From Chloroflexota bacterium (GTDB lineage Bacteria; Chloroflexota; Anaerolineae; Anaerolineales; Villigracilaceae), in the NCBI GenBank assembly GCA_021414245.1, contig JAIOOU010000003.1, forward strand, positions 372,001-436,000: a stretch of 64,000 nucleotides of DNA. Reading direction: 5' to 3'. Positions 1 to 64,000 of this stretch are shown here, one piece after another. The position numbers and the translations under genes were made by a program. The number at the start of each line of letters is the position of its first letter. Within the stretch, counting starts at the first letter, position 1. A model generated the notes under the pieces. That model saw only the letters and a list, made by a program, of their open reading frames with translations. It was not told the origin of the DNA and did no database searches.

Positions 1-2351
1 CAGATCGAAATTGGCATGTCTTCAAAGAGGGCCCGATAATTCTGTTCACTTTTCCGCAGTCTCTGTTCTGATTCCTCGCGTTTCGTGATGTCATTTGCAA
101 GTACAAGTATGGCTTGCCGTCCGGAAAATTCCACTTTATGGGCGATGATTTCCACAAAAATTACAGAGCCATCCTTTTTAACGTGGTGCCAGGTCTCTAT
201 TTCCTCGATCCCGCTTCTGAGCTTTGAAGCATATTCCAGAAACTGTTGGATTTCTTCCTGTGGACGGATGTCTGCCACGGTCATGGATAAGAATTCCTCG
301 GTGGAATAACCATAATGATTTATGGTTGCATCATTTACTTGCAGGAACTTGAGGGTCTCCAAATCGTAGATCCACATTGGCAATGGGTTGTTTTTGAACA
401 ACAGCCGGTATTTTTCCTCGCTGTCGCGCAGCATTTCCTCCATTTGTTTTCGTTCTGTGATGTTTTCGTGCGAAACAACAACCCAGGTCCGCCCGGTGTT
501 TTCAAAACTTGTGATGCGTGCAACGAACCAGCGTTTCTGGTCCTGGGCATGACAGGGGTATTCAATCCGGGCTTCGTCCTTTGTGCCATTCAGTGCTTTC
601 CGGATCGCTCCTGCTACAAGTGCCGCTGCACTGGCGGAAGTCTCCTCTGCCGAATCGCAGATATCCAGATAGTTTGTCCCGATGCAGTGATTGGCATGAA
701 CCAGGTTGTTTTGGGCCCCGAAATTCCGCCAGGCCGAGTTGACTTGAACGATCGTTCCCTTATTGTCAAGAATGGCGATGTGAGCTGAAAGCGCATCCTG
801 GACACTCTGCAGGAAGCCCCCTGCATTTTGCAATCCTTCTTCTGCCAGCTTTCTCTTAGTAATGTCCGTGGCGATTCCTGCAATACTTTTCAATCCGCCT
901 GTGGTGTCGTATATGGGAAAAGCTCGATCCCATACCCAGTGTGTCGAGCCATCTGCATGTTTGACGCGGTACTCCATTTCGGTCTTTTCCCCGCGGGCCT
1001 GTTTTTTTAGCACCGCTTCAACCATTGGCTGGTCTGCAGGGTCGATGCTATCAATAAAATCATCCACGTCCTTTAACGAACGTCCCCAGACTTTTTTATG
1101 ACCAGGGCTGATGTATTGATCGATTTTGCTTATTGGTTCTGTGATCCAGAAAACTTCTTCGATATTATTAACAAGATCCTTGAAGAGCTGCTCTGAATTA
1201 TGCAGTTCCTCCTCCATTCTTTTACGCTCTGTGATATCCCGGTAATTTACGACAATGGCCTGGATACTGGGTATATCCAGCATGTTACTCGCAATCGCTT
1301 CCGCCCAGCGCCAAGTTCCATCGTTGTGTTTCAACCGAAAGATTCCGGACTTCCGGGTGCCGGGTTTTTGGGTTAGATCTGTGAATAAATCCTGGATTTT
1401 CTCGACGTCGTCCGGGTGCAATAATTCAAGGATATTACGCCCAATGAAATCATTTGGGGCATAATCCAGATTGCGTATGACGGAAGGACTCTCCCATATC
1501 AAAGTCCCGTCCGCTTTAAGCAGGGATATATCATCCAGGCCATTCTCGATCAGAGCGCGAAAACGTTGTTCGCTGGCAAGCACGGCGTCCTGAGCCATTT
1601 TACGATCAGTGATATCGATCATGGTTGACAGGATCGCAGATTGACCGTTGTATTCAATTTGATCTGTGAATAATTGGACCCATGCTGTTGAGCCATCCTT
1701 GCGCAGGATTCTGGTTTCCAAATAAGGCTGAACCCATTCACCCGCCTCGCGTTTTTTCATGCGTTCTTTGGAAAGAGCGCGATCATCCGGATGGGTAATG
1801 GCAAGGATTTGCCGGTCCGACATGGCCTTAAGCTCCTGATATGTATATCCATGTATTTTACTTAGGGCCGGATTAGCATATACGATTTTTCCTTCCTGAA
1901 AAATCGCAACCCCCTGAATTGAATTCTCCACGAGGACACGATTGATCGATTCGATTTGCCTTCTCTCCCTCCTTATTTTCGCCTGTTCAAGCTCACGTTC
2001 CACGGCTGGCCCCAGCCGTGTCAGATCGCCCTTCATAAGATAATCATGCGCCCCGGCTCTCATGATGGCGACTGCAGTTTCTTCGCTCACAGTTCCCGAA
2101 ACGGCAATGAATGGGATGTCCAGCCCCTCCTCCTGTGTCAGCCTGAGTGCCGCAAAACTATCAAACTGCGGCAGGCTGTGATCGGAAATGACGATATCCC
2201 AAGGATGTTTTTTTAATGCTGTACGCATTTGAACGGAATTTTCAACCCGCTCAAATACGAGCTTATAGCCACACTTTTTTAACGTGCGAGATATCAGATT
2301 CGCATCACTTTCGGAATCTTCAACAATTAGAACGGAAATTTGTTTTGTCAT
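1..2351 (-). CDS. Receiver domain plus multi-PAS sensory protein (3' end outside window)
   Basis: The reading frame starts at the ATG at 2351 and runs off the left edge after 783 codons, so the C-terminus is missing. Residues 4-118 form a CheY-like receiver (start MTKQISVLIVEDSESDANLI, acceptor Asp in IVISDHSLP, conserved Lys in YLMKGD). At least five PAS/PAC repeats follow; PAC ends such as ILSTMIDITDRK, VVNYRDITERK and GIATDITKRK are visible, and a sixth PAS begins at the edge. A histidine-kinase core would be expected beyond the window but is not seen. The start overlaps the stop of the upstream response regulator (ATGA), so the two are translationally coupled and form the end of a kinase-regulator-sensor operon. 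No membrane segment is visible, so it is probably cytoplasmic. The ligand is unknown. Confidence 0.85.
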   Translation of the reverse strand, partial: MTKQISVLIVEDSESDANLISRTLKKCGYKLVFERVENSVQMRTALKKHPWDIVISDHSLPQFDSFAALRLTQEEGLDIPFIAVSGTVSEETAVAIMRAGAHDYLMKGDLTRLGPAVERELEQAKIRRERRQIESINRVLVENSIQGVAIFQEGKIVYANPALSKIHGYTYQELKAMSDRQILAITHPDDRALSKERMKKREAGEWVQPYLETRILRKDGSTAWVQLFTDQIEYNGQSAILSTMIDITDRKMAQDAVLASEQRFRALIENGLDDISLLKADGTLIWESPSVIRNLDYAPNDFIGRNILELLHPDDVEKIQDLFTDLTQKPGTRKSGIFRLKHNDGTWRWAEAIASNMLDIPSIQAIVVNYRDITERKRMEEELHNSEQLFKDLVNNIEEVFWITEPISKIDQYISPGHKKVWGRSLKDVDDFIDSIDPADQPMVEAVLKKQARGEKTEMEYRVKHADGSTHWVWDRAFPIYDTTGGLKSIAGIATDITKRKLAEEGLQNAGGFLQSVQDALSAHIAILDNKGTIVQVNSAWRNFGAQNNLVHANHCIGTNYLDICDSAEETSASAAALVAGAIRKALNGTKDEARIEYPCHAQDQKRWFVARITSFENTGRTWVVVSHENITERKQMEEMLRDSEEKYRLLFKNNPLPMWIYDLETLKFLQVNDATINHYGYSTEEFLSMTVADIRPQEEIQQFLEYASKLRSGIEEIETWHHVKKDGSVIFVEIIAHKVEFSGRQAILVLANDITKREESEQRLRKSEQNYRALFEDMPISI

Positions 2352-2800
2352 CCATTACCTCGCTTAACAGGAGGTGTCTCGTTCAGAACAAGCCAGTACA
2401 ATCCCATGTGCTGGACCGCCTCGACAAATTTTGTGAAATCCACCGGTTTTCGAACGTAGCTGTTTGCATGCAGATCATAGCCTTGTGCAACGTCCTGTTC
2501 CTCTTGGGAAGTGGTCAGGATTACCACAGGCAGCCGGCAGGTACGCTCTTCCGCCCGGATCTGTCGCAAGACCTCCAAACCACCCACGCGTGGAAGCTTT
2601 AGATCGAGCAGGACCAGGGCGGGCAGCTCGTTTTGGTCACGATCCGCATATTTTTCGCTGCAGAATAAATAATCCAGTGCTTCCTGCCCATCCTCCACAA
2701 CGATCATTTCGTTTGCAATGTGACTCCTGGCAAAGGCTCGTTGGGTCAACCCAATATCACTGGGATTGTCCTCCACAAGCAGGATAATCTTGTTGGCCAT
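2348..2800 (-). CDS. Rcp1-type single-domain response regulator
   Basis: A stand-alone receiver of 150 residues with the acidic pocket (LLVEDNPSD), acceptor Asp in VLLDLKLP, Thr in ILTTS and Lys in VRKPVDF. The insertion after the first helix and the ending GLYWLVLNE are typical of Rcp1-like regulators that work with phytochrome-type and PAS kinases. I chose the ATG at 2800 because it follows GGAGGAAT and overlaps the stop of the kinase gene by one base (TAATG); a longer frame exists but has no good ribosome site. There is no output domain, so it probably passes phosphate or binds a partner. It is a close paralogue of 49846-50286, in the same gene order. Confidence 0.9.
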   Translation of the reverse strand: MANKIILLVEDNPSDIGLTQRAFARSHIANEMIVVEDGQEALDYLFCSEKYADRDQNELPALVLLDLKLPRVGGLEVLRQIRAEERTCRLPVVILTTSQEEQDVAQGYDLHANSYVRKPVDFTKFVEAVQHMGLYWLVLNETPPVKRGNG

Positions 2801-5160
2801 TAGAATTCCTCCAGGGTAAAGTAAAAAGTAGCGCCTTGTCCCGTCTGGGAAGTTGCCCATATTCTTCCGCCATGACGATGAATAATCCTTTGTACGGTTG
2901 CCAGCCCAACTCCGGTTCCAGGGAATTCTGATACCCTGTGCATGCGTTGGAAGGCACCGAAAAGTTTATCTGCGTAAGCCATGTCGAACCCGGCGCCATT
3001 GTCGCGAACAAAAAAAGCAGGTTTGCCGTCCACAAGGGTCTTTCCAAACTCGATTTGCGCTTCAGGGGTTTTGCTTGTGAATTTAAATGAATTCCCCAAC
3101 AGATTGGTTAACACAACATCAAGCAGTTTTGGATCTCCTTTTGCATTTAAACCATCCTGTATGATAATCTCCACCCGCCTGTCCTCAGAATTTGTTTCCA
3201 GCAGACGGGCCCGCACGGTTTCTGCGATCCTGGTGAGGTCCACGTTTTCTTTTTTCATTTCGGCGCGCGTAATTCTGGAAAGCTCCAGGATGTCATCGAT
3301 GAGGGCTCCCATTCGTTGGGTTTCCGCGCGCACTCTCTGGATGTGAGACTGCCCCTGATCATCCAATAGATAGCCATAATCTTCCAGCAAAGCAAGACTC
3401 CAGCCGTCGATGCCCCGCAAGGGCGAACGCAGGTCATGCGAAACCGAGTAAGAGAAAGCCTCCAATTCCTTGTTTGCAGCTTCAAGTTGAAGTTTGGAAT
3501 TCAGCATTTCCTGTTCTATCTGTTTCCTGTCGGTGTAATCGATCAATGTCGTACGGCTTTCCACGTATTTTCCGGCATGATTCCTGACCGCGGTCGCACT
3601 TAACAGGATGGGTAGAATGGTTCCGTTTTTCCGCACCAGCTCAAGTTCAAGATCGTTGAGTATTCCAGTCTCCTTGAAGACCGGAAAATTCCTTTTAAAG
3701 ACTTCAATACTGGATGAACTTAATAAATCGGTAATATTGATCTTCCCGACCAATTCCTCGCGTTTGTAACCCAGCCAGTCCAATTCCGTCTCGTTAATCC
3801 TTACAATCACCCCCTCGCCATTTATCGAATGATAGCCGCACGGAGCATGATTGTAGAGGTCACTTAATTCCGCAGTCCGCTCCTCAATGCGTTTTTCTAG
3901 ATTCTCATTTAATTTTCGAATTTCCTCTTCCGTCAGCTTGCGTTCAGTAATATCAACGGAAAGAATGACGACCCCTTCCGGAACCGGGTATATTCTTAAT
4001 TCAAACCAGCCGCTATCCCCATCCGGAAATTCAAATTTGTTTTCCATCGATTGTGATTCGCGATTCTCCAGGCATTGGCGGATGAGGGCAAAAACCTCCG
4101 TGGTCTCAATCCCGGGCCACATCTCCATGTATTTCCTGCCCAGCAGTTCCGTTTTCGGTCTTCGGTTGTGCTTTTCCGCGATGTCATTGATATACAGGTA
4201 TTTCCAGTTCATGTCGAGAATCTGGCATCCTTCAAGCATTGCATCCAGGGTGTGGCGGAATTTTCCTTCACTTTCAAGCAGGGCATTCATCGCACGTTTG
4301 TCATCAGTGATGTCCCTTAAGATGGCGGTAAAGATCTTTTTCCCGCCCAGGTCGACCTTGGAAATGGAGGCGTCCACGGGAAATATATCCCCGTTCCTGC
4401 GCATCCCCGAGGTATTAAGGTGTCCTTTCATATGTCGGTTGGTAATTCCGGTTTGTCCAAATCTCCTGACTTGAAGTCGATGTTCGGAACGAAAAGATTC
4501 TGGAAGAAGCATGCCGAGGGGCTGTCCTTTGACCTCGTCGGCACGATAGCCAAACATGGCTTCGGCCGCCGGGTTAAAGATCAAAATGCGCTGAGTATCG
4601 TCCATGGAAATGATCCCATCCATGGCTGAATTGATGATGCCTGCCACATGTGCCTGGGTTTCGTAAAGCGCTTCCTCCGTCTTTTTAAATCCGTCTCGCA
4701 CCGACTCTGTGACCATGCGGCTGACAACCAGGCCCGCGATGAGCATCGCATAATTCAGGATGGTTGCCAGGCCGGCATAGACGCCGGTCCCGTCGCTTCG
4801 TAAAAGCAGGATTCCATAAGTGACCACGGCACTTCCAATCACCCAATTCGGAGTAAGGATGACCAGTGCCAAAATGGGTCCCAATAAAATGAGAAACGGG
4901 GCGTAACCGGTAACAAAAGGTTCCGGCAAAAATACACCGACAATCACGGACATCAACAATACTGAGATGTGGCGGGCATATTCCCAGCCACGCAAATAAG
5001 CGAAAAGCATCCCTCCGTAAATTGCAATGGCAAGGCCGGCGCCCAGGATCAGGGATCCGTCAGCCTGCTTTTCCAATATTTGGCTGATTTCGAGAAGGAC
5101 AACGGAGGTGAATTGAAAACCGAGGACGAAAACCGTTGCTTGCCGTTGGGAAAAAGTCAT
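2800..5160 (-). CDS. Membrane-bound multi-PAS sensor histidine kinase
   Basis: 786 residues from the ATG at 5160 (GAGG upstream); an upstream in-frame ATG at 5256 lacks a clear ribosome site. The first ~160 residues contain five or six hydrophobic segments that resemble a membrane sensor module. Three PAS domains follow (with motifs GIINSAMDGIISMD, GCQILDMNWKYLYIND and YNHAPCGYHSINGEG), then a HisKA dimerisation helix with phospho-acceptor His in SYSVSHDLRSPL (near residue 574), then an HATPase domain (N box in LLGNSFKFTS, G1 in VRDNGAGFD, G2 in GTGVGLA). It lies directly upstream of and overlaps the Rcp1-type regulator, its likely partner. The signal sensed cannot be told from sequence. Confidence 0.9.
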   Translation of the reverse strand: MTFSQRQATVFVLGFQFTSVVLLEISQILEKQADGSLILGAGLAIAIYGGMLFAYLRGWEYARHISVLLMSVIVGVFLPEPFVTGYAPFLILLGPILALVILTPNWVIGSAVVTYGILLLRSDGTGVYAGLATILNYAMLIAGLVVSRMVTESVRDGFKKTEEALYETQAHVAGIINSAMDGIISMDDTQRILIFNPAAEAMFGYRADEVKGQPLGMLLPESFRSEHRLQVRRFGQTGITNRHMKGHLNTSGMRRNGDIFPVDASISKVDLGGKKIFTAILRDITDDKRAMNALLESEGKFRHTLDAMLEGCQILDMNWKYLYINDIAEKHNRRPKTELLGRKYMEMWPGIETTEVFALIRQCLENRESQSMENKFEFPDGDSGWFELRIYPVPEGVVILSVDITERKLTEEEIRKLNENLEKRIEERTAELSDLYNHAPCGYHSINGEGVIVRINETELDWLGYKREELVGKINITDLLSSSSIEVFKRNFPVFKETGILNDLELELVRKNGTILPILLSATAVRNHAGKYVESRTTLIDYTDRKQIEQEMLNSKLQLEAANKELEAFSYSVSHDLRSPLRGIDGWSLALLEDYGYLLDDQGQSHIQRVRAETQRMGALIDDILELSRITRAEMKKENVDLTRIAETVRARLLETNSEDRRVEIIIQDGLNAKGDPKLLDVVLTNLLGNSFKFTSKTPEAQIEFGKTLVDGKPAFFVRDNGAGFDMAYADKLFGAFQRMHRVSEFPGTGVGLATVQRIIHRHGGRIWATSQTGQGATFYFTLEEF

Positions 5161-5500
5161 GATACCTCTAACTGGATTGCCTTCGCCGTAATATTCTTGT
5201 GAACCTGTCTGGCAAGTGACTGGAAAATGGGAGTAATGATCTTGTGATAAATGCAATTTTTACATGGATTTGGCCGTCCCGGCATGGGGGGATTCCCTAC
5301 CTGAAAGATAAGTGGAAACCGCGTAGTTCATAAGGGGGAATACCTCTCAACAACAAGGGTTATCCAATTCATAATATTGACAGTTCTCAGATGAAATTGG
5401 TCCAAACCGGTTATTCACCTTGAGGCTTCAGATTTTGACTGTCCTACTCTGTTGTTTGTGAACTTTTCATTTCAGGGCTTGAAGATTATGGAAGGAAAAT
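5161..5500. other. Divergent intergenic region, no gene seen
   Basis: This 340-base gap separates the minus-strand kinase operon from the plus-strand FHA operon, so it must hold two outward promoters. A TTGACA word lies near 5377 and a TTGACT near 5436, but neither has a convincing -10 at the right spacing. No RNA gene or open frame of note was found. Confidence 0.4.
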
Positions 5501-5878
5501 ATGATGAATGCCATTTCTGAAAACCGGGTTGAGTCTGAGCCGGGAGTTTTTTTGATCGCAAACCGCCAGGTCATCCCGCTGGTTAAACCTGTGACAACGG
5601 TGGGCCGTCTTTTTGGGAACGATATTGTTTTTCACGAGGAGTTTTTATCCCGTCATCATGCCGAGATCGCACAGGAGGATGGGAAATTTGTTTTATATGA
5701 TAACAACTCCACCAGTGGCACGTATGTAAATGGGAAAAAAGTCGAGCGGTGTGTTCTTAATTCCGGAGACCTGATCTCGTTTGCCAATATAAACCTGATG
5801 TTTGTCAATAACAATGTAAATATCCAGGTCAGATCAACCGGGACAACCCAGAGTTTGCGCACTCAACCGGAAGTATAA
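5501..5878 (+). CDS. FHA domain protein
   Basis: A 125-residue protein made almost entirely of one forkhead-associated domain, the phosphothreonine-binding fold. Visible landmarks are the strand with GRLFGNDIVF, the SRHHAEI signature (Ser and His contact phosphopeptide in the family), and the NSTSGTYVNG loop. GGAAGGA precedes the start at 5501. It is the first gene of an operon with two histidine kinases (11 bases to the next gene). This suggests it recruits a Ser/Thr-phosphorylated partner to a two-component complex; that role is inference, because no Ser/Thr kinase gene is in the window. Confidence 0.85.
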   Translation: MMNAISENRVESEPGVFLIANRQVIPLVKPVTTVGRLFGNDIVFHEEFLSRHHAEIAQEDGKFVLYDNNSTSGTYVNGKKVERCVLNSGDLISFANINLMFVNNNVNIQVRSTGTTQSLRTQPEV

Positions 5879-5889
5879 GGAAATGAATC

Positions 5890-7032
5890 ATGGATGAAAA
5901 ACAAAGCCCCACCATTCTTGTGATCGATGATGAACCGGCCATTCGCTTTGGCCTGGCAGTTGCCATTAAGCGGCATGGCTACCGGGTCATCGAAGCCGAA
6001 GATGGGAGGGATGGCCTGCAGAAAGCCCGGGAGAACCTGCCGGATCTCATCATCTCCGATGTCATGATGCCACCCCCGGATGGTTTTGAATTAAAGAAAC
6101 TGTTGGATGCGGACCCCCGATCGGCGTCCATTCCCTTTATATTCCTGACAGCCAGATCCGGGACCCGTGACCGGATCAGCGGCATTCGGGATGGTGCTGA
6201 CGATTACATAGCCAAACCCTTTGTAATGGAGGAATTGCTGGCCCGGACCGACGCTCTCATGAGACGGGTACATACGGAGCAGGAACGCGGGCGCATGGAG
6301 ATGAAGGAAATCGCCCGTCAGGACATGGAAAAATTACAGGCGGAGATCCTGCAAAATTTCCATCATGAACTGAGCACCCCATTGATGAACATCATCACGC
6401 CCCTGGAGCTCGCGGTTAATAATAAATTCAGCGAACCTGAAATGCAGAGTCAATTCATTCGAACGGCCCTTTCCAATGCGGACAGGCTGGGGTCGCTTGT
6501 CTTCGATATCATCATCCTGTCAAATGTTGACCTTGGAAATTTGAATGGCATCCGGCAATCCATCAATATGAACGATCATATCCTTGTGCCCATCCAAAGG
6601 CGGCTTGAAAGATATGGAAATAAAGGCCTGAATTTTACTCATCACATCCTTGACCGTGGACCGGTTCTGGCGCCCAGAAGGGAATTCAGTCAATCAGTGA
6701 TTCATCTTGTGGACAATGCTTTTAAATTCAGCCCGCAGGACGGAAAGGTAAATCTCGACATATTTTCAGGGCCGAATGGCGGAATTAAGATCGCGATTTC
6801 CGACGAGGGTCCGGGAATCCCGCTGGAATTGCGCGAAAAGGTTTTTGACAAGTTTTACCAGATCAGCCAGGGAGATAGTCGTGAGTATGACGGCCTGGGC
6901 GTCGGTCTTACCATTGCCCGGGCTGTATTCGATCATCTTGGGGGAAGCGTGAAAATCGCGGATACCCGCCATGGCTGCCTGGTCTTTGCTGAATTGCCGG
7001 ATGTGCGGCCTGAAGACATCGTGTATGGATGA
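5890..7032 (+). CDS. Receiver-histidine kinase hybrid (receiver at N-terminus)
   Basis: 380 residues. Residues 8-122 are a receiver (LVIDDEPAIR, acceptor Asp in LIISDVMMPPPDG, Thr in FLTARSG, Lys in IAKPFVM). A linker helix leads to a HisKA helix with NFHHELSTPLMN (His near 158-159) and a C-terminal HATPase (DNAFKFSPQD, ISDEGPGIP, GLGVGLTIA). The receiver-then-kinase order is the reverse of common hybrid kinases and suggests that kinase output is gated by an upstream phosphodonor. There are no membrane segments. It follows the FHA gene by 11 bases and overlaps the next kinase gene by 8. Confidence 0.9.
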   Translation: MDEKQSPTILVIDDEPAIRFGLAVAIKRHGYRVIEAEDGRDGLQKARENLPDLIISDVMMPPPDGFELKKLLDADPRSASIPFIFLTARSGTRDRISGIRDGADDYIAKPFVMEELLARTDALMRRVHTEQERGRMEMKEIARQDMEKLQAEILQNFHHELSTPLMNIITPLELAVNNKFSEPEMQSQFIRTALSNADRLGSLVFDIIILSNVDLGNLNGIRQSINMNDHILVPIQRRLERYGNKGLNFTHHILDRGPVLAPRREFSQSVIHLVDNAFKFSPQDGKVNLDIFSGPNGGIKIAISDEGPGIPLELREKVFDKFYQISQGDSREYDGLGVGLTIARAVFDHLGGSVKIADTRHGCLVFAELPDVRPEDIVYG

Positions 7033-8965
7033 TAAAACCATTCCCATCATGACAACCTCGCTTGTTGACCGGGAGCCGTTATTACCAGGAACCGGGCAGC
7101 AGGAAATTGACCAGTTTGGCAGGACCCTGTTTGACCAAACCGGGGAATGCGTATTTATCATTGGAATGGATCTTCGCTACCTGGCTGCCAATCGGCAGGC
7201 ATTGCAATTGCTCGGGTATGAGGAACAGGAAATCATAGGGATGCCCGTCAGTGATGTAATTTCCATGGGGGAACTTCTGGAGTCGCAGGTTGTTACAGCG
7301 GGGAATGCAAATATTTACGAACGGATCCTGAAACGAAAAGACGGCGCCCTCATCCCGGTTGAGATCGGGACTTCAATTGTTTCCGATGGAAGTGGAGTCC
7401 CTGTTTACATACAAAGCATCGTTCGCGATATTTCTGAAAGAAAAGCCACGGAAAAACTTCTAAAAAGAAGCGGACGGATCCTGTCAGTCATCAGTGAAGC
7501 CACCGCCCGTTTGTTTCGGTCTCCGCAAATAGAATCCAGGATCCCGGAAATGCTTGAGTCTCTGGGCTTGACCATGGAGGTCTTTTGCTGCGTGATTTTC
7601 GAGCTTGAGAATTTTTCCGGTTCGCCAAGGATCGGGATTAAATACAGCTGGCTTGAGGTTGATTCTTCCGGATTTGACATCCATCACGCGATCCAGCCTT
7701 TTGTGGATAAATTGATTTCGACATCCGATTCGATCCTTTCTGAAAGGATGGCTGGAGAAACAGGTGTGCTTCCGGGATATTCCTTTCTTGCCATTCCGAT
7801 CCAGGGCGCCCTGGGTTCACGCGGTTTTCTCGGGATGTTCGATCATGAGAATGGCCTTTCATGGCTGCCCGGTGAATTTGACGTTGTTCAGACTGCCACG
7901 AATATCCTGGGTGCCGCCCTGCAGCGCATTCAATATGAAGAGACCATCCGGGTGAATGAATTTAGGAATCGCACGATCATTGATGCGTTTCCTGACCTGT
8001 TGATCCGGATAAACTCAAATGGAATAATTCTGGATTACAGTTCCAGCCCGAATCACCCGCTGTTTATTCATCGGGACATGATCGCCGGCAGGAACCTCTT
8101 TGAAACCTGGCCGTCCGAGATCGTATCGCGGATTCTGGGCGACAAAAACAAGGAAACCATAACCGCCCCGTACTGGCTGGAAGGCTTTGAACTTCCCTTT
8201 AGCAGCAGTATATATGAATCCAGGCTTCATCCGATCAATCATGGGGAAGCCCTGATCATTATCCGGGATATCACCGATATTATTCGCTTGAATGAAATGA
8301 AAACCGACTTTATCAACCGGGCATCCCACGAACTGCGAACCCCCCTCACTTCAGCCATATTGATGGCCGATCTTATTCAGCAGGGTGGAACCCCCGAAGA
8401 ACAGGCGGAATATTGGCGCATCCTGCGAAACGAACTGAATCGCCAGAAAAACCTGATTGATCGTCTTCTGATGGCCGGCCGTCTTGAGAGCGGTATGGTC
8501 AAACTTGAGTGTGTTTCCCTGGATTTAATTCCGGTGCTGGAAGATTCCATGCAGGCGGTCCGTCCGATTGCCAACAAAAAGGGGATCGAATTGCTTTTGA
8601 ATACACCCCGCAGGTCCGTCAACATTTCGGGCGATAACGGGGCTTTGCAGCAGATTTTCATTAACTTGATCACAAACTCGGTCAAATTCTCCCCCGAAAG
8701 GGGACGGGTCACGGTCGAAGTCGGAATCTCACGCGGGCATGTGGACATTTCGATCATCGACCAGGGCATGGGAATCAGCCCGGAGGCCCTCCCGCATTTG
8801 TTCGAAAAATTCTACCGGGCAAAAAATGTCACGGTGGCGGAGATCCCCGGCAGCGGCATTGGACTTTACATCGTTAAATCAATCATCGAGGAATTGGGTG
8901 GAAAGATCGATGTTCGCAGTGAATTAAACCAGGGGACCACCTTCACTGTTCATTTAAAAACCTGA
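7025..8965 (+). CDS. PAS-GAF-PAS sensor histidine kinase
   Basis: 646 residues from the ATG at 7025, which overlaps the upstream kinase by 8 bases; a second ATG nine codons later is also possible. Domains in order: PAS (FIIGMDLRYLAANRQALQLL) with PAC ending SIVRDISERK, a GAF-like domain (about residues 150-310), a second PAS (DAFPDLLIRINSNGIILDYS), HisKA with NRASHELRTPLTS (His near 434), and HATPase (NLITNSVKFSP, IIDQGMGIS, GSGIGLYIV). No membrane segments are evident, so it is probably soluble. It may feed the receiver of the preceding hybrid protein; that pairing is inferred from gene order only. Confidence 0.9.
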   Translation: MDDKTIPIMTTSLVDREPLLPGTGQQEIDQFGRTLFDQTGECVFIIGMDLRYLAANRQALQLLGYEEQEIIGMPVSDVISMGELLESQVVTAGNANIYERILKRKDGALIPVEIGTSIVSDGSGVPVYIQSIVRDISERKATEKLLKRSGRILSVISEATARLFRSPQIESRIPEMLESLGLTMEVFCCVIFELENFSGSPRIGIKYSWLEVDSSGFDIHHAIQPFVDKLISTSDSILSERMAGETGVLPGYSFLAIPIQGALGSRGFLGMFDHENGLSWLPGEFDVVQTATNILGAALQRIQYEETIRVNEFRNRTIIDAFPDLLIRINSNGIILDYSSSPNHPLFIHRDMIAGRNLFETWPSEIVSRILGDKNKETITAPYWLEGFELPFSSSIYESRLHPINHGEALIIIRDITDIIRLNEMKTDFINRASHELRTPLTSAILMADLIQQGGTPEEQAEYWRILRNELNRQKNLIDRLLMAGRLESGMVKLECVSLDLIPVLEDSMQAVRPIANKKGIELLLNTPRRSVNISGDNGALQQIFINLITNSVKFSPERGRVTVEVGISRGHVDISIIDQGMGISPEALPHLFEKFYRAKNVTVAEIPGSGIGLYIVKSIIEELGGKIDVRSELNQGTTFTVHLKT

Positions 8966-9171
8966 CGGTACATAAGCACATCCATTCCCTCAACGAAGCT
9001 GGGGGTTTCCCCCACCCGGTAGTGGTGGGAAATCATCCATTTAATCATGGGGAACACTTATGAACAAATTCTGATTTTGATGAAATAATGGGAATATCAA
9101 AACGGTTGTGAACCCAATTCGTAACCGTTGAACGATAAGTGTCGCTTCAACTTGTTATTTTGGATTGAATC
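8966..9171 (+). other. Intergenic region ahead of the riboswitch
   Basis: No gene is seen. A GGGGG-TTT-CCCCC hairpin and a CCCACC...GGTGGG hairpin near 9010-9038 follow the kinase stop; neither has a U-tract, so termination there is uncertain. The promoter for the riboswitch transcript should lie just before 9172, but I cannot place it with confidence. Confidence 0.35.
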
Positions 9172-9255
9172 GATAAAGGCAAACCTGTCGAAAGGCAGGG
9201 ACGCAAAGTTATGGGTCTAAAGGCGCATCAGGCGCCCATGATTGCCAGGCCGCCG
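9172..9255 (+). promoter_or_regulatory. Cyclic-di-GMP-I (GEMM-I) riboswitch aptamer
   Basis: The hallmark conserved blocks appear in order: GGCAAACC, CGAAAGGCAGGGACGCAAAG, GGGTCTAAAGG, then CATGATTGCCAGGCCGCC, giving the P1a and P1b helices of the GEMM-I fold. The P1b tetraloop is GAAA. The family binds cyclic di-GMP; a few members prefer cyclic AMP-GMP, and sequence alone does not exclude that here. It lies about 105 bases upstream of a secreted protein gene, with a clear intrinsic terminator between them, so it most likely controls transcription elongation. Confidence 0.9.
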
Positions 9256-9310
9256 AAATTTTGCTCTTGATCTCCTTTGGATATTCATCGTCCATTGCGC
9301 TTCAGGACGA

Positions 9311-9341
9311 AAAGGCCTGGCTGAAAAGCCCGGCCTTTTTT
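9311..9341 (+). terminator. Riboswitch expression-platform terminator
   Basis: The stem AAAGGCCTGGCT / AGCCCGGCCTTT (one T-C mismatch) closes a GAAA tetraloop and runs into six T residues. It lies between the cyclic-di-GMP aptamer and the ATG at 9360, so its formation would block the downstream gene. Whether ligand turns the gene on or off depends on an anti-terminator pairing I could not assign. Confidence 0.85.
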
Positions 9342-9359
9342 ATCCAGCAAAGGACGATC

Positions 9360-10811
9360 ATGATTAAAGCATTCGCAGGCCTGATATTCACTCTTTCTAC
9401 GATCGCAGCAACGATTTTCGGTTTGATTCCCGGGAAATCAGCTGCTGAACAGTCGATTGCAGGTTCCGCCCAGGCTTTGGATCGGAACGATATTTCGCTG
9501 ACGGGCCGGGATGCCGGCCCGGTTCAACCGGCATTTGAAACTGTTCCTGCAAATTATGCATATGGAAACCCGGCGGGATGCGCTTCCTCCGCCCCGGCGC
9601 TCTCTTCGGATCAGATGCTGGCGAATGTACAGGCCCAGCTTCCCGAACTTGACCTTGCCTCCCTGCGCGTGATTTCAATTTGGAATGGACCCCTCAACGC
9701 GATGTTGGATGCAGTTGCTGATCCGTTCGTATACGAATTTATTGTTGATATGTACCAGGCTCCCTACACCTATCTTGCCGACCGGACTGTGACCGTTTTC
9801 CTTGAAAATGGCTTTGTCGTTTGGCTGCGCAGTTACGATGGCCATTTTCGTCTGACAGCTGTTCCAATGATCGCCGGAGTTTACGAATCCAATTGGGGCC
9901 CGTATGTCAGCACATATTGGTCCACCGGCCGGCCGCAGGATGAAAAGATCTATCCCGTCATGCGAAAACTGCCATGTCATTGGATGATCGATGCCGGATG
10001 GGTCAACAATGATACGGTTTCGGCCATGTTCGATCTGAACTGGAACATTCCAGACTATGTCACCAATGGCCGGAATTACCTGGCCTCGAACTGTCAGGAA
10101 GCCAACCGGATTTCACAGGAAAAAGTGGGTTATTGGGAAGCCGCTTCGATGTGCGGACCCCTGGCCTGGACCCTTATTAAGGATGCCAATTCCTTTCCCT
10201 ACCGGATTGGCAGCTGGTATGCCAGCGCACATATTTTTGACGGCGCAAACCCAAAATGGAACGGCCTGCCATGGAATGGTTTCGACCCGGAAACATATGA
10301 TGTTTTTCACACGGACAGCCCCATGCCCGGATATGATTTTGCGTCACTCGGAAACATGTTTAAAGGGGATATTGTATATTCGTACTCGACTCTGTACGAC
10401 AGCAACGATGAGCGCTTCGACCATATATTTCTGGTGGCCGAGGTTAATGAAAAAGGGGAACGCATCAGCATAACAAACATGGTGCAACTCCGGCCCAGCT
10501 GGGATTGTTTCATCCGGGAGGAGATTTTGTATACGCCCGGGAATACCGTAAATGGGGTCATCAACCGGGAATGGAACAGTTCCACGAATGGACGCACCGG
10601 GCTGGCGGGTTTCGATGTCTTCCGCTGGAAATGGATCACCTATCACTTGAACGGCCAGGCATTGCAGTATACCGTCCGCTTCGGAGATACCCTGGAGACC
10701 ATTGCATTCGATTGGAAGATTTCCCCCCAGGAGATCATGACTGCCAACGGTTTTGCCGTGGACTTCCAGCTTTTGCCGGGGCAAACGATCATCCTGCCCG
10801 CCACTGAATAA
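9360..10811 (+). CDS. Secreted C39/papain-like cysteine peptidase-like protein with LysM
   Basis: 483 residues from the ATG at 9360, preceded by AAAGGA; a longer frame from 9261 would run through the terminator hairpin. Residues 1-28 are a signal peptide. A central domain carries a likely catalytic Cys265 in ASMCGPLAW and His355 in RFDHIFLV, the order of papain/C39-like peptidases; an amidase or transpeptidase activity is also possible. Residues 434-480 form a LysM domain (YTVRFGDTLETIA ... LLPGQTIILP), which would hold the protein on peptidoglycan or other glycans. Control by a cyclic-di-GMP riboswitch suggests a role in sessile growth, aggregation or envelope remodelling (inference). Confidence 0.75.
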   Translation: MIKAFAGLIFTLSTIAATIFGLIPGKSAAEQSIAGSAQALDRNDISLTGRDAGPVQPAFETVPANYAYGNPAGCASSAPALSSDQMLANVQAQLPELDLASLRVISIWNGPLNAMLDAVADPFVYEFIVDMYQAPYTYLADRTVTVFLENGFVVWLRSYDGHFRLTAVPMIAGVYESNWGPYVSTYWSTGRPQDEKIYPVMRKLPCHWMIDAGWVNNDTVSAMFDLNWNIPDYVTNGRNYLASNCQEANRISQEKVGYWEAASMCGPLAWTLIKDANSFPYRIGSWYASAHIFDGANPKWNGLPWNGFDPETYDVFHTDSPMPGYDFASLGNMFKGDIVYSYSTLYDSNDERFDHIFLVAEVNEKGERISITNMVQLRPSWDCFIREEILYTPGNTVNGVINREWNSSTNGRTGLAGFDVFRWKWITYHLNGQALQYTVRFGDTLETIAFDWKISPQEIMTANGFAVDFQLLPGQTIILPATE

Positions 10812-10904
10812 TTGTTCCTCGAAATCTTCGATTGGGGGAATGTATCGTTTTGAGAGGGTTGGACCCCGGCAACCTGCGTGGTACAGCCCCGCTGTAATCC
10901 AAAG

Positions 10905-10918
10905 TATAATTCCTGTAA
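10905..10918 (+). promoter_or_regulatory. Possible -10 box for a leaderless transcript
   Basis: A perfect TATAAT at 10905-10910 sits seven bases before the ATG at 10918. A transcript from it would start at or next to the start codon. No Shine-Dalgarno sequence is visible before that ATG, which fits leaderless translation. The -35 region is poor. Confidence 0.4.
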
Positions 10919-11334
10919 TGACTACACAGCAGCAAAATTTTCGGGCATACCTGCCGTCAACGATTGCATTAATATTGACCGGGTGCGGCGGACTGGCCAT
11001 TTTACTTCTACTTTCCCCGCCATTGGTTTGGGCGCGCTGGGGGTTTTATGTGTTGGGTATCATGGCGCTGACCGGGCTTTCCCTGCCGGTTGTGTACTTT
11101 TTTCACCTTCGTTTCCCCAGCGACTCTCCCGCGGAATCAAATGTCCTGATCCGTCAGGCTTTATGGGTGGGGGTTTATGGGGCCACCCTGGCCTGGCTTC
11201 AATTGGGGCGTCTCGTTTCCCTTTACGTGGTCCTTGGCCTTGCGGGTGGATTATTCGCGGCTGAATACTTTATCCGTATTCGTGAGCAGGCCAATCGACG
11301 CCCTCCGGTGATCCCAGATGACGACCCTTCGTGA
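10918..11334 (+). CDS. Four-helix membrane protein of unknown function
   Basis: 138 residues with four hydrophobic segments (about 14-34, 41-64, 82-102 and 104-122) and a short acidic tail ending PDDDPS. I do not recognise the family. The start at 10918 gives a compact protein that begins just before the first helix; longer frames upstream are hydrophilic and unlike a membrane protein. It is the first gene of an operon with selA (17-base overlap), an M24 peptidase and tsaD. Confidence 0.65.
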   Translation: MTTQQQNFRAYLPSTIALILTGCGGLAILLLLSPPLVWARWGFYVLGIMALTGLSLPVVYFFHLRFPSDSPAESNVLIRQALWVGVYGATLAWLQLGRLVSLYVVLGLAGGLFAAEYFIRIREQANRRPPVIPDDDPS

Positions 11335-12682
11335 CCTTCCATCGGTCGAACAAATTCTGCAAACCCAAACCGCCGCTGAGTTGATCGCAGATTACGGCAG
11401 GCCATTGACTCTGACCGCCATCCGGTCCATTTTGGATGAAATTCGCGCGCGCTTCAAACTTAATCCGCAGGCTGATCTGCCTTCGATGGACACGATTCTG
11501 GTTCAGGCTGAATCGCAGCTCTTCAACTGGATAAGACCCACCCTGGTGCCGGTCATCAATGCCAGCGGGGTGATCCTGCATACGAATTTGGGGCGTGCCC
11601 CCTTGAGTGATGCAACCATCCGTGCCATGGACTCGGTTTCACGGACCTACTCCAATCTGGAGTATGACCTGGAGAAGGGAATGCGCGGTTCGCGCTTAAG
11701 CCATGCCGAATTCGTTCTGCAAAGATTAACCGGGGCGGAGTCCGCCATTATCGTCAACAACAATGCCTCAGCTGTGTTGCTGGTCCTGTCGGCTCTGGCC
11801 AATAAGAAACGGGTGGTGATATCCCGCTCCCAGCTGGTGGAGATCGGCGGCGGCTTTCGCGTGCCCGATGTGATGAAGCAATCCGGCGCAAAACTGGTTG
11901 AAGTGGGAACGACGAACAAAACCCATTTGAGTGATTATGAGCAGGAATTACAGGTTGCAGGCACTCTCGTCATGCGCGTGCATCCATCCAACTTCAAGGT
12001 CGTCGGTTTTACGGAAGAACCGGAATTGAAGGAGATTGTCGAACTGGCTCACAAGGCAGGTTTATTCGTGGTGGACGATCTTGGCTCCGGGGCTCTGCTG
12101 GATACTGCCAGATACGGGCTGGCACATGAGCCGACTGTGCAGGAATCCCTGGCCGCAGGGGTGGATGTGGTTTGTTTCTCCGGGGATAAACTGCTTGGGG
12201 GCCCGCAAGCGGGGATCATCATCGGCAAAAAAGACTTGATCGACAGGATCAAAAAACACCCGCTTGCGCGGGCGGTTCGCGCGGACAAGGCCTGCCTGGC
12301 GGGTGTCTCGGCCACCCTGCTGCATTACCTTAAGGATGAGGCGGAGCGCGAGATCCCCATTTTGAAGATGCTGTCTCTTTCGCTGAAGCAGATCAAGGGG
12401 CGGGCTGAAGCGTGGACGAACGAATTGGGTCAGGGCCAGGTCGTGGAGGGTGAGTCCACTGTTGGGGGGGGCAGCCTGCCGGGGGAGTCCATGAAAACCT
12501 TTTTGTTGTCCCTGACCGTCAAGTCCCCCGACAAGTTTCTGAAAAAATTGCGCGGACAAAACCCGCCCATCATCGCCCGCACTGAGAACGATAAAATATT
12601 ATTCGACCCACGTACTGTCCTGCCTGGACAGGAGGGCGCATTGCTGGTCGGACTAAAAAATGTATTTGAGGAGATTCAATGA
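11318..12682 (+). CDS. selA: L-seryl-tRNA(Sec) selenium transferase
   Basis: 454 residues, the usual length for SelA, a PLP enzyme that converts Ser-tRNA(Sec) to Sec-tRNA(Sec) using selenophosphate. Visible family marks are VINASGVILHTNLGRAPL, the NNNASAVLL region, GGFRVPDVM, and the PLP lysine region CFSGDKLLGGPQAG (Lys near 291). The start lies inside the preceding gene and the stop overlaps the next start (ATGA). selB, selC and selD are not in the window, so selenocysteine use by this organism cannot be confirmed; a SelA-like PLP enzyme of other function remains an alternative. Confidence 0.88.
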   Translation: MTTLRDLPSVEQILQTQTAAELIADYGRPLTLTAIRSILDEIRARFKLNPQADLPSMDTILVQAESQLFNWIRPTLVPVINASGVILHTNLGRAPLSDATIRAMDSVSRTYSNLEYDLEKGMRGSRLSHAEFVLQRLTGAESAIIVNNNASAVLLVLSALANKKRVVISRSQLVEIGGGFRVPDVMKQSGAKLVEVGTTNKTHLSDYEQELQVAGTLVMRVHPSNFKVVGFTEEPELKEIVELAHKAGLFVVDDLGSGALLDTARYGLAHEPTVQESLAAGVDVVCFSGDKLLGGPQAGIIIGKKDLIDRIKKHPLARAVRADKACLAGVSATLLHYLKDEAEREIPILKMLSLSLKQIKGRAEAWTNELGQGQVVEGESTVGGGSLPGESMKTFLLSLTVKSPDKFLKKLRGQNPPIIARTENDKILFDPRTVLPGQEGALLVGLKNVFEEIQ

Positions 12683-13932
12683 AATCGGATTTTGATGCGC
12701 TCATGCTGGCCAGAAGTCTGGATGCGATCCTGGTTTTTGGGAATGCCGAACACAACCCGCCCATGCGCTATATGACCGGCGGCGGACACGTCAGCCATGC
12801 CACCCTGATCAGGAAACGCGGCGAGCCGGCGATCCTCTTTCATGGGGATATGGAAAGGGACGAAGCTGCCAAAAGCGGCTTGAAATTGATCTCCTATAGC
12901 AATTATGACGGCGCTGCTTTGCACAAGCAGGCCGGTGGCAATGGTCTGCTGGCTTCTGCCATGCGGGCGGAATTGATGCTCAAGGATGCCGGTGTGACCT
13001 CGGGACGGGTGGGTGTGTATGGCACCTATGATCTGGGTGCGATCTTTGGAATGCTCACACACCTGCAAAAATTAATACCCGCGATTGAGTTTGTCGGCGA
13101 GGGACGCGAAGATTCGATCTTTATGCGTGTCATGGAAACCAAGGATGAGGAGGAGGTTGCCCATATTCGCAATATGGGACGCATCACCACTTCCGTGGTG
13201 GGCAGGGTCAGGGATTATCTGACTTCCTGCGAGGTGCGCGGGGATGAAGTCCTCCTCAAGGAGGATGGCACCCCGTTGACCGTGGGCGATGTACATTCCA
13301 GGATTCGCTTGTGGGTGGCCGAGCTGGGGGCGGAGCTGCCCTCCGGGTTTATCTTCGCGATCGGACGCGACGCCGGCGTGCCCCACTCAGCCGGCACCCC
13401 GACCGATTTAATGAAGCTCGGCCAGACCATTGTGTTCGATATCTATCCGGCTGAAGCCGGCGGCGGTTATTATTATGATTTCACGCGGACATGGTCGCTT
13501 GGGTATGCCACCCCGGAAGCCCAGAAGCTGTATGACCAGGTCCGCGAGATCTTTGACACGTTGAATGATAATTTCGATTTGAATACCCCCTTCGGGAATT
13601 ACAACCTGATGACCTGCGAATACTTTGAATCTAAGGGACATCAATCCCCCTTGCACACAAAGGCTCCCGTTGAAGGATATGTGCACAGCCTGGGTCATGG
13701 TGTGGGTTTAAATATCCATGAACGCCCCTTCAGCGGATTGACCGCCGGTGATGATCACCGTCTTGCGCCGGGTGTGGTCATCACCTCGGAACCTGGGTTA
13801 TATTATCCCGAAAAAGGCATGGGCTTCCGCATTGAAGATACGCTCTGGGTCCGTCCGGACGGCAAGATGGAGACCCTGGCGGATTATCCTTATGATTTTG
13901 TGCTGCCGATGAAGAAGTGGAAGAAAAAATGA
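12679..13932 (+). CDS. M24 family (Xaa-Pro-like) metallopeptidase
   Basis: 417 residues. The N-terminal half resembles the creatinase-type domain and the C-terminal half is the pita-bread metallopeptidase fold. Likely metal ligands are the Asp in VFDIYPAEAG, the Asp in YYDFTRTW, the His in HSLGHGVGLNIHE, and Glu residues in ITSEPGLYYP and GFRIEDTLWV. It probably removes N-terminal residues ahead of proline in the cytoplasm. It overlaps selA and tsaD by ATGA junctions, so all three are translationally coupled. Confidence 0.85.
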   Translation: MKSDFDALMLARSLDAILVFGNAEHNPPMRYMTGGGHVSHATLIRKRGEPAILFHGDMERDEAAKSGLKLISYSNYDGAALHKQAGGNGLLASAMRAELMLKDAGVTSGRVGVYGTYDLGAIFGMLTHLQKLIPAIEFVGEGREDSIFMRVMETKDEEEVAHIRNMGRITTSVVGRVRDYLTSCEVRGDEVLLKEDGTPLTVGDVHSRIRLWVAELGAELPSGFIFAIGRDAGVPHSAGTPTDLMKLGQTIVFDIYPAEAGGGYYYDFTRTWSLGYATPEAQKLYDQVREIFDTLNDNFDLNTPFGNYNLMTCEYFESKGHQSPLHTKAPVEGYVHSLGHGVGLNIHERPFSGLTAGDDHRLAPGVVITSEPGLYYPEKGMGFRIEDTLWVRPDGKMETLADYPYDFVLPMKKWKKK

Positions 13933-14957
13933 CGGATCTCAAACCCGCCCGCATCCTGGCTGTTGAAACCTCGTGCGATGAAACCGCCTGCGCCATTATC
14001 GAAAATGGACGCGCCCTGCTCTCCTCTGTCGTGGCTTCCCAGATGGAGATCCATGCACGGTACGGAGGCGTCTTTCCTGAAGTGGCTTCCCGTCAGCATG
14101 TCTTGAGCATTACGCCCGTTGTGGAGCAGGCGCTCTCGCAGGCTCATCTCACATTGAAGGATATCGATGCGCTGGCTGTCACACAGGGACCGGGCCTGGC
14201 CGGGTCCCTGGTGGTTGGGATGAATATGGCCAAGGGGTTGGCCGTCGGTTCGGGCTTGCCGTTGATCGGTGTTAATCACCTGGAAGGGCATCTGTATTCA
14301 GCCTGGGTGCATGATGCCGCTGAACCTGCCCCGGCGGAGCCGCAATTCCCCTTGATGGCTTTACTGGTTTCCGGCGGACATACCGAACTCAATCTCATGA
14401 CGGATCATTTGACATACCGACGGCTCGGTTCCACTCTGGACGATGCGGCGGGTGAGGCCTTCGACAAGGTGGCCCGCCTGTTGGAGCTTGGATATCCTGG
14501 CGGCCCCTCCGTTCAGAAGGCTGCCGAGGAGGGCGATCCGCACCGGTTTAAGTTCCCGCGCGCCTGGCTCGAGGGATCCTGGGACTTTTCCTTTAGCGGC
14601 CTGAAAACATCAGTTTTGTATGAAGTACGTGAATTGAAAAAGAAAAGCACGACCCTGCCTGTTGCAGACCTGGCGGCTTCCTTCCAGCAGGCCATTATCG
14701 ATGTGCTTTTCAAGAAAACGATGAATGCTGCGCGTGAGTTCAATGCCAGGGAGATCCTCGTGGCTGGCGGGGTTTCCGCCAACCGGCCTTTGCGCCAGAC
14801 CTTCCGGTCCCAGACCGACTTCCCGGTTCACATCCCCCCGCTGGCTTTGTGTACGGATAATGCCGCCATGATCGCCTCGGCAGGCTACCACCGCTACGCG
14901 CTCGGGCATGTTTCGGATTTGAATATCGACATCCAGCCTACCTGGCCATTGTCGTAG
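13929..14957 (+). CDS. tsaD: tRNA N6-threonylcarbamoyladenosine transferase TsaD
   Basis: 342 residues. TsaD moves threonylcarbamoyl from TC-AMP to A37 of ANN-decoding tRNAs, working with TsaB and TsaE. The signature VETSCDETACAI is at the N-terminus, the metal-binding HLEGHLYSAW and the SGGHTEL loop follow, with GEAFDKVARLL and SNRPLR-like NRPLRQ regions later. I start it at the ATG at 13929 because it overlaps the upstream stop (ATGA); an alternative ATG lies 12 bases earlier. The TC-AMP synthase gene (15298-15903) is nearby on the other strand. Confidence 0.95.
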   Translation: MTDLKPARILAVETSCDETACAIIENGRALLSSVVASQMEIHARYGGVFPEVASRQHVLSITPVVEQALSQAHLTLKDIDALAVTQGPGLAGSLVVGMNMAKGLAVGSGLPLIGVNHLEGHLYSAWVHDAAEPAPAEPQFPLMALLVSGGHTELNLMTDHLTYRRLGSTLDDAAGEAFDKVARLLELGYPGGPSVQKAAEEGDPHRFKFPRAWLEGSWDFSFSGLKTSVLYEVRELKKKSTTLPVADLAASFQQAIIDVLFKKTMNAAREFNAREILVAGGVSANRPLRQTFRSQTDFPVHIPPLALCTDNAAMIASAGYHRYALGHVSDLNIDIQPTWPLS

Positions 14958-14975
14958 ATCTATTCTGTTAAATAC

Positions 14976-15014
14976 AGAAAGCCGGTTGACTTGCCCAAGT
15001 CAACCGGCTTTCTT
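14976..15014 (+). terminator. Terminator-like hairpin after tsaD
   Basis: A long perfect stem (AGAAAGCCGGTTGACTTG with its complement) lies 19 bases after the tsaD stop and is followed by TTCTTG. It ends the selA-tsaD operon. It is also the hairpin part of a repeated element whose second copy is at 15157-15250. Confidence 0.7.
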
Positions 15015-15070
15015 GTGTAGGAGAATGTAACTATCATTATATGCAGCCACATAAAGGGCGCCTGAAGGGG
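14976..15070 (-). repeat. Hairpin plus promoter-like element, copy 1
   Basis: On the minus strand this copy reads CCTTCAGGC, TTTATGT, ATATAAT, TTACATTCTCC and then a long hairpin with GACTTGGGCAAGTC at its tip. The same order recurs at 15157-15250. TATAAT followed by a short leader and a stable hairpin could be a tiny RNA gene read leftward; that is inference. Confidence 0.5.
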
Positions 15071-15156
15071 AATTAAGAATTTCATAAGAGAATATCAGGG
15101 CAGGACAGCCGTTAAATTCCAGGGGATTCATAATGAAGAATGAAGGATTAAATGCC

Positions 15157-15250
15157 AAATCCCGTTCAGACTTGCCCAAGTCTGAACGGGATTTGTAAAG
15201 GGGAGAATGTAATTCCTATTATATTCCGCGACATAAACGCAGCCTGAAGG
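15157..15250 (-). repeat. Hairpin plus promoter-like element, copy 2
   Basis: Second copy of the element at 14976-15070. The stretch outside the hairpin keeps CCTTCAGGC, TTTATGT, ATATAAT and TTACATTCTCC at the same spacing. The hairpin arms differ in sequence (AAATCCCGTTCA versus GAAAGCCGGTT) but stay perfectly paired, which points to selection on the fold. It may also terminate the minus-strand tsaC gene. The rest of the 14958-15297 gap shows nothing else. Confidence 0.5.
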
Positions 15251-15297
15251 AAACATGAATGGCGGATGAGAGAATTTGAGGCCTGGAGATGCGATTT

Positions 15298-15903
15298 TCA
15301 CAGTGCTGCCAGTAATTCGGCCAGGCTGATCGGCCCCGCACGCAGGATCACTGGTGTTGACCCTGTGCAATCCACCAACGTGGATGGAATTCCGCCGGGC
15401 GTTTTTCCACCGTCCAGGATCAGGGGGATGCGGCCATTGAGCTGGTCGAATACCTCCTGGGCTGTCGAAGGACTTGGCTGACCTGATATGTTTGCCGAGG
15501 TAACGGCCATGGCTCCTGTGACACGCAATAATGCACGTGCGGCGGGGTGATTCGGGATGCGAACTCCAATCGTGGAAGTGGCGGAGACTGCCAGGGGGAG
15601 AGTATGCTTTTTGGGGACAATGCAGGTCAGGGGTCCCGGCCAGAAGCGCGAAGCAAGAGTCTTTGCCATGTCGGGGATGGAATCCGCAACGGTTTCAAGG
15701 TCTCTCACGTCAGCGATCAGGATTGGGATGGCTTTTTCAAGGGGGCGGTCCTTGGCTTTGTAAATGCTTTCGATGGCATCGTTATCAAAGGCCAGTGAAC
15801 CCAATCCGTAGACGGTATCGGTTGGAAAAGCAACGATGCCTCCGCTTTGCAAAACTTTCAAGGCACCCTGGATTTCACCTGCTGGAATGATCTCGGTTTT
15901 CAT
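15298..15903 (-). CDS. tsaC: Threonylcarbamoyl-AMP synthase (Sua5/YrdC/YwlC)
   Basis: 201 residues, a YrdC-type protein without the extra Sua5 domain. It makes threonylcarbamoyl-AMP from threonine, bicarbonate and ATP, the first step of t6A formation; TsaD (13929-14957) does the last step. Visible marks are GGIVAFPTDTVYGLG at the N-terminus, YKAKDRP, the FWPGPLT loop, IGVRIPNHP and VTSANISGQPSP. The start overlaps the prmC stop by 4 bases, the usual prmC-tsaC order. Confidence 0.93.
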   Translation of the reverse strand: MKTEIIPAGEIQGALKVLQSGGIVAFPTDTVYGLGSLAFDNDAIESIYKAKDRPLEKAIPILIADVRDLETVADSIPDMAKTLASRFWPGPLTCIVPKKHTLPLAVSATSTIGVRIPNHPAARALLRVTGAMAVTSANISGQPSPSTAQEVFDQLNGRIPLILDGGKTPGGIPSTLVDCTGSTPVILRAGPISLAELLAAL

Positions 15904-16757
15904 ATGAACATGATCTCCAGCAGACGATCATTCCCGGCCAGGTCCTGGTGCAGGTGAATGGTCGCATCGGAGAAGGTGTCGAAGGCCAGACCAAGTGCCT
16001 GAACACCCAGAGTGGATTCGATCTCAAGCAGCATCATGCCGTGCGGAGCAAGCCAGGCGGGCGCAAGCAGGAACAGACGGCGATACAGGTCCAGGCCATC
16101 TGCGCCGCCATCCAGAGCCAGGGTGGGTTCGCGGCCGAAGATCGGCAGCGCCTGCAGGGTTTGGGTGGGAATGTAGGGCAGGTTTGCACAGATCAGGTCG
16201 AAGTGGCTGTCTGTGGGCAGGGGATCGATGTGTTTGGGGAGCAGGTCGCATTGCAGGAAGTCGATGCGGTGATGCACATGAAATTTTTTTGCGTTATGCT
16301 GGGCGATCTTAAGAGCAGCATATGAAATATCGGTTGCCAGGATCCGGGTATCCGGCATTTGCATGGCGATGGCAACCGCAATCGCCCCCGATCCCGTGCC
16401 AATGTCTGCCACGGTCCGGCGTTCGGGAGAGGCCTTGAGCCAGGCGAGCGCCTTCTCGACCAGCAGTTCAGTTTCCGGGCGCGGGATGAGCACATCCTGA
16501 TTGATGTCGAAATCAAGGCCGAAAAATTCCCAATGCCCAAGGATGTACGGGAGAGGCTCGCCCGCTTTCAAGCGGGAAAATTCCAATTGAGCAGCATGCA
16601 CCTGCGGGCCGGAAAGAGAGAAGTCGCTGTGGGCGGCGATCCATGAACGCGGTTTTTCCAATACATGCGCAATGATCAGTTGTGCATCCAATTGGGGAAG
16701 ATCATTTGAATGCTGTGAGGAAAAATTGTCGACAAGTTCGCGGATCGTGGTTGTCAT
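15900..16757 (-). CDS. prmC: Release factor glutamine methyltransferase PrmC
   Basis: 285 residues. PrmC uses SAM to methylate the Gln of the GGQ motif in release factors. The N-terminal helical domain is followed by a Rossmann methyltransferase with the SAM loop VADIGTGSGAIAVAIA and the catalytic region ICANLPYIPT. The classical motif is NPPY; here it reads NLPY. I chose the ATG at 16757, two bases after the upstream permease stop; a longer frame to 16868 reads through that permease and is not credible. prfA, its substrate gene, is on the same strand but separated by two transport-related genes. Confidence 0.92.
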   Translation of the reverse strand: MTTTIRELVDNFSSQHSNDLPQLDAQLIIAHVLEKPRSWIAAHSDFSLSGPQVHAAQLEFSRLKAGEPLPYILGHWEFFGLDFDINQDVLIPRPETELLVEKALAWLKASPERRTVADIGTGSGAIAVAIAMQMPDTRILATDISYAALKIAQHNAKKFHVHHRIDFLQCDLLPKHIDPLPTDSHFDLICANLPYIPTQTLQALPIFGREPTLALDGGADGLDLYRRLFLLAPAWLAPHGMMLLEIESTLGVQALGLAFDTFSDATIHLHQDLAGNDRLLEIMFI

Positions 16758-16759
16758 GA

Positions 16760-17608
16760 TCAAGTTTCCTGGAACAGCATGCGTTCCATGAGTGTGCGCT
16801 GGAATATGATGAAAATGACGATGACCGGTACGGACATGATGATGGCAAGTGCCCCGAGATCGCTCCATGGCTGTGCGCCCGAGAATTGGCCGTAAACCAA
16901 CGCGTAGGTAGCCATGGAAAGCGTGACATTGTCGGCTTTATCCACAAAGAGCCAGCCGATGGCGAATTCGGTATAGCCCATCAGGAATGCGATCAGGGCG
17001 GTGACTGAGATCGCTGGAAGGGCAATTGGCAGATTGATCAAGAGGAAACTCTTAAAATGACCGGCCCCGTCCAGATAAGCGGCTTCCTCCACTTCCTTGG
17101 GAACGGCTTGAAACGCCGCCCGCAGATTCCAAATCGCGAACGGCATGGCGAAGGCTGCGTAGACAATGATCAATCCGAACAGTGTCGTGCGGACCTTTAA
17201 TAAACTCAAAATAATATACAGAGGCGTCGCGAATGCGATCGGCGGGAGCAAGGCCGCCAGCAAAAGGATGAATAACCCAGTTTTCTGCCCGGGAAACCGG
17301 AACCGCGCAAAGGCATACGCCAGGCTGGCTCCCAATACCAGTGCCAGGGCAGCCGCGCCGAACGAGACGATCAGGCTGTTCTTTAATAAAACTTCGAACT
17401 GGACGGATTGGTAGGGTTTGTCCAAAACCTTGAGGAATGGGGCGAATGAAAATTCCTTCGGCAGAAAACTGAATTGCGTGGGTCGGCCTATCAGTGCGCC
17501 GTCAAATGCAAGACGAATGGTGCCCCAGATTGGGATCAGGATGAGCACGCTCACGAGCAGGAAAATGCCTTGTGTCAGGATCTGCCTGAGCAGGGGGATT
17601 TTACGCAT
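16760..17608 (-). CDS. ABC transporter permease, MalG-type (CUT1)
   Basis: 282 residues with six predicted membrane helices and the permease EAA loop in EEAAYLDGAGHFKSFLLINL, which docks the ATPase. The family works as one half of a MalFG-type heterodimer for sugar import. The other half appears to be the C-terminal part of the fusion protein at 17601-19730, whose gene overlaps this one by 8 bases. No solute-binding protein or ATPase gene is next to it, so those parts must come from elsewhere. Confidence 0.9.
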   Translation of the reverse strand: MRKIPLLRQILTQGIFLLVSVLILIPIWGTIRLAFDGALIGRPTQFSFLPKEFSFAPFLKVLDKPYQSVQFEVLLKNSLIVSFGAAALALVLGASLAYAFARFRFPGQKTGLFILLLAALLPPIAFATPLYIILSLLKVRTTLFGLIIVYAAFAMPFAIWNLRAAFQAVPKEVEEAAYLDGAGHFKSFLLINLPIALPAISVTALIAFLMGYTEFAIGWLFVDKADNVTLSMATYALVYGQFSGAQPWSDLGALAIIMSVPVIVIFIIFQRTLMERMLFQET

Positions 17609-19730
17609 TTTTCAACTCCTCCTTCGATCTGGTTTCGCGGTTGAACAGAGCCACAAATCCGATCAGAATGATGACGGTAATGATGTTGACTATGGCCGAA
17701 GCGGAGAATTGTCCGTTAAAGGGGCCGGACGGGTTAAATAAGTTGTACGAAAGCAATGCCAGCGTGCTGGATTGCTGTTTCCAGTATTGAAAAGCCCACA
17801 GTAAATAGAATTGGTTGAAGGCGAAAATCGCCCGAATGATCAAGGCGGGCAGCAGCAAAGGCATGAGGAGCGGCAGGGTGATATACCTGAACGTTTCCCA
17901 GATCGTTGCCCCGTCGATTGCGGCCGCTTCGAATACATCCGTGGGGATCATTTTTAAACCTGCGCTGGATGCAAGCATGATCAATGGGAAACCATACCAG
18001 ATCGCTGGAATTAAAAGTACGAAGAACCATAAATTCGGGGTTCTCTCCCAGCCGATCAAAAAGTTAAATGGGAAGCCTGCCCCGTATTTTTGCGCGGCGA
18101 GGGCAAGGAAACCCACATCCGGGACGAAAATATTCAACCAAAGCAGGGCGCCGATCAATTCCGGGATCGCCCAAGGCAGGATAAAGATGGCCTGCCAGAA
18201 TTTTCCAAAGCGAACCCCCTTTTGATGAAGCAGCAGGGCAAGTCCGAGGCCGAGTGTGGTTTGCAGGGCAATGGAGACGGAAGCCCAGATGATATTGAAG
18301 ACCAGGACTCCGCTTCCGGTAATAAAGTCGAAAACAGGCCCATAACTGGCGAGGCCCGTAAATTGGACTTTGTTTGAATCAAATGGAAATTCCGGTTGAA
18401 TGGCCGCAATTTGACCGGTAATCCCCCCAAGGAACTCACGCCAGATCCCGCCCTGGAAGCCATCCCGAATGGATAGTCTATTGAAATCGGTCACGGAGAC
18501 TGCTAGCTGAAAAATGAAAGGCAGCAGGGTCAACAGGGTGAAGGCAATCAGTCCCGGGATGAGCCAGGGGATGGCCTGCCGGGTTTCCCTTGGATTGTAT
18601 TTTATTTTTTCACGGGATTTCCGGTCCTTCCACCATTCCATCCCGTTCAGCCAGACCTGCCGGATCCCCTGACTTGCGGAAAATGAAAGCGGAACAGTCA
18701 GCATGAGAATGTATTGCGGCCATTTGGTGGGCCAAACGAGCAGAAACAAAAATGCAATGGCAAGCCAGAACGCAAAGACTCTTTGCTTTTTCCATAGGTG
18801 ACGGATGCCGAAAATGGCAAAGAGTGTAATAAAGAAATCAGGTGCGACCAGGAAAACTCCCGGGTGCCATTGGGTGGGCGACATGGTGACCCATACGAAA
18901 GGCTGCCAGATCGGATAGTCCGCATTTTTGACTTCGCTGGCACCGGTGGAGTAGCCAGCGTGATATAGGACCGATTCTTTCAGTCTTTCGATCGGGGCCG
19001 GCCAAAGATAGGGATCGGTGGCGAAAAAGACGAGGATGGAGAAAATTCCCCATAAAAGCGCCTGGGTATAAAATGGGCGCAGGTTTCCTTTTTGTTTTTC
19101 ATCCCAAAACCAGTCAATAAGAATGGCGACGGCCACCAGACAATACAGGTATTTTGAAGCGGCGGTCAGGCCCAGGAATACAGCCGAGGCGACCAGCCAG
19201 TTTGTTCTTGCCTTCCCTTTTTTGCTTTGAACATAAGCAAGGACTGTCACGAGACTTGTCAGGGCTGGCAGGGCCTCCAGCATGACCTGCGAGACGTATT
19301 TGATCGTGAAGGTGTGCGTGGCCAGTAACAATCCCGCCAGCGGGTCGAATATGGCGAGCAAAAAAACGGTCAATGTGCCAAAGATGGCGTTGATGGTCCT
19401 GGCTGGCGTGAGCAGGGCGCGCGGCAGGTGACTGTTGGGTCCTGCTGTGGTGGCTGCGTCGGGAGTCAGCGCCTCTTCCGGAGTGGACAACAGGCTCAGC
19501 CCCATTACGATCTTTGCAAGCGGGGGATGTTCGGGGCGGTAGTTTGTTTCGAGAAAGCCGGACCAGTCCGAGGTCCGGATCAGATGCGCATATTCCTGGC
19601 TTGCACGCAGGTAATCATCCTCGTCAAAGTCAATCGAAAGCATGGATACGGCGCGGGCACGTACCATCCAGCCGGCAAAAACCACAAACGCGATCGCAAG
19701 GATATAAAGTGGGGTTTTGAATCGGGTCAT
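17601..19730 (-). CDS. Fusion of PMT/GT39-like glycosyltransferase and MalF-type ABC permease
   Basis: 709 residues in one uninterrupted frame. The ATG at 19730 follows GGAGG with 8-base spacing; an in-frame TTG lies 15 bases earlier. Residues 1-370 look like a multi-pass PMT/ArnT-like glycosyltransferase: an early acidic pair in SIDFDEDDYLRA, then NYRPEHPPLAK, then about eight membrane helices ending near LVWPTKWPQYILML. Residues 385-703 are a CUT1 permease (PWLIPGLIAFTLL..., EAA loop FEAAAIDGATIWETFRYITL). Its partner permease is the next gene. No frameshift is needed, so a natural fusion is the simplest reading; assembly chimerism is unlikely but should be tested. A function joining transport with lipid-linked sugar transfer is inference. 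Confidence 0.8.
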   Translation of the reverse strand: MTRFKTPLYILAIAFVVFAGWMVRARAVSMLSIDFDEDDYLRASQEYAHLIRTSDWSGFLETNYRPEHPPLAKIVMGLSLLSTPEEALTPDAATTAGPNSHLPRALLTPARTINAIFGTLTVFLLAIFDPLAGLLLATHTFTIKYVSQVMLEALPALTSLVTVLAYVQSKKGKARTNWLVASAVFLGLTAASKYLYCLVAVAILIDWFWDEKQKGNLRPFYTQALLWGIFSILVFFATDPYLWPAPIERLKESVLYHAGYSTGASEVKNADYPIWQPFVWVTMSPTQWHPGVFLVAPDFFITLFAIFGIRHLWKKQRVFAFWLAIAFLFLLVWPTKWPQYILMLTVPLSFSASQGIRQVWLNGMEWWKDRKSREKIKYNPRETRQAIPWLIPGLIAFTLLTLLPFIFQLAVSVTDFNRLSIRDGFQGGIWREFLGGITGQIAAIQPEFPFDSNKVQFTGLASYGPVFDFITGSGVLVFNIIWASVSIALQTTLGLGLALLLHQKGVRFGKFWQAIFILPWAIPELIGALLWLNIFVPDVGFLALAAQKYGAGFPFNFLIGWERTPNLWFFVLLIPAIWYGFPLIMLASSAGLKMIPTDVFEAAAIDGATIWETFRYITLPLLMPLLLPALIIRAIFAFNQFYLLWAFQYWKQQSSTLALLSYNLFNPSGPFNGQFSASAIVNIITVIILIGFVALFNRETRSKEELKNA

Positions 19731-19747
19731 GCTCGATGCCTCCAATG

Positions 19748-19774
19748 AAAAAGTGGCGGCCTGAAAGCCGCCAC
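19748..19774 (-). terminator. Intrinsic terminator of prfA
   Basis: On the minus strand GTGGCGGC, loop TTTCAG, GCCGCCAC, then TTTTT. It lies 10 bases after the prfA stop and just before the fusion gene, so prfA is transcribed apart from the permease-prmC-tsaC genes downstream. Confidence 0.85.
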
Positions 19775-19783
19775 CTCAATTAA

Positions 19784-20860
19784 CTATTCGTCATCGTCGA
19801 CGCCTGTCGCAGCCAGGCGTTCTGACTCATCCTGGGTGGAGAGCTGGTCGATAAATTGGTCGATCGCTCCATCCATGACGACCGGCAGGTTGTAACTGGA
19901 ATACCCGATACGGTGGTCCGTGACTCGGCTTTGCGGGTAATTATAGGTGCGGATCTTTTCCGAGCGTTCGCCGGTGCCGACCTGTGAACGACGGTCGGCC
20001 TCCAGTTCCGCGCGCCGTTTCTGTTCCTCGATCTCGTACAATCGCGCGCGCAGAATGCTGAGGGCACGCAGTTTGTTCTGCAGCTGCGAGCGTTCATCCT
20101 GGCAGGTTACGATCATGCCGGTTGGTTTGTGATACAGGCGTACGGCAGTCGAGTTCTTCTGCACGTTCTGGCCGCCTGCGCCGGAGGAACGATAGACCTC
20201 GATCACAATGTCGCTTTCAGGGATGTCCACTTCCACATCGTCCACTTCAGCCAGTACGGTCACGGTGGCTGTCGAAGTATGAATGCGCCCCTGCGATTCG
20301 GTGGCGGGTACACGCTGGACGCGATGCACGCCCGATTCATATTTCAATCGCGAGTACGCACCCTTGCCCTTGACTTCAAAGATCACTTCCTTGTAACCGC
20401 CCACGCCGATGGCGCTTTCTGACATCAGCTCGACCTTCCAGCGTTTGCCTTCCACATAGCGTGTGTACATGCGGAACAGATCCGCTGCAAAGATGGCGGC
20501 TTCGTCGCCGCCGGCACCGGCCCGAATTTCGAAGATGACATTCCGGTCGTCGCGCGGGTCCTTGGGGACCAGCATGCCGCGGATCTCCTTTTCGAGGACT
20601 TCGATCTTCGGACCGAGTTCATCCACGTCCGCCTTGGCTAATGAGACCAGCTCCGCATCCTTTTCGGAGATAATGAGAGCCTTGGCCTCCTCAAGGCTTT
20701 TGAGTGCCTGGCGGTACTCGCGGACCTTGGCGTAAATGGGCTCCAGCTCCACGCGCTCCTTGTTGATCTCACCGGCGCGTTGATAGTCGCTGCCCACTTC
20801 GAGCAGTTCGGCTCCCAGTTGTTCATATCGTTCTTCAATTGCCTGTAATTTGTCGAGCAT
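19784..20860 (-). CDS. prfA: Peptide chain release factor 1
   Basis: 358 residues, normal RF1 length. It reads UAA and UAG and triggers peptide release. The stop-codon recognition motif reads PAT in VQRVPATESQGRIHTST, which marks RF1 rather than RF2, and the catalytic GGQ is in SSGAGGQNVQKNSTAVRL. The N-terminal part is helical. PrmC (15900-16757) should methylate the GGQ glutamine. A terminator follows directly. Confidence 0.97.
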   Translation of the reverse strand: MLDKLQAIEERYEQLGAELLEVGSDYQRAGEINKERVELEPIYAKVREYRQALKSLEEAKALIISEKDAELVSLAKADVDELGPKIEVLEKEIRGMLVPKDPRDDRNVIFEIRAGAGGDEAAIFAADLFRMYTRYVEGKRWKVELMSESAIGVGGYKEVIFEVKGKGAYSRLKYESGVHRVQRVPATESQGRIHTSTATVTVLAEVDDVEVDIPESDIVIEVYRSSGAGGQNVQKNSTAVRLYHKPTGMIVTCQDERSQLQNKLRALSILRARLYEIEEQKRRAELEADRRSQVGTGERSEKIRTYNYPQSRVTDHRIGYSSYNLPVVMDGAIDQFIDQLSTQDESERLAATGVDDDE

Positions 20861-20918
20861 ATCCTGTCCATTGTGGGTACGGGCGGGAACGAATCTCCCG
20901 CCATGCGGTTACGAAATA

Positions 20919-20943
20919 AAGCGCGGCTGACTGCCGCGCGGGC
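20919..20943 (-). terminator. Hairpin downstream of the uvrC operon
   Basis: On the minus strand CGCGCGGC, loop AGTCA, GCCGCGC, then TTTATTTC. It follows the small membrane protein gene and precedes prfA. The T-run is interrupted, so termination may be weak. Confidence 0.45.
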
Positions 20944-20971
20944 GAAATTATAACATTTCAGGTCCAGCCGG

Positions 20972-21112
20972 TTAAAACTTTGAAACTGCGGAGAGCACCA
21001 TGGAGAGGATCAAAATGATCGCGAAGATCGCAAAGAGGACCTGGGCCGATCGCCTGCCTCCGTTCTCAACGGGTTTGGATTGTTTTTTGGTTTTTGAATT
21101 CTTTCCTGCCAT
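20972..21112 (-). CDS. 46-aa single-pass membrane protein
   Basis: A short frame from the ATG at 21112 to a TAA ending at 20972. The protein has a basic N-terminal tail (MAGKNSKTKKQSKPVENGG) and one hydrophobic helix (about residues 25-42, VLFAIFAIILILSMVLSA). It starts 8 bases after the stop of the CheY-like gene, so it is probably the third gene of the uvrC operon. The topology recalls small SecE/SecG-like or modulator proteins, but I do not recognise the family. Confidence 0.6.
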   Translation of the reverse strand: MAGKNSKTKKQSKPVENGGRRSAQVLFAIFAIILILSMVLSAVSKF

Positions 21113-21120
21113 CTTTCCAC

Positions 21121-21501
21121 TCACTTTGCTATATGTTTGTAAAAGGCCTGGGACATCACCTTTTCCAGTTCTTCAATTGTAACAGGCTTCATGACATACC
21201 CGTCCGCGCCCAGCAGCATGGCCTTGTCCACGGTCACGTCAGCCGCCTCGGAGGATAACATGATGACTGGCAGGTCCTTCCATTCCTTGCGGCGGCGCAG
21301 AAACTCCAACATGTCCAGTCCGCTGACCTCGGGCATGTTGATGTCCAGGATCATCAGGTCGGGCTTCCCGCCGGCCAGCAGGGCCTGGGCGGCAAGGCGG
21401 GGATGAAAGAAATGTTGTGTTTCGCAATCCAGCAGCTTCAGCATCAAGCTGACAGCCAGTCCCATTTCCGCATCATCGTCAACGATCCAGACCACTTTCA
21501 T
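21121..21501 (-). CDS. CheY-like response regulator
   Basis: 126 residues, a single receiver with WIVDDDAEMG, acceptor Asp in LMILDINMPEVSG, Ser in MLSSEAAD and Lys in VMKPVTI. It has no output domain. The start overlaps the uvrC stop by 4 bases. The reason for pairing with a DNA-repair nuclease is unclear; no kinase is adjacent. Confidence 0.88.
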   Translation of the reverse strand: MKVVWIVDDDAEMGLAVSLMLKLLDCETQHFFHPRLAAQALLAGGKPDLMILDINMPEVSGLDMLEFLRRRKEWKDLPVIMLSSEAADVTVDKAMLLGADGYVMKPVTIEELEKVMSQAFYKHIAK

Positions 21502-23369
21502 TCGAGGTGTGCCTTAATGCTTTCCGCCGCAGGTCCGGTCATGCCCTTCACTGCGGACAATTCTTCAAGGGAGGCTTCCTTAATCTTATCCATAGAACCG
21601 AAATGTTTCAAGAGGGCTTTTCTGCGGGTCGGGCCGATGCCGGGGATGGAATCCAGCTGCGAAGCCAGCCCTTGTTTGGACCGTCTCGCACGATGGGCGG
21701 TGATCCCGTAGCGATGGGCTTCATCGCGGATCCGTTGCACCAGATACAAACCCTGCGAGTGCCGCGGCAGAATCAAAGGCTGGCTGTTATGCGGAAAGAA
21801 AATCTCCTCTTCCTGTTTTGCGAGGCCCACCACCGGCACCTTATCGAAAAGATCGAATTGTTCAAGAACCTTGACCACACGTCCCAGCTGACCCTTGCCG
21901 CCGTCGATGATAATCAGATCGGGGAGGAAGGAAAAAGACGCATCCGGCTTGGACCCCGGTCCTGATTTGGTTTCCTGTGAGCCCTTCCATCTTCTGAATC
22001 GACGCGTGAGCATTTGCTCCATCGAGGCAAAGTCATCAGGCGAGCCGATGCTCGTGCTGTCGATATTGAATTTCCGGTACAGTCCCTTGGACGGCACGCC
22101 CTGTTCGAAGACGATCATGGCGCCCACCGTGGCCACGCCCTGGGTGTGGCTGACATCATAACATTCGATGCGATTGGGCGGTACGGGCAGTTTCAAAGCC
22201 GCCTGCAGTTCGCCAAGCGCCTGTTCCTGTTTGTGGGCATCCGCCTGCCATTGGGCGCGCAGCGACTGCAGGGTCTCGGATGCATTTTCCGCGGCCATTT
22301 TCACGAGGTCATGCGGCTGGCCGTCCTTGGGAACGAAAAGTTCCACTTTCTTCCCGCCGCGTTTGGAACGCAGCCATTGTGCAATGATCTTTGCCTCTTC
22401 GATCTCTTCGGGAATCATGACCTGTTCCGGAATGTTGGCGGCTTCGGTATAAAATTGTTTAACGAACTCCGACATGACCTCCTGGTCGGCTGTATCCTCT
22501 GTTCCTTCGAGGATAAAGTATTCCCGCCCGATCAACTTTCCGCCGCGGATGAAAAAGATCTGCACGCAGGCTTCCCCGTCCGTGCGCGCCATTGCCAGGA
22601 CATCCGAGTCGAGATAATCCGTTGCGAAGACGATCTTCTGCCGTTCAATGATGAATTGCAGGGCCTTCAACTGGTCGCGCAGGGCGGCGGCTTTTTCAAA
22701 GCGCATCTCGTCCGCCGCTTTTTGCATTTGGTCCTGCAAATGGGTCAGCACGCCTTCACTGTGACCGGCAAGAAAATCCATCATGTCGGTGATCATCTGC
22801 CGATAGCCCGTCTGATCAGCGGCTCCGATGCAGGGGGCGATGCACAACTTGATGTCGTAATACAGACAGGCGCGCTTGTCGAGACCGGTGATCTCGCGGT
22901 CGCAGGTAAGATAGGGAAAGATCTTGCGCAGCACATCCAGGGTTTGGTAAACAGCCCAGGCCGAGGTATAGGGACCGAAGTAACGCGAACCATCCTCGTC
23001 CATCTGGCGGGTCACGGTCACATGCGGGAAGGGCTCATTCCAGTGGATCTTAATGTAAGGATAGCGTTTGTCATCCTTGAGGCGGATGTTGTATTTGGGA
23101 CGGTGTTTCTTGATCAGGTTCATCTCGAGGATGAGCGCCTCGAGTTCGGAACCCACCACGATCCATTCGATATCCACGATCTCGCGCACGAGACGGCGGG
23201 TCTTGGCATCGTGACTGGAATCGGAATGGAAGTACGACCTTACACGGTTCTTCAGGCTGATGGCCTTGCCGACGTAAATGATCGTCCCCTCGGCATTATG
23301 ATAGATATAACAGCCCGGTTTGGCGGGCAGGGTGGCAAGAATACCCTGGATTTTCTCGGTGAGTTCCAT
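21498..23369 (-). CDS. uvrC: Excinuclease ABC subunit C
   Basis: 623 residues. UvrC makes both cuts around a lesion in nucleotide-excision repair. The N-terminal GIY-YIG nuclease (KPGCYIYHN, IIYVGKA) makes the 3' incision; a UVR motif lies near MRFEKAAALRDQL; the C-terminal RNase H-like domain (ECYDVSHTQG, LIIIDGGKGQ) makes the 5' incision; and helix-hairpin-helix motifs (LDSIPGIGPTRRKALL, AVKGMTGPAAE) end the protein. A row of Cys residues lies near CDREITGLDKRACLYYDIKL. Confidence 0.97.
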   Translation of the reverse strand: MELTEKIQGILATLPAKPGCYIYHNAEGTIIYVGKAISLKNRVRSYFHSDSSHDAKTRRLVREIVDIEWIVVGSELEALILEMNLIKKHRPKYNIRLKDDKRYPYIKIHWNEPFPHVTVTRQMDEDGSRYFGPYTSAWAVYQTLDVLRKIFPYLTCDREITGLDKRACLYYDIKLCIAPCIGAADQTGYRQMITDMMDFLAGHSEGVLTHLQDQMQKAADEMRFEKAAALRDQLKALQFIIERQKIVFATDYLDSDVLAMARTDGEACVQIFFIRGGKLIGREYFILEGTEDTADQEVMSEFVKQFYTEAANIPEQVMIPEEIEEAKIIAQWLRSKRGGKKVELFVPKDGQPHDLVKMAAENASETLQSLRAQWQADAHKQEQALGELQAALKLPVPPNRIECYDVSHTQGVATVGAMIVFEQGVPSKGLYRKFNIDSTSIGSPDDFASMEQMLTRRFRRWKGSQETKSGPGSKPDASFSFLPDLIIIDGGKGQLGRVVKVLEQFDLFDKVPVVGLAKQEEEIFFPHNSQPLILPRHSQGLYLVQRIRDEAHRYGITAHRARRSKQGLASQLDSIPGIGPTRRKALLKHFGSMDKIKEASLEELSAVKGMTGPAAESIKAHLE

Positions 23370-23438
23370 CGGCGCTATTATAAATTAGAAATTCAGGCGC
23401 ACCCTTTGAGGCAAACCGGCTTGAACCTTCCCCGGTGC

Positions 23439-23466
23439 TTGACTTTTTTTGTTTTGCATATACAAT
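23439..23466 (+). promoter_or_regulatory. Sigma-70-like promoter for the Yip1-family gene
   Basis: TTGACT at 23439-23444, a 16-base T-rich spacer and TACAAT at 23461-23466. The gene starts 35 bases later behind a strong AAGGAGA ribosome site. Confidence 0.6.
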
Positions 23467-23501
23467 GACTCTACACCAATTCACAACAAGGAGATTACCC
23501 T

Positions 23502-24263
23502 ATGAGCCAGTTAGACAATACGCCGATCATGCCTTCTTTCTCCGGAAAGCCAGGTCCCGCCGGTTGGATCCAGGTTTGGATCAAGGCGGTTACCCAACCC
23601 AAAGAGCAGACTTTTGTGGACATCAGCGAAAGCCCCGAAATGAGTGCGAAGACGGCTTATCTTTGGGTCTTCCTCGCCGGAACGATCTCGGGAGTCATCC
23701 AGGCTTTCGCGTCCACGATCCGCATTGCAATGGGACTTGGCTCCCAATTCCAGATTCCGGGCATGGAACAGTATATTCCTCAGTCCACCGGAGCGGGCGG
23801 GAGTGTTGGAGTTACATTGGTCACTGGACTTTGCGCATCCCCGCTGGCAGGCCTGTTCTCGGTGATCTTCTTTGCATTATTCATCGCGATCATTCAGTGG
23901 ATCGCCAAGATGTTTGGTGGCACCGGAACCTACGATAAATTGCTGTATGCCATCGCGGCGATCACAGTTCCGTTTACGATTGTCTCATCCCTTTTTGTGT
24001 TCTTAAGCCTGATCCCCTTTGTAGGGATATGTATGAGCGGGATCTCGATCCTCCTGAGCATTTACGTGCTGGTACTCCAGGTAATGGCTGTTAAAGGGGT
24101 TAATCGTTTCGGCTGGGGCCAGGCGGCCGGCTCAGTTCTCCTGCCCGGTTGTGTGGTTTTTCTGCTGTGTGCCTGTGTGGTCTTTGGAGGCTTGATGTTG
24201 TTGGGTCCGGCGGTTAGCAAGGTCTTTAACGGCATCAACCAAAGCCTTCAGAGCGTTCCGTAA
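23502..24263 (+). CDS. Yip1-family multi-pass membrane protein
   Basis: 253 residues. A soluble N-terminus (about 45 residues, Pro-rich) precedes five or six hydrophobic helices with the TAYLWVFLAG and YAIAAITVPFTI segments typical of Yip1/YIF1-like bacterial proteins. The biochemical role is not known. It is a single-gene unit with its own promoter and terminator. Confidence 0.65.
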   Translation: MSQLDNTPIMPSFSGKPGPAGWIQVWIKAVTQPKEQTFVDISESPEMSAKTAYLWVFLAGTISGVIQAFASTIRIAMGLGSQFQIPGMEQYIPQSTGAGGSVGVTLVTGLCASPLAGLFSVIFFALFIAIIQWIAKMFGGTGTYDKLLYAIAAITVPFTIVSSLFVFLSLIPFVGICMSGISILLSIYVLVLQVMAVKGVNRFGWGQAAGSVLLPGCVVFLLCACVVFGGLMLLGPAVSKVFNGINQSLQSVP

Positions 24264-24282
24264 ATATTGAAACCTTATTAAT

Positions 24283-24318
24283 AAACAGCCGCCTCTCGAA
24301 AAGAGAGGCGGCTGTTTA
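24283..24318. terminator. Bidirectional terminator
   Basis: A near-perfect stem AAACAGCCGCCTCTC / GAGAGGCGGCTGTTT around a short A-rich loop, with T-rich flanks on both sides. It lies between convergent genes and can end both. Confidence 0.85.
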
Positions 24319-24333
24319 TATTTTGCAATCCGA

Positions 24334-25407
24334 TTATGCAGGTAATTCAATGATAAAAACCGTACCCTGGCCAGGTTCACTTTGCACTTCGATCCTGCCT
24401 TGATGGGCAAGGATCAATTGCCGGGCGATGGCCAGTCCCAGGCCGCTGTTCGTGCGCTCGGTGCGGGATTTGTCTCCACGCCAGAATCGGTCAAAGATGA
24501 AGGGCAGGTCCTCCGCGGGAATGCCTGCTCCGGTGTCCCGAACTTCGATTCGGACGCCGTCTTCAATGGATTCCGTTGCGAGGGAGATTGAACCGCCTTT
24601 TGGAGTGTGCCGAATGGAGTTGGAGATCAAATTTGAGAGCACCTGGTTCAGGCGGTCGTAGTCCGCGGTGATTTCCAGGGGTTGATCCGGGATGCTGGTT
24701 TTCAGGTCAATGTCCAAAGAGGCGGCTTGGGCAGAGAAACTTGAAGCGAGATCCTGCATCAGATCGGCCAGCAGGAAACGGGTGGGATGAAGCGGGAGTT
24801 GTCCTGCTTCCGCAAGGGAAAGAGTCTGCAGGTCATTGACGAGCCGGGCAAGCAGCCTGGTCTCTTCCAGTGTGTTGTTGAGATTTTCCGGCGTGGCTTC
24901 ATAGACTCCGTCCAGCATGCCCTCCAGGTTGCCCTGGATGATGTGCAGCGGCGTGCGCAGTTCGTGCGCGATGTCGGAAGTCAGATTACGACGCTGCTGA
25001 TCGGATCGTTCCAGTTCGCCGACCATGTTATTGAAGCGGCTGAACAATTCGCTGAACATGTCCGAATTGTTTGCCGGTACACGCGCAGACAGGTCACCCT
25101 CTGCAATGGAGTCGATTGCGTTGAATATCTGCTCCAGCGGTTTGCCAAAACGGATGTATAACCTGATGATCGTGAAGAAGGCCAACAGAATTACGGCCAC
25201 CGGGGCGCCGCACAACAGCAGCCAGATATTTCGAACCCCGGCGTACTCTGAAAACGCCCAATAGAGGATGGCGGCGGTGCCGCCGATAAACAGGAGGGCG
25301 AAACCGAAAAAGAAAATCGCAAACGGGAAGAATCGACGGCGACCCCCGCGCCTGCGAAATTGGAAGTGGGGCGGCCGCATGTGGGGGGTTTTGTGTTCGT
25401 GCTGCAT
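24334..25407 (-). CDS. HAMP-type sensor histidine kinase, no large sensor domain
   Basis: 357 residues. Two membrane helices (about 26-55 and 61-82) are joined by a very short loop, so it probably senses within the membrane. A HAMP domain follows (RFGKPLEQIFNAIDSIAEGD), then HisKA with TSDIAHELRTPLHI, and HATPase (NLISNSIRHTP, VRDTGAGIP, GLGLAIARQ). The N-terminal tail is rich in Arg and His. It lies 2 bases after the response-regulator gene, its cognate partner; the layout resembles BaeSR/CssRS-like envelope-stress systems. Confidence 0.92.
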   Translation of the reverse strand: MQHEHKTPHMRPPHFQFRRRGGRRRFFPFAIFFFGFALLFIGGTAAILYWAFSEYAGVRNIWLLLCGAPVAVILLAFFTIIRLYIRFGKPLEQIFNAIDSIAEGDLSARVPANNSDMFSELFSRFNNMVGELERSDQQRRNLTSDIAHELRTPLHIIQGNLEGMLDGVYEATPENLNNTLEETRLLARLVNDLQTLSLAEAGQLPLHPTRFLLADLMQDLASSFSAQAASLDIDLKTSIPDQPLEITADYDRLNQVLSNLISNSIRHTPKGGSISLATESIEDGVRIEVRDTGAGIPAEDLPFIFDRFWRGDKSRTERTNSGLGLAIARQLILAHQGRIEVQSEPGQGTVFIIELPA

Positions 25408-25409
25408 GA

Positions 25410-26087
25410 CTATTTCTGTTCCACGAAACGATACCCGATGCCATACACGGTTTCAATGGAGGGGCTGTTCGAATCCGCTTCCAGTTTTTTGCGGAGATTT
25501 TTGACGTGCGAATCCACGCTGCGGTCGATGGCGGAGGCATTGCCATGCATATCCTCCAGCAATTGCTCGCGCGTGAGGGTCTGTCCGAGATGACCGGCGA
25601 GCAAAGTCAATAATTTAAATTCATTGGGTGTTAGTTGAACCGGCCTGCCATTGAGTGTAACCAGATATTTTTGTGTATCGATCTCCAGAGAGCCTGTTCG
25701 AATGATGGCAGGCAGCCTGACTTCGCCGTGAATTCTGCGCAGCATCGCGCGGACCCGCGCCACCAGCGCGCGCGGTGAAAATGGCTTGGTAATGTAATCG
25801 TCCGCACCGATCTCGAGGCCCATGATCTGATCGACCTCCTCAGCCAGCGCAGTCAGCATGATGATGGGCACGTCGCTTTCGCGGCGCAGAATTTTGCAGA
25901 CCTCGCGCCCATCCAGCACGGGAAGCATGAGATCCAGGACGATCAGGTCCGGTTTTTCGCGGCGGGCAACGATCAGTGCGGACTGGCCATCCGCGGCGGT
26001 GACAACGCGGTAGCCGTTCTTTTCCAGATAGTCCCGTGCCAGCCGCACGATCTTGGGTTCATCGTCCACAATGAGAATGGTGTTCAT
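25410..26087 (-). CDS. OmpR-family response regulator
   Basis: 225 residues: receiver (LIVDDEPKIVRLA, Asp in LIVLDLMLPVLDG, Lys in ITKPFSPRAL) and a C-terminal winged helix (QLTPNEFKLLTLLAGH, SVDSHVKNLRKKLE, TVYGIGYRF). It is the cognate partner of the kinase that follows. A 37-bp element upstream of both 26166-26624 and 26742-27722 is a candidate binding site. Confidence 0.93.
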   Translation of the reverse strand: MNTILIVDDEPKIVRLARDYLEKNGYRVVTAADGQSALIVARREKPDLIVLDLMLPVLDGREVCKILRRESDVPIIMLTALAEEVDQIMGLEIGADDYITKPFSPRALVARVRAMLRRIHGEVRLPAIIRTGSLEIDTQKYLVTLNGRPVQLTPNEFKLLTLLAGHLGQTLTREQLLEDMHGNASAIDRSVDSHVKNLRKKLEADSNSPSIETVYGIGYRFVEQK

Positions 26088-26128
26088 AATGGGAGTATAA
26101 GGGATTCGATGTGAATCTTGAAGGATGA

Positions 26129-26159
26129 AATCTGGCGGCGGAACTCCGCCGCCAGATTG
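26129..26159 (-). terminator. Hairpin between the His-rich gene and the regulator
   Basis: A perfect stem (AATCTGGCGGCGGA with its complement) around ACT/AGT. The T-run is short, so it may attenuate rather than fully stop transcription into the regulator-kinase pair. Confidence 0.5.
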
Positions 26160-26165
26160 TCAAGA

Positions 26166-26624
26166 TCATGCTTTTGAGCCGGAAGTTTTTTCTTCACCGG
26201 TCTTTTCATCATGGGCGCGTTGATGCCATTCGTTGAACATCGGGGGGACGCCATCCCCGCCATGTCTGCCCCAGGGACCGTGCATGTGACCCCCGTGATG
26301 CATCCTGCGGAAGAAGATCATCCGCAGCGCTCCCAGGAAGAGGAACAGGAAGAAGATCGAAAAGCAGATGCCACCAGGGAAGAAACCAAAATGGCGGCCA
26401 TACATCATCGGGTAACCGGGCCCATATCCATGGCCGTACATCATGGGGGGCAGGTTGACTGCCTGTCCATTTTGGGAGGCTTCCGAAATTGCGGTAGCCA
26501 CAGCGGGCGCCTGTGAAATTCCACTGGCTTCCCCGGCCCTGAAAGCCATGAAACCGCCTGCTGCGACCAGCCCGACGAGCAACAGGACTCCGATCACGCG
26601 AAAAACTAAACCGTTGCGAAACAT
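26166..26624 (-). CDS. His/Met/Gly-rich membrane protein
   Basis: 152 residues. An N-terminal helix (residues 8-28) is followed by a Met/Tyr/Gly/His-rich stretch (MMYGHGYGPGYPMMYGRHFG), a second helix (about 84-102) and a His-rich tail (MHHGGHMHGPWGRHGG). Such composition suggests metal binding, for example copper or nickel, but no family was recognised. GGAGGT precedes the start. It lies upstream of the regulator-kinase pair on the same strand and shares an upstream element with the oxidoreductase gene. Confidence 0.7.
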   Translation of the reverse strand: MFRNGLVFRVIGVLLLVGLVAAGGFMAFRAGEASGISQAPAVATAISEASQNGQAVNLPPMMYGHGYGPGYPMMYGRHFGFFPGGICFSIFFLFLFLGALRMIFFRRMHHGGHMHGPWGRHGGDGVPPMFNEWHQRAHDEKTGEEKTSGSKA

Positions 26625-26686
26625 TGTTACCTCCAGTATGTGATTGATTTGGTTTGTTCCTACGCCGCAAATGTATCAATTCTTTG

Positions 26687-26723
26687 TGGAGGAATTATGG
26701 CCGGAACGGTGAGAGATTGTGGA
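26687..26723 (-). promoter_or_regulatory. Shared 37-bp upstream element, copy A
   Basis: This segment matches 27770-27806 at 31 of 37 positions in the same orientation. On the minus strand both contain TCCACAATCTCT and a -10-like word (CATAAT here). It lies 63 bases before the His-rich membrane protein gene. Confidence 0.55.
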
Positions 26724-26741
26724 TATTCCGTAAGCGAAATA

Positions 26742-27722
26742 TCAGAGTCCATTTGCGACCCCGATCACGATTTTGCCCCGTGTATGCCCATTGTCCATGT
26801 GGCGGTGTGCCTGCGCGATCTGGTCAAGCGGATAGCACTTCTCCACGACCGGTCGTAAAGTTCCATCCCCAACCAAATCCCGTAAAAACTCCAGGTCGGG
26901 GGCATTTGTTTTCGACATATGGATTTTGGCGCGTTTATCACCCGTCACGGAAGCGAGCAGCAGTTGAAGGGGGTGATATTTCGGGTATAAAACATGTTCA
27001 GTGATATATACGCCGGTCTTGAGAAGTGCCCCTCTGCTGTTGAAAAACGTCCGCTTGCCGACCGCATCCAGGATGATGTCGTATTTTCTGCCCAGATCGT
27101 TGAAGTCCTGCCTGACATGATCGATCATGTGGTCTGCTCCAAGCTCCTTTACCCATTTGAGATTAGCTGTGCTGCAAACGGCTGTGACTTCGGTCCCGTA
27201 GAATTTGGCCAGCTGCACGGCAAAATGGCCAATCCCGCCCGAAGCACCGTAGATCAAAACCTTTTGGTCCTTCCTGATTTGAGCCACATCTCTTAGGGCT
27301 TGAAGCGCAGTCAGGGCGGCGCACGGCACCGCGGCGGCCTCCTGGAATCCGGTATTTTTTGGCAATAGACTTAATTTATTCTCCCGGGCGAGCACATATT
27401 CTGCATGGGAGCCCAGACAATGTCCGAAAACGGAGTCGCCAGCCTTGAATCCGGTCACATGTTTGCCGACTGTTTCCACCCGGCCCGCAACATCTATTCC
27501 CATGATTTGTATGTCGGGATTGGGTCTTCCAAACCCTCCTCCAGACAACCGGATTGGCAGATATCCTTTTCGATGCAGGTTATCAAATGGGTTAACCGAG
27601 GCGCTGTGTACTTTGATCAGCACTCTGTCTTCATGGCCTTCCCGTCCGATATCCGGCTTTTCGACATCCTCGATCTTCAGGACTTCGGGAGGGCCATATG
27701 ATCTGTAAACGGCGGCTTTCAT
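26742..27722 (-). CDS. Medium-chain (quinone-oxidoreductase-like) NAD(P)H dehydrogenase
   Basis: 326 residues from the ATG at 27722, which follows AAGGAG; the longer frame to 27872 is not needed. The family pattern is clear: N-terminal MKAAVYRSYGPPEVL, substrate-side KVHSASVNPFDN, nucleotide-binding LIYGASGGIGHFAVQLAK, and an ending with RGKIVIGV. No structural zinc Cys cluster is seen, which fits quinone-oxidoreductase-like members. It has its own copy of the 37-bp upstream element, so it may be controlled by the adjacent two-component system. Confidence 0.85.
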   Translation of the reverse strand: MKAAVYRSYGPPEVLKIEDVEKPDIGREGHEDRVLIKVHSASVNPFDNLHRKGYLPIRLSGGGFGRPNPDIQIMGIDVAGRVETVGKHVTGFKAGDSVFGHCLGSHAEYVLARENKLSLLPKNTGFQEAAAVPCAALTALQALRDVAQIRKDQKVLIYGASGGIGHFAVQLAKFYGTEVTAVCSTANLKWVKELGADHMIDHVRQDFNDLGRKYDIILDAVGKRTFFNSRGALLKTGVYITEHVLYPKYHPLQLLLASVTGDKRAKIHMSKTNAPDLEFLRDLVGDGTLRPVVEKCYPLDQIAQAHRHMDNGHTRGKIVIGVANGL

Positions 27723-27769
27723 ATTTTCTTTCTCCTTGAATGATTTTCTCTCAATGTACCGGTCAATTA

Positions 27770-27806
27770 TGGAGGAAATATGGAAGGACCGGCCAGAGAT
27801 TGTGGA
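27770..27806 (-). promoter_or_regulatory. Shared 37-bp upstream element, copy B
   Basis: Copy of the element at 26687-26723, 48 bases before the oxidoreductase start. On the minus strand it is preceded by a near-repeat CTCCAACAGT-CTCCACAATC with about one helical turn spacing, the arrangement typical of OmpR-family sites. Confidence 0.55.
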
Positions 27807-27873
27807 GACTGTTGGAGGTGTATTAACATCCGCTTCTGGAATGAGGTCGCGCGGTTTGCAGATCTCCTGCAAC

Positions 27874-27902
27874 TTTTCATGTCAGTAAGCTTCTGATACA
27901 AT
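27874..27902 (+). promoter_or_regulatory. Candidate promoter of trxB
   Basis: TTTTCA at 27874-27879, a 17-base spacer and TACAAT at 27897-27902. It points to the thioredoxin reductase gene about 90 bases downstream. Confidence 0.4.
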
Positions 27903-27994
27903 CCGGGTCGGTAATAATGGTCCTTAAAGAAGCGTCATGACCTTGATTGAAAAAATGAATTACAGGCGGAAAGCCTAAGGAAGAAGATGAAGCG

Positions 27995-28945
27995 ATGTCC
28001 AACGAGAAGCAGGTAAAAGTATTAATTCTAGGCTCCGGCCCGGCCGGATTGGCGGCGGCTTTGTATGCGGCGCGGGCGGAATTGGAACCGATCGTTCTAA
28101 CAGGCATGCAGCTGGGCGGGCAGGCTGCATTGACCCACGTGATCGAGAATTATCCGGGTTTCCCGACCGGGGTGGGTGGCGCGGAGCTCGGAGAGTTATT
28201 CCAGAAGCAGGCCGAACATTTTGGCGCCAGAGTTGAATTTGACATGGCGCATGAGGTGGACTTGTCCCAGCGGCCGTTCAAGGTCACAACCGACAGCGGT
28301 GAGTACAAGGCTGAGACCTTGATCCTTTCCACAGGCGCAAACCCGACCCATCTCAATGTGCCGGGTGAAGTTGAATTGACCGGGCGCGGTGTATCCTATT
28401 GCGCCACGTGTGACGGCTGGTTCTTCAAGGATAAGAAAGTGGTAATCGTGGGCGGTGGGGACAGTGCCCTCGAAGAGGGTCTCTTCATTACCCGCTACGC
28501 TTCCTCAGTGACCGTGATCCATCGCCGCGACGAACTGCGTGCCAGCCCCGTTTTGCAAAAACGCGCCAAGGAACATCCAAAGATGAACTTCATCTGGGAT
28601 ACCGTGGTGACCGAGGTGGTGGGTACGGACAAGCTCGAAACCTTGAAACTGAAGAATGTCAAAACAGGTGCCGAGTCCACCTTTGATACGGACGGCCTGT
28701 TTATCTTTATCGGTCATATTCCGAACACGCAGATGTTCAAGGGCCAGCTGGCGATGAGTGACCTGGGATATGTTATTGTGAACGATAAAATGGAAACCAA
28801 TGTGGAGGGGGTCTATGCGGCCGGCGAGATCGCCGACCCGCATTTTCGCCAGGTGATCACCTCTGCGGGCATGGGGGCAGCCGCCGCCATTCAGGCGACC
28901 AGATACCTTGAGGCCAGTACTGCTCCTTCCGGGGAAGCAGCCTAA
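27995..28945 (+). CDS. trxB: Thioredoxin reductase
   Basis: 316 residues, cytoplasmic flavoenzyme that reduces thioredoxin with NADPH. The FAD-binding LILGSGPAGLAAALYAAR is at the N-terminus, the redox pair is in SYCATCDGWF, the NADPH loop is VVIVGGGDSALEEG, and the C-terminal FAD contact is GVYAAGEIADPHFRQVITSA. In the NADPH domain HRRDELRAS is the phosphate-binding motif, so NADPH use is expected. Confidence 0.95.
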   Translation: MSNEKQVKVLILGSGPAGLAAALYAARAELEPIVLTGMQLGGQAALTHVIENYPGFPTGVGGAELGELFQKQAEHFGARVEFDMAHEVDLSQRPFKVTTDSGEYKAETLILSTGANPTHLNVPGEVELTGRGVSYCATCDGWFFKDKKVVIVGGGDSALEEGLFITRYASSVTVIHRRDELRASPVLQKRAKEHPKMNFIWDTVVTEVVGTDKLETLKLKNVKTGAESTFDTDGLFIFIGHIPNTQMFKGQLAMSDLGYVIVNDKMETNVEGVYAAGEIADPHFRQVITSAGMGAAAAIQATRYLEASTAPSGEAA

Positions 28946-28965
28946 AGTCAGATCGTGAATCGAAA

Positions 28966-29009
28966 GAAGGACCCCTTTGCCGAATCGGCGAAACGGGGTC
29001 CTTCTTTTT
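28966..29009 (+). terminator. Terminator of trxB
   Basis: GAAGGACCCC pairs with GGGGTCCTTC around an inner TTGCCG/CGGCGAA stem, followed by TTTTT. Confidence 0.88.
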
Positions 29010-29135
29010 GTCCATTCTACCTATATTATGCGCTTAAAGATGTGACATTTTGTACTTTTGGTCTATGGGACTTTCGGCTAAAATAATTAAAAATTTACGG
29101 CGAAAAATACGCCGATCACCATTTGGAGGAACCGC

Positions 29136-30071
29136 ATGAAGAAAATATCAATTGTTGGAGCAGGCAATACCGGTGCAACTGCCGCACATTGGCTTGCCGA
29201 GCGCGAGCTGGCGAACGTAGTTCTGCTGGATGTCGTGGAGGGTATGCCGCAGGGAAAGAGCCTGGACCTGCTGGAGGCCATGCCGATCATCGGCAAGGAC
29301 GCCAAGATCCTGGGTACGAATGATTATGCTGATACCAAAGGTTCCGATATCGTGATCATCACTGCCGGGATTGCCCGCAAGCCCGGCATGAGCCGCGATG
29401 ACCTGCTGAAGACCAATGCGGAGATCGTGGGCAAGGCCGCCACCGAGACCTTGAAGCATTCGCCGAGCGCCTTCTTCATCGTGTTGACCAATCCGCTGGA
29501 TACGATGGCTTATCTCACCATGAAGATGACCAAACTTCCCCGTGAGCGGGTGATTGGTCAGGCCGGCATTCTGGATTCCGCCCGCATGCGCGCCTTCGTT
29601 GCCATGGAAGCCGGAGTAAGCGTTGAAAATGTGGATTGTTATGTATTGGGCGGGCACGGCGATGAAATGGTTCCCCTGACCCGGCACTCCAATATTGCCG
29701 GCATACCGCTGCGCGAATATTTTCCGGCCGACAAACTGGAGGCGATCGTCAATCGCACCCGCAAGGGCGGCGGCGAGATCGTGAATCTGCTCAAGACCGG
29801 CTCCGCCTATTATGCGCCTTCGATGGCCTGTGTGCAAATGGCCGAAGCCATTTTGAAGGACAAGAAGTTGATTGTGCCCTGTGCTACCTATATGAACGGC
29901 GAATACGGATTGAAGGACATGTACTTCGGCGTTCCCGTCATGTTGGGAGCCGGCGGCATGGAAAAGATCATCGAATACAAGTTCGATGCTGAAGAAAAGG
30001 CCATGTTCGAAAAATCGGCCGCGTCTGTAAAAGAGACGCATGAGGCGCTTAAGAGCCTCGTGACATTCTAG
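29136..30071 (+). CDS. mdh: Malate dehydrogenase
   Basis: 311 residues, LDH-like type. It interconverts malate and oxaloacetate with NAD. Visible marks are the Rossmann loop VGAGNTGATAAHWLAE, the substrate loop ITAGIARKPGMSRDDLL (Arg pair), VLTNPLDTMAY, and the catalytic His in GGHGDEMVPL. The acidic residue after the second strand (LLDVVEG) predicts NAD rather than NADP. GGAGG precedes the start. It lies 69 bases before citrate synthase, so the two probably share a transcript. Confidence 0.95.
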   Translation: MKKISIVGAGNTGATAAHWLAERELANVVLLDVVEGMPQGKSLDLLEAMPIIGKDAKILGTNDYADTKGSDIVIITAGIARKPGMSRDDLLKTNAEIVGKAATETLKHSPSAFFIVLTNPLDTMAYLTMKMTKLPRERVIGQAGILDSARMRAFVAMEAGVSVENVDCYVLGGHGDEMVPLTRHSNIAGIPLREYFPADKLEAIVNRTRKGGGEIVNLLKTGSAYYAPSMACVQMAEAILKDKKLIVPCATYMNGEYGLKDMYFGVPVMLGAGGMEKIIEYKFDAEEKAMFEKSAASVKETHEALKSLVTF

Positions 30072-30140
30072 TCTGCTTCAAAGGTCGAAGGTCTGAAAAG
30101 GCTTTCGGCCTTTGTTATGAAAATCGAAAAGGAGCCTCTC

Positions 30141-31457
30141 ATGATCTTGCATGAAAAAATTTCTGCCCAGCTGCCCGCGTGGCGCGAGCGCATTAAGTCT
30201 CTTTCCAAGGAACATGCCGAAGTAAAAGTGGATGAAGTTACCGTGGGTCAGATCGTGGGCGGGATGCGCGACATCAAATCCCTGCTGACCGACGTCTCTT
30301 TTGTGGACCCTGCTCACGGTATTCTGTTCCGCGGCATGCCCATCCCCGAAGTCCTGAAGAAACTCCCCAAAGCCCGCGGCGGCAAGATGCCTCTGGTGGG
30401 GGGGTTCTATTACCTGCTGATGATCGGCGAGCTGCCGACCAAGGAACAGGCCCAGGAAGTGGAAGCCGAGTGGGCAAAGCGGTCCGCGGTGCCTGAGTAT
30501 GTCTACAAGATGCTCAAGACCATGCCCAAAGAGACTCATCCGATGACCCTCTTCTCGCAGGCCGTCCTGGCTTTGCAGAATGGCTCGGTCTTCGCGCATA
30601 AATATCACACTATGAAAAAGGATGTGTATTGGGAAGCCGCGCTGGAAGACAGTTTGGACCTGACCGCGAAACTCCCGATCATCGCGGCTTATATCTATCG
30701 CATGAAATATTTCGGTGAGAGCAAGAAACCCAAATACAACCCGAAACTGGATTACGGGGCAAACTTTGCCCGCATGATGGGTGTTGCCGATAAGAAAGGC
30801 TATGCCGAACTCGCGCGTCTGTACTTCATTTTGCATTCCGATCATGAGTCTGGAAATGTCTCCGCCCACACCATGCACCTCGTCGGATCCGCTCTCTCCG
30901 ACCCGTACCTTTCCTTCTCCGCGGCGCTTAACGGTCTTGCCGGACCTTTACATGGTCTTGCCAATCAGGAATGCCTCGGCTGGCTGTTGGAAGTCCAAAA
31001 GAAGTTTGGCGGTGTGCCCTCCCGCGATGACCTGTACAAATTCGCCTGGGATACCCTCAATGACGGCCATGTGATCCCCGGGTATGGACATGCGGTTCTG
31101 CGCGTTCCCGACCCCCGCTTTACAGCCCAGCTGGATTTTGCAAAGGCGCGTTTCCCGGATGATGAACTGGTCCGCCTTGCGGATATGGTGTTTGATGTGG
31201 TGCCGACTGTTCTCAAGGAACAGGGCAAAGCCAAAAACCCCGCCCCCAATGTGGATGCGATCTCAGGCACCTTGCAGAATTACTATGGAATTCGCAATTA
31301 TGAATTCTATACGGTTCTGTTTGGTGTGGGCCGCGCCTTGGGCGTGACCGCCAACTACGTTTGGGCTCGTGCGCTGGGTCAGCCCCTTGAAAGGCCGAAG
31401 TCTCTCACAACCAGGATGCTCGAGGATGTGGTTGCAAAAGCCGCCAAACCGGCGTAG
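30141..31457 (+). CDS. gltA: Citrate synthase, eukaryote/mitochondrial-like type
   Basis: 438 residues from the ATG at 30141 (GGAG upstream); an ATG 24 bases earlier is less likely. It condenses oxaloacetate with acetyl-CoA. The active-site regions are HSDHESGNVSAHTMHLVGSA (catalytic His), ALNGLAGPLHGLANQE, IPGYGHAVLRVPDPRF, and a late Arg/Asp set near NVDAISGTLQNYYG. The wording of these motifs is closer to mitochondrial citrate synthase than to the usual bacterial type II enzyme. Its neighbour mdh supplies oxaloacetate. Confidence 0.93.
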   Translation: MILHEKISAQLPAWRERIKSLSKEHAEVKVDEVTVGQIVGGMRDIKSLLTDVSFVDPAHGILFRGMPIPEVLKKLPKARGGKMPLVGGFYYLLMIGELPTKEQAQEVEAEWAKRSAVPEYVYKMLKTMPKETHPMTLFSQAVLALQNGSVFAHKYHTMKKDVYWEAALEDSLDLTAKLPIIAAYIYRMKYFGESKKPKYNPKLDYGANFARMMGVADKKGYAELARLYFILHSDHESGNVSAHTMHLVGSALSDPYLSFSAALNGLAGPLHGLANQECLGWLLEVQKKFGGVPSRDDLYKFAWDTLNDGHVIPGYGHAVLRVPDPRFTAQLDFAKARFPDDELVRLADMVFDVVPTVLKEQGKAKNPAPNVDAISGTLQNYYGIRNYEFYTVLFGVGRALGVTANYVWARALGQPLERPKSLTTRMLEDVVAKAAKPA

Positions 31458-31473
31458 GAAATAAAAGACAAAC

Positions 31474-31508
31474 AAAAAGCTCCCGAGGCCTGCTTCGGGA
31501 GCTTTTTT
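31474..31508. terminator. Terminator after citrate synthase
   Basis: AAAAAGCTCCCGAGG pairs with TTCGGGAGCTTTTTT around GCCTG; flanked by A and T runs, so it can act on both strands for the convergent genes. Confidence 0.88.
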
Positions 31509-31518
31509 GATGCAGGGA

Positions 31519-31782
31519 CTATTTTGTTTTCTTGTGGACTTCCTTTTCCACCTCAGGGTTGAACTTCACCAGGCGGACAATGCGTGCCTCGTTCCGTAAA
31601 TACCAGGGTACGATCTGACGGGCATCTTCGGCACTGTCCGCTTCCACAATGGCCCAGCCGGTATGATCGTTGTCCTTGCAGCCCCATTCAAAGTGATGCA
31701 GATACCCGGCAGCGTACAGATCCTGAATGGCTTGGTCGCATTTTTCCACGGCGTGAGGCGACTCGATGATAAAACGTTCCAT
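31519..31782 (-). CDS. Small ferredoxin-like-fold protein of unknown function
   Basis: 87 residues, preceded by AAGGAG. The pattern (short strand, long helix, GWAIVEADSAEDARQIVPWY, then RIVRLVKF) recalls dimeric alpha-beta barrel or YCII-like proteins, but I cannot assign a family. The C-terminal tail is highly charged. It is a single gene between two convergent or tandem neighbours. Confidence 0.6.
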   Translation of the reverse strand: MERFIIESPHAVEKCDQAIQDLYAAGYLHHFEWGCKDNDHTGWAIVEADSAEDARQIVPWYLRNEARIVRLVKFNPEVEKEVHKKTK

Positions 31783-31848
31783 GGTTCACTCCTTGTACCA
31801 GTAAATGTAGATCGATTATAGGACTTTTTATTTAAATTTACAACCGGA

Positions 31849-33909
31849 CTACTCCATGGTCAGCTTGTCGACCAGGAAGGCAAAATCAAGCACATTTTCC
31901 TTCAGGAAGTCATACCGTCCGCTGGCCCCGGCGTGGCCGGCACTAAAGTTGGTTTGCATGAGGACCAGTTCGTCCCCTTTCTTCATGTCCCGCAAGCGTG
32001 CCATGAATTTGGCAGGCTCCCAGTAGGCCACCCTTGGGTCATTGAAGCCGGTGGTGAGCAGCAAATGAGGGTATTCGACCGGCTGGATATTGTCATACGG
32101 GGAATAGGACATCATGTAATCAAACGCCTGTCTGTCTTCGGGATTTCCCCACTGGTCGTATTCCAGGGTGGTAAGCGGGATGCTCGGATCACTCATGCTG
32201 GTGACCACATCCAGGAACGGTACTTTGCAGATCACCACCCTGTATAATTCGGGCCGCATGATCATGCACGCACCGACCAGCAGTCCGCCAGCGGAACCAC
32301 CGATGATGCCGAGTTTTTTGGAGGAGGTGTAGCCTTCCCGGATCAGATGCTCAGCGCAAGCGTTGAAATCCGTGAAACTGTTCTTTTTGTGGAGCAATCT
32401 GCCTTCGTCGTACCAGGCCCGGCCCAGTTCCGATCCGCCGCGGACGTGACCGATCGCAAAGATGAACCCACGATCGATGATGCTGAGCAGGCTGGTGTTG
32501 AAGGACGCGTCACTGGAGGCCCCATAGGCTCCATACCCGTATAGCAGGGCGGGGTTCATGCCATCCCGGTTCAATCCTTTCCTGTAAACAAGGGAGATTG
32601 GGACCCTTTTGCCGTCGGCGGTGTCTGCGTGGATGTACTCGGTAACATATTGCGTCTTATCATAGCCGCTCGGTATCCTGTCCTCCTTTAACAATTCCCA
32701 CTCTCCCGTGTCCATGTGGAAATCGACCGTGGAGTTGGGTGTGATCAGGGAGGAATAGCGCAGTCGCAGCAGGTCGCTTTGAAAGTCCCAGTTCTGTTCG
32801 ATGTAGACTTCATATGTGGGGTCGGGAAAGGTCACATATCGAACTTTGCTCCTTCCATCCGGGCTGCTGATTCTCAGCATCTTTAATCCGTTTTTTCGTT
32901 CATGCAGGACAATATATTTTTCAAAGACATCCATGTGTTCGATCAGCGTATCGGATCGATGAGGAATGACCTCCTGCCAGTTTTCCCCGCCTGGGGCGGA
33001 AACGGGCGCCCTCATGAGTTTGCAGTTTGGCGCGTTTTCGTTGGTGATGATGTAAAAGAAGTTGTCATGATGTGTGGCGTAATATTCAAGACCTTGTTCG
33101 CGAGGCCGCAGGACGTTCAATCCGGCCTGCGGATCATCCGTCGAAATGAACCGGATCTCCTGGGCGAGGGTGTTGTGGTGATAGGTGATGATGAAGCGTT
33201 CGCTGCGCGATTTGAACATGCTCAGGCTGAACGTGTCATCTGTTTCATCAAAGATCAGTGCGTCCTCTGCGGGATCCGCGCCGCAGCGGTGGCGGAACAG
33301 TTTACGGGCCCGGTGAGTTTCATCCAGCAATATATAGTACAGGGTTTGACTGTCATTTGCCCATTCCACTCCCATGCGATAATACACGCTGCCGAAGATG
33401 TGCGGAATTTGTTCGGGATAGAGGGAATGATCCGTCAGGTCCTTAATGTATAACGTGTACACCTCGGCCCCTTCCAGATCCACGGAAAAGGCAAGTTTGC
33501 TGCCGTCCGGGCTGACGGAGAAGGCGCCCACGCTGCAAAAATCGCTGCCTTCGGCGAGTTTATTTTGGTCGAGCAGGATCTCCTCCTGCGCATCCAGGGA
33601 CCCGGCTTTGCGGCAGTAGATCGGATATTGTTTATTTTCCTCCGTGCGGATGTAATAGTAATAGCCCTTGTTTTTCTCGGGGACCGTGCTGTCAGCCTCC
33701 TGCAAGCGGCTTTTCATTTCCTCGAAGAGAGTCTCCTGCAGCGGCTGGGTATGCTTAAGCATCTCATCGAGATACCGGTTTTCCGCCTGCAGATATTGCA
33801 CGACTTCCGGGTTTTCGCGGTCGCGCAGCCAGAAGTACTCGTCGGTGCGGGTCAGTCCGTGCTGGGTGATTAGGTGGGGGCGCTTTGGTGCAACGGGATG
33901 GCTCGTCAT
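31849..33909 (-). CDS. ptrB: Oligopeptidase B-like S9 serine peptidase
   Basis: 686 residues, the usual length. An N-terminal beta-propeller (residues ~60-400) is followed by an alpha/beta hydrolase domain with the catalytic Ser in LGIIGGSAGGLLVGA, Asp in GFNDPRVAYWEP, and His in FSAGHAGASGRYD. The start pattern RTDEYFWLRDRENPEV is typical of oligopeptidase B. It cleaves short peptides, often after basic residues. No signal peptide is visible, so it is probably cytoplasmic. Confidence 0.92.
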   Translation of the reverse strand: MTSHPVAPKRPHLITQHGLTRTDEYFWLRDRENPEVVQYLQAENRYLDEMLKHTQPLQETLFEEMKSRLQEADSTVPEKNKGYYYYIRTEENKQYPIYCRKAGSLDAQEEILLDQNKLAEGSDFCSVGAFSVSPDGSKLAFSVDLEGAEVYTLYIKDLTDHSLYPEQIPHIFGSVYYRMGVEWANDSQTLYYILLDETHRARKLFRHRCGADPAEDALIFDETDDTFSLSMFKSRSERFIITYHHNTLAQEIRFISTDDPQAGLNVLRPREQGLEYYATHHDNFFYIITNENAPNCKLMRAPVSAPGGENWQEVIPHRSDTLIEHMDVFEKYIVLHERKNGLKMLRISSPDGRSKVRYVTFPDPTYEVYIEQNWDFQSDLLRLRYSSLITPNSTVDFHMDTGEWELLKEDRIPSGYDKTQYVTEYIHADTADGKRVPISLVYRKGLNRDGMNPALLYGYGAYGASSDASFNTSLLSIIDRGFIFAIGHVRGGSELGRAWYDEGRLLHKKNSFTDFNACAEHLIREGYTSSKKLGIIGGSAGGLLVGACMIMRPELYRVVICKVPFLDVVTSMSDPSIPLTTLEYDQWGNPEDRQAFDYMMSYSPYDNIQPVEYPHLLLTTGFNDPRVAYWEPAKFMARLRDMKKGDELVLMQTNFSAGHAGASGRYDFLKENVLDFAFLVDKLTME

Positions 33910-33968
33910 GTTTCTCCTCGGTAAATGTGATTGGATCGCTTTAAATAAGGTAAGCGGTTTTCGTTCGA

Positions 33969-34505
33969 TTATTCTTTTGGAAGGGCGGGCAGGTATTTTT
34001 CATGCAGACTGGCCATGTGATGCTCCACGTGGCCGACCAGCATATAGATCAATGCGCGTGCGCTGACGGGATTCCCGCTCGCGCTCCCGACGTGCACGAC
34101 GGCTGTATCGGCCATGCTCCGGATCGCCAGAATGTTCGCGCGGCGCAGGAAACCGAATTCTCCGATCAGATCTGAAAACGGATACCGGTCGAATCCGGCC
34201 TCGCGAACATACTCATCCTGTTCGAATCCTGCCAGCGGGGTCAGGTCGTTGCGCGAAATGCGCAAAAGGCGGTAGGAAAAGACCCGCTCCACATCGTTGA
34301 GATGGCCGACGACCTCCTTAATGGACCATTCCTCCGGTCCGAACTTGAAGCGGGCCTGCAGATCGGTCAACCCCCCAAGTGCAGTGTTGATTTCGTCGAT
34401 TTGCAGGGGCAGGGCAGCCAGGACATCGCCCCGGGAAGTGGCGCGTTGAATATAATCCGCATAAAACGGGGCGTATTCTTCAAGGGCTGGCGCGGTTAGT
34501 TTCAT
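33969..34505 (-). CDS. DinB-like (four-helix, metal-binding) protein
   Basis: 178 residues from the ATG at 34505, which follows GGAG. The DinB/YfiT pattern is seen: FGPEEWSIKEVVGHLNDVERVFSYRL with the first metal His and, near the end, HVEHHMASLHEKYLP with two more. Family members act as thiol-dependent transferases or are uncharacterised damage-inducible proteins. A second DinB-like gene is at 57060-57545. Confidence 0.8.
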   Translation of the reverse strand: MKLTAPALEEYAPFYADYIQRATSRGDVLAALPLQIDEINTALGGLTDLQARFKFGPEEWSIKEVVGHLNDVERVFSYRLLRISRNDLTPLAGFEQDEYVREAGFDRYPFSDLIGEFGFLRRANILAIRSMADTAVVHVGSASGNPVSARALIYMLVGHVEHHMASLHEKYLPALPKE

Positions 34506-34587
34506 GGGTGTCTCCATTTCTGGTTTATGGAAAGGCGCTATGTCATTGCAAATGAACCCCATCGTATCATGGGATCGAGCCTGTCCA

Positions 34588-35355
34588 TTATTGGATCTTC
34601 ATGAGTTTTTGGGAAACGAGCGTGCTTTGTTCGATCTCGGTCATGCGCCCATACAGGATCTCTTCGTTGACTTCAAGGTTGTTGATCAGCTTCAAGGCGG
34701 TCACAATCCCGTTGCCGATCAACTCCTCTTCGATCTCGCCGTATTCAATCTCCAGCACAATATTGTCGGCGCGCATGTCGTTGGCCGAACCTTTGGGGTC
34801 CTGCCATGTTCCGAGGGCCCTGTGTTCGGTGGTGGCTTTCATGAAATTCAGGGCCTCCGATTTCATGCCCGGAACCGTCAGGGTCAATAGTTCCCTTTGG
34901 GTTCGATTGAAATCGACATTCAAACCCGGGTCGCCAAACAGCAGGCCGAAGAGCATGTCCTTGGCGTATTGCAGCAGCTTATTTCCTTCGTCCGTGCGAA
35001 ATGAATCGCCAATGGCGTCCCCGCCTTTGGCGGGCGCATCCCCCTTAAGCAGTTTGTCCGCGACCAGTTTTTCACGGGTAATACCCTTGTAACGGGCAAG
35101 GAACAACTCGAGATTTTTCATGCCCAGGTTCAGCTTTTTCACCCGCGCAACGCGTTCCTCCCGCCTTCTGTTTTCAGCATCCTGGACGTGCTTTCGATCC
35201 ATTTCTTCCAGACTGTGTGCGTCGAGCGTCAGGCGCACGATCTGCTCGATCAACCATTCCCTGTCCTGCGCCGCCAGAATTGCGCGCAGCTTTTCTTCAA
35301 ATTGTGGGACAAATTCGCGGTTGATCTGCCGGACGATCGATTCGATGTTTGACAT
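34588..35355 (-). CDS. Hypothetical protein, helical N-terminus
   Basis: 255 residues, no signal peptide and no membrane helix. The first 100 residues are rich in charged helices (DRKHVQDAENRRREERVARV); the middle has LFGLLFGDPGLNVDFNRTQRE; the C-terminal half has alternating strands (NIVLEIEYGEIEEELIGNG). I do not recognise it. GGAGG precedes the start. Confidence 0.6.
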   Translation of the reverse strand: MSNIESIVRQINREFVPQFEEKLRAILAAQDREWLIEQIVRLTLDAHSLEEMDRKHVQDAENRRREERVARVKKLNLGMKNLELFLARYKGITREKLVADKLLKGDAPAKGGDAIGDSFRTDEGNKLLQYAKDMLFGLLFGDPGLNVDFNRTQRELLTLTVPGMKSEALNFMKATTEHRALGTWQDPKGSANDMRADNIVLEIEYGEIEEELIGNGIVTALKLINNLEVNEEILYGRMTEIEQSTLVSQKLMKIQ

Positions 35356-35720
35356 GCCGTTCCTCCTTAACTCTAAAGGATGCTTTCTTCACGAATCAGT
35401 TCAAATTGCTTCATGTTCCATTGGTTGATTCCGAAACGGGTAGGTCAAAATCCCTTTTGCGGTGTTGCGGGATCCGGTCAAATAAGTTGAGCGGCCAGGG
35501 CCTGTATCTGCAGATGGTTCGATAAAACAGGGGAGTCAAATAAATCTCCGATAAACGGTTCAGGTGGTTCCCGCGATTATACTGCTGTATAATCTTTTGG
35601 ATGAAATATTAAAGTTATAATGGATTGTGGCCCCTTCCTGTTATTCCTCGGAAACGATGAATGCTTTGAAAGTGAAAAGGCCGCTCCCATAAAACCAAAA
35701 CGGGTCGATGCAAAGGTCAA
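35356..35720. other. Divergent intergenic region, no gene seen
   Basis: 365 bases between divergent genes. TATAAT words occur at about 35590 and 35612 in plus orientation and could serve the downstream plus-strand pair, but no good -35 was found. No RNA gene is evident. Confidence 0.35.
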
Positions 35721-36035
35721 ATGCCTGCTTCCTCAAAATACAAGGAGTTGTTTCGCAACGCCACGATCAAGGACAAACTTTCCCTGCTCCAGACCCTGGT
35801 GGATGGCAGGGAGGATTTGAGTCCGGATTTGGCTTTGGCCTTGATGAAGATCATCCATGGTGACCTGAGCATTCCGCAGACCCGGGACCGTTCCCCTTAT
35901 AAACGGTATGCTGAATTGGTCGAGGCCCTGCGGTTTCACACGCCCGGACTCCTGAAACAGGTCGTGGAAAACTGGAAAGCCCAGCAGAATCCCACGCCCG
36001 CGGAATGGTTTTCAGAGCATAAAAAATTATGGTGA
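35721..36035 (+). CDS. Hypothetical 104-aa protein
   Basis: Starts MPASSKYKELFRNATIKDKL after AAAGGTC and is helical throughout, with no membrane segment. The stop lies 7 bases inside the next gene, so it is coupled to the YdeI-like gene. No family is recognised. Confidence 0.55.
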   Translation: MPASSKYKELFRNATIKDKLSLLQTLVDGREDLSPDLALALMKIIHGDLSIPQTRDRSPYKRYAELVEALRFHTPGLLKQVVENWKAQQNPTPAEWFSEHKKLW

Positions 36036-36607
36036 AGCCTGTACTTGTCATTCATCCTTTCACCTCCCGATCCAAATGGGCGGACTGGCTTGCCGGACAG
36101 CACGACAAGTCGGCGGGTGTGTGGTTGAAACTGGCGAAAAAAGACACCGGCATTCCCTCCGTCAGTTATGAAGAGGCGTTGGAGGTTGCGCTGTGTTATG
36201 GCTGGATCGATGGCCAAAAGAAGGGGTTTGATGACAAATACTGGCTGCAAAAATTCACGCCCCGCGGTCCGAAGAGCATCTGGTCGAAGATCAACACGGA
36301 AAAAGCCGAACGCCTCATTGCCGCCGGGCTGATGAAACCTGCAGGTTTGAAAGTTGTTGAAGCGGCAAAAGCGGATGGACGCTGGGCGCAGGCCTACGAA
36401 TCGCAGAGGAATATTTCCATTCCGGAAGATTTTCAAATTGCATTGAATAGGAACAGGAAGGCAAGGACCTTTTTCGAGTCTCTGAATGGTGCGAACAGAT
36501 ACGCGGTGTTGTTCAGGATACAGACTGCTAAAAAGGCGGAAACGCGCGCCAAATGGATTGAAAAGCTGGTCAAGATGCTTGAAAAGAATGAGGAGATTCA
36601 CCCATAG
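36029..36607 (+). CDS. YdeI/OmpD-associated family protein
   Basis: 192 residues. The family pattern is present: WADWLAGQHDKSAGVWLKLAKKDTG, then YEEALEVALCYGWIDGQKKG, the FTPRGPKSIWSKIN block, and the C-terminal FFESLNGANRYAVLFRIQTAKKAETR. Members are linked to envelope stress and antimicrobial-peptide tolerance, but the chemistry is unknown. It overlaps the preceding small gene. Confidence 0.8.
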   Translation: MVKPVLVIHPFTSRSKWADWLAGQHDKSAGVWLKLAKKDTGIPSVSYEEALEVALCYGWIDGQKKGFDDKYWLQKFTPRGPKSIWSKINTEKAERLIAAGLMKPAGLKVVEAAKADGRWAQAYESQRNISIPEDFQIALNRNRKARTFFESLNGANRYAVLFRIQTAKKAETRAKWIEKLVKMLEKNEEIHP

Positions 36608-36718
36608 GGGAGGCGAAACAATGAGGGCTTTGAATTTTCATCACCTGATTGTGATATATTTAATTGGAAATGTCTGACAACTCCTGCATATTCTGGAAAA
36701 TACAATAAGGTTTATTCC

Positions 36719-37678
36719 ATGACCAGTAACCAAACTCGTAACCCCGGCACGTCTCTGGACCTTGATTGGGTGATGGGCGCGCACATCAACAAAAGCGCAG
36801 TGGAGCGGCGCACCGCCACGCTCACCGGCCGCCGCACCGTCAAAAAGGATTGGCAGGCGGCGTGGCTTTTACGCGCCATCACCAACATTGACCTGACCGC
36901 CCTCGCAGGTGACGATACGCCCGGGCGTATTCATCGTTTATGTGCGAAAGCCAGACAACCTTTACGTCCCGATATGATTGCGAAACTTGGACTCGACGGT
37001 GAAAGAATCACTGTTGGTGCAGTGTGTGTTTATCCAAATCGTGTTGCGGATGCAGTTCATGCGCTTCGAGGCTCGAATATTCCAGTTGCCTCTGTTGCGA
37101 CGGGTTTTCCTGCGGGGCAGACTCCTCTGCCGCAGCGCATCGGTGAGATCGAGCAAGCTGTGGAAGCAGGCGCAAAAGAAATCGACGTGGTCATTGCCCG
37201 CAATTATGTGCTGACAGGCGATTGGCAAGCCATGTATGACGAATTGCAGCAATTCCGCAAAGCCTGCGGAGACTCGCACATGAAAACCATCCTTGCCACG
37301 GGTGACCTCGGTTCGCTCAAGCAGGTTTATCAAGCCAGTCTCGTGGCCATGATGGCAGGCTCGGACTTTATCAAGACCTCCACAGGAAAAGAATCTACCA
37401 ATGCGACTCTCGAAGTGAGCCTGGTGATGATCCGTGCGCTTCGTGATTATCTCGACCGCTTTGGCTACAAAGTGGGATTCAAGCCTGCGGGCGGGATCAG
37501 TTCCGCGAAGCAGGCCATGGCATGGCAGTCGTTGATGAAGGAAGAACTCGGTGACGACTGGCTGAAGAATGACTTGTTCCGCATTGGCGCAAGCAGCCTG
37601 TTGACCGACATCGAGCGGCAGTTATACCACTACATCACAGGTCACTACGCGGCGAAACATCACATGCCGATGGGCTAA
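36719..37678 (+). CDS. deoC: Deoxyribose-phosphate aldolase
   Basis: 319 residues, the longer class-I type. It splits 2-deoxyribose-5-phosphate into glyceraldehyde-3-phosphate and acetaldehyde. The Schiff-base Lys is in DFIKTSTGKE, the proton-relay Lys is in VGFKPAGGIS, and VASVATGFPAGQT is the first strand block. The next gene is an aldehyde dehydrogenase that could remove the acetaldehyde. No nucleoside phosphorylase or deoB lies nearby. Confidence 0.93.
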   Translation: MTSNQTRNPGTSLDLDWVMGAHINKSAVERRTATLTGRRTVKKDWQAAWLLRAITNIDLTALAGDDTPGRIHRLCAKARQPLRPDMIAKLGLDGERITVGAVCVYPNRVADAVHALRGSNIPVASVATGFPAGQTPLPQRIGEIEQAVEAGAKEIDVVIARNYVLTGDWQAMYDELQQFRKACGDSHMKTILATGDLGSLKQVYQASLVAMMAGSDFIKTSTGKESTNATLEVSLVMIRALRDYLDRFGYKVGFKPAGGISSAKQAMAWQSLMKEELGDDWLKNDLFRIGASSLLTDIERQLYHYITGHYAAKHHMPMG

Positions 37679-37685
37679 AAGATAG

Positions 37686-37762
37686 TTAACCGCTAAGAGC
37701 GCAAAGAACGCGAAGAAGAACAAAGGCTTTTTTCTTAGCGCCTTAGTGTGCTTCGCGGTTAA
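37686..37762. repeat. Imperfect inverted repeat between deoC and ALDH
   Basis: Begins TTAACCGCTAAGAGCGCAAA and ends GCTTCGCGGTTAA, so the ends are inverted copies around a T-rich centre with CTTAGCGCCTTAG. It looks like a short dispersed genomic palindrome and could also act as an RNA hairpin between the two genes. Confidence 0.5.
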
Positions 37763-37779
37763 TTGAACTGGAGTTACTT

Positions 37780-40212
37780 ATGTCAAAAATACTTGAAATC
37801 TTCAACACCATGGAATACGGACCTGCGCCCGAAGCGCCTGATGCGGTCAAGGCTTGGCTGGATGAGCATGGACGCAAGTTCGGCTTGTTCATCAACAACG
37901 AGTGGGTGACGCCGAAGGGTGCGAAGTTCTATCCTTCGTACAACCCGTCGAATGGCGAATTATTAGCCGAGACTACACAGGCTGGACAAAAGGAAGTGGA
38001 TGCGGCTGTCGCATCGGCGCGGGAGGCGTTCAAAACATGGAGCAAGACTCCTGGTGTGACTCGTGCGCGATATCTGTATGCGATTGCGCGCAACCTTCAG
38101 AAACATTCGCGCTTGTTGGCGGTGCTCGAGTCGATGGATAATGGTAAGCCGATTCGTGAATCTCGTGATATTGATGTGCCGCTGTTGGCGCGTCACTTTT
38201 ATTATTATGCGGGTTGGGCGCAGTTGATGGAAACTGAACTGCGCGATTATCAATCCGTCGGTGTGGTGGGGCAGATCATCCCGTGGAATTTCCCGTTGTT
38301 GATGCTGGCGTGGAAGATTGCGCCTGCGATTGCGATGGGCAACACGGTGGTGTTGAAGCCTGCTTCGTACACCAGACTCACGGCGTTGTTGTTCGCAGAA
38401 ATTGTCGCCGAGGCGGGCTTGCCTGCTGGTGTGGTGAACGTCATCACGGGCAGCAGCAGCGCGGGTTCGATGATCGTTGAACATCCCGATGTGGATAAGA
38501 TCGCGTTCACGGGTTCAACCGATGTCGGGCGCACGCTCCGCAAGCAGACGGCTGGCTCTGGAAAAAAACTGTCGCTGGAGCTTGGTGGCAAGAGTCCATT
38601 TGTCGTGTTTGACGATGCCGATTTGGATGGAGCAGTTGAAGGCGTGGTCGATGCGATTTGGTTCAATCAGGGTCAGGTCTGCTGCGCAGGGTCAAGGCTC
38701 ATAGTGCAGGAAAATGTCGCAGGGAAGTTCATCCAAAAATTAAAGGCTCGCATGGAACATATGCGCGTGGGCGACCCGCTCGATAAATCCATAGACATGG
38801 GCGCGATCGTTGACCAAAGCCAATGGGACACGATCGATGGCTGGGTGAAGACGGGTATTGCCGAAGGCGGCGAATGTTTTCAGCCGAATATCGCGCTGCC
38901 CGAAAAGGGGTTGTTTTATAAACCCACGCTCATCACGGGGCTTGATGCTGCGGCTTCAACTGTGCAGGAAGAAATTTTTGGACCTGTGCTTGTGTCACTA
39001 ACATTTAGAACTCCGAGCGAAGCCATCGAACTTGCGAACAATACGCGCTATGGTCTCGCCGCGAGTGTGTGGAGCGATAACATCAACCTCGCGCTCGATG
39101 TCGCGAGCAAGATCAAGGCGGGCTCGGTGTGGGTCAACTGCACCAATCAATTCGACGGCGCGTCGGGCTTCGGCGGCTATCGCGAGTCGGGCTACGGGCG
39201 CGAAGGCGGACGTGAAGGTTTGTTTGAATATTTAAGACCGACATGGATGGATCGTCCGCGCCCTGAGTTTGTACTGGATGAAAAGAAGAAGTGGGGTGAA
39301 CACGTGCCCACGCTTCCTTCCCAGCCGACAACTGCTCGGGCAAATGGATATTCTCTTCCGCCGATAGATCGCACCCCAAAGATGTACATCGGCGGCAAGC
39401 AAGTCCGTCCTGACGGCGCGTACACTTCAAGTGTGTTGAGCGCGAAGGGAAAACTTGTCGGTCAGGTTGGTGACGGCAACCGCAAAGATATTCGTGATGC
39501 AGTCGAAGCCGCTCACAAAGCGCGGACATCAGGTTGGGCGATGCGCCACGGCTACAACCGTTCGCAAATTTTATATTTCATTGCTGAGAACTTGGATGCG
39601 CGCAACGCTGAATTTGTAAAACGCATTGTCGAAATGACAGGACGCACGCAAAAGTCCGCGGGTGCCGAAGTGGACGCGTCTGTTGAAAGATTATTCACCT
39701 ACGCCGCATGGGCGGATAAATACGGCGGCACTGTGCAGGAGACCACTCTGCGCGGGATCACCGTCGCGGTCAATGAACCGATGGGTGTGATCGGCATTGC
39801 CTGCCCCGATGAAATGCCATTGCTTGGATTTGTCTCGCTTATGGCGCCTGCGATTGCACGCGGCAACAGCGTGGTGATGATCCCCAGCCAAAAATATCCG
39901 CTCTCCGCCATGGACTTCTATCAGGTGCTCGACACCTCCGATGTGCCTGGCGGCGTGGTCAACATCGTCACAGGTGACCGTGACCATTTGGTCAAGACGC
40001 TCGTCCAACATGAAGATGTTGATTCGGTCTGGTACTTCGGCTCGGCGGAAGGCAGTTACCACGTCGAGAACGAATCTGCCGCCAACATGAAGCGCACGTG
40101 GACAGGCTACGGTCTGCCCCGCGATTGGCTCGACCGCGAGCAGGGCGAAGGTCACGAGTTCCTGCACGAGGCGACTCAGGTCAAGAATATCTGGGTGCCG
40201 ACGGGGGAGTGA
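37780..40212 (+). CDS. ALDH16-type two-domain aldehyde dehydrogenase
   Basis: 810 residues. Domain 1 (residues ~1-490) is a full aldehyde dehydrogenase with VVGQIIPWNFPLLM, the Glu in LELGGKSPFVVF and the catalytic Cys in FNQGQVCCAGSR. Domain 2 (~530-810) repeats the fold (PMGVIGIACPDEMPLLG, VVNIVTGDRDHL) but stops before any GQxC motif, so it has no catalytic Cys of its own. This arrangement is the hallmark of ALDH16. It is 101 bases after deoC and likely oxidises acetaldehyde or another aldehyde; substrate is inference from context. Confidence 0.88.
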   Translation: MSKILEIFNTMEYGPAPEAPDAVKAWLDEHGRKFGLFINNEWVTPKGAKFYPSYNPSNGELLAETTQAGQKEVDAAVASAREAFKTWSKTPGVTRARYLYAIARNLQKHSRLLAVLESMDNGKPIRESRDIDVPLLARHFYYYAGWAQLMETELRDYQSVGVVGQIIPWNFPLLMLAWKIAPAIAMGNTVVLKPASYTRLTALLFAEIVAEAGLPAGVVNVITGSSSAGSMIVEHPDVDKIAFTGSTDVGRTLRKQTAGSGKKLSLELGGKSPFVVFDDADLDGAVEGVVDAIWFNQGQVCCAGSRLIVQENVAGKFIQKLKARMEHMRVGDPLDKSIDMGAIVDQSQWDTIDGWVKTGIAEGGECFQPNIALPEKGLFYKPTLITGLDAAASTVQEEIFGPVLVSLTFRTPSEAIELANNTRYGLAASVWSDNINLALDVASKIKAGSVWVNCTNQFDGASGFGGYRESGYGREGGREGLFEYLRPTWMDRPRPEFVLDEKKKWGEHVPTLPSQPTTARANGYSLPPIDRTPKMYIGGKQVRPDGAYTSSVLSAKGKLVGQVGDGNRKDIRDAVEAAHKARTSGWAMRHGYNRSQILYFIAENLDARNAEFVKRIVEMTGRTQKSAGAEVDASVERLFTYAAWADKYGGTVQETTLRGITVAVNEPMGVIGIACPDEMPLLGFVSLMAPAIARGNSVVMIPSQKYPLSAMDFYQVLDTSDVPGGVVNIVTGDRDHLVKTLVQHEDVDSVWYFGSAEGSYHVENESAANMKRTWTGYGLPRDWLDREQGEGHEFLHEATQVKNIWVPTGE
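40164..40212 (+). repeat. ALDH 3'-end segment, source copy
   Basis: The last 49 bases of the ALDH gene. About 80 percent of this segment reappears after the META gene (40632-40679) and its last part again at 41196-41219. Confidence 0.5.
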
Positions 40213-40214
40213 AG

Positions 40215-40628
40215 ATGATTCGCAAAATACTGGCTGCCCTGTTAATTGTTTTTGCCCTGTCTGCCTGTGCAGGCGGCTCTTCAAATGTGCTGACCGGGAC
40301 GTGGAAATTGGTCTCGTACGGGGAGGCTGCCAGCCTGACAGGCCCGATTCCCGGAGTGGATACCTACATCACGTTCAACGAAGACGGCAGCGTTGGCGGG
40401 AACGTGGGATGCAACAGCCTGGGCGGAAAATATCAGGTCAGCGGAGACAGGATTGTCTTCAGCGGGATGTTTTCCACGGCGATGGCCTGTGAAGAACCTT
40501 TGATGACCCAGGAAGCGGCCGTGTTTGGTCTCTTAAATGGCGAGACAACCTTTACCTACGAGGAAACCAACGCGACTCTGGTGATCCTTTCAGCGGACCA
40601 GCAGCACGCTGTTGCGCTGCAGAAGTAA
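40215..40628 (+). CDS. META-domain (HslJ-like) lipoprotein
   Basis: 137 residues from the ATG at 40215, which follows GGGGAG at the ALDH stop. The signal peptide ends in a lipobox (FALSACAGG, Cys 17), so it is an exported lipoprotein. The META fold is marked by LTGTWKLVSYG, the ITFNEDGSVGGNVGCNSLGG block and FSTAMACEEPLMTQE. HslJ relatives are heat- or stress-linked; the function is unknown. It is packed against the ALDH gene. Confidence 0.85.
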   Translation: MIRKILAALLIVFALSACAGGSSNVLTGTWKLVSYGEAASLTGPIPGVDTYITFNEDGSVGGNVGCNSLGGKYQVSGDRIVFSGMFSTAMACEEPLMTQEAAVFGLLNGETTFTYEETNATLVILSADQQHAVALQK

Positions 40629-40631
40629 GTT

Positions 40632-40679
40632 GTACGAGGTGACTCAACTGAAAATATCGGGACGCCGACGGGAGAGTGA
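40632..40679 (+). repeat. Degenerate copy of the ALDH 3' end
   Basis: Reads TACGAGGTGACTCAAC... GACGCCGACGGGAGAGTGA and aligns with 40164-40212 including the stop codon. It directly follows the META gene, as if that gene had been inserted within or after a duplicated ALDH end. Confidence 0.5.
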
Positions 40680-40685
40680 TTTTCA

Positions 40686-40755
40686 GCCCCTCCCCAAGTC
40701 CGAAAGAAGATATTGGATATTTTTTCAACTTTTCATTTCGGACTTGGGGCGGGGC
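40686..40755. repeat. Palindrome upstream of DUF559 gene
   Basis: Left arm GCCCCTCCCCAAGTCCGAAA and right arm TTTCGGACTTGGGGCGGGGC flank an AT-rich loop of about 31 bases. The core CCTCCCCAAGTCC recurs in the palindrome after the nuclease gene. Confidence 0.6.
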
Positions 40756-40766
40756 AGTATTAATCC

Positions 40767-41120
40767 ATGACAGAAAAACGTTCAACGCCAAAGATCATGC
40801 GCCGCGCGGGAGAATTAAGACTTAATCAAACTCCTGCAGAGGTAAAGTTATGGACTCGCTTGCGTGCCCATCGGTTGAATAATGTTGGTTTTCGACGTCA
40901 ACATGCAATTGGAAATTACATTACTGATTTCTGCGCCCCAACTGAAATGCTGATTATTGAATTGGATGGAAACCAACACTTGGAGCAGGAAGAATATGAT
41001 GCAGAGCGAACAGCTTTCTTGAAATCAAAAGGCTATCGTGTTTTGCGGTTTTACAACAACGACGTGATGAGCGATATTGATAAAGTGTTGGAAGTCATTT
41101 TGGAAAATCTTAAGTCTTAG
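40767..41120 (+). CDS. DUF559 endonuclease-like protein
   Basis: 117 residues of the DUF559/Vsr-like nuclease fold. Family marks are RLNQTPAEVKLWTRLRAHRL, GFRRQHAIGNYITDF, IIELDGNQH (likely acidic metal ligands) and YRVLRFYNNDVM. Genes of this family are often scattered and flanked by repeats. Here the gene lies between two palindromes with the same CCTCCCCAAGTCC core, which suggests a small mobile or homing-like unit (inference). Its base composition is more AT-rich than the ALDH gene. Confidence 0.82.
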   Translation: MTEKRSTPKIMRRAGELRLNQTPAEVKLWTRLRAHRLNNVGFRRQHAIGNYITDFCAPTEMLIIELDGNQHLEQEEYDAERTAFLKSKGYRVLRFYNNDVMSDIDKVLEVILENLKS

Positions 41121-41131
41121 CCCCACCCCAG

Positions 41132-41164
41132 CCCTCCCCAAGTCCATTTTGGACTTGGGGAGGG
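41132..41164. repeat. Palindrome downstream of DUF559 gene
   Basis: A perfect 15-base stem starting CCCTCCCCAAGTCC, loop TTT, then its complement. It matches the core of the upstream palindrome. Confidence 0.65.
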
Positions 41165-41195
41165 AGTCGCGACGTAGGAGCGATGGGAGGGGCGG

Positions 41196-41219
41196 ATCGG
41201 GATGCCGACGGAGGAGTAG
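41196..41219 (+). repeat. Third, partial copy of the ALDH 3' end
   Basis: Reads ATCGGGATGCCGACGGAGGAGTAG, matching the last ~24 bases of the ALDH gene with an end in TAG rather than TGA. Confidence 0.4.
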
Positions 41220-41356
41220 GGAATTCATTTCTCTTAATTCGTAACTTTTTACACAATTTGTTGTTATAACTATTGTGTTTGTATTCTGTGATCTGGGCCA
41301 GTGATACATTGCGACTTTGAAGAGTTTTGACTATTTGAACCACAAGGAGAATTAAA

Positions 41357-41527
41357 ATGAACCTTTCTGCACCGAAGAACGTAACCTGGATTATCGCTGT
41401 TGTTGTCGGCTTGCTTGGTTTCCTCAGCAATTTTGTTGCCATTCCCGTCATTGGCGGATTTAGCTTCTGGCTGTTATTCATCGGGTTTGCCCTTCTCGCC
41501 GTTGCCACCTTCGTCGATGGTTTGTAA
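41357..41527 (+). CDS. 56-aa two-helix membrane protein
   Basis: A short frame from the ATG at 41357, with a strong AAGGAGA ribosome site, to the TAA at 41527. Two hydrophobic helices (about 9-30 and 35-52) include WIIAVVVGLLGFLSNFVAIP. It is followed by a strong terminator, so it is a complete small transcription unit. The family is not recognised. Confidence 0.75.
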   Translation: MNLSAPKNVTWIIAVVVGLLGFLSNFVAIPVIGGFSFWLLFIGFALLAVATFVDGL

Positions 41528-41546
41528 TCGCTAGCTAAGAATTGTT

Positions 41547-41588
41547 TACCGCTGGCAGGACTGGCCCAGTCTGCCAGCGGTATTTTTT
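41547..41588 (+). terminator. Terminator of the 56-aa protein gene
   Basis: TACCGCTGGCAGACTGG-type stem with its complement CCAGTCTGCCAGCGGTA, followed by TTTTTT. Confidence 0.9.
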
Positions 41589-41627
41589 AAGCACATGAGT
41601 CTCCCGCAAAGGGACAGGGATTTCGAG

Positions 41628-41667
41628 AAAAAATGAGCTTTGGGATTGTTCCCGGAGCTCATTTTTT
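41628..41667. terminator. Second, symmetric terminator-like hairpin
   Basis: AAAAAATGAGCT and AGCTCATTTTTT form the stem, with an inner GGGA/TCCC pairing in the loop. A and T runs flank both sides, so it could act on either strand. Confidence 0.7.
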
Positions 41668-41690
41668 TCTCCTTGGAAGTCTTCTCGAAG

Positions 41691-41820
41691 TTTTCCAAAA
41701 ACATTTGGAAGTTTTTCCCAAAACATCGAAATGTTTTTAAAAAATGTCAGTACATTTTCCCAAAGATGTACTGACATTTTCCCAAAGACGTACTGTCATT
41801 TTTTAAATTTGACAGTACAT
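41691..41820. repeat. AT-rich array with a 21-22-nt period
   Basis: TTTTCC(C)AAA words start at 41691, 41713, 41755 and 41777, with weaker T-run units at 41734 and 41799, so units recur every 21-22 bases. Two units share TTTTCCCAAAGA(T/C)GTACTG. Between the words, AATGTCAGTACAT and ATGTACTGACATT (41743-41778) form a perfect 13-bp inverted repeat, and GTACTGTCA / TGACAGTAC (41790-41818) form another. It does not have CRISPR-like spacing. An 80-codon frame crosses it on the minus strand but has no ribosome site or recognisable domain. Confidence 0.65.
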
Positions 41821-41978
41821 CTTTTCAACTCATGCCCTCTTGTTTTGAGTATAGGCACTGCTTGCATCGCAAGGATGCTTCGCATACCATAGCTTTGGAT
41901 GCTTCAATTCCTGATGGAAGGGATTAAAAAATTGCCGATCCTCTTGTTTCAGATTTTGAGGTTGATGGTTGGGAGTAA
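41821..41978. other. Intergenic tail of the array, no gene seen
   Basis: Between the array and the first HTD-tail copy I see only a weak internal repeat of GATGCTTC/GGATGCTTC near 41873-41907 and no coding frame. Confidence 0.3.
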
Positions 41979-42071
41979 TTATTTTGTGTCAAACTCAACC
42001 TTACTCAATTTGACTTCCATTCTTGCTCGGAATGTATTCTGAATTTCGGAGACCGCATCCGTGTGCTTCAT
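41979..42071 (-). pseudogene. Stand-alone C-terminal tail fragment, copy 1
   Basis: On the minus strand it encodes MKHTDAVSEIQNTFRARMEV and ends SKVEFDTK before TAA. It lies after the DUF3592-like gene but in a different frame. The same tail (HTDLVAEIQ...MELK) occurs at 42538-42597. It is probably the 3' remnant of a paralogous gene; a 30-residue peptide gene is the alternative. Confidence 0.4.
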
Positions 42072-42081
42072 CAGCGCGCGG

Positions 42082-42513
42082 TTAGAATGGCAGCCCAAAA
42101 TAAAGACCTGTTTCCCAAAGCACAACCGCCAGGATGATTTCAGCGGCGCCTTTCCACAGATCGCGGCGGGTGAGTGTCCATTCAAGTTGCAGATAGGCAT
42201 CCCAGGGCATTTCCTTGTCATATACGACCTCGACGGTGCTGCCAGTTTGATAGCGGCGATTCAAAAACCCGCTGTTGTCTGTCATTTGCACCTCAAATTC
42301 CTTATCCCGGACCTGAAACGCCACCATCGGACGGGCGGACCTGCCCATTTCTCCCAAAAAATTCCAGCCGCCGGGGTTTCCCACGGAACGGACCATGCCC
42401 TGGGTGGTTTCACTCGATCGCCTGATATTTTCCATCCGCCTCCATTGGAAGAAGGCAGGAATCCCCGTTGTCAAGCCGAGAAGAAGGAACAAGGCGGAAA
42501 AAGCGTATATCAT
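42082..42513 (-). CDS. DUF3592-like membrane protein
   Basis: 143 residues, preceded by AGGAGG. An N-terminal helix (residues 3-23), a soluble beta-rich domain (MVAFQVRDKEFEVQMTDNSG, then GSTVEVVYDKEMPWDA) and a C-terminal helix (about 121-140) give the DUF3592 layout. The function of the family is unknown. Confidence 0.65.
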   Translation of the reverse strand: MIYAFSALFLLLGLTTGIPAFFQWRRMENIRRSSETTQGMVRSVGNPGGWNFLGEMGRSARPMVAFQVRDKEFEVQMTDNSGFLNRRYQTGSTVEVVYDKEMPWDAYLQLEWTLTRRDLWKGAAEIILAVVLWETGLYFGLPF

Positions 42514-42537
42514 TGAGTTGCCTCCTGCAGTATTCGC

Positions 42538-42597
42538 CTATTTTAGTTCCATTTTTGACTTGAGTTTGTATTGAATTTCGGCGACCAAGTCAGTGTG
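42538..42597 (-). pseudogene. C-terminal tail fragment, copy 2, in frame after a stop
   Basis: This 19-codon stretch (HTDLVAEIQYKLKSKMELK, then TAG) directly follows, in frame, the TAG that ends the gene at 42598-43029. Compared with copy 1, the Lys codon AAG before HTD is TAG here, so a single nonsense change could have shortened the upstream protein. Confidence 0.45.
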
Positions 42598-43029
42598 CTA
42601 TTTTGGCTTTTCTATAAAGAGTTTTCCAATATTTGTTACATCTTTTTTAAGCAGATCGAAATTTATGCCCAATTTTAGTTTTGCAAGTCGATTTTCTACA
42701 AGTTCAATGGCTTTTAGAGTTGTGCTGACTATAAATTGTCGTCTTTCATTTTCGGTGCGATCATGAAAATCGGTCCGTTTTACGGGCACCTTAACTGATA
42801 TATCTTTGTTTTTATTGGAATAGTTGCCGGTCTTTATTTTATCCACATCGAAAATGGTCGAGAAATTCCCTTCGATGTAAAACTCGATTAAAAGTAAATT
42901 TAGGCCTTCGCCATAGTCTGTCTTTTTAAGATCCTTCAGCAAATTTGCGAATCCATTCTCTCCGTGCAAATATGTATCAAACATTTTTCCTGCTTCAATA
43001 TCGCCGGCACCTACAAAGTACCCTATCAT
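42598..43029 (-). CDS. Hypothetical 143-aa protein, possibly truncated by a stop codon
   Basis: Starts MIGYFVGAGDIEAGKMFDTY after GGAG and ends FIEKPK. It is clearly more AT- and Lys/Asn-rich than its neighbours, a sign of recent transfer. No signal peptide or membrane helix is seen. Reading through its TAG adds a 19-residue tail that is conserved in a second fragment nearby, so the original protein may have been 163 residues. It may be an immunity-type or other accessory protein, but I do not recognise it. Confidence 0.55.
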   Translation of the reverse strand: MIGYFVGAGDIEAGKMFDTYLHGENGFANLLKDLKKTDYGEGLNLLLIEFYIEGNFSTIFDVDKIKTGNYSNKNKDISVKVPVKRTDFHDRTENERRQFIVSTTLKAIELVENRLAKLKLGINFDLLKKDVTNIGKLFIEKPK

Positions 43030-43060
43030 GACATACTCCTGTTACTTCTTGCTGGAATTC

Positions 43061-43810
43061 TTACCAACCCCGATTGGGCCAGTCCTTCTGGCGTTCTTCG
43101 CGGAAGCGCTGCGCCCATTCCTCGGAAATATCGTCCGCAAGTTGGGTCAATGCGGGCGGCGCGATGGTCACGGACTTTGAATCCAGTTCGAGATAGTCGA
43201 GGATCGTGCGCACGGTCCCTTCGTAGTTTTGGATGAAATCCTCGTAAAAAATATTCAACGGGGTAATGCCGCCTTCGGTGAGGAATTCCTGGATCCCGGC
43301 TTCACGCATGGAACATTCATTGTAAAGATGGTTGATGGCATCGAAGGAATACCTGTCAGAAAGGTCAACGGGCGTGCGGGTTTGGTCTGTGGGTACGTGC
43401 CATTCCCCCGATTGGATCGCCCGCCACCATGAAACCGCCAGCCGCACCTTGTTGCGGCGCGTCATGAAGATGTGACGATGGTTGGGGAAGATCCCCTCCC
43501 AAACTTGCGTGCGCTTTGTCACCGGAGGGCAGGCAGGGAAGTTCCGCAGCGTTTCGGTCAACTGGCTGAAATGTGGTTCGTAATAGGAATGGCTGATCCC
43601 AAAAACGCCATTCGAAGTGCTTCCCAGTTTGTATAAATATTCCTGAAGTTCGGCGAGGTTTGTTTTGTTGAATGTTGCAAGCAGGTCAGGCGGGCAGTTG
43701 AACCATTCCCGGGGAATGCCGGCAACGCCCGTGGATTCAATCGCTTTGTATAGTAATGTGCTGCCTGTCCGCTGGGTGAACCAGATCGTATAGGAAAGTT
43801 TGGGTGTCAT
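43061..43810 (-). CDS. Stf0-type sulfotransferase
   Basis: 249 residues. The PAPS-binding start is FTQRTGSTLLYKAIESTG, followed by VAGIPREWF, and the second PAPS site is in FMTRRNKVRLAVSWWRAIQSG. The family moves sulfate from PAPS to a sugar hydroxyl, as in trehalose 2-sulfotransferase. The acceptor here is unknown. PAPS-making genes are not in the window. Confidence 0.87.
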   Translation of the reverse strand: MTPKLSYTIWFTQRTGSTLLYKAIESTGVAGIPREWFNCPPDLLATFNKTNLAELQEYLYKLGSTSNGVFGISHSYYEPHFSQLTETLRNFPACPPVTKRTQVWEGIFPNHRHIFMTRRNKVRLAVSWWRAIQSGEWHVPTDQTRTPVDLSDRYSFDAINHLYNECSMREAGIQEFLTEGGITPLNIFYEDFIQNYEGTVRTILDYLELDSKSVTIAPPALTQLADDISEEWAQRFREERQKDWPNRGW

Positions 43811-43908
43811 CGATATGATTCCTTTTGTCCCGCCTTCCGCACGCTGCCAATCCCGTTGAAGGGCACGCCAACGATCAGCGAAACTTTGGTAACGGTATTC
43901 ATAAAATT

Positions 43909-44751
43909 TTATAAGGCGTTCTTCGCAACAATTGCGTACCCAACCGCCCCGGGACCCAGATGCGCTCCAAGGACCGGTGTGATGTTAATGGTATGGGTGA
44001 TTTCTGCGGGAAGTAAATGGGCAGCCTGTTCATGAAAGGCCATGGCCTTTTCAAGTGCATTTGTGTGCAAAAGCGAGAATTGTTCGATGGGTTGATGCTC
44101 TTCCAGAATTTTCAGGAGTCTGGCTTCCGCCTTGTATGTGGTTCGTACCCGTTCGGAACCGGGCATTCCATTCTTCATGGTAAGGATCGGTTTTAGCTGC
44201 AACAAACTGCCGATGCCCGCAATAAAGCCATTCATCCGTCCGCTGCGACGCAAGAATTCAAGCGTATCCAGCCGCGCCGCAACCAGGGTGCGCGACCGGA
44301 GGTCATCCAGGGCAGCTTCGATCTCCTTCATGGGTTTCCCGTCTGCGGCCATACGGGCAGCTTGTTCCACCTGAAGACCTGTTCCCAAACTGAGCTGTCC
44401 CGAATCGCGCACAGTGACGGGAATCCTTTCATATTCCTGCGCCGCCTTGCCAGCCATGTTGACGATGGCGCTTAATTTTTTGGAAATGTGAATGGACAGG
44501 ATCTCGGAAAATCCCTTTTCGGCCAGGGTTTGGTAGGCATCGTTGAATGCATCCATGCCCGGTGTGCCGGTCGTCGGATGTACGGTGTAGCCCGGCAGGT
44601 TCGTGTAAAAATCCTTGCGCGTGATGTCCACACCATCCAGAAAGCTCTTGTCACCAATATTAATAAAAAGCGGAATGACCTTGATGCCCAATTCATGGAC
44701 AATATGTTGGGGGAGATCGCAGGTTGAGTCTGTAACAATGGCAATGGTCAT
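43909..44751 (-). CDS. DegV-family fatty-acid-binding protein
   Basis: 280 residues. Start pattern IAIVTDSTCDLP, then FYTNLPGYTVHPTTGTPGMD, ILSIHISKKLSA and the late HLGPGAVGYAI. DegV (FakB-like) proteins hold a fatty acid for a FakA-type kinase. No fakA is adjacent. Confidence 0.9.
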   Translation of the reverse strand: MTIAIVTDSTCDLPQHIVHELGIKVIPLFINIGDKSFLDGVDITRKDFYTNLPGYTVHPTTGTPGMDAFNDAYQTLAEKGFSEILSIHISKKLSAIVNMAGKAAQEYERIPVTVRDSGQLSLGTGLQVEQAARMAADGKPMKEIEAALDDLRSRTLVAARLDTLEFLRRSGRMNGFIAGIGSLLQLKPILTMKNGMPGSERVRTTYKAEARLLKILEEHQPIEQFSLLHTNALEKAMAFHEQAAHLLPAEITHTINITPVLGAHLGPGAVGYAIVAKNAL

Positions 44752-44854
44752 GATTGAGCCTTTGGGAAGTTAATCAAAACAGGGGTTGCGAGTTTTTTAC
44801 AAGAGTGTACCCGATTTTAACAGGGCGGCCTTTGTTAAATTGTCCGGCAGGTGC

Positions 44855-45703
44855 TTAATCGTTTTCCTTCGCTGTCTTTGCACTTCCCATTGCACTTAAT
44901 ACCACGCCGCCGAGCACGATCAGTCCGCCGATCAAGGCAAAGAGCCCCATGCTTTCGCCGAGAAAGAGGAACACCCAAAGTGGATTTAACACGGGCTCCA
45001 GCGTACTCACAAGATTTGCTTCCAATGCAGGAATATGTTTGATTGCCTTGGTAAAGAATACGAAAGCCAGCCCGATTTGAAAGATCCCGAGAAATGCAAT
45101 GATCAGCCAGGTGTTCACGGTCCACGCCTCTTTCAATACGAAGGGGAATCCCATTATCGCCGTGGCGAGACTTGCGATCAGAAAACTTTCCTCCGGCGCG
45201 CCGTCTTTTTGGGCGCGGAAGGAAACCATCATCACAGCCGAGGTCACGCCGCTTAGGATTGCCAGCAGGTTTCCGTAGAAACCGCCCGTACTTAATTTGT
45301 CCCCGAAGAAAAAGAACAGACCGGTGAAGATGATCAGCATGGAGACATAGTCCGTGCGGGAGGGCCTTTCACGCAGGAACCAGTATCCCAGCAGCACCAC
45401 GTAGATCGGTGCGGTGTATTGCAGGAAGATCGCGTTCGCAGCGGTGGTCAGCCTGGTGGATGTAATGAACAGAAATTGGGTCAGGATGGAAGCGCCCGCC
45501 GCCAGCAGCTGCCAGCGGTTGAAACGGACCGGCAGCCGGCGCATATAGATCAGAAAGACCAGGCTGGCAAACAGGCTGCGTGCCGATAAAATGGCGATGG
45601 GCTGCCAGTCAGTCATTTTGATCAGGACCCCGCTGGTGCTCCACAGGGCGGCGGCCATCACAAGAAAAAGAAGCGCCTTGCGGCGTTCTGAAAGTGAATC
45701 CAT
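44855..45703 (-). CDS. EamA/DMT-family transporter
   Basis: 282 residues with ten hydrophobic helices in two EamA repeats (ALWSTSGVLIKM in the first, TLEPVLNPLWVFLFLGE in the second). It exports or imports a small metabolite; the substrate cannot be read from sequence. Confidence 0.88.
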   Translation of the reverse strand: MDSLSERRKALLFLVMAAALWSTSGVLIKMTDWQPIAILSARSLFASLVFLIYMRRLPVRFNRWQLLAAGASILTQFLFITSTRLTTAANAIFLQYTAPIYVVLLGYWFLRERPSRTDYVSMLIIFTGLFFFFGDKLSTGGFYGNLLAILSGVTSAVMMVSFRAQKDGAPEESFLIASLATAIMGFPFVLKEAWTVNTWLIIAFLGIFQIGLAFVFFTKAIKHIPALEANLVSTLEPVLNPLWVFLFLGESMGLFALIGGLIVLGGVVLSAMGSAKTAKEND

Positions 45704-45774
45704 GCGTGTCCTCGCAAATCGTTGGGTTGAAAACCCATTATACAGGATGCCTGGTCGCAGGATCTGGTATTAAG

Positions 45775-45814
45775 AAAACAGTCCCCCGGCCTTATACAAC
45801 GGGAGACTGTTTTG
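45775..45814. terminator. Terminator between ABM and EamA genes
   Basis: AAAACAGTCCCCCG pairs with CGGGAGACTGTTTT with small mismatches; T-rich on the leftward strand. Confidence 0.7.
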
Positions 45815-45816
45815 GT

Positions 45817-46101
45817 TCACGAAGGCAGGCTGGTCACCTCATTCAGGAAAGTCACCTCGGGCGGGGCGGTCATTCCTCCGCGCCGGGTCACTTCACGAAA
45901 CTCCGCCGATTGGAACATCTCTCCGGCCTTCTCCACACTCTCGAAACGCAGGAGAACGAAAATCTCGTTTTTACTGTCCACTTTGTGAAAGGCTTGCGCG
46001 CTCAGCGACCCATAGGTTTTGCGCAGGGCCGCGGCCTCCTCGAAAACAGTTTCCCACTTTGCAAAATCCTCCACAGTAAATCGTGCAAGGGCGTTGATCA
46101 T
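45817..46101 (-). CDS. Antibiotic-biosynthesis-monooxygenase-like (ABM) domain protein
   Basis: 94 residues with an AAAGGAGA ribosome site. The ferredoxin-like fold pattern is present: ALARFTVEDFAKWETVFEEA, YGSLSAQAFHKVDS, FVLLRFESVEKAGEMFQS. Members are cofactor-free oxygenases, haem-degrading enzymes or simple binders; which applies is unknown. Confidence 0.7.
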   Translation of the reverse strand: MINALARFTVEDFAKWETVFEEAAALRKTYGSLSAQAFHKVDSKNEIFVLLRFESVEKAGEMFQSAEFREVTRRGGMTAPPEVTFLNEVTSLPS

Positions 46102-46174
46102 GAACTTTTCTCCTTTGGCTTATCGAACGATGGGTTTGAATATGGGAACAGATTTGCGATCTGCGAGTTACATT

Positions 46175-46552
46175 TTAGGCCTCGGCAATAACCGCGATGG
46201 AAATTTTCATCCCCGCCGGGCGGATGGGAAGTTTCGCTCCCTGACGGGCGGGCGGGTCCTCGGGGAACCACTTGCTCCATTCCTCGTTCACGCCTGCGAA
46301 ATCTGTCTCCTCAGCCAGGATGAACGTTGCGTTCACGACCCTGTCCAGGGAAGTTCCGGCTGCTTCAAGGATCGCCTGGATATTCTTCAGGCATTGATGT
46401 GTCTGCTCCTGGATCGTCCCGCCAACAATTTCACCTGTGACCGGGTCAAACGGTCCCTGCCCTGAGACAAAGACAAGTCCTGCCGCCTTGACCCCCTGGC
46501 TATATATGGCTGACTTTGGAGCGTTTCCTGTAGAAATGATCTGCTTTGCCAA
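46175..46552 (-). CDS. ridA: RidA-family enamine/imine deaminase
   Basis: 125 residues, starting at a TTG codon after GAGGTG. RidA hydrolyses reactive enamines made by PLP enzymes. Visible marks are YSQGVKAAGLVFVSGQGPFD, the NIQAILEAAGTSLDRVV helix and RQGAKLPIRPAGMKISI. The usual substrate Arg lies near 105 in this family, and an Arg is present there. Confidence 0.88.
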   Translation of the reverse strand: MAKQIISTGNAPKSAIYSQGVKAAGLVFVSGQGPFDPVTGEIVGGTIQEQTHQCLKNIQAILEAAGTSLDRVVNATFILAEETDFAGVNEEWSKWFPEDPPARQGAKLPIRPAGMKISIAVIAEA

Positions 46553-46712
46553 TTTGCACCTCTATGATTTGGATGTCAAGGAGTCAAACCCTGATGGTTC
46601 AGAAGGGTTCCATTGAGTTTCACTGGATCCATGTGCACAGGAGAACCGTCTTGGTGGGGGAGTATGACTTTGTAAATTGCGTTTTGTCAGCGGAATCGAG
46701 TTCGAAATATTT

Positions 46713-46738
46713 ATTTCGATAAGGTTTCTTATCGAAAT
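46713..46738. promoter_or_regulatory. Perfect 11-bp inverted repeat, candidate operator
   Basis: ATTTCGATAAG, spacer GTTT, CTTATCGAAAT. It lies in the divergent region between ridA and the hydrolase gene and has no U-tract, so an operator is more likely than a terminator. Confidence 0.5.
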
Positions 46739-46748
46739 CTAATTTTCC

Positions 46749-46793
46749 TTGCCAATAACTAATTATATTAGTTATAATACTAATATAATTAGT
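46749..46793 (+). promoter_or_regulatory. Promoter with -10 box bracketed by an operator
   Basis: TTGCCA at 46749-46754, an 18-base spacer and TATAAT at 46773-46778. The -10 box lies exactly between ACTAATTATATTAGT (46758-46772) and its perfect inverted copy ACTAATATAATTAGT (46779-46793). The TetR-type regulator two genes away is the natural candidate to bind. Confidence 0.75.
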
Positions 46794-46807
46794 AACAGGA
46801 GAATGGA

Positions 46808-47611
46808 ATGAAAACTGAATTTTTCAAACAGCAAAATGGAAGGATCGCCTATGATGTAACAGGCGCTGGTCCGCTGGTGGTGTGTGTGCCCTCCATGGGC
46901 GATCTGAGAGGGGAATATCGTTTCCTGGTACCGCAGCTTGTGGAGGCGGGTTATCGCGTGGCTACCATGGATGTCCGTGGACATGGCGCGAGCAGTGTCG
47001 AATGGGACGATTTTTCGGTGGCCGGCGTGGGTGCGGATATCGTTGCGCTCATTCGTGAATTGGAAAGCGGCCCCGCCATTATTGTGGGAACCTCGATGGC
47101 GGCTGGCGCAGCAGTTTGGGCGGCGGTTGAAGCGCCTGAGTTGATCCGCGGAATGATCTTGGTGGGTCCCTTCGTGCGCGGAGAAGGGACCTGGTTCGGC
47201 AACTTGATGTTCTCTGCATTATTTGCGCGTCCGTGGGGACCTGCGATGTGGACCCAATATTATTCGATGTTGTATCCGTCACATAAGCCTGCTGACTTCG
47301 ACGAATATTCCTCCCTGTTGAAGTCAAACTTGAAAGAACATGGCAGGATGGAAGCCCTGTTGAGAATGATCCGCGCTTCCAAGAAGGCTTCTGAAGAGCG
47401 TATTCCCAAAGTACAGAGTCCTGTTTTGGTGTTGATGGGGACCAGGGATCCGGATTTCAAGATTCCCGAAGAGGAAGCAAAGTGGGTGGCCGGGCATCTG
47501 CGTGGAACTTATGCAATGATCGGGAACGCAGGTCATTATCCGCATGCTGAAATGCCCGATGTAACCACACCGTTGATATTATCTTTCATGAATTCGTTGG
47601 GGAAAGGATAG
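46808..47611 (+). CDS. Alpha/beta hydrolase
   Basis: 267 residues. The nucleophile elbow is VGTSMAAGAAVW (Ser near 97), the oxyanion region is VVCVPSMGD, a late Asp is in MGTRDPDFKIP and the His is in GNAGHYPHAE. AGGAG precedes the start. It is the first gene of an operon with a TetR regulator and a YrdB-like protein, so it may degrade or modify the ligand that the regulator senses. Confidence 0.88.
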   Translation: MKTEFFKQQNGRIAYDVTGAGPLVVCVPSMGDLRGEYRFLVPQLVEAGYRVATMDVRGHGASSVEWDDFSVAGVGADIVALIRELESGPAIIVGTSMAAGAAVWAAVEAPELIRGMILVGPFVRGEGTWFGNLMFSALFARPWGPAMWTQYYSMLYPSHKPADFDEYSSLLKSNLKEHGRMEALLRMIRASKKASEERIPKVQSPVLVLMGTRDPDFKIPEEEAKWVAGHLRGTYAMIGNAGHYPHAEMPDVTTPLILSFMNSLGKG

Positions 47612-47617
47612 GCAAAC

Positions 47618-48196
47618 ATGACTCGTAAAACACGGATGCGCCTCGATAAACAGGCTGTGATTCAGGCTGCTGTTGAACTGGTCAACACCGGTGGGATGCA
47701 GGCGCTCACGCTGAGCCGGCTGGCTGAAGAATTGGGAATTCAACCCCCGTCGCTTTATAACCATATCGATGGATTGCCCGGCCTGCAAAAGGACCTGGCT
47801 GTCTGGAATGCCAGACTGCTTGCGGATCGTTTGGGTGAAGCGGCTATTGGCAAAAGCGGCCCGGATCTTTTTATGCATGTGGCCCAGGCCTTTCGGAGTT
47901 ACGTGAAGGAAAACCCCGGCTTGTATCTGTCCACGCTGCGTTCTTCGGGGGCGCAGCCGGAACAGGATGAAAACCTGAAGCGCGAAGAGGAACGTGCATT
48001 GAAGATCGGCATCACGGTCATGGGTTCGCTCGGGTTGAGGAGTCAGGATGCGGTGCATGCCTTGCGCGCTTTTCGCAGCACGGTCCATGGATTTGCCACG
48101 TTGGAAATAGCGGGTGGCTTTGGCCTGCCGCTTGAATGTGAAGAAAGCTTTCGCAGGCTGGTTGCGGCCCTGGCTGCCGGATTACAACAAAATTAA
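47618..48196 (+). CDS. TetR/AcrR-family regulator with WHG-type C-terminus
   Basis: 192 residues. The N-terminal helix-turn-helix is VIQAAVELVNTGGMQALTLS ... LGIQPPSLYNHIDG; the C-terminal ligand-binding region has FRSTVHGFATLEIAGGFGLP, as in the WHG subfamily. It starts 6 bases after the hydrolase and probably represses the operon through the inverted repeats at 46758-46793. Confidence 0.9.
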   Translation: MTRKTRMRLDKQAVIQAAVELVNTGGMQALTLSRLAEELGIQPPSLYNHIDGLPGLQKDLAVWNARLLADRLGEAAIGKSGPDLFMHVAQAFRSYVKENPGLYLSTLRSSGAQPEQDENLKREEERALKIGITVMGSLGLRSQDAVHALRAFRSTVHGFATLEIAGGFGLPLECEESFRRLVAALAAGLQQN

Positions 48197-48208
48197 CCCG
48201 GAGTGAAA

Positions 48209-48547
48209 ATGGCTGTTTTAAAAGGCTTGAATTTATTAATTCGTTTTTTGCTGGAACTGTGCATGCTTGCAGCTGTGGGCTATTGGGGATTTAAGACCCG
48301 CTCAGGATGGCTGTTGAAGATCCTTTTTGGGATTGGTCTGCCCGTCTTGATCGCCATGCTCTGGGGGACTTATATCGCTCCAAAAGCAACTCATCCCCTG
48401 ACCGGCGCTTCCCGCTTAAGCCTCGAGCTGATTCTGTTTGCTTCAGGCGCCTTCTCCCTTTTTGCGGGCGGCAAGTCAAACCTGGGTTGGGCATATGCTG
48501 TGATTTTGGTGGTCAACGAAATTTTATTGAAAATCTGGAGGCAATAA
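48209..48547 (+). CDS. YrdB-like (DUF2568) membrane protein
   Basis: 112 residues from the ATG at 48209, placed 5 bases after GGAG; a GTG six bases earlier overlaps that site. Four hydrophobic helices with ELCMLAAVGYWGFKTRSGW and WGTYIAPKATHPL, the YrdB pattern. The function is unknown. It is the last gene of the hydrolase-TetR operon. Confidence 0.8.
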   Translation: MAVLKGLNLLIRFLLELCMLAAVGYWGFKTRSGWLLKILFGIGLPVLIAMLWGTYIAPKATHPLTGASRLSLELILFASGAFSLFAGGKSNLGWAYAVILVVNEILLKIWRQ

Positions 48548-48574
48548 CCTTTCCCCGTGCCGGAGCTGGAATCT

Positions 48575-48605
48575 CAAAATATCCCATCAAAGATGGGATA
48601 TTTTG
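48575..48605. terminator. Bidirectional terminator
   Basis: CAAAATATCCCATC pairs with GATGGGATATTTTG around AAA. It lies between convergent genes. Confidence 0.8.
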
Positions 48606-48616
48606 GATGCTGTATT

Positions 48617-49051
48617 TTAGTTTGGATGGATCAACATCACGGGGATGTGCGAATGATGTACGACCCGGTCGGCCACACTGCCCATCAGCCAGCGTTGAAT
48701 GCCCGATCGTCCGTGGGTGGACATGGCGATTACATCGGCATGAATCTCATCCGCGACTTTCAAGATCATTTCAGGGATCGGGCCTTCGCGCATGATGCTG
48801 GTGACCTTGGCGCCTTCTTTTGCCAGTTTGCTGGTCTCCGCCTGAAGGTATTCCTCGGCCTCAATCTCTGTTTCCTCAATAATTTTGGTGGCCAGGCCCG
48901 GGCTGCGGGCGAGATACTCCAGGTTCGGGGTGACCGGTACCCGCATGATCACGATCTCGGCGCCTTCGGCTTTTGCAAGAGCCTGGGCGTGCGGTAATAC
49001 TGCCTCGGCAAGTTCTGAGCCATCCAGGGGGACAAGAATCTTTTTATACAT
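48617..49051 (-). CDS. Universal stress protein A
   Basis: 144 residues. Start YKKILVPLDGSELAEAVLPH; the ATP-binding pattern GxxGxRWLMGSVAxxV is seen as MSTHGRSGIQRWLMGSVADR near the end. It is a cytoplasmic nucleotide-binding stress protein. A close paralogue lies upstream (49264-49707). Confidence 0.93.
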   Translation of the reverse strand: MYKKILVPLDGSELAEAVLPHAQALAKAEGAEIVIMRVPVTPNLEYLARSPGLATKIIEETEIEAEEYLQAETSKLAKEGAKVTSIMREGPIPEMILKVADEIHADVIAMSTHGRSGIQRWLMGSVADRVVHHSHIPVMLIHPN

Positions 49052-49199
49052 AATACATCTCCTTTATCTGGAAAAAAACAACTTGTGTTTGAGCTCATCT
49101 TCACAGTAGCACAGACCCGCGCTTGTTTTCAAGTGACAATCGGCATATCCCCTGTTTGGGATGTGAATGGATCCGGTGATTTTGTGCTTGATGACAACA

Positions 49200-49226
49200 G
49201 GCTGCAACCCGATGGAGGTTGCAGCC
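49200..49226 (-). terminator. Hairpin between the two stress-protein genes
   Basis: GGCTGCAACC and GGTTGCAGCC form a 10-bp stem around a 7-base loop. The T-run is weak, so termination is uncertain. Confidence 0.45.
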
Positions 49227-49263
49227 TGCAAGACATGCTGTCGAAATTCGAAATTATGGACTT

Positions 49264-49707
49264 CTAATTTGAACTGACTGGATGGATTAACATCACCGGG
49301 ATGGGCGAATGATTTACCACTTTATCCGCCACGCTGCCCATTAACCATCTTTGCACCCCGGAATATCCGTGGGTGGACATCGTAATGAGATCGGCGTGTG
49401 TTTCCTTGGCGACTTCCAGGATCGTATCCGGCACAGGCCCTTCCCGCGTGAGGCCGGTCACTTTGGCGCCCTCCTCCCTCAATTTTAAAACCTCATCCTG
49501 CATGTATTCCTTGGTCTCATCCTCCATTTCCTTGAGCACCATCGAGGCCAGAGCAGGATCCCGGGCCAGAAAGGCGGTGGTTGGAAGAACTGGCACTCTT
49601 AAAAGTATGATCTCGGCGCCCTCGGCTTTGGCCAAAGCCTGGGCGTGAGGAAGCGCGGCCTCTGCAAGCTGGGAACCGTCGAGAGGGACAAGAATTTTCT
49701 TGTACAT
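49264..49707 (-). CDS. Universal stress protein A, paralogue
   Basis: 147 residues with YKKILVPLDGSQLAEAALPH and MSTHGYSGVQRWLMGSVADK. The two stress proteins are alike over their whole length, so they come from a tandem duplication. Each has its own leader region. Confidence 0.93.
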   Translation of the reverse strand: MYKKILVPLDGSQLAEAALPHAQALAKAEGAEIILLRVPVLPTTAFLARDPALASMVLKEMEDETKEYMQDEVLKLREEGAKVTGLTREGPVPDTILEVAKETHADLITMSTHGYSGVQRWLMGSVADKVVNHSPIPVMLIHPVSSN

Positions 49708-49845
49708 AGTTCATCTCCTGGTGTGTGAAAAGGACTTTGCAGAATCTGCCATGATCGGCTTTTAATCACTGTATCAGCCGGCACCCCGCTTTTCAAGTGA
49801 CATTGTTCATGTAACTTTTTGATGAAACCCACCCTCGATGGGTGA

Positions 49846-50286
49846 TTATGGCGTGGGAGGCATTTCGTTCAAGACCAGCCAGTACAAGCCAAGCTGACGG
49901 ACAGCTTCAACAAATTGATCGAAGTCCACCGGTTTGCGAACATAGGAATTTGCACCCAAATCATAGCCGTTGATCACATCCTGATCCTCCCGGGAAGAGG
50001 TCAGGATCACGACCGGCAGCCGCCGTGTGCCCTCGTTTGCCCGAATGCGGCGCAATACTTCCAGCCCGTCCACTTTTGGAAGGTTAATGTCGAGCAGGAT
50101 AAGCTGGGGCAGATCGTTGAAATCACGGTCCGCATAAGCCCCGGTGCAGAATAAAAATTCAAGAGCCTCGACTCCGTCGCGAACCACTTTCAGCTCATTG
50201 CCGATCTTGTTTTTTCTCAGGGCCCGTAGGGTCAGGGCCTCATCGTTTGGATTGTCCTCGATCAGCAGGATTGCTTTTTGGCTCAT
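49846..50286 (-). CDS. Rcp1-type response regulator, second copy
   Basis: 146 residues, single receiver: LLIEDNPNDEALTLRAL, acceptor Asp in LILLDINLPKVDG, Lys in SYVRKPVDFDQFVEAV and the ending GLYWLVLNEMPP. It is very similar to 2348-2800 and likewise follows a multi-PAS kinase gene (13 bases apart), so the two kinase-regulator modules are paralogous. Confidence 0.92.
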   Translation of the reverse strand: MSQKAILLIEDNPNDEALTLRALRKNKIGNELKVVRDGVEALEFLFCTGAYADRDFNDLPQLILLDINLPKVDGLEVLRRIRANEGTRRLPVVILTSSREDQDVINGYDLGANSYVRKPVDFDQFVEAVRQLGLYWLVLNEMPPTP

Positions 50287-50299
50287 GAGTTATCCTCCG

Positions 50300-52105
50300 T
50301 TATAAGGTAAAGTAAAAGGTTGCGCCTTTTCCTTCTTCCGCTTCAGCCCAGATATTGCCGCCATGAATTTTGATGATTCTGTGCACGATGGCCAGCCCGA
50401 CGCCGGTGCCGGGGAATTCGCTGACCGAGTGCAGGCGCTGGAATACTCCGAATAATTTGTTCACATAGGCCATGTCAAAACCCACCCCGTTATCACGAAC
50501 AAAGAATATTCGCTCCCTGGAGCCTGGCTGCTGGCCAAACTCGACCACGGCCTCGCCCTTCTTCGAAGTATATTTCCATGCGTTACTGAGCAGATTTTCA
50601 AGCACGATTCGAAGCAGGTTGGCATCACCATTCACCATCAGATCTGGCGTGATGATCAGCCTGACCTCCCGGGCCGGATCTGCTTCCCTGAGAGCCTTGG
50701 CGGTGGCTTCCGCGATTTCACTTAGATTGATCAATTTGGTCTGCAAAGGAGTGCGGGTGACCTTGGCGAGATTTAAGAGATCGTCGATCAATTCTGCCAT
50801 GTGTTGGGCGGCACCCCGGACCCGCTCCAGATGAGTGCGCGCCTCTCCGGGCAGCAATTCCCCGTAGTCTTCCAGTAAAATTTGGCTAAACCCATCTATG
50901 CTACGTAAAGGCGCACGCAGATCGTGAGATACAGAATAACTGAATGACTCCAACTCTTTGTTGGCGGTCTCTAGTTGGGCGGTGTGCTGCTTCAAGTCCT
51001 GATTTAATTTTTGAATATCAGTTTCCACCCGTTTGCGCTCTGTAATGTCCCGAATTGCAGCGCTCACCAAAAGGCCGTCTTCAGCTTCGAGTGGGCTTAA
51101 ACTGATTTCGATCGGGAATTCACTCCCGTTTTTTCGCCTGCCAAACAGGGCCAAGCCATCTCCCATGGGCCGCACAGGGTGGTTAAGATAATAATCCTCG
51201 CGGTGCCTGACATGTTTTCTTCGAAAACGCTTTGGGACAAGTTCTTCGACAGGATGCCCAACGATCTCGGACCGGTCATACCCGAAAAGTTTTTCTGCTT
51301 GGGAATTGATCAGATTGATAATCCCCAGCTTGTCCACGACCACCATTGCATCGGGGGCTGATTCGAGCAGGCCACGGAATTTTTTCTCGGCACGCTGGCG
51401 ACGGGTGATATCCCGTATGGCGGCGATGGTCAACAAGCCTTCCTCTGTTTGCAATGGGCTGAGACTGATTTCCACCGGGAATTCACTCCCGTCTGCCCGC
51501 AGGCCGTACAGGTCCAGCCCGATTCCCATGGGTCGTAATTGTGGTTCACTGATGAATTTATGGCGATGATTTGGGTGGATCTGGCGAAAACGTTCCGGGA
51601 TCAGGGCTTCAACGGGTCTTCCAGAAAGGGAATTTCGGTCGTAGCCAAATATGCTTCCTGTTTGTGCGTTGGCCAGCAGGATCACTCCATTTTGATCGAC
51701 GATTACAATGGCGTCAGGGGCGGCTTCGAGCAGGCCTTGAAATTTCTCCTCCAGAGTTTGGGTGTAGTGCCTGGTGGCTTTTAATTCCTCGGCAAGCTGG
51801 ACCTCTTCGGTGATGTCTCTGGAAATAATCAAGTATCCGGACACGTGGCCGGCCGAATCTAGTTTTGGTGTGATGACAAGGCGGGCTGGGAAGTGTTTTC
51901 CGTTATGTCGAACCTGGGAGAGACTACCTTCCCATTTCCTGGTGTGCAAGGCAGTTGCGATGATTTCGGATGGTTTACCTGCGGCAATATCCTCTTCGGT
52001 GAAGAGAGTGGAGCTTGCCTCCCGTCCGACGATTTCCGCGGGTGAATGGCCATAGATGCGTCTTGCCCCTTCGTTCCACAGGATGATTCGACCATCTGCG
52101 TCCAT
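50300..52105 (-). CDS. Multi-PAS sensor histidine kinase with unclear start
   Basis: At least 601 residues from the ATG at 52105. Three PAS domains (first ends YLIISRDITEEV; second and third share FPVEISLSPLQTEEG and FPIEISLSPLEAEDG), then HisKA with SYSVSHDLRAPLRS and HATPase (NLLSNAWKYTS, VRDNGVGFD, GTGVGLAIV). The ATG falls inside the first PAS domain: upstream codons 52106-52267 read on in frame as a good PAS start (NHELLDFIVEASTERAIIAM) but contain no ATG, GTG or TTG before an in-frame TAG at 52268-52270. The true start is therefore unresolved. No membrane helices are seen. Confidence 0.85.
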   Translation of the reverse strand: MDADGRIILWNEGARRIYGHSPAEIVGREASSTLFTEEDIAAGKPSEIIATALHTRKWEGSLSQVRHNGKHFPARLVITPKLDSAGHVSGYLIISRDITEEVQLAEELKATRHYTQTLEEKFQGLLEAAPDAIVIVDQNGVILLANAQTGSIFGYDRNSLSGRPVEALIPERFRQIHPNHRHKFISEPQLRPMGIGLDLYGLRADGSEFPVEISLSPLQTEEGLLTIAAIRDITRRQRAEKKFRGLLESAPDAMVVVDKLGIINLINSQAEKLFGYDRSEIVGHPVEELVPKRFRRKHVRHREDYYLNHPVRPMGDGLALFGRRKNGSEFPIEISLSPLEAEDGLLVSAAIRDITERKRVETDIQKLNQDLKQHTAQLETANKELESFSYSVSHDLRAPLRSIDGFSQILLEDYGELLPGEARTHLERVRGAAQHMAELIDDLLNLAKVTRTPLQTKLINLSEIAEATAKALREADPAREVRLIITPDLMVNGDANLLRIVLENLLSNAWKYTSKKGEAVVEFGQQPGSRERIFFVRDNGVGFDMAYVNKLFGVFQRLHSVSEFPGTGVGLAIVHRIIKIHGGNIWAEAEEGKGATFYFTL

Positions 52106-52391
52106 GGCAATGATCGCCCGTTCCGTGGAGGCTTCAACAATAAAATCGAGAAGCTCATGGTTGGGGATATCAGTTTGCAGAGATGCCGGTTTTTTCTTTA
52201 TACCTGATACCTTAATGGATAATACTGGGCAATTTCTGAAATAGTGGTTGCAGACCGGATATTTGGACTAATATTGTCTGATTAATATACTTGGATTTTC
52301 CCCAAAAAGCAATGCAATAATTAATCCAGACAGCTGATCTCCTGGATTTCGCAAAATGGTTATTAAATATGCAGGATGGGTTTAGTTCTGT

Positions 52392-52424
52392 AAAAAATCC
52401 CCGTTATAAGAACGGGGATTTTTT
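52392..52424 (-). terminator. Terminator of the GMC oxidoreductase gene
   Basis: AAAAAATCCCCGTT pairs with AACGGGGATTTTTT around ATAAG; it directly follows the minus-strand stop at 52426 and is symmetric. Confidence 0.88.
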
Positions 52425-52425
52425 A

Positions 52426-54024
52426 CTACTTTTGTGATTTTGGCTTTATTTTGCTCATTGCATACTCCGCCAGGGCGGTGATCGTCAGCGAAGGATTCAC
52501 GCCCGGGTTGGCCGGCATGATCGAACCATCTATGATATACAAGCCTTCGTAATTATAGACTTCGAAATTATTGTTTACCACTCCGCCATCCACGTTCTGG
52601 CCAATGGGGGCGCCGCCAAGGATATGGGCGGTTGTCGGCAGGTTTAACAGGTTCTCACCGATTGAGCCGAGTGCAATCCCGTTCGTACGGCCTGCGAAGT
52701 CGCGCGTCAATTCGTGTGAACCCTTCACCTGGGCGTGGATCTCGAAGCCCGGCTCCTTTTCCGCCACCATGCCGCGCCGGAAAAGCGTGAATCCGCTTCT
52801 GCCGATCTGAAAGCGCATGCGATTATTTGCATGCTGCATCACCAGCAGGATGGTCACATTGTGAGCCCAACCGGGCAGGATCAGCGCCTTCAGAAAGTCG
52901 CTGGGATGCTGGATCGCCCACCAGATGAATTTCAGAAATCGCATCGGGATGCTCACGTCCGTGTCGATGAGCGGGGCCGCCAGGAAGCGCATCAGGGAGG
53001 AACCGTCAGGATAACGCACAGGTTCGATGCGTGTGATCTCATCATGATTGTAGATGGAGGAGATTGACACGCCTTCCGAATAATTGATGTCGGATGTGCG
53101 GGCCACGCTTCCCAAAAGCGCCTCGGAGTTGGTTCTCACCATGTGACCCAATCTTCGGGACAGGAATGGGAGCGAGCCCTTGACGTCGCGCAAATTCAAT
53201 AATAGTTTTATGGTCCCCATCACGCCCGCAGAGAATATGACATTCCTTGCATGTACAGTCTGTTTGTATTTAATCGGGGAGGTGGAGGAGCGGTAGGTGA
53301 CGGTGTAGCGCGCCATCCCGGACATAAGCTGGGGTTTTACATCCACCACTTCAACCTCCGCTTTGATTTGTGCGCCATTCTTTTCTGCAAAATACAGATA
53401 ATTCTTTGGCAGAGTGTTCTTGGCGTTATGTCGGCACCCCACCATGCATCCGCCGCAGTGCTGGCAGCCTGCCCGTTGTGGACCCTGTCCGTTGAAATAG
53501 GGGTCCGGTACGGTCACGCCGGCTTCGCCGAAAAACGCACCCACATCCGTCGCGCGGAAGGTGCGGCCCATGCCGCGTTCCTCGGCCATTTCCTTCAGAA
53601 CCAAATCTGCTTCCCATAGTTTTGGGTTGCGTGCTGCGCCCAACATTCTTTTGGCGGTGACGTAATGTTCCCTCAATACCTGTCCCCAATTGATGTTTTG
53701 ATTCCATGCGGGTGTCGAGAAGGTCTGTTCCGATGGGATTTCAAGCACATTGGCATAACCGAGGGAGCCACCGCCCACACCTGCACCGTGCAGGACCATC
53801 GCTCCTTTGAGAATGCTGATTTGCAGGATGCCGTGTGCGCGAATGACGGGCATCCACAGGTATTTCCAAAACTGCCAGTTGGACTTTGCAAAATCCTGAT
53901 CTGCAAAACGCCGGCCTTTTTCCAGGACGAGAACGGAATAGCCTTTCTCCGTCAATCGCATCGCCGAAACACTTCCCCCGAACCCTGAACCGATGATCAC
54001 ATAATCATAGTATTGTTCGCTCAT
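52426..54024 (-). CDS. GMC-type FAD oxidoreductase (cholesterol-oxidase-like)
   Basis: 532 residues. FAD binding is marked by YVIIGSGFGGSVSAMRLTEKG; the next motif is LHGAGVGGGSLGYANV; the C-terminal GMC block is GLYIIDGSIMPANPGVNPSL. A Cys cluster, CQHCGGCMVGCRHNAKNT (near residue 195), is shared with bacterial long-chain alcohol and sterol oxidoreductases and may bind an Fe-S centre. No signal peptide is seen. The substrate is probably a hydrophobic alcohol (inference). Confidence 0.87.
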   Translation of the reverse strand: MSEQYYDYVIIGSGFGGSVSAMRLTEKGYSVLVLEKGRRFADQDFAKSNWQFWKYLWMPVIRAHGILQISILKGAMVLHGAGVGGGSLGYANVLEIPSEQTFSTPAWNQNINWGQVLREHYVTAKRMLGAARNPKLWEADLVLKEMAEERGMGRTFRATDVGAFFGEAGVTVPDPYFNGQGPQRAGCQHCGGCMVGCRHNAKNTLPKNYLYFAEKNGAQIKAEVEVVDVKPQLMSGMARYTVTYRSSTSPIKYKQTVHARNVIFSAGVMGTIKLLLNLRDVKGSLPFLSRRLGHMVRTNSEALLGSVARTSDINYSEGVSISSIYNHDEITRIEPVRYPDGSSLMRFLAAPLIDTDVSIPMRFLKFIWWAIQHPSDFLKALILPGWAHNVTILLVMQHANNRMRFQIGRSGFTLFRRGMVAEKEPGFEIHAQVKGSHELTRDFAGRTNGIALGSIGENLLNLPTTAHILGGAPIGQNVDGGVVNNNFEVYNYEGLYIIDGSIMPANPGVNPSLTITALAEYAMSKIKPKSQK

Positions 54025-54213
54025 GATTTCCCTGTCAATTTGATTTGATGCACGAATTATACTTCGTCAATTCCTTTGCTCATTAATGAAGTACATGGAA
54101 ATCTTTGCATTTTTGATTTTCCGCAGAACCCAGGGCGAATCGGTGGGTAATGACCAGGGATGACCTTCTGTCCATCAGTGTGTATTTAATATCACGAATA
54201 GGAGTAATGGGAG

Positions 54214-54241
54214 TTGTATTGTCGGAAATAAGCACTATACT
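54214..54241 (+). promoter_or_regulatory. Candidate promoter of the lipoprotein gene
   Basis: TTGTAT at 54214-54219, 16-base spacer and TATACT at 54236-54241, about 40 bases before the start. The downstream ATG has no strong Shine-Dalgarno. Confidence 0.4.
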
Positions 54242-54282
54242 GATATCTATCGGATCCTATTCTGATAGAAAGCTGGTTTCGC

Positions 54283-55350
54283 ATGAAGATCAATGTTCGC
54301 CAATTCCTGCTTGGTTCGTTTCTGGTCCTGGGAATCACGCTGACTGCCTGCATGCCGGCCGGCGGGGAGAGCTCCGTTACAATCAATCTGGATGATATCG
54401 GCGGGACCTATTATTTTGATGGTCCCTGTTTTCCGGATACCTTTGACCTTCAGGCTACTCTGGTAGGGGATTCCAGCAGGGTGGCGGCAGTTGTCTATCA
54501 GCTGACAGTCAACGGAAGTGGTGGCACCCACCTTGAGATCATCAACAACCTTTTTGCCGATCATACCAGGGGTGGCTATTACAGCCGTTTGGTTGGAATG
54601 GCGGCGGAATTGTCTGGTGTTCCGGAGGATGTGCTGACCGGCCAATTATCCGTTCGGGCACTCGATTCGTCCGGTGCGACTCTTGGTCACAGTGAGCGGA
54701 CACTTGATTTTCAACGCTGCTTATATGAAGACGGCATAACGATCCGGCCGGATGTGTCCACCAGGGACCTTTATTATGGTACCGGATGTATTGCCGAGGT
54801 AACTCAATCGGTCGTCATTTCCAGGTTTTCCGCTCTTGCGGCCGGAGTACAAATGACTTCATATTGGGTGGCCGAGGCAGGCGGGGGAGCGGCCGATATT
54901 GCCGCACATCCGATGGTCATGAGCGATCTGTCGACTCCTGCATCCCTGTTCTTTTATCAATTTACCGACACGTTGATGATTACCGATGCGGTAATTCACG
55001 ATATCGAGTCGTTTCTAGGCCCCCTTGATCTGGCAGCTGATCCGATCTTTATTCTTGATGCAATTTATGAATTTAACGCAAGGGAAAATGTTCAGCGCTT
55101 GTGGAACACGGACCGGATCGCAATCCAGGTTCACCCGTGTGCAGCCATGCCCATTCCGACAGCCACGTTTACTGAGATCCCCACTGAAACGCCGGTTGCC
55201 ACCTTGATCCCGTATGTTCCGCCTACAAATAAACCCGGTGGCAGCGGCGGGAGCGGCGGCGGAGCTGTGGCATGCACCGATTACGGCAAGGACCAGGGCA
55301 AATGCGAGGCGGCAGGCTGCAAATGGAGCGGAACTTACTGTTACAAATAA
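54283..55350 (+). CDS. Secreted lipoprotein of unknown function
   Basis: 355 residues. The signal peptide ends in a lipobox (GITLTACMP, Cys 23). The body is beta-rich with a few Cys (CFPD, RCLYED, GCIAEV). A Thr/Pro linker (near 285-315) and a Gly/Ser spacer lead to a short Cys-rich C-terminal module, CTDYGKDQGKCEAAGCKWSG, with four or five Cys that could form disulfides. I do not recognise the main domain. The layout suggests a surface-exposed binding protein. Confidence 0.75.
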   Translation: MKINVRQFLLGSFLVLGITLTACMPAGGESSVTINLDDIGGTYYFDGPCFPDTFDLQATLVGDSSRVAAVVYQLTVNGSGGTHLEIINNLFADHTRGGYYSRLVGMAAELSGVPEDVLTGQLSVRALDSSGATLGHSERTLDFQRCLYEDGITIRPDVSTRDLYYGTGCIAEVTQSVVISRFSALAAGVQMTSYWVAEAGGGAADIAAHPMVMSDLSTPASLFFYQFTDTLMITDAVIHDIESFLGPLDLAADPIFILDAIYEFNARENVQRLWNTDRIAIQVHPCAAMPIPTATFTEIPTETPVATLIPYVPPTNKPGGSGGSGGGAVACTDYGKDQGKCEAAGCKWSGTYCYK

Positions 55351-55380
55351 AGCTGATTGCCCGACTTGATGACCAGCTCG

Positions 55381-56151
55381 TTATTCAACGGCAACTTTGC
55401 TGGCGTAAAAGGTGATCGTACGGGTTCCATCCGCGCCAAGTTTGAATTGTCCCTCGAATTTTAATCCGCCGACCCAGGCAACATAGGTATACCAGCCTGC
55501 GGGTATTCTGGTGTGTACCGGGCCACTGACCGGGTATTCATAGATGACATGGTAGCCATCCTTTGTTGTTCCCTGAAGGGAAACATAAACATCGCCGTGA
55601 GCCTTGTTGATTAATTCAATTTCCCCTCTTGGGGTTCCTGCAGGCACGGATCCATGGGAAAGGGGGACCGGCTCTTTTGTGGTGACAGGTGTAAAAATGT
55701 TCGACGATGAAGCGGGTACGTAAATGATCTGTCCCACATACAGGAGATTGATATCCCGGATCTGAGGATTGGCTGCCCATAACATCTGTATGGTAACGCC
55801 ATAGCGGCTGGCGATGCCGGAGAATGTGTCGCTTAATTGAACAGTATACGCGCCGCTGTAGTTATTGGGGGTATAGGTGACTGAAGTGGGTGTGCCTGGG
55901 GCATTGTAGTTGCTGCCGGGAAGGGTTAATGTCTGGCCGGTATGTAATGGTTCAACAATTCCCGGGTTGGCTGCCTTGATGGCGGAGACGGACGTTCCGC
56001 ACATTGAGGCAATCTTGGCGAATGTATCTCCCGGGTCAACGGAATAGGTGCCGCCGCAAACGCCTCCAGCCTGGGCCATCCCTGGAACCCCAAGGCTGGT
56101 GAACAGAAGCAGGACAAGCACTGAGATCTGCGTAAAGGTCCTAGGGAACAT
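55381..56151 (-). CDS. Secreted protein with two LysM domains
   Basis: 256 residues. Signal peptide 1-28 (FTQISVLVLLLFTSLGVPGMAQA). LysM 1 covers about 34-79 (YSVDPGDTFAKIASMCG ... LHTGQTLTLPG); LysM 2 covers about 99-145 (YTVQLSDTFSGIASRYG ... LLYVGQIIYVP). The C-terminal 80 residues are a beta-rich domain (KDGYHVIYEYPVSGPVHTRI) of unknown role. It likely attaches to cell-wall glycans. The gene is convergent with the lipoprotein gene, with only 30 bases between their stops. Confidence 0.85.
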   Translation of the reverse strand: MFPRTFTQISVLVLLLFTSLGVPGMAQAGGVCGGTYSVDPGDTFAKIASMCGTSVSAIKAANPGIVEPLHTGQTLTLPGSNYNAPGTPTSVTYTPNNYSGAYTVQLSDTFSGIASRYGVTIQMLWAANPQIRDINLLYVGQIIYVPASSSNIFTPVTTKEPVPLSHGSVPAGTPRGEIELINKAHGDVYVSLQGTTKDGYHVIYEYPVSGPVHTRIPAGWYTYVAWVGGLKFEGQFKLGADGTRTITFYASKVAVE

Positions 56152-56217
56152 GTTTCACCTCCACAAATGGAATCCCTTAATTCTTATGGTAGGGCAAATT
56201 GGGATGGATTTCAACCC

Positions 56218-57063
56218 TTAATATTGATAAAAGCCCCGTCCCGTCTTCCTTCCCAAATACCCTGCATCGACCATCTTCCTTAATAAATAAGCGGGACGAT
56301 ATTTGTCTTCGCCCAGATCCCGTTGCAGGACTTCCATCACGAACAGCACCACATCCAGTCCGATCAGATCCGCAAGGGTCAGGGGACCCATCGGGTGATT
56401 CATGCCCAGTTTCATGACCTGGTCGATCGCTTCCGGAGTGCCCACGTTTTCCTGCAGGGCAAAGACCGCTTCATTGATCATCGGACACAGGATGCGGTTG
56501 GAGATAAATCCGGGCGAATCATTGGCTTCGACAGGCTCCTTACCGAGAACTTTACAAAGCTCCATGATGGTTGTTGTGGTTTCATCGGACGTGCCCAATC
56601 CACGAATGACCTCGACCAGTTTCATCAGCGGCACGGGATTCATGAAGTGCATGCCGATGACCTTGCCGGGGCGTTTGGTCACAGCAGCGATCTTGGTGAT
56701 CGAGATGGAGGAGGTGTTCGAAGCCAGGATCACGCCTTCGCGGGCATTGGCATCCATGTCCTTGAAAATCTTGAATTTTAATTCGGGATTTTCGGTGGCA
56801 GCTTCGATGACCAGGTCCGCGGCTTTCATGGTATTCATGTCCCCGACATAGCTGATCTTGTCTGCGGTATTCTTTTGCTCCTGGGTGATTGCGCCCTTCT
56901 CCACAAGTTTGGCCGTGGACCTGTCGATCGTTGTTCTGGCTTTCTCCAGCGCCGCCGGCATGACATCCATGCAGGTCACTTGATATCCCGAAGTCGCGGC
57001 GACCTGCGCAATGCCGTTGCCCATGGTCCCCGCGCCGATGACAAAGATGTTTTTAATGGTCAT
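56218..57063 (-). CDS. hbd: 3-hydroxybutyryl-CoA dehydrogenase
   Basis: 281 residues from the ATG at 57063, which overlaps the upstream stop (ATGA). It oxidises or forms (S)-3-hydroxyacyl-CoA with NAD(P). The Rossmann start [17 protein letters not shown], the catalytic region [16 protein letters not shown] (His) with [12 protein letters not shown] before it, and the C-terminal [16 protein letters not shown] are all visible. Thiolase is encoded upstream on the same strand, so the pair fits butyryl-CoA or fatty-acid metabolism. Confidence 0.93.
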
Positions 57064-57545
57064 TTCTTTTCTCTCCATAATTTCATATTGTTCTGTATCT
57101 GTTCGATATGGGCGGGGATGTGCGCAGGATAGATATTGAGCCACTTCTCAAAGGTGTAGGGCTTGTCCATTTCAGGGTGGACAATTGCATGCGTGAACAC
57201 CTCCTCGGGCTGGCGCTTCAGCAGTTCATAGGTGGTCTTGCGTGCCAGTCGCAAAACCTCCAGTGCATCCTCCACGTTCTGATCGTGATAATTCAACTGA
57301 ATGGCCCAGGCATCCTGGTCATAGCCCATCAGCGTGCCGCCCGGTTCGACGATCAGTTTGCGGACCCGCAAAGCGGAATTCGATTCGGAATCCGCAAGGT
57401 GGATCAGGATCTCGTGGATGCTCCACTCCTTGGGTTCAGGCTTGAATTTCATCGCATCCTGCGGGACCTCGGCCAGTACGGCCTTCAATAAGTCGAATCC
57501 ACGGCCGTACAATTCTATTTTTTCATTACGTTCCTTTGAATCCAT
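57060..57545 (-). CDS. DinB-like protein
   Basis: 161 residues. [20 protein letters not shown] carries the first metal His; [16 protein letters not shown] carries the other two, the DinB/YfiT triad. The stop overlaps the hbd start. Its link to CoA metabolism is by position only. Confidence 0.8.
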
Positions 57546-57563
57546 GTTTTTCTCCTTGCTGGA

Positions 57564-57597
57564 AAAAAATGAACGGAGATAAATCTTTTACTCCGTC
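57564..57597 (-). terminator. Terminator after thiolase
   Basis: On the minus strand GACGGAG and CTCCGTT form the stem, followed by CATTTTTTT. It separates thiolase from the DinB-like gene. Confidence 0.6.
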
Positions 57598-57606
57598 CAT
57601 CAGGGT

Positions 57607-58806
57607 TTATTCGACTTCCACCGCCATTGCAACCGCTTCGCCGCCGCCGAGACATAAAGAGGCAATGCCGCGCTTCAAGCCGCGATCCTTCAAGGCATAA
57701 ATCAGCGTGGTTAATACGCGGGCGCCGCTTGCGCCAAGCGGATGGCCAAGCGCGATTGCGCCGCCATTTATGTTGACCTTGTCCCAGTCCCAGCCTTGAT
57801 CGGCGAGGGCGTATCCGTCTGCCAGCACCTGGGCCGCGAAGGCTTCGTTGACTTCAAAGAGATCCACATCACTGAGCTTCCAGTCAATTTTCTTCAGGAG
57901 TTTGGGAATGGCATGGGCGGGTGCCGCAAACAGGTATTTGGGTTCGACAGCAGCTTGCGCGTAACCAATTACCCGGGCAATGGGCTTGAGACTATTTTTT
58001 TCCGCATAAGTGCGCGAGGAGACAACCACCGCAGCCGCACCGTCATTCATGGAAGAGGAATTGCCTGCGGTTACTTTTCCATTTTCCCTGAAGGCTGGTT
58101 TCAATTTTGCAAGAGATTCAAGCGAACTGTCCTTGCGCGGACCTTCGTCCGTGTCAAACAAGGTCACCTCACCCTTTCGGCCGGGGATTTGAACAGGGAC
58201 AATCTCCAACTTGAAGCGTCCCGCTTCCTGGGCTTCAACAGCTTTCAGATGCGAGCGAAGCGCGAACTCGTCCATCGCGGCGCGGGTGACTTCGTATTCA
58301 TCCGCGATAAATTCCGCAGCGTTGCCCATGCCCCAATTCTCGAAAGGATCCCACAGGCCGTCGCTTAATAGGGCGTCGCTTAAGGGCTGATTGCCGAACT
58401 TTAATTCACCCGAACGTCCACTGACCAGATAAGGTGCGCGGCTCATGGACTCCATTCCGCCTGCTACAAATAGATCGGCATCGCCGGCGCGAATGGCCTG
58501 GGCGGCCTGCATCGCGGCTTTTAATCCCGATCCGCATACTTTATTGACGGTGGTCGCGCCCACTGTGGCGGGCACCCCTGCAAAAATGGAGGCCTGACGT
58601 GCAGGAGCCTGCCCATTGCCGGCCTGCACCACGTTGCCCATCAGGACTTCTTCGATATCCTTGGGATCGATGCCCGCCCGTTCCACGGCGGCCTTGACCG
58701 CCACTGCGCCAAGCCGGGTTGCGTTCATGCCGCTTAATGCACCTTGAAATTTCCCGATCGGGGTGCGGGCTGCACTAAGGATCACTGCTTCGTTTTCTTT
58801 GCTCAT
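57607..58806 (-). CDS. Acetyl-CoA acetyltransferase (thiolase)
   Basis: 399 residues. The nucleophile Cys is in [17 protein letters not shown], the second His is in [17 protein letters not shown], and the proton-relay Cys is in [15 protein letters not shown]. The start pattern [20 protein letters not shown] is typical. It makes or cleaves acetoacetyl-CoA and lies upstream of hbd on the same strand. Confidence 0.94.
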
Positions 58807-58899
58807 GACATCTCCTGTTGGTGATGCGGCTATTATAAAGCCTGTTGGATGGGGACGGGTTACCCTGCTCCTGCGACAAGGGTAAGGTAAAATTTGTTG

Positions 58900-59304
58900 A
58901 TGAATGAGCTGAATTCCCTCTATGACCTGATTGGCGGCGAGACAAAATTGCGCGCCCTTGTGGACCGGTTTTATGACATCATGGATTCTTCACCTGAAGC
59001 CAGGGACATCCGTGCCTACCATGCGAAGAGTTTGAGCCAGTCCCGTGAGAAATTATTCATGTTCCTCTCCGGCTGGTCGGGCGGACCATCTTTGTACATT
59101 GAAAAATATGGACATCCACGTTTGCGCCAGCGGCACATGCCTTTTTCCATTGGCATGCGTGAGCGGGATCAATGGCTGTGGTGTATGAACAAGGCTCTGG
59201 ATGAAAGTGGATTTCTGCCTTCCGTAGTGGACCATCTCAGGAAGCGTTTCGCCGAGGTGGCGGATTTTATGCGGAATAAGACGGATGGGGAGCATAATGT
59301 CTGA
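58900..59304 (+). CDS. Group II truncated haemoglobin
   Basis: 134 residues. The globin pattern includes YDLIGGETKLRALVDRFYDI, the LFMFLSGWSGGPSLYIEKYG block and the proximal His in HPRLRQRHMPFSIG, with WLWCMNKAL (Trp of group II). It binds O2 or NO. The start is either the ATG at 58900 or a TTG at 58894 that is better spaced from AAGG. The stop lies inside the next gene. Confidence 0.87.
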   Translation: MNELNSLYDLIGGETKLRALVDRFYDIMDSSPEARDIRAYHAKSLSQSREKLFMFLSGWSGGPSLYIEKYGHPRLRQRHMPFSIGMRERDQWLWCMNKALDESGFLPSVVDHLRKRFAEVADFMRNKTDGEHNV

Positions 59305-60946
59305 GAAAATTAATTTCTCTCATGCATGGGATGCCATTAAAATGAAACGACAGGGGACGGCGTTAATCCTTTCAATTATTGTATTTTTATTATTGCTGGC
59401 CACAGCCCCGGATATTGGCCTGACCTGGGATGAACCTGCCTATATTGCAGCTGCCCGATCCTACACAGGCTGGTATGAACAGGTCTTCATAAATCCAGGG
59501 ATAGCTTTTACGCAACAGGTAGTAACGGACGCCTGGCAGGTCAACAGCGAACATCCCCCGCTGGATAAGATCTGGTCAGGAGCCGTATGGGTTTTGGCGC
59601 GCAATTTCACCAGTGATCTGATTGCGCACCGCATGGGCAATATGTTGCTGGTGGGGCTCATGGCCGGGCTGATGTATTTGTGGATTAACGACGCTTATGG
59701 TCAAGCCGCAGGATTTGCAGCGGTGGCAGCCCTGCTGACCATGCCGCGTTTCTTTTTCCATGCTCACCTGTCCGCGCTGGATGTGCCGGCTGCGGCTTCC
59801 GTGCTGATCGTGACATTTGTTTTTTGGAAAACCCTGGAATACAAAAACTGGGCCTGGGGTTTGCTGCTTGGGTTGATCTGGGGACTTGCGTTGGCGACCA
59901 AGATCAATGCGGTCTTTATCCCGGTCACATTGGGGTTATGGTGGCTGATCTTCCGGCGCGAAATGAGGATCCTTGTCCGTTTGATGGTCATGGGCCTGAT
60001 TGCCATGCCGGTTTTCGTAACAGCCTGGCCCTGGCTTTATTTCCATACCATGGAACGCCTGACAGACTATATTGGCTTTGTGACCGACAAGCATTGGGAG
60101 ATCGGGCAATACTATTTTGGCCGTTTTTATCTGCCGCCTCCCTGGCATTTCGGGTTTGTCATGCTGTGGGCGGTTTTACCGCTCTCATTGACGATCCTGT
60201 ATCTTCTTGGGATTGTTCGCACCGGGCGCGGCAAACAGGACGGTGGGTTGGGCTGGCTTTTGTTCCTTTCGGCCCTGACCCCGATCCTCGCGATTGCCAG
60301 CGGCAGAAGCATGGTCTATGACAACGAACGCCTGATCATGGCTGCCTTTCCATTTTTAGCCGGGCTGGCAGGAGCAGGTTTTGGCTGGATCTTTTCGTGG
60401 ATCGAAAAGATCGCCCGTCAATCGGGCAGACCATTCGTTAAGTGGGTTGGATTGACGATTCTGATTGCGCTGGCATTTGGTCCGCAGCTGATCACCATGA
60501 ATTCGCTGTATCCACATTATTTATCCTATTATGGAGAAGGGGTGGGAGGGTTATCCGGGGCAGCCCGCATGGGATTGGAGACCACGTATTGGTGCGAGAC
60601 CTACATGCTGGCCCTGCCTTACATTAATGAACACGCAAAACCAGGCGACCGGATCTGGTCGGACCCGTGGAGTCATGATGTGCTCATCTATTATCAGACC
60701 CAGGACTTGCTGCGGGACGACCTGGTGGTTTTGTCGCCGTATCCGACGACCAGCATCCTGGGTGTTGGCGCGCCTTCGCCGGCAGCCTTCCCCATGGATT
60801 CTGCAGACTGGTATATTGTTCAGCATCGGCAGTCCACGCTCGGATTTGAGGGAACAGATAACAGCATGCTGAAAATTCTAGGTCGTAAAACAGTTGTTTA
60901 TGAATACAGCTTCGACGGGGTGCCGATCCTCACCCTGTATAAATGA
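59297..60946 (+). CDS. PMT/GT39-like membrane glycosyltransferase
   Basis: 549 residues from the ATG at 59297 (GGGGAG upstream), overlapping the haemoglobin gene by 8 bases. About ten to twelve membrane helices. The catalytic acidic pair is in GLTWDEPAYIAAA (Asp45/Glu46) and NSEHPPLDKIW marks the first outer loop. Such enzymes transfer a sugar from a lipid carrier to an exported protein or glycan. The motif set matches the N-terminal half of the fusion at 17601-19730. Confidence 0.85.
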   Translation: MSEKINFSHAWDAIKMKRQGTALILSIIVFLLLLATAPDIGLTWDEPAYIAAARSYTGWYEQVFINPGIAFTQQVVTDAWQVNSEHPPLDKIWSGAVWVLARNFTSDLIAHRMGNMLLVGLMAGLMYLWINDAYGQAAGFAAVAALLTMPRFFFHAHLSALDVPAAASVLIVTFVFWKTLEYKNWAWGLLLGLIWGLALATKINAVFIPVTLGLWWLIFRREMRILVRLMVMGLIAMPVFVTAWPWLYFHTMERLTDYIGFVTDKHWEIGQYYFGRFYLPPPWHFGFVMLWAVLPLSLTILYLLGIVRTGRGKQDGGLGWLLFLSALTPILAIASGRSMVYDNERLIMAAFPFLAGLAGAGFGWIFSWIEKIARQSGRPFVKWVGLTILIALAFGPQLITMNSLYPHYLSYYGEGVGGLSGAARMGLETTYWCETYMLALPYINEHAKPGDRIWSDPWSHDVLIYYQTQDLLRDDLVVLSPYPTTSILGVGAPSPAAFPMDSADWYIVQHRQSTLGFEGTDNSMLKILGRKTVVYEYSFDGVPILTLYK

Positions 60947-60988
60947 GCAATGGACCGTGTTCTACGGCAATCCTGTGTTTCTGTGGTT

Positions 60989-61663
60989 TTATTTCCCAAT
61001 ATTCTTCAACGCCTCGCGCCGACTCAGTGGATGTAAATCCTTGGTGGTTTTCACGAACTTCCTCACAGGTCCTGGGTCTGGCCATGCGTATTGACGTAAT
61101 GCCCAACCGATGGCTTTATTGATAAAGAATTCGTCCGAGCCGAGGTTTTCCTTGATAATCTCGCATAGCAGATCAAAATCCGTCTCTTTTTTGTAACCAA
61201 GCTGAAAAAGCAGGGTCGTGCGGCGCAGCCAGAAATTATCAGACTTGCGCCACTTTTTCAGATACTTTGCCTTCACAGCCGGGAAACGTTTGAAGTGAGT
61301 CCCCACCGTGTGACCTGCCAGTGTATCCACCGTGTCCCACCAGGATTTGGTGATCAGCAGGTATTCAATTGTGATTATGATTTCAGGTTCGAGTTTCTTT
61401 TCGAGTTTGCCTAGAAAACCGTTGGCCGCGTATTGAAATTCACGCTGCGGCAGGCTCCACAGATCGCGCAAAATGACATCCAGCTGGCCGGGCGGGGGGA
61501 GGCCATTTTGTTTGATATGGTCTTTAAGCAGAGCGGCGAATTGCGGTGATTTGATCCCGAGATATTCAAATTGATCCCGCATGTATTTCTTCATCGGCCC
61601 CGCCTGTGCGGGGTTCGCGTTTTCTTCGAACAGCGACTTGAGGGATAGGGTATACGGATGCAT
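60989..61663 (-). CDS. AlkD-like DNA alkylation repair protein
   Basis: 224 residues, all helical HEAT-like repeats. Family marks are MKKYMRDQFEYLGIKSPQFA, WWDTVDTLAGHTVG, WLRRTTLLFQLGYK and FFINKAIGWALRQYAWPDP. AlkD removes positively charged alkylated bases without base flipping. The key Trp, Asp and Arg residues of the family appear present. Confidence 0.88.
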   Translation of the reverse strand: MHPYTLSLKSLFEENANPAQAGPMKKYMRDQFEYLGIKSPQFAALLKDHIKQNGLPPPGQLDVILRDLWSLPQREFQYAANGFLGKLEKKLEPEIIITIEYLLITKSWWDTVDTLAGHTVGTHFKRFPAVKAKYLKKWRKSDNFWLRRTTLLFQLGYKKETDFDLLCEIIKENLGSDEFFINKAIGWALRQYAWPDPGPVRKFVKTTKDLHPLSRREALKNIGK

Positions 61664-61666
61664 TCG

Positions 61667-63286
61667 TTACTTCGCGCCTTCAGGTGGATAATACCGCAGA
61701 TTCCACGCGCCGTTGCCTTCATCCGAGAGGACCGAATATGGAGTTGCGACGAAGATCCACGTGCTGCCGGGTTTCAAGGAAGCCGGGCTGCCATCCGGGT
61801 TGACAAATTTGATCGGCCGGGCCTGGCCGGTCTTTTTTTCGAAATCGCCGGACTTTGTGTCCCAGCGAATATCGTATTTTTGGCCGTCCCGGAACAGAGT
61901 GGCAAATCCGCCGCTGCCCAGTTCAAGATGAATATCCAGGTTGGTGCGGGTGATGACATCGTGCTGCACCGAGATGATGATCACATTTTCGAAGTGCAGT
62001 TGACGGCCGGTTAGCCGGTCCACTTCGGCGTGCAATTGGCCCGCGGTTTTTTTATCGGCATCATCCACAAATCGCAGCCAGGAGCCGTATAACGGATCGT
62101 AGGTCCAGCCCGATTGATTGAGCAGCGCCACATATATATCAAGTTGACTTGCAGGAACGCCGCCTGCGGGCGGTTCGTCTGTGAATAAATTGCTGGCGTA
62201 ATTGAAGTTATTGGAGGTGTGTTTTTTATTGTCTTCTGCCAGGGCTTTAAAGCGGTCCAGTTGCAGCATCGAACCGCCGCCCGCGAAGTTGTGCGTCACG
62301 AAGGCGCAATGTGGAATTTGCTCCAGCACTTCCTCCGATGCAAAGGCATAGATCAGGCATGAACTTTGAAAGAAGCCGGCGATATCGGCATATATTAAAC
62401 GTCCCGAGCGGACCGGCCCGATCTCGGCTTTTGGCATTGGGGTGGATTGATTTGGATCAGGGATTCCCTGTTCGGACGGGATCAGGCCTGCGTCGATGGA
62501 AAGAAGCGTGGACTGAAGGTCCGCTTCGACCTTGCCTGATTGCGGGTCGGCGTCGCTATCGGCATTTTCATCCCCGACGTTTGGACTCGTGAACTGCAGC
62601 CACTCCGGTAAAACGAACTCGAGACTGTATTTTCCTGGGCTGACGTTGAATCCGTAGTAGCCGTTTGAATCCGTGGTCGTGGATTGGATCAAGCTTCCGG
62701 TTGAATCGTAAAGACGTACACACACACCGCCCACGCCCGGTTCATAGGATTCCTGACGCCCATTCCTGTTTTTGTCGAGCCAGACCTGGTTGCCAAGCAA
62801 CAGGGCGGTTTGAGTAAAAACCCCGGTGCGGATTTCGCAATTGCCTGTGACAGGAATCTCCGGTTCGGGAAAAGCCCCATGAAACACGGATAGAAAACGG
62901 GTGGCGCCTTCGGTGATGTAAAACTCAAAGACCCAGGGCGCAAAGGACAACCCTGCCTGTGGACGGGCGGCCGGGGGAAAATGGGATATAGAAACCAGCA
63001 TGGCCGGGTAGGTTAATAGATTCGGGTCCTCGACGGGCAATCCCGAAAGCGGATTGTAGCCGTCCGGAAAATTTTCCTTTTCCGGTCCAAAGGTGTTCGG
63101 CGCGGAAAAGGACTGCGGTGTGGGACTTAAAGTTGGCAGGGGAATTGGGCTGGCAGTTTGCGAAGAAAGCGCGGTGTTTGCCGGGCTTGGTGCTTTGCCC
63201 TTGGTGCATGAAACAGCCAAAGCCAAAAGAATGTACAGTCCCAGGCCCTGGCGGAATTTATATTTTGATTTGTATGGATCGATCAT
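61667..63286 (-). CDS. DUF3048 lipoprotein with an inserted SdrD-B-like domain
   Basis: 539 residues. A signal peptide ends in a lipobox (LALAVSCTKG, Cys 27), then a Ser/Pro/Thr linker. DUF3048 begins at YNPLSGLPVEDPNLL and runs to ATRFLSVFHG (~136). Residues 165-270 are a Cna-B/SdrD-B-like Ig fold (GNQVWLDKNRNGRQES, TTTDSNGYYGFNVSPGKYSL). DUF3048 then resumes with AEIGPVRSGRLIYADIA (287 onward) to the end. So the second domain is inserted in a loop of the first. The protein is surface-anchored; its activity is unknown. Confidence 0.85.
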   Translation of the reverse strand: MIDPYKSKYKFRQGLGLYILLALAVSCTKGKAPSPANTALSSQTASPIPLPTLSPTPQSFSAPNTFGPEKENFPDGYNPLSGLPVEDPNLLTYPAMLVSISHFPPAARPQAGLSFAPWVFEFYITEGATRFLSVFHGAFPEPEIPVTGNCEIRTGVFTQTALLLGNQVWLDKNRNGRQESYEPGVGGVCVRLYDSTGSLIQSTTTDSNGYYGFNVSPGKYSLEFVLPEWLQFTSPNVGDENADSDADPQSGKVEADLQSTLLSIDAGLIPSEQGIPDPNQSTPMPKAEIGPVRSGRLIYADIAGFFQSSCLIYAFASEEVLEQIPHCAFVTHNFAGGGSMLQLDRFKALAEDNKKHTSNNFNYASNLFTDEPPAGGVPASQLDIYVALLNQSGWTYDPLYGSWLRFVDDADKKTAGQLHAEVDRLTGRQLHFENVIIISVQHDVITRTNLDIHLELGSGGFATLFRDGQKYDIRWDTKSGDFEKKTGQARPIKFVNPDGSPASLKPGSTWIFVATPYSVLSDEGNGAWNLRYYPPEGAK

Positions 63287-63367
63287 TCAGTCTCCGATTT
63301 CAGCAATGATGGCGGCTGTGTGATGTTATGTCATTCCCCCGTTCGTCATGTCCTGGCAGTGATGACC

Positions 63368-63850
63368 TTATTTTTCAAAAGCCTCGCGCACTCTTTTATA
63401 GGTATCTTCCAGGGCTTCGGGCAGCACGCGCGTCTCTCCCACGGAGGACATAAAATTCGTGTCACCGGCCCAGCGCGGAACAATATGAATGTGGACGTGC
63501 CCTTTTACGCCCGCGCCTGCTGCCTCGCCGATATTGATGCCCACGTTGAAGGATTCCGCCTTGTAGATCTCGCGCAGGACGGTAGTGCAGCGCGAAGCCA
63601 GCTCCATCATCTCGGCGCGGGTCTCCGCATTCAATTCCTCCAGATTGGGTTTGTGCTCAAAGGGGATGGACATCAAATGTCCGCTGGTGTAGGGAAACCG
63701 GTTGAGGATCACATACGCATTCCTGCCGCGGAAGGCGATCAGATTGTCGGGGCCGTCCGCTTTGGCCTGTGCATTGCAGAATACACAGCCGTCCTCTTTT
63801 TCATGGTTTTCAATGTATGTCATACGCCAGGGTGACCAGAGTTGTTTCAT
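63368..63850 (-). CDS. HIT-family hydrolase
   Basis: 160 residues. The catalytic HIT triad is in KGHVHIHIVPRW. An N-terminal CVFCNAQ gives a CxxC pair that often binds zinc with a later His. Start WSPWRMTYIEN matches Ap4A-hydrolase/phosphorylase-type HIT proteins. It probably acts on a dinucleoside polyphosphate or nucleotidyl adduct. Confidence 0.9.
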   Translation of the reverse strand: MKQLWSPWRMTYIENHEKEDGCVFCNAQAKADGPDNLIAFRGRNAYVILNRFPYTSGHLMSIPFEHKPNLEELNAETRAEMMELASRCTTVLREIYKAESFNVGINIGEAAGAGVKGHVHIHIVPRWAGDTNFMSSVGETRVLPEALEDTYKRVREAFEK

Positions 63851-63875
63851 GGGATGGAATGATTTTAGCAGAGAA

Positions 63876-64000
63876 TCAAGTCTTTTCGCTTTTATCTTGG
63901 ACGCTTCCTCCTTCCGAAATCATTCGTTTTCGATTATGCTCCTTGGCAATGCAGCCCAGTTTGTTCTCCTCGATCCACCTCACCGTTACGCAGGTGACCT
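63876..64000 (-). CDS. C-terminal end of a gene cut by the window edge
   Basis: On the minus strand an open frame enters from the right edge and ends at the TGA at 63876-63878. It reads VTCVTVRWIEENKLGCIAKE and later RMISEGGSVQDKSEKT. Only 41 codons are visible; no family can be named. Confidence 0.45.
   Translation of the reverse strand, partial: VTCVTVRWIEENKLGCIAKEHNRKRMISEGGSVQDKSEKT

Follow-up and report, generated by a model that had tools for sequence, protein, structure and literature searches.

Glycosyltransferases of the GT-C fold and ABC importers belong to large membrane families whose members are normally separate proteins. In the window (the whole stretch of 64,000 nucleotides from a Chloroflexota bacterium analysed here), a single frame on the reverse strand runs from one into the other, which raises the questions of whether such a protein really exists and, if so, why a transferase would be attached to the permease of a sugar importer. 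An initial sequence-only reading had described one 709-codon frame with the motifs DFDEDDYLRA and EHPPLAK and an EAA loop, and all of these were recovered at 17601-19730 (reverse strand). The fused gene encodes a genuine two-module membrane protein in a single frame. The features of the locus are as follows.

17601..19730, reverse strand: whole fused GT-C::MalF open reading frame, 709 codons plus stop (stop included)
18621..19730, reverse strand: predicted GT-C glycosyltransferase module at the N-terminus, residues 1-370 (AlphaFold2 models, fold matches, conserved residues)
19611..19631, reverse strand: acidic D.DE..Y motif (residues 34-40), a candidate catalytic site within the loop that follows helix 1
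18594..18620, reverse strand: linker joining both membrane domains, residues 371-379 (mean pLDDT 68 at 371-380)
17604..18593, reverse strand: C-terminal MalF/SugA-type ABC permease module, residues 380-709 (PF00528; SugA/MalF fold)
16760..17608, reverse strand: MalG2 partner permease (PF00528, 51 bits), overlapping the fusion by 8 bases
19753..19774, reverse strand: G+C-rich perfect inverted repeat (8 bp) with T5 after it, lying between prfA and the fusion

The start ATG of the fusion (19728-19730) has GGAG upstream; the stop-to-stop frame is 724 amino acids, and a TTG at 19745 is an alternative possible start.

The fusion is real and long conserved in many Chloroflexota. The fused frame occurs without a stop in 25 of 61 genomes (the window's own genome counted), and 79 of the 116 distinct GT domains gathered in Chloroflexota are fused, down to ~36% identity. 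Whole-length identity to the window protein is 36-74% for 29 aligned homologues and 44-65% for 53. For the counts of GT domains, a row is a GT frame of at least 60 bits and at least 300 aligned residues; frames identical over residues 41-300 were collapsed into one row, and loci L001-L020 and L210-L217 are left out; stop-to-stop frames were used, and greedy ORF calls lost genes at some loci (e.g., L189, L191, L194, L204). The genome scan took the best 80 matches with peptide patterns derived from the fusion family, so its inferences are confined to Chloroflexota; the other genome searches covered relatives and the phylum Chloroflexota.

Homologues that always split at about residue 375 were looked for and not found, given the 79 fused rows. 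A related concern was an internal start near residue 380. Among the 73 fused rows (of 79) in which the junction could be located, any ATG is present in 21, a start codon after a Shine-Dalgarno (SD)-like 4-mer in nine, and one after a strong SD in one; the ATG at residue 364 of the window protein has no SD-like sequence before it. An internal translation start near residues 364-380 was thus rejected as neither conserved nor preceded by a good SD. As for the suggestion of a new protein architecture, the fusion is a conserved combination of two known families, apparently undescribed, in that titles and abstract openings in the open-licence PMC literature yielded no earlier account of a GT-C::permease fusion. 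Fused or extended permeases are represented in NCBIfam by NF043073 (permease/substrate-binding protein) and TIGR03262 (PhnU2, 546 positions), but there the added part belongs to the transporter, judging by the family names, whereas here it is an enzyme of another fold.

The first half is of the GT-C fold, in the PMT_2/ArnT/PMT class, according to its predicted structure, and transferase activity is predicted with it. The AlphaFold2 model of residues 1-370 has a pLDDT of 91.9 and resembles PMT, ArnT, and OST structures, the best structural matches being protein O-mannosyltransferases; the Foldseek match to the GT-C fold has E 2.6e-6. The module alone matches Pmt4 (9i5l) with Z 28.5 and rmsd 3.1 over 330 aligned residues (residues 2..362), Pmt1-Pmt2 (6p25_B) with Z 27.7, and ArnT (5f15) with Z 26.0 (residues 4..366); the ArnT match otherwise scores Z 26.1. 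This likeness came from the fold search; no GT relative turned up when the PDB was searched by sequence. In Pfam, the first half of the window protein had no match up to E=1, PF13231 included; PF00528 was found in the second half. PF13231 (PMT_2) scored 32.8 bits against a cut-off of 26.1 in the distant fused homologue L103, and was above cut-off in none of the other nine homologues scanned. The original label, PMT/GT39-like, therefore stands for the PMT/ArnT fold but not for GT39 proper: GT39 sensu stricto is unsupported, with PF02366 found neither in the window protein nor in the ten homologues scanned.

With Pmt4, Pmt1-Pmt2, and ArnT (PMT_2, PF13231), the module shares the GT-C fold (Z 26-28) and an acidic motif in the loop after helix 1. 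DFDEDDYLRA occupies residues 34-43 and EHPPLAK residues 67-73, and by analogy with PMT we take D.DE..Y to be the candidate catalytic site. Across 54 fused proteins, D34, D36, E37, and Y40 are at least 90% conserved, and E67, H68, P69, K73, K144, Y145, K193, K336, W337, Q339, and Y340 are invariant. PMT and ArnT enzymes carry MIR or C-terminal periplasmic domains, for which the fusion, in contrast, has no room; it runs directly into the ABC permease.

The second half had been read as MalF-type, and its sequence places it as a CUT1 MalF-type permease, for which sugar transport is predicted. PF00528 covers residues 494-700 of the window protein (59.1 bits vs. a cut-off of 26.4), and the SugA/MalF fold match (Z about 24) spans the whole domain, residues 379-709: in VIA-align, SugA (8ja7_A) gives Z 24.4, rmsd 2.7, and 281 aligned residues, and MalF (9bcr_H) Z 24.4, rmsd 3.0, and 292 aligned residues. 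The family profile matches MalF 2r6g with E 4.5e-34. It is not a MalF equivalog, with 78.6 bits for that NCBIfam model against a cut-off of 392. The EAA-type loop (FEAAAIDGA...TLPLL) lies at ~600-622, and its D606, G607, and A608 do not vary in either of two alignments, of 30 and of 54 fused proteins; an FNQFY signature is likewise invariant in 54.

Permease fold, EAA-type loop, and a MalG-type partner are common to the fusion and to E. coli MalF and Mycobacterium SugA, and so is, in many relatives, an operon with MalE, an MsmK-type ATPase, and amylases. The fusion differs in the 370-residue GT-C module ahead of the permease and in belonging to a second permease pair in addition to the canonical pair; in L038 and L039 the operon's own MalF has F-N-L-F-N-F where the fusion has F-N-Q-F-Y. 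E. coli MalF has a large periplasmic loop, which the fused permease lacks.

The idea that the frame at 16760-17608 completes the channel is supported by both gene order and phylogeny, and we regard it on these grounds as the partner permease. In 75 of the 79 fused rows, a co-oriented MalG2 frame starts <400 bases downstream (76 under the looser criterion of MalG2 anywhere in the fetched DNA); the four exceptions are two cut by a contig end (L167, L186), one with a shortened permease half (L208), and one with MalG2 further off (L194). The best NCBIfam match of MalG2 is the MalG equivalog, below cut-off. MalG2 forms its own clade (support 100/100), and its tree shows the same two subgroups as that of the fused permease, in an analysis of up to 16 rows per class taken in locus order, with fused rows all from one genus and long-branch joins flagged.

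In many lineages the gene order is ROK-MalE-MalF-MalG-amylase-FUSION-MalG2-amylase, and therefore the uptake of alpha-glucans is the closest functional context for the fusion. In the window's genome the fusion lies between prfA and prmC, with MalE and the ATPase in a separate mal operon (at G000:C1:484-488 kb; the ATPase of G000 is 89% and its MalE 86% identical to the corresponding operon-type proteins in G022). On fetched DNA, which is only ~4 kb for many rows, 29 of the 79 fused rows adjoin prfA/prmC and 13 are near neither these nor mal genes, where "mal" means any of MalE, MalF, MalG, or amylase. The maltodextrin/alpha-glucan operon is probably the older home.

Fusion and MalE tend to occur together within the genus. 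In 37 genomes, 20 have both, four the fusion only, two MalE only, and 11 neither (Fisher p 9e-5, kinship ignored); the corresponding numbers for the 22 near-complete members are 12, 2, 2, and 6 (Fisher p 0.008, kinship again ignored). Two near-complete genomes, G026 (99% complete) and G004 (96%), have the fusion, MalG2, and the ATPase but lack a close canonical MalF and a close MalE (the best match is 27% in G026, and G004 has none at E 0.001), so there must be some binding protein other than this MalE. The expectation that ATPase and binding protein are supplied in trans thus stands insofar as both are encoded elsewhere in the window's genome, but not for a close MalE in G004 and G026. More broadly, the fusion described in the sequence-only reading was confirmed, and its partner permease and the location of ATPase and binding protein elsewhere in the genome were supported, whereas its tie to glycan assembly stays conjectural and GT39 proper is unsupported.

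How might these parts work together? The active site of the GT-C module is predicted to face outside, and its fold class suggests a polyprenyl-phosphate sugar as donor. Fused MalF2 and MalG2 would form a second permease pair tied to alpha-glucan/maltodextrin uptake, expected to use the MsmK-type ATPase of the canonical MalFG and, where present, the same MalE. The fusion would hold the transferase at the importer's entrance, such that sugar capture and glycosylation at the outer face could take place in one complex, the target being either a surface component or the incoming glucan itself. We give nearly even chances to a GT-C transferase coupled in this manner to an alpha-glucan importer, with catalysis, donor, orientation, sharing of components, and coupling all part of the conjecture. 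Weighing against this reading are the two genomes without a close MalE, the fused rows outside a mal setting, the solo GT rows without mal genes, and the absence of a Pfam match in the first half of the window protein. Somewhat more tentative is the general statement that a Chloroflexota importer carries its own polyprenyl-phosphate-dependent glycosyltransferase in a permease subunit, uniting uptake and outer-face glycosylation in one complex with swappable halves, in a way not described before. A lasting fusion with its own MalG partner, often in a maltodextrin operon, suggests such a link between uptake and outer-face glycosylation, of which we found no test in titles and abstract openings of the open-licence PMC literature. 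With 709 residues and a confident model, the window protein offers one target in which activity, transport, and coupling could be assayed separately by point changes.

The strongest competitor, which we consider somewhat unlikely, is that the two activities share a chain without mechanical coupling, the fusion providing shared expression or location for exchangeable modules. The halves have indeed been reshuffled between lineages and behave as exchangeable modules. The nearest neighbour is the same for both halves in only 41 of 77 fused proteins. L160 and L167 share 77% in the permease half and 45% in the GT half, whereas L160 and L044 share 78% in the GT half and 56% in the permease half. Each half's alignment rejects the other half's tree, with log-likelihood differences of 1400 and 2058 (fixed FastTree trees, LG+G4, 1000 resamplings, with 10,000 asked for AU; whole resolved trees were compared, which is strict). 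This reshuffling weighs against coupling and in favor of the uncoupled alternative; it also provides ready-made natural chimeras for assigning specificity to either half.

Homologous GTs without a permease adjoin similar operons, which again favors independence of the halves. The long-tail GTs (L094-L098, L128, L131, L133) have a homologous GT module (34-40% identity) and follow MalE/MalF/MalG and/or amylase genes, as the fusion does in many lineages; for 12 of the 13 long-tail homologues, the fetched DNA includes mal or amylase genes. They differ in carrying a beta-propeller tail with PF07494 repeats (in the three tested, L095, L098, and L133) rather than a permease, and in falling on a branch of their own in the GT tree. 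Of the 24 solo GT rows, 15 lack mal, prfA, and prmC genes in the fetched DNA, indicating that the GT family extends beyond the mal setting. Against the uncoupled alternative, 79 of the 93 rows in the fused clade of the GT tree (built by a quick method) have stayed fused despite the exchanges, and an accidental tie should break more often; six of the 14 unfused rows are a single paralogue clade.

Protein O-glycosylation at the same complex, in which the GT would modify the Ser/Thr linker of MalE or of amylase lipoproteins, we consider unlikely. PMT enzymes do glycosylate lipoproteins in actinobacteria, the structural matches to protein O-mannosyltransferases fit, and many MalE have a T/P-rich linker. 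However, 23 of the 28 MalE linkers at fusion-bearing loci could be cut out, and their Ser/Thr are not conserved (two linkers have none, and eight, those included, have at most two), which weakens the case for the MalE linker as target; the two near-complete genomes with the fusion and without this MalE also speak against it.

Less likely still, in our view, is a catalytically dead GT module whose sole role is to bind sugar or to act as a scaffold for the permease. Fusion would permit such a change of role, but a dead enzyme should lose its motifs, and across wide divergence 77 of the 79 fused rows keep D.DE..Y, 77 keep EHP...K, and 78 keep KW.QY. The five fused rows with exceptions comprise one cut by a contig end (L160), one with an unlike N-terminus (L196), and three with substitutions (L064, L186, L194). 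D.DE..Y is also kept in 13 of 13 long-tail and 22 of 24 solo GT domains.

Finally, almost every named relative is a metagenome-assembled genome, and two unfused members within the fused clade (G017 and G290/L108) have their halves in different frames, but the chance of an artefact is negligible and a chimera or missed stop is ruled out, because the same fused frame and junction recur in tens of assemblies, some of them single-contig (G025, G021).

The fusion likely arose once, as far as the GT tree indicates. The label "fused" requires nine changes on this tree, at least six of them forced by starred branches, a pattern compatible either with a single gain plus repeated fission or loss, contig cuts, and frameshifts scored as solo, or with more than one gain. 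Spread on plasmids was rejected: 912 plasmid records match, none covering 80% of the fused query, and the ten of these that were listed align only from residue 347 onward.

The inverted repeat at 19753..19774 is absent from the output of a consensus scan. Its RNA fold has an energy of -20.9 kcal/mol (z -4.07), and it is possibly the prfA terminator or an attenuator.

The fused gene joins a GT-C glycosyltransferase half (residues 1-370) to a MalF/SugA-type ABC permease half (379-709) in one frame, and lies between prfA and its partner permease gene, MalG2:

19784-20860: prfA, with 53 bases between its end and the fusion start
19753-19774: perfect 8-bp inverted repeat and T run within the prfA-fusion interval (strong hairpin, RNA fold z -4.07)
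17601-19730, minus strand: fused GT-permease ORF of 709 codons, ATG with an SD-like GGAG upstream
16760-17608: MalG2, overlapping the fusion by 8 bases

Next come prmC and tsaC. The names of these two genes and of prfA, like those of the ROK, MsmK-type ATPase, oxidoreductase and amylase genes below, were assigned from translations and are our presumption. Given the inverted repeat and T run (absent from the output of a consensus terminator scan), simple read-through from prfA into the fused gene may not be the case.

With the whole protein as query, a single open frame crosses both halves in 25 of 61 genomes, the window's own included, at 47%-100% identity, a count that takes in three (G003, G010, G013) in which the frame extends as far as the contig allows. 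An alignment scan of named genome contigs gave at least 76 loci; among the matches listed (76 loci), every title is that of a Chloroflexota member (Oscillochloris and Chloroflexaceae included), and at least 66 ORFs carry both halves, 55 of these 66 measuring 690-765 aa. Searches with the GT half matched 63 of 301 genomes in the order and 34 of 400 in the phylum, fused and unfused forms mixed. Pooling yielded 116 distinct GT domains, of which 79 are fused, 13 carry a long non-permease tail, and 24 are solo, and in their tree one group of 93 rows (SH-aLRT 99) holds all 79 fused rows, with the long-tail proteins outside it. The motifs D.DE..Y (residues 34-40) and EHP...K each occur in 77 of the 79 fused rows, and KW.QY in 78. 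At two loci, L037 (G017) and L108 (G290), the halves are in different frames, overlapping in G017; these reflect either assembly indels or fission.

A Pfam scan of the fused protein found the permease half alone (PF00528, 59.1 bits), NCBIfam ranks MalF first at a score far under the equivalog cut-off, and a PDB search with the family profile reached MalF (E 4.5e-34) and returned no match for the GT half. A distant fused homologue (L103) has a sequence score above the PMT_2 cut-off. The AlphaFold2 model, built on 54 aligned sequences (pLDDT 91.9, pTM 0.88), was searched with VIA-align 2. Pmt4 ranked first for the whole model (9i5l, Z 27.9, rmsd 3.2, 336 aligned over 2..472, i.e., slightly past the GT half into the permease half), with ArnT among those below (5f15, Z 26.1, rmsd 3.6, 311 aligned over 4..366), and residues 379..709 matched SugA and MalF (Z about 24, best rmsd 2.6-3.0). 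The GT half modeled alone (pLDDT 91.7) agrees, matching Pmt4 (Z 28.5 over 2..362) and ArnT (26.0).

In many lineages the gene order, whole or in part, is ATPase-ROK-MalE-MalF-MalG-amylase-FUSION-MalG2-amylase. In the fetched DNA, 37 of the 79 fused rows have mal or amylase genes, 29 have prfA or prmC, and 13 have neither. The sequence-only reading took the adjoining permease for the fusion's partner, and this is borne out by a MalG2 frame starting no more than 400 bases past the fusion end in 75 of 79 fused rows. It also had the ATPase and binding protein supplied in trans; MalE and an ATPase are indeed retained elsewhere in the window's genome. There, a complete mal operon (G000:C1:483.5-493.7 kb, oxidoreductase through second amylase) does not contain the fusion, and the operon, whole or mostly so, is also found in five relatives with a prfA-located fusion (L212, L213, L215-L217), so that in these genomes the fused pair sits apart from it.

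Across 37 genomes of the genus, 20 have both fusion and MalE, four the fusion only, two MalE only, and 11 neither (Fisher p 9e-5, kinship ignored). Two genomes, G004 (96% complete) and G026 (99%), have the fusion, MalG2, and an ATPase, and no close MalE or canonical MalF was found in either. Their gene content argues that the fused pair is independent of the operon's own permeases, MalFG, and in these two genomes it would have to rely on another binding protein or on none. Also in G026, locus L218 (C5:473-477 kb) reads oxidoreductase-ATPase-second amylase, the ROK, MalE, MalF, MalG, and first amylase of relatives being missing. Linker O-glycosylation as a common purpose of the fusion is disfavored because no conserved Ser/Thr was found in the MalE linkers of fusion-bearing loci (two of 23 have none at all). 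At L125 and L199, the MalE frame opens with the apparent tail of another protein ahead of the usual start, which suggests a fused or tandem binding protein, and a MalE match at G029:C88:46858-47943 falls inside an open frame of 954 aa that may represent a fusion to a neighbor.

Because the GT and permease/MalG2 trees disagree within the genus, we made a separate comparison of each half across 77 fused proteins. The two sets of identities correlate (Spearman 0.67), with the nearest neighbor the same for both halves in only 41 of 77. For example, L160 is 78% identical to L044 in the GT half and 56% in the permease half, versus 45% and 77% to L167. Each half's alignment rejects the tree of the other (by 1400 and 2058 log-likelihood units), and MalG2 tracks the permease half (e.g., L024 and L034 group together in both, the GT half of L024 being closest to L021). 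This makes the transferase and the permease pair look like recombining modules, usually kept fused in the 93-row clade. The conflict may stem from gene conversion, transfer, or, in single rows, assembly error.

GT-C enzymes use polyprenyl-phosphate sugar donors and act on the outer face. The stretch ahead of the permease half (KDRKSREKIKYNPRETRQ) carries many positive charges and the acidic motif comes after the first helix in the AlphaFold2 model, consistent with a linker in the cytoplasm and an active site facing outward. The putative transferase would be docked next to the entry of a second channel of the maltodextrin type. Candidate acceptors are surface glycans, proteins, and the glucan itself. 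Each half belongs to a known family; we found no description of the GT-C and ABC permease combination in the part of the open-license PMC literature seen. If transferase and permease are coupled, the fusion could be more than a variant of known families.

A tie between the GT and alpha-glucan uptake is seen without the fusion as well. In a different family of the phylum (f36), and in certain genomes belonging to the window's order, homologous GT genes stand behind MalE-MalF-MalG and/or amylase genes, and their proteins bear PF07494 propeller repeats in place of the permease (L095, L098, and L133 scanned). Mal or amylase genes were present in the fetched DNA for 12 of the 13 long-tail rows. An unfused GT paralog also occurs directly upstream of the fused gene (L030:9486-10589; L138, L147, L155, L190, L052), at 44%-49% identity to the window's GT half. 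Five of these (L190 is not in the tree) form one clade with a lone GT between prfA and prmC in G295. At L024/L135, L124/L166, and L147, prfA is separated from the fused or paralogous GT gene by a frame of 314-315 aa.
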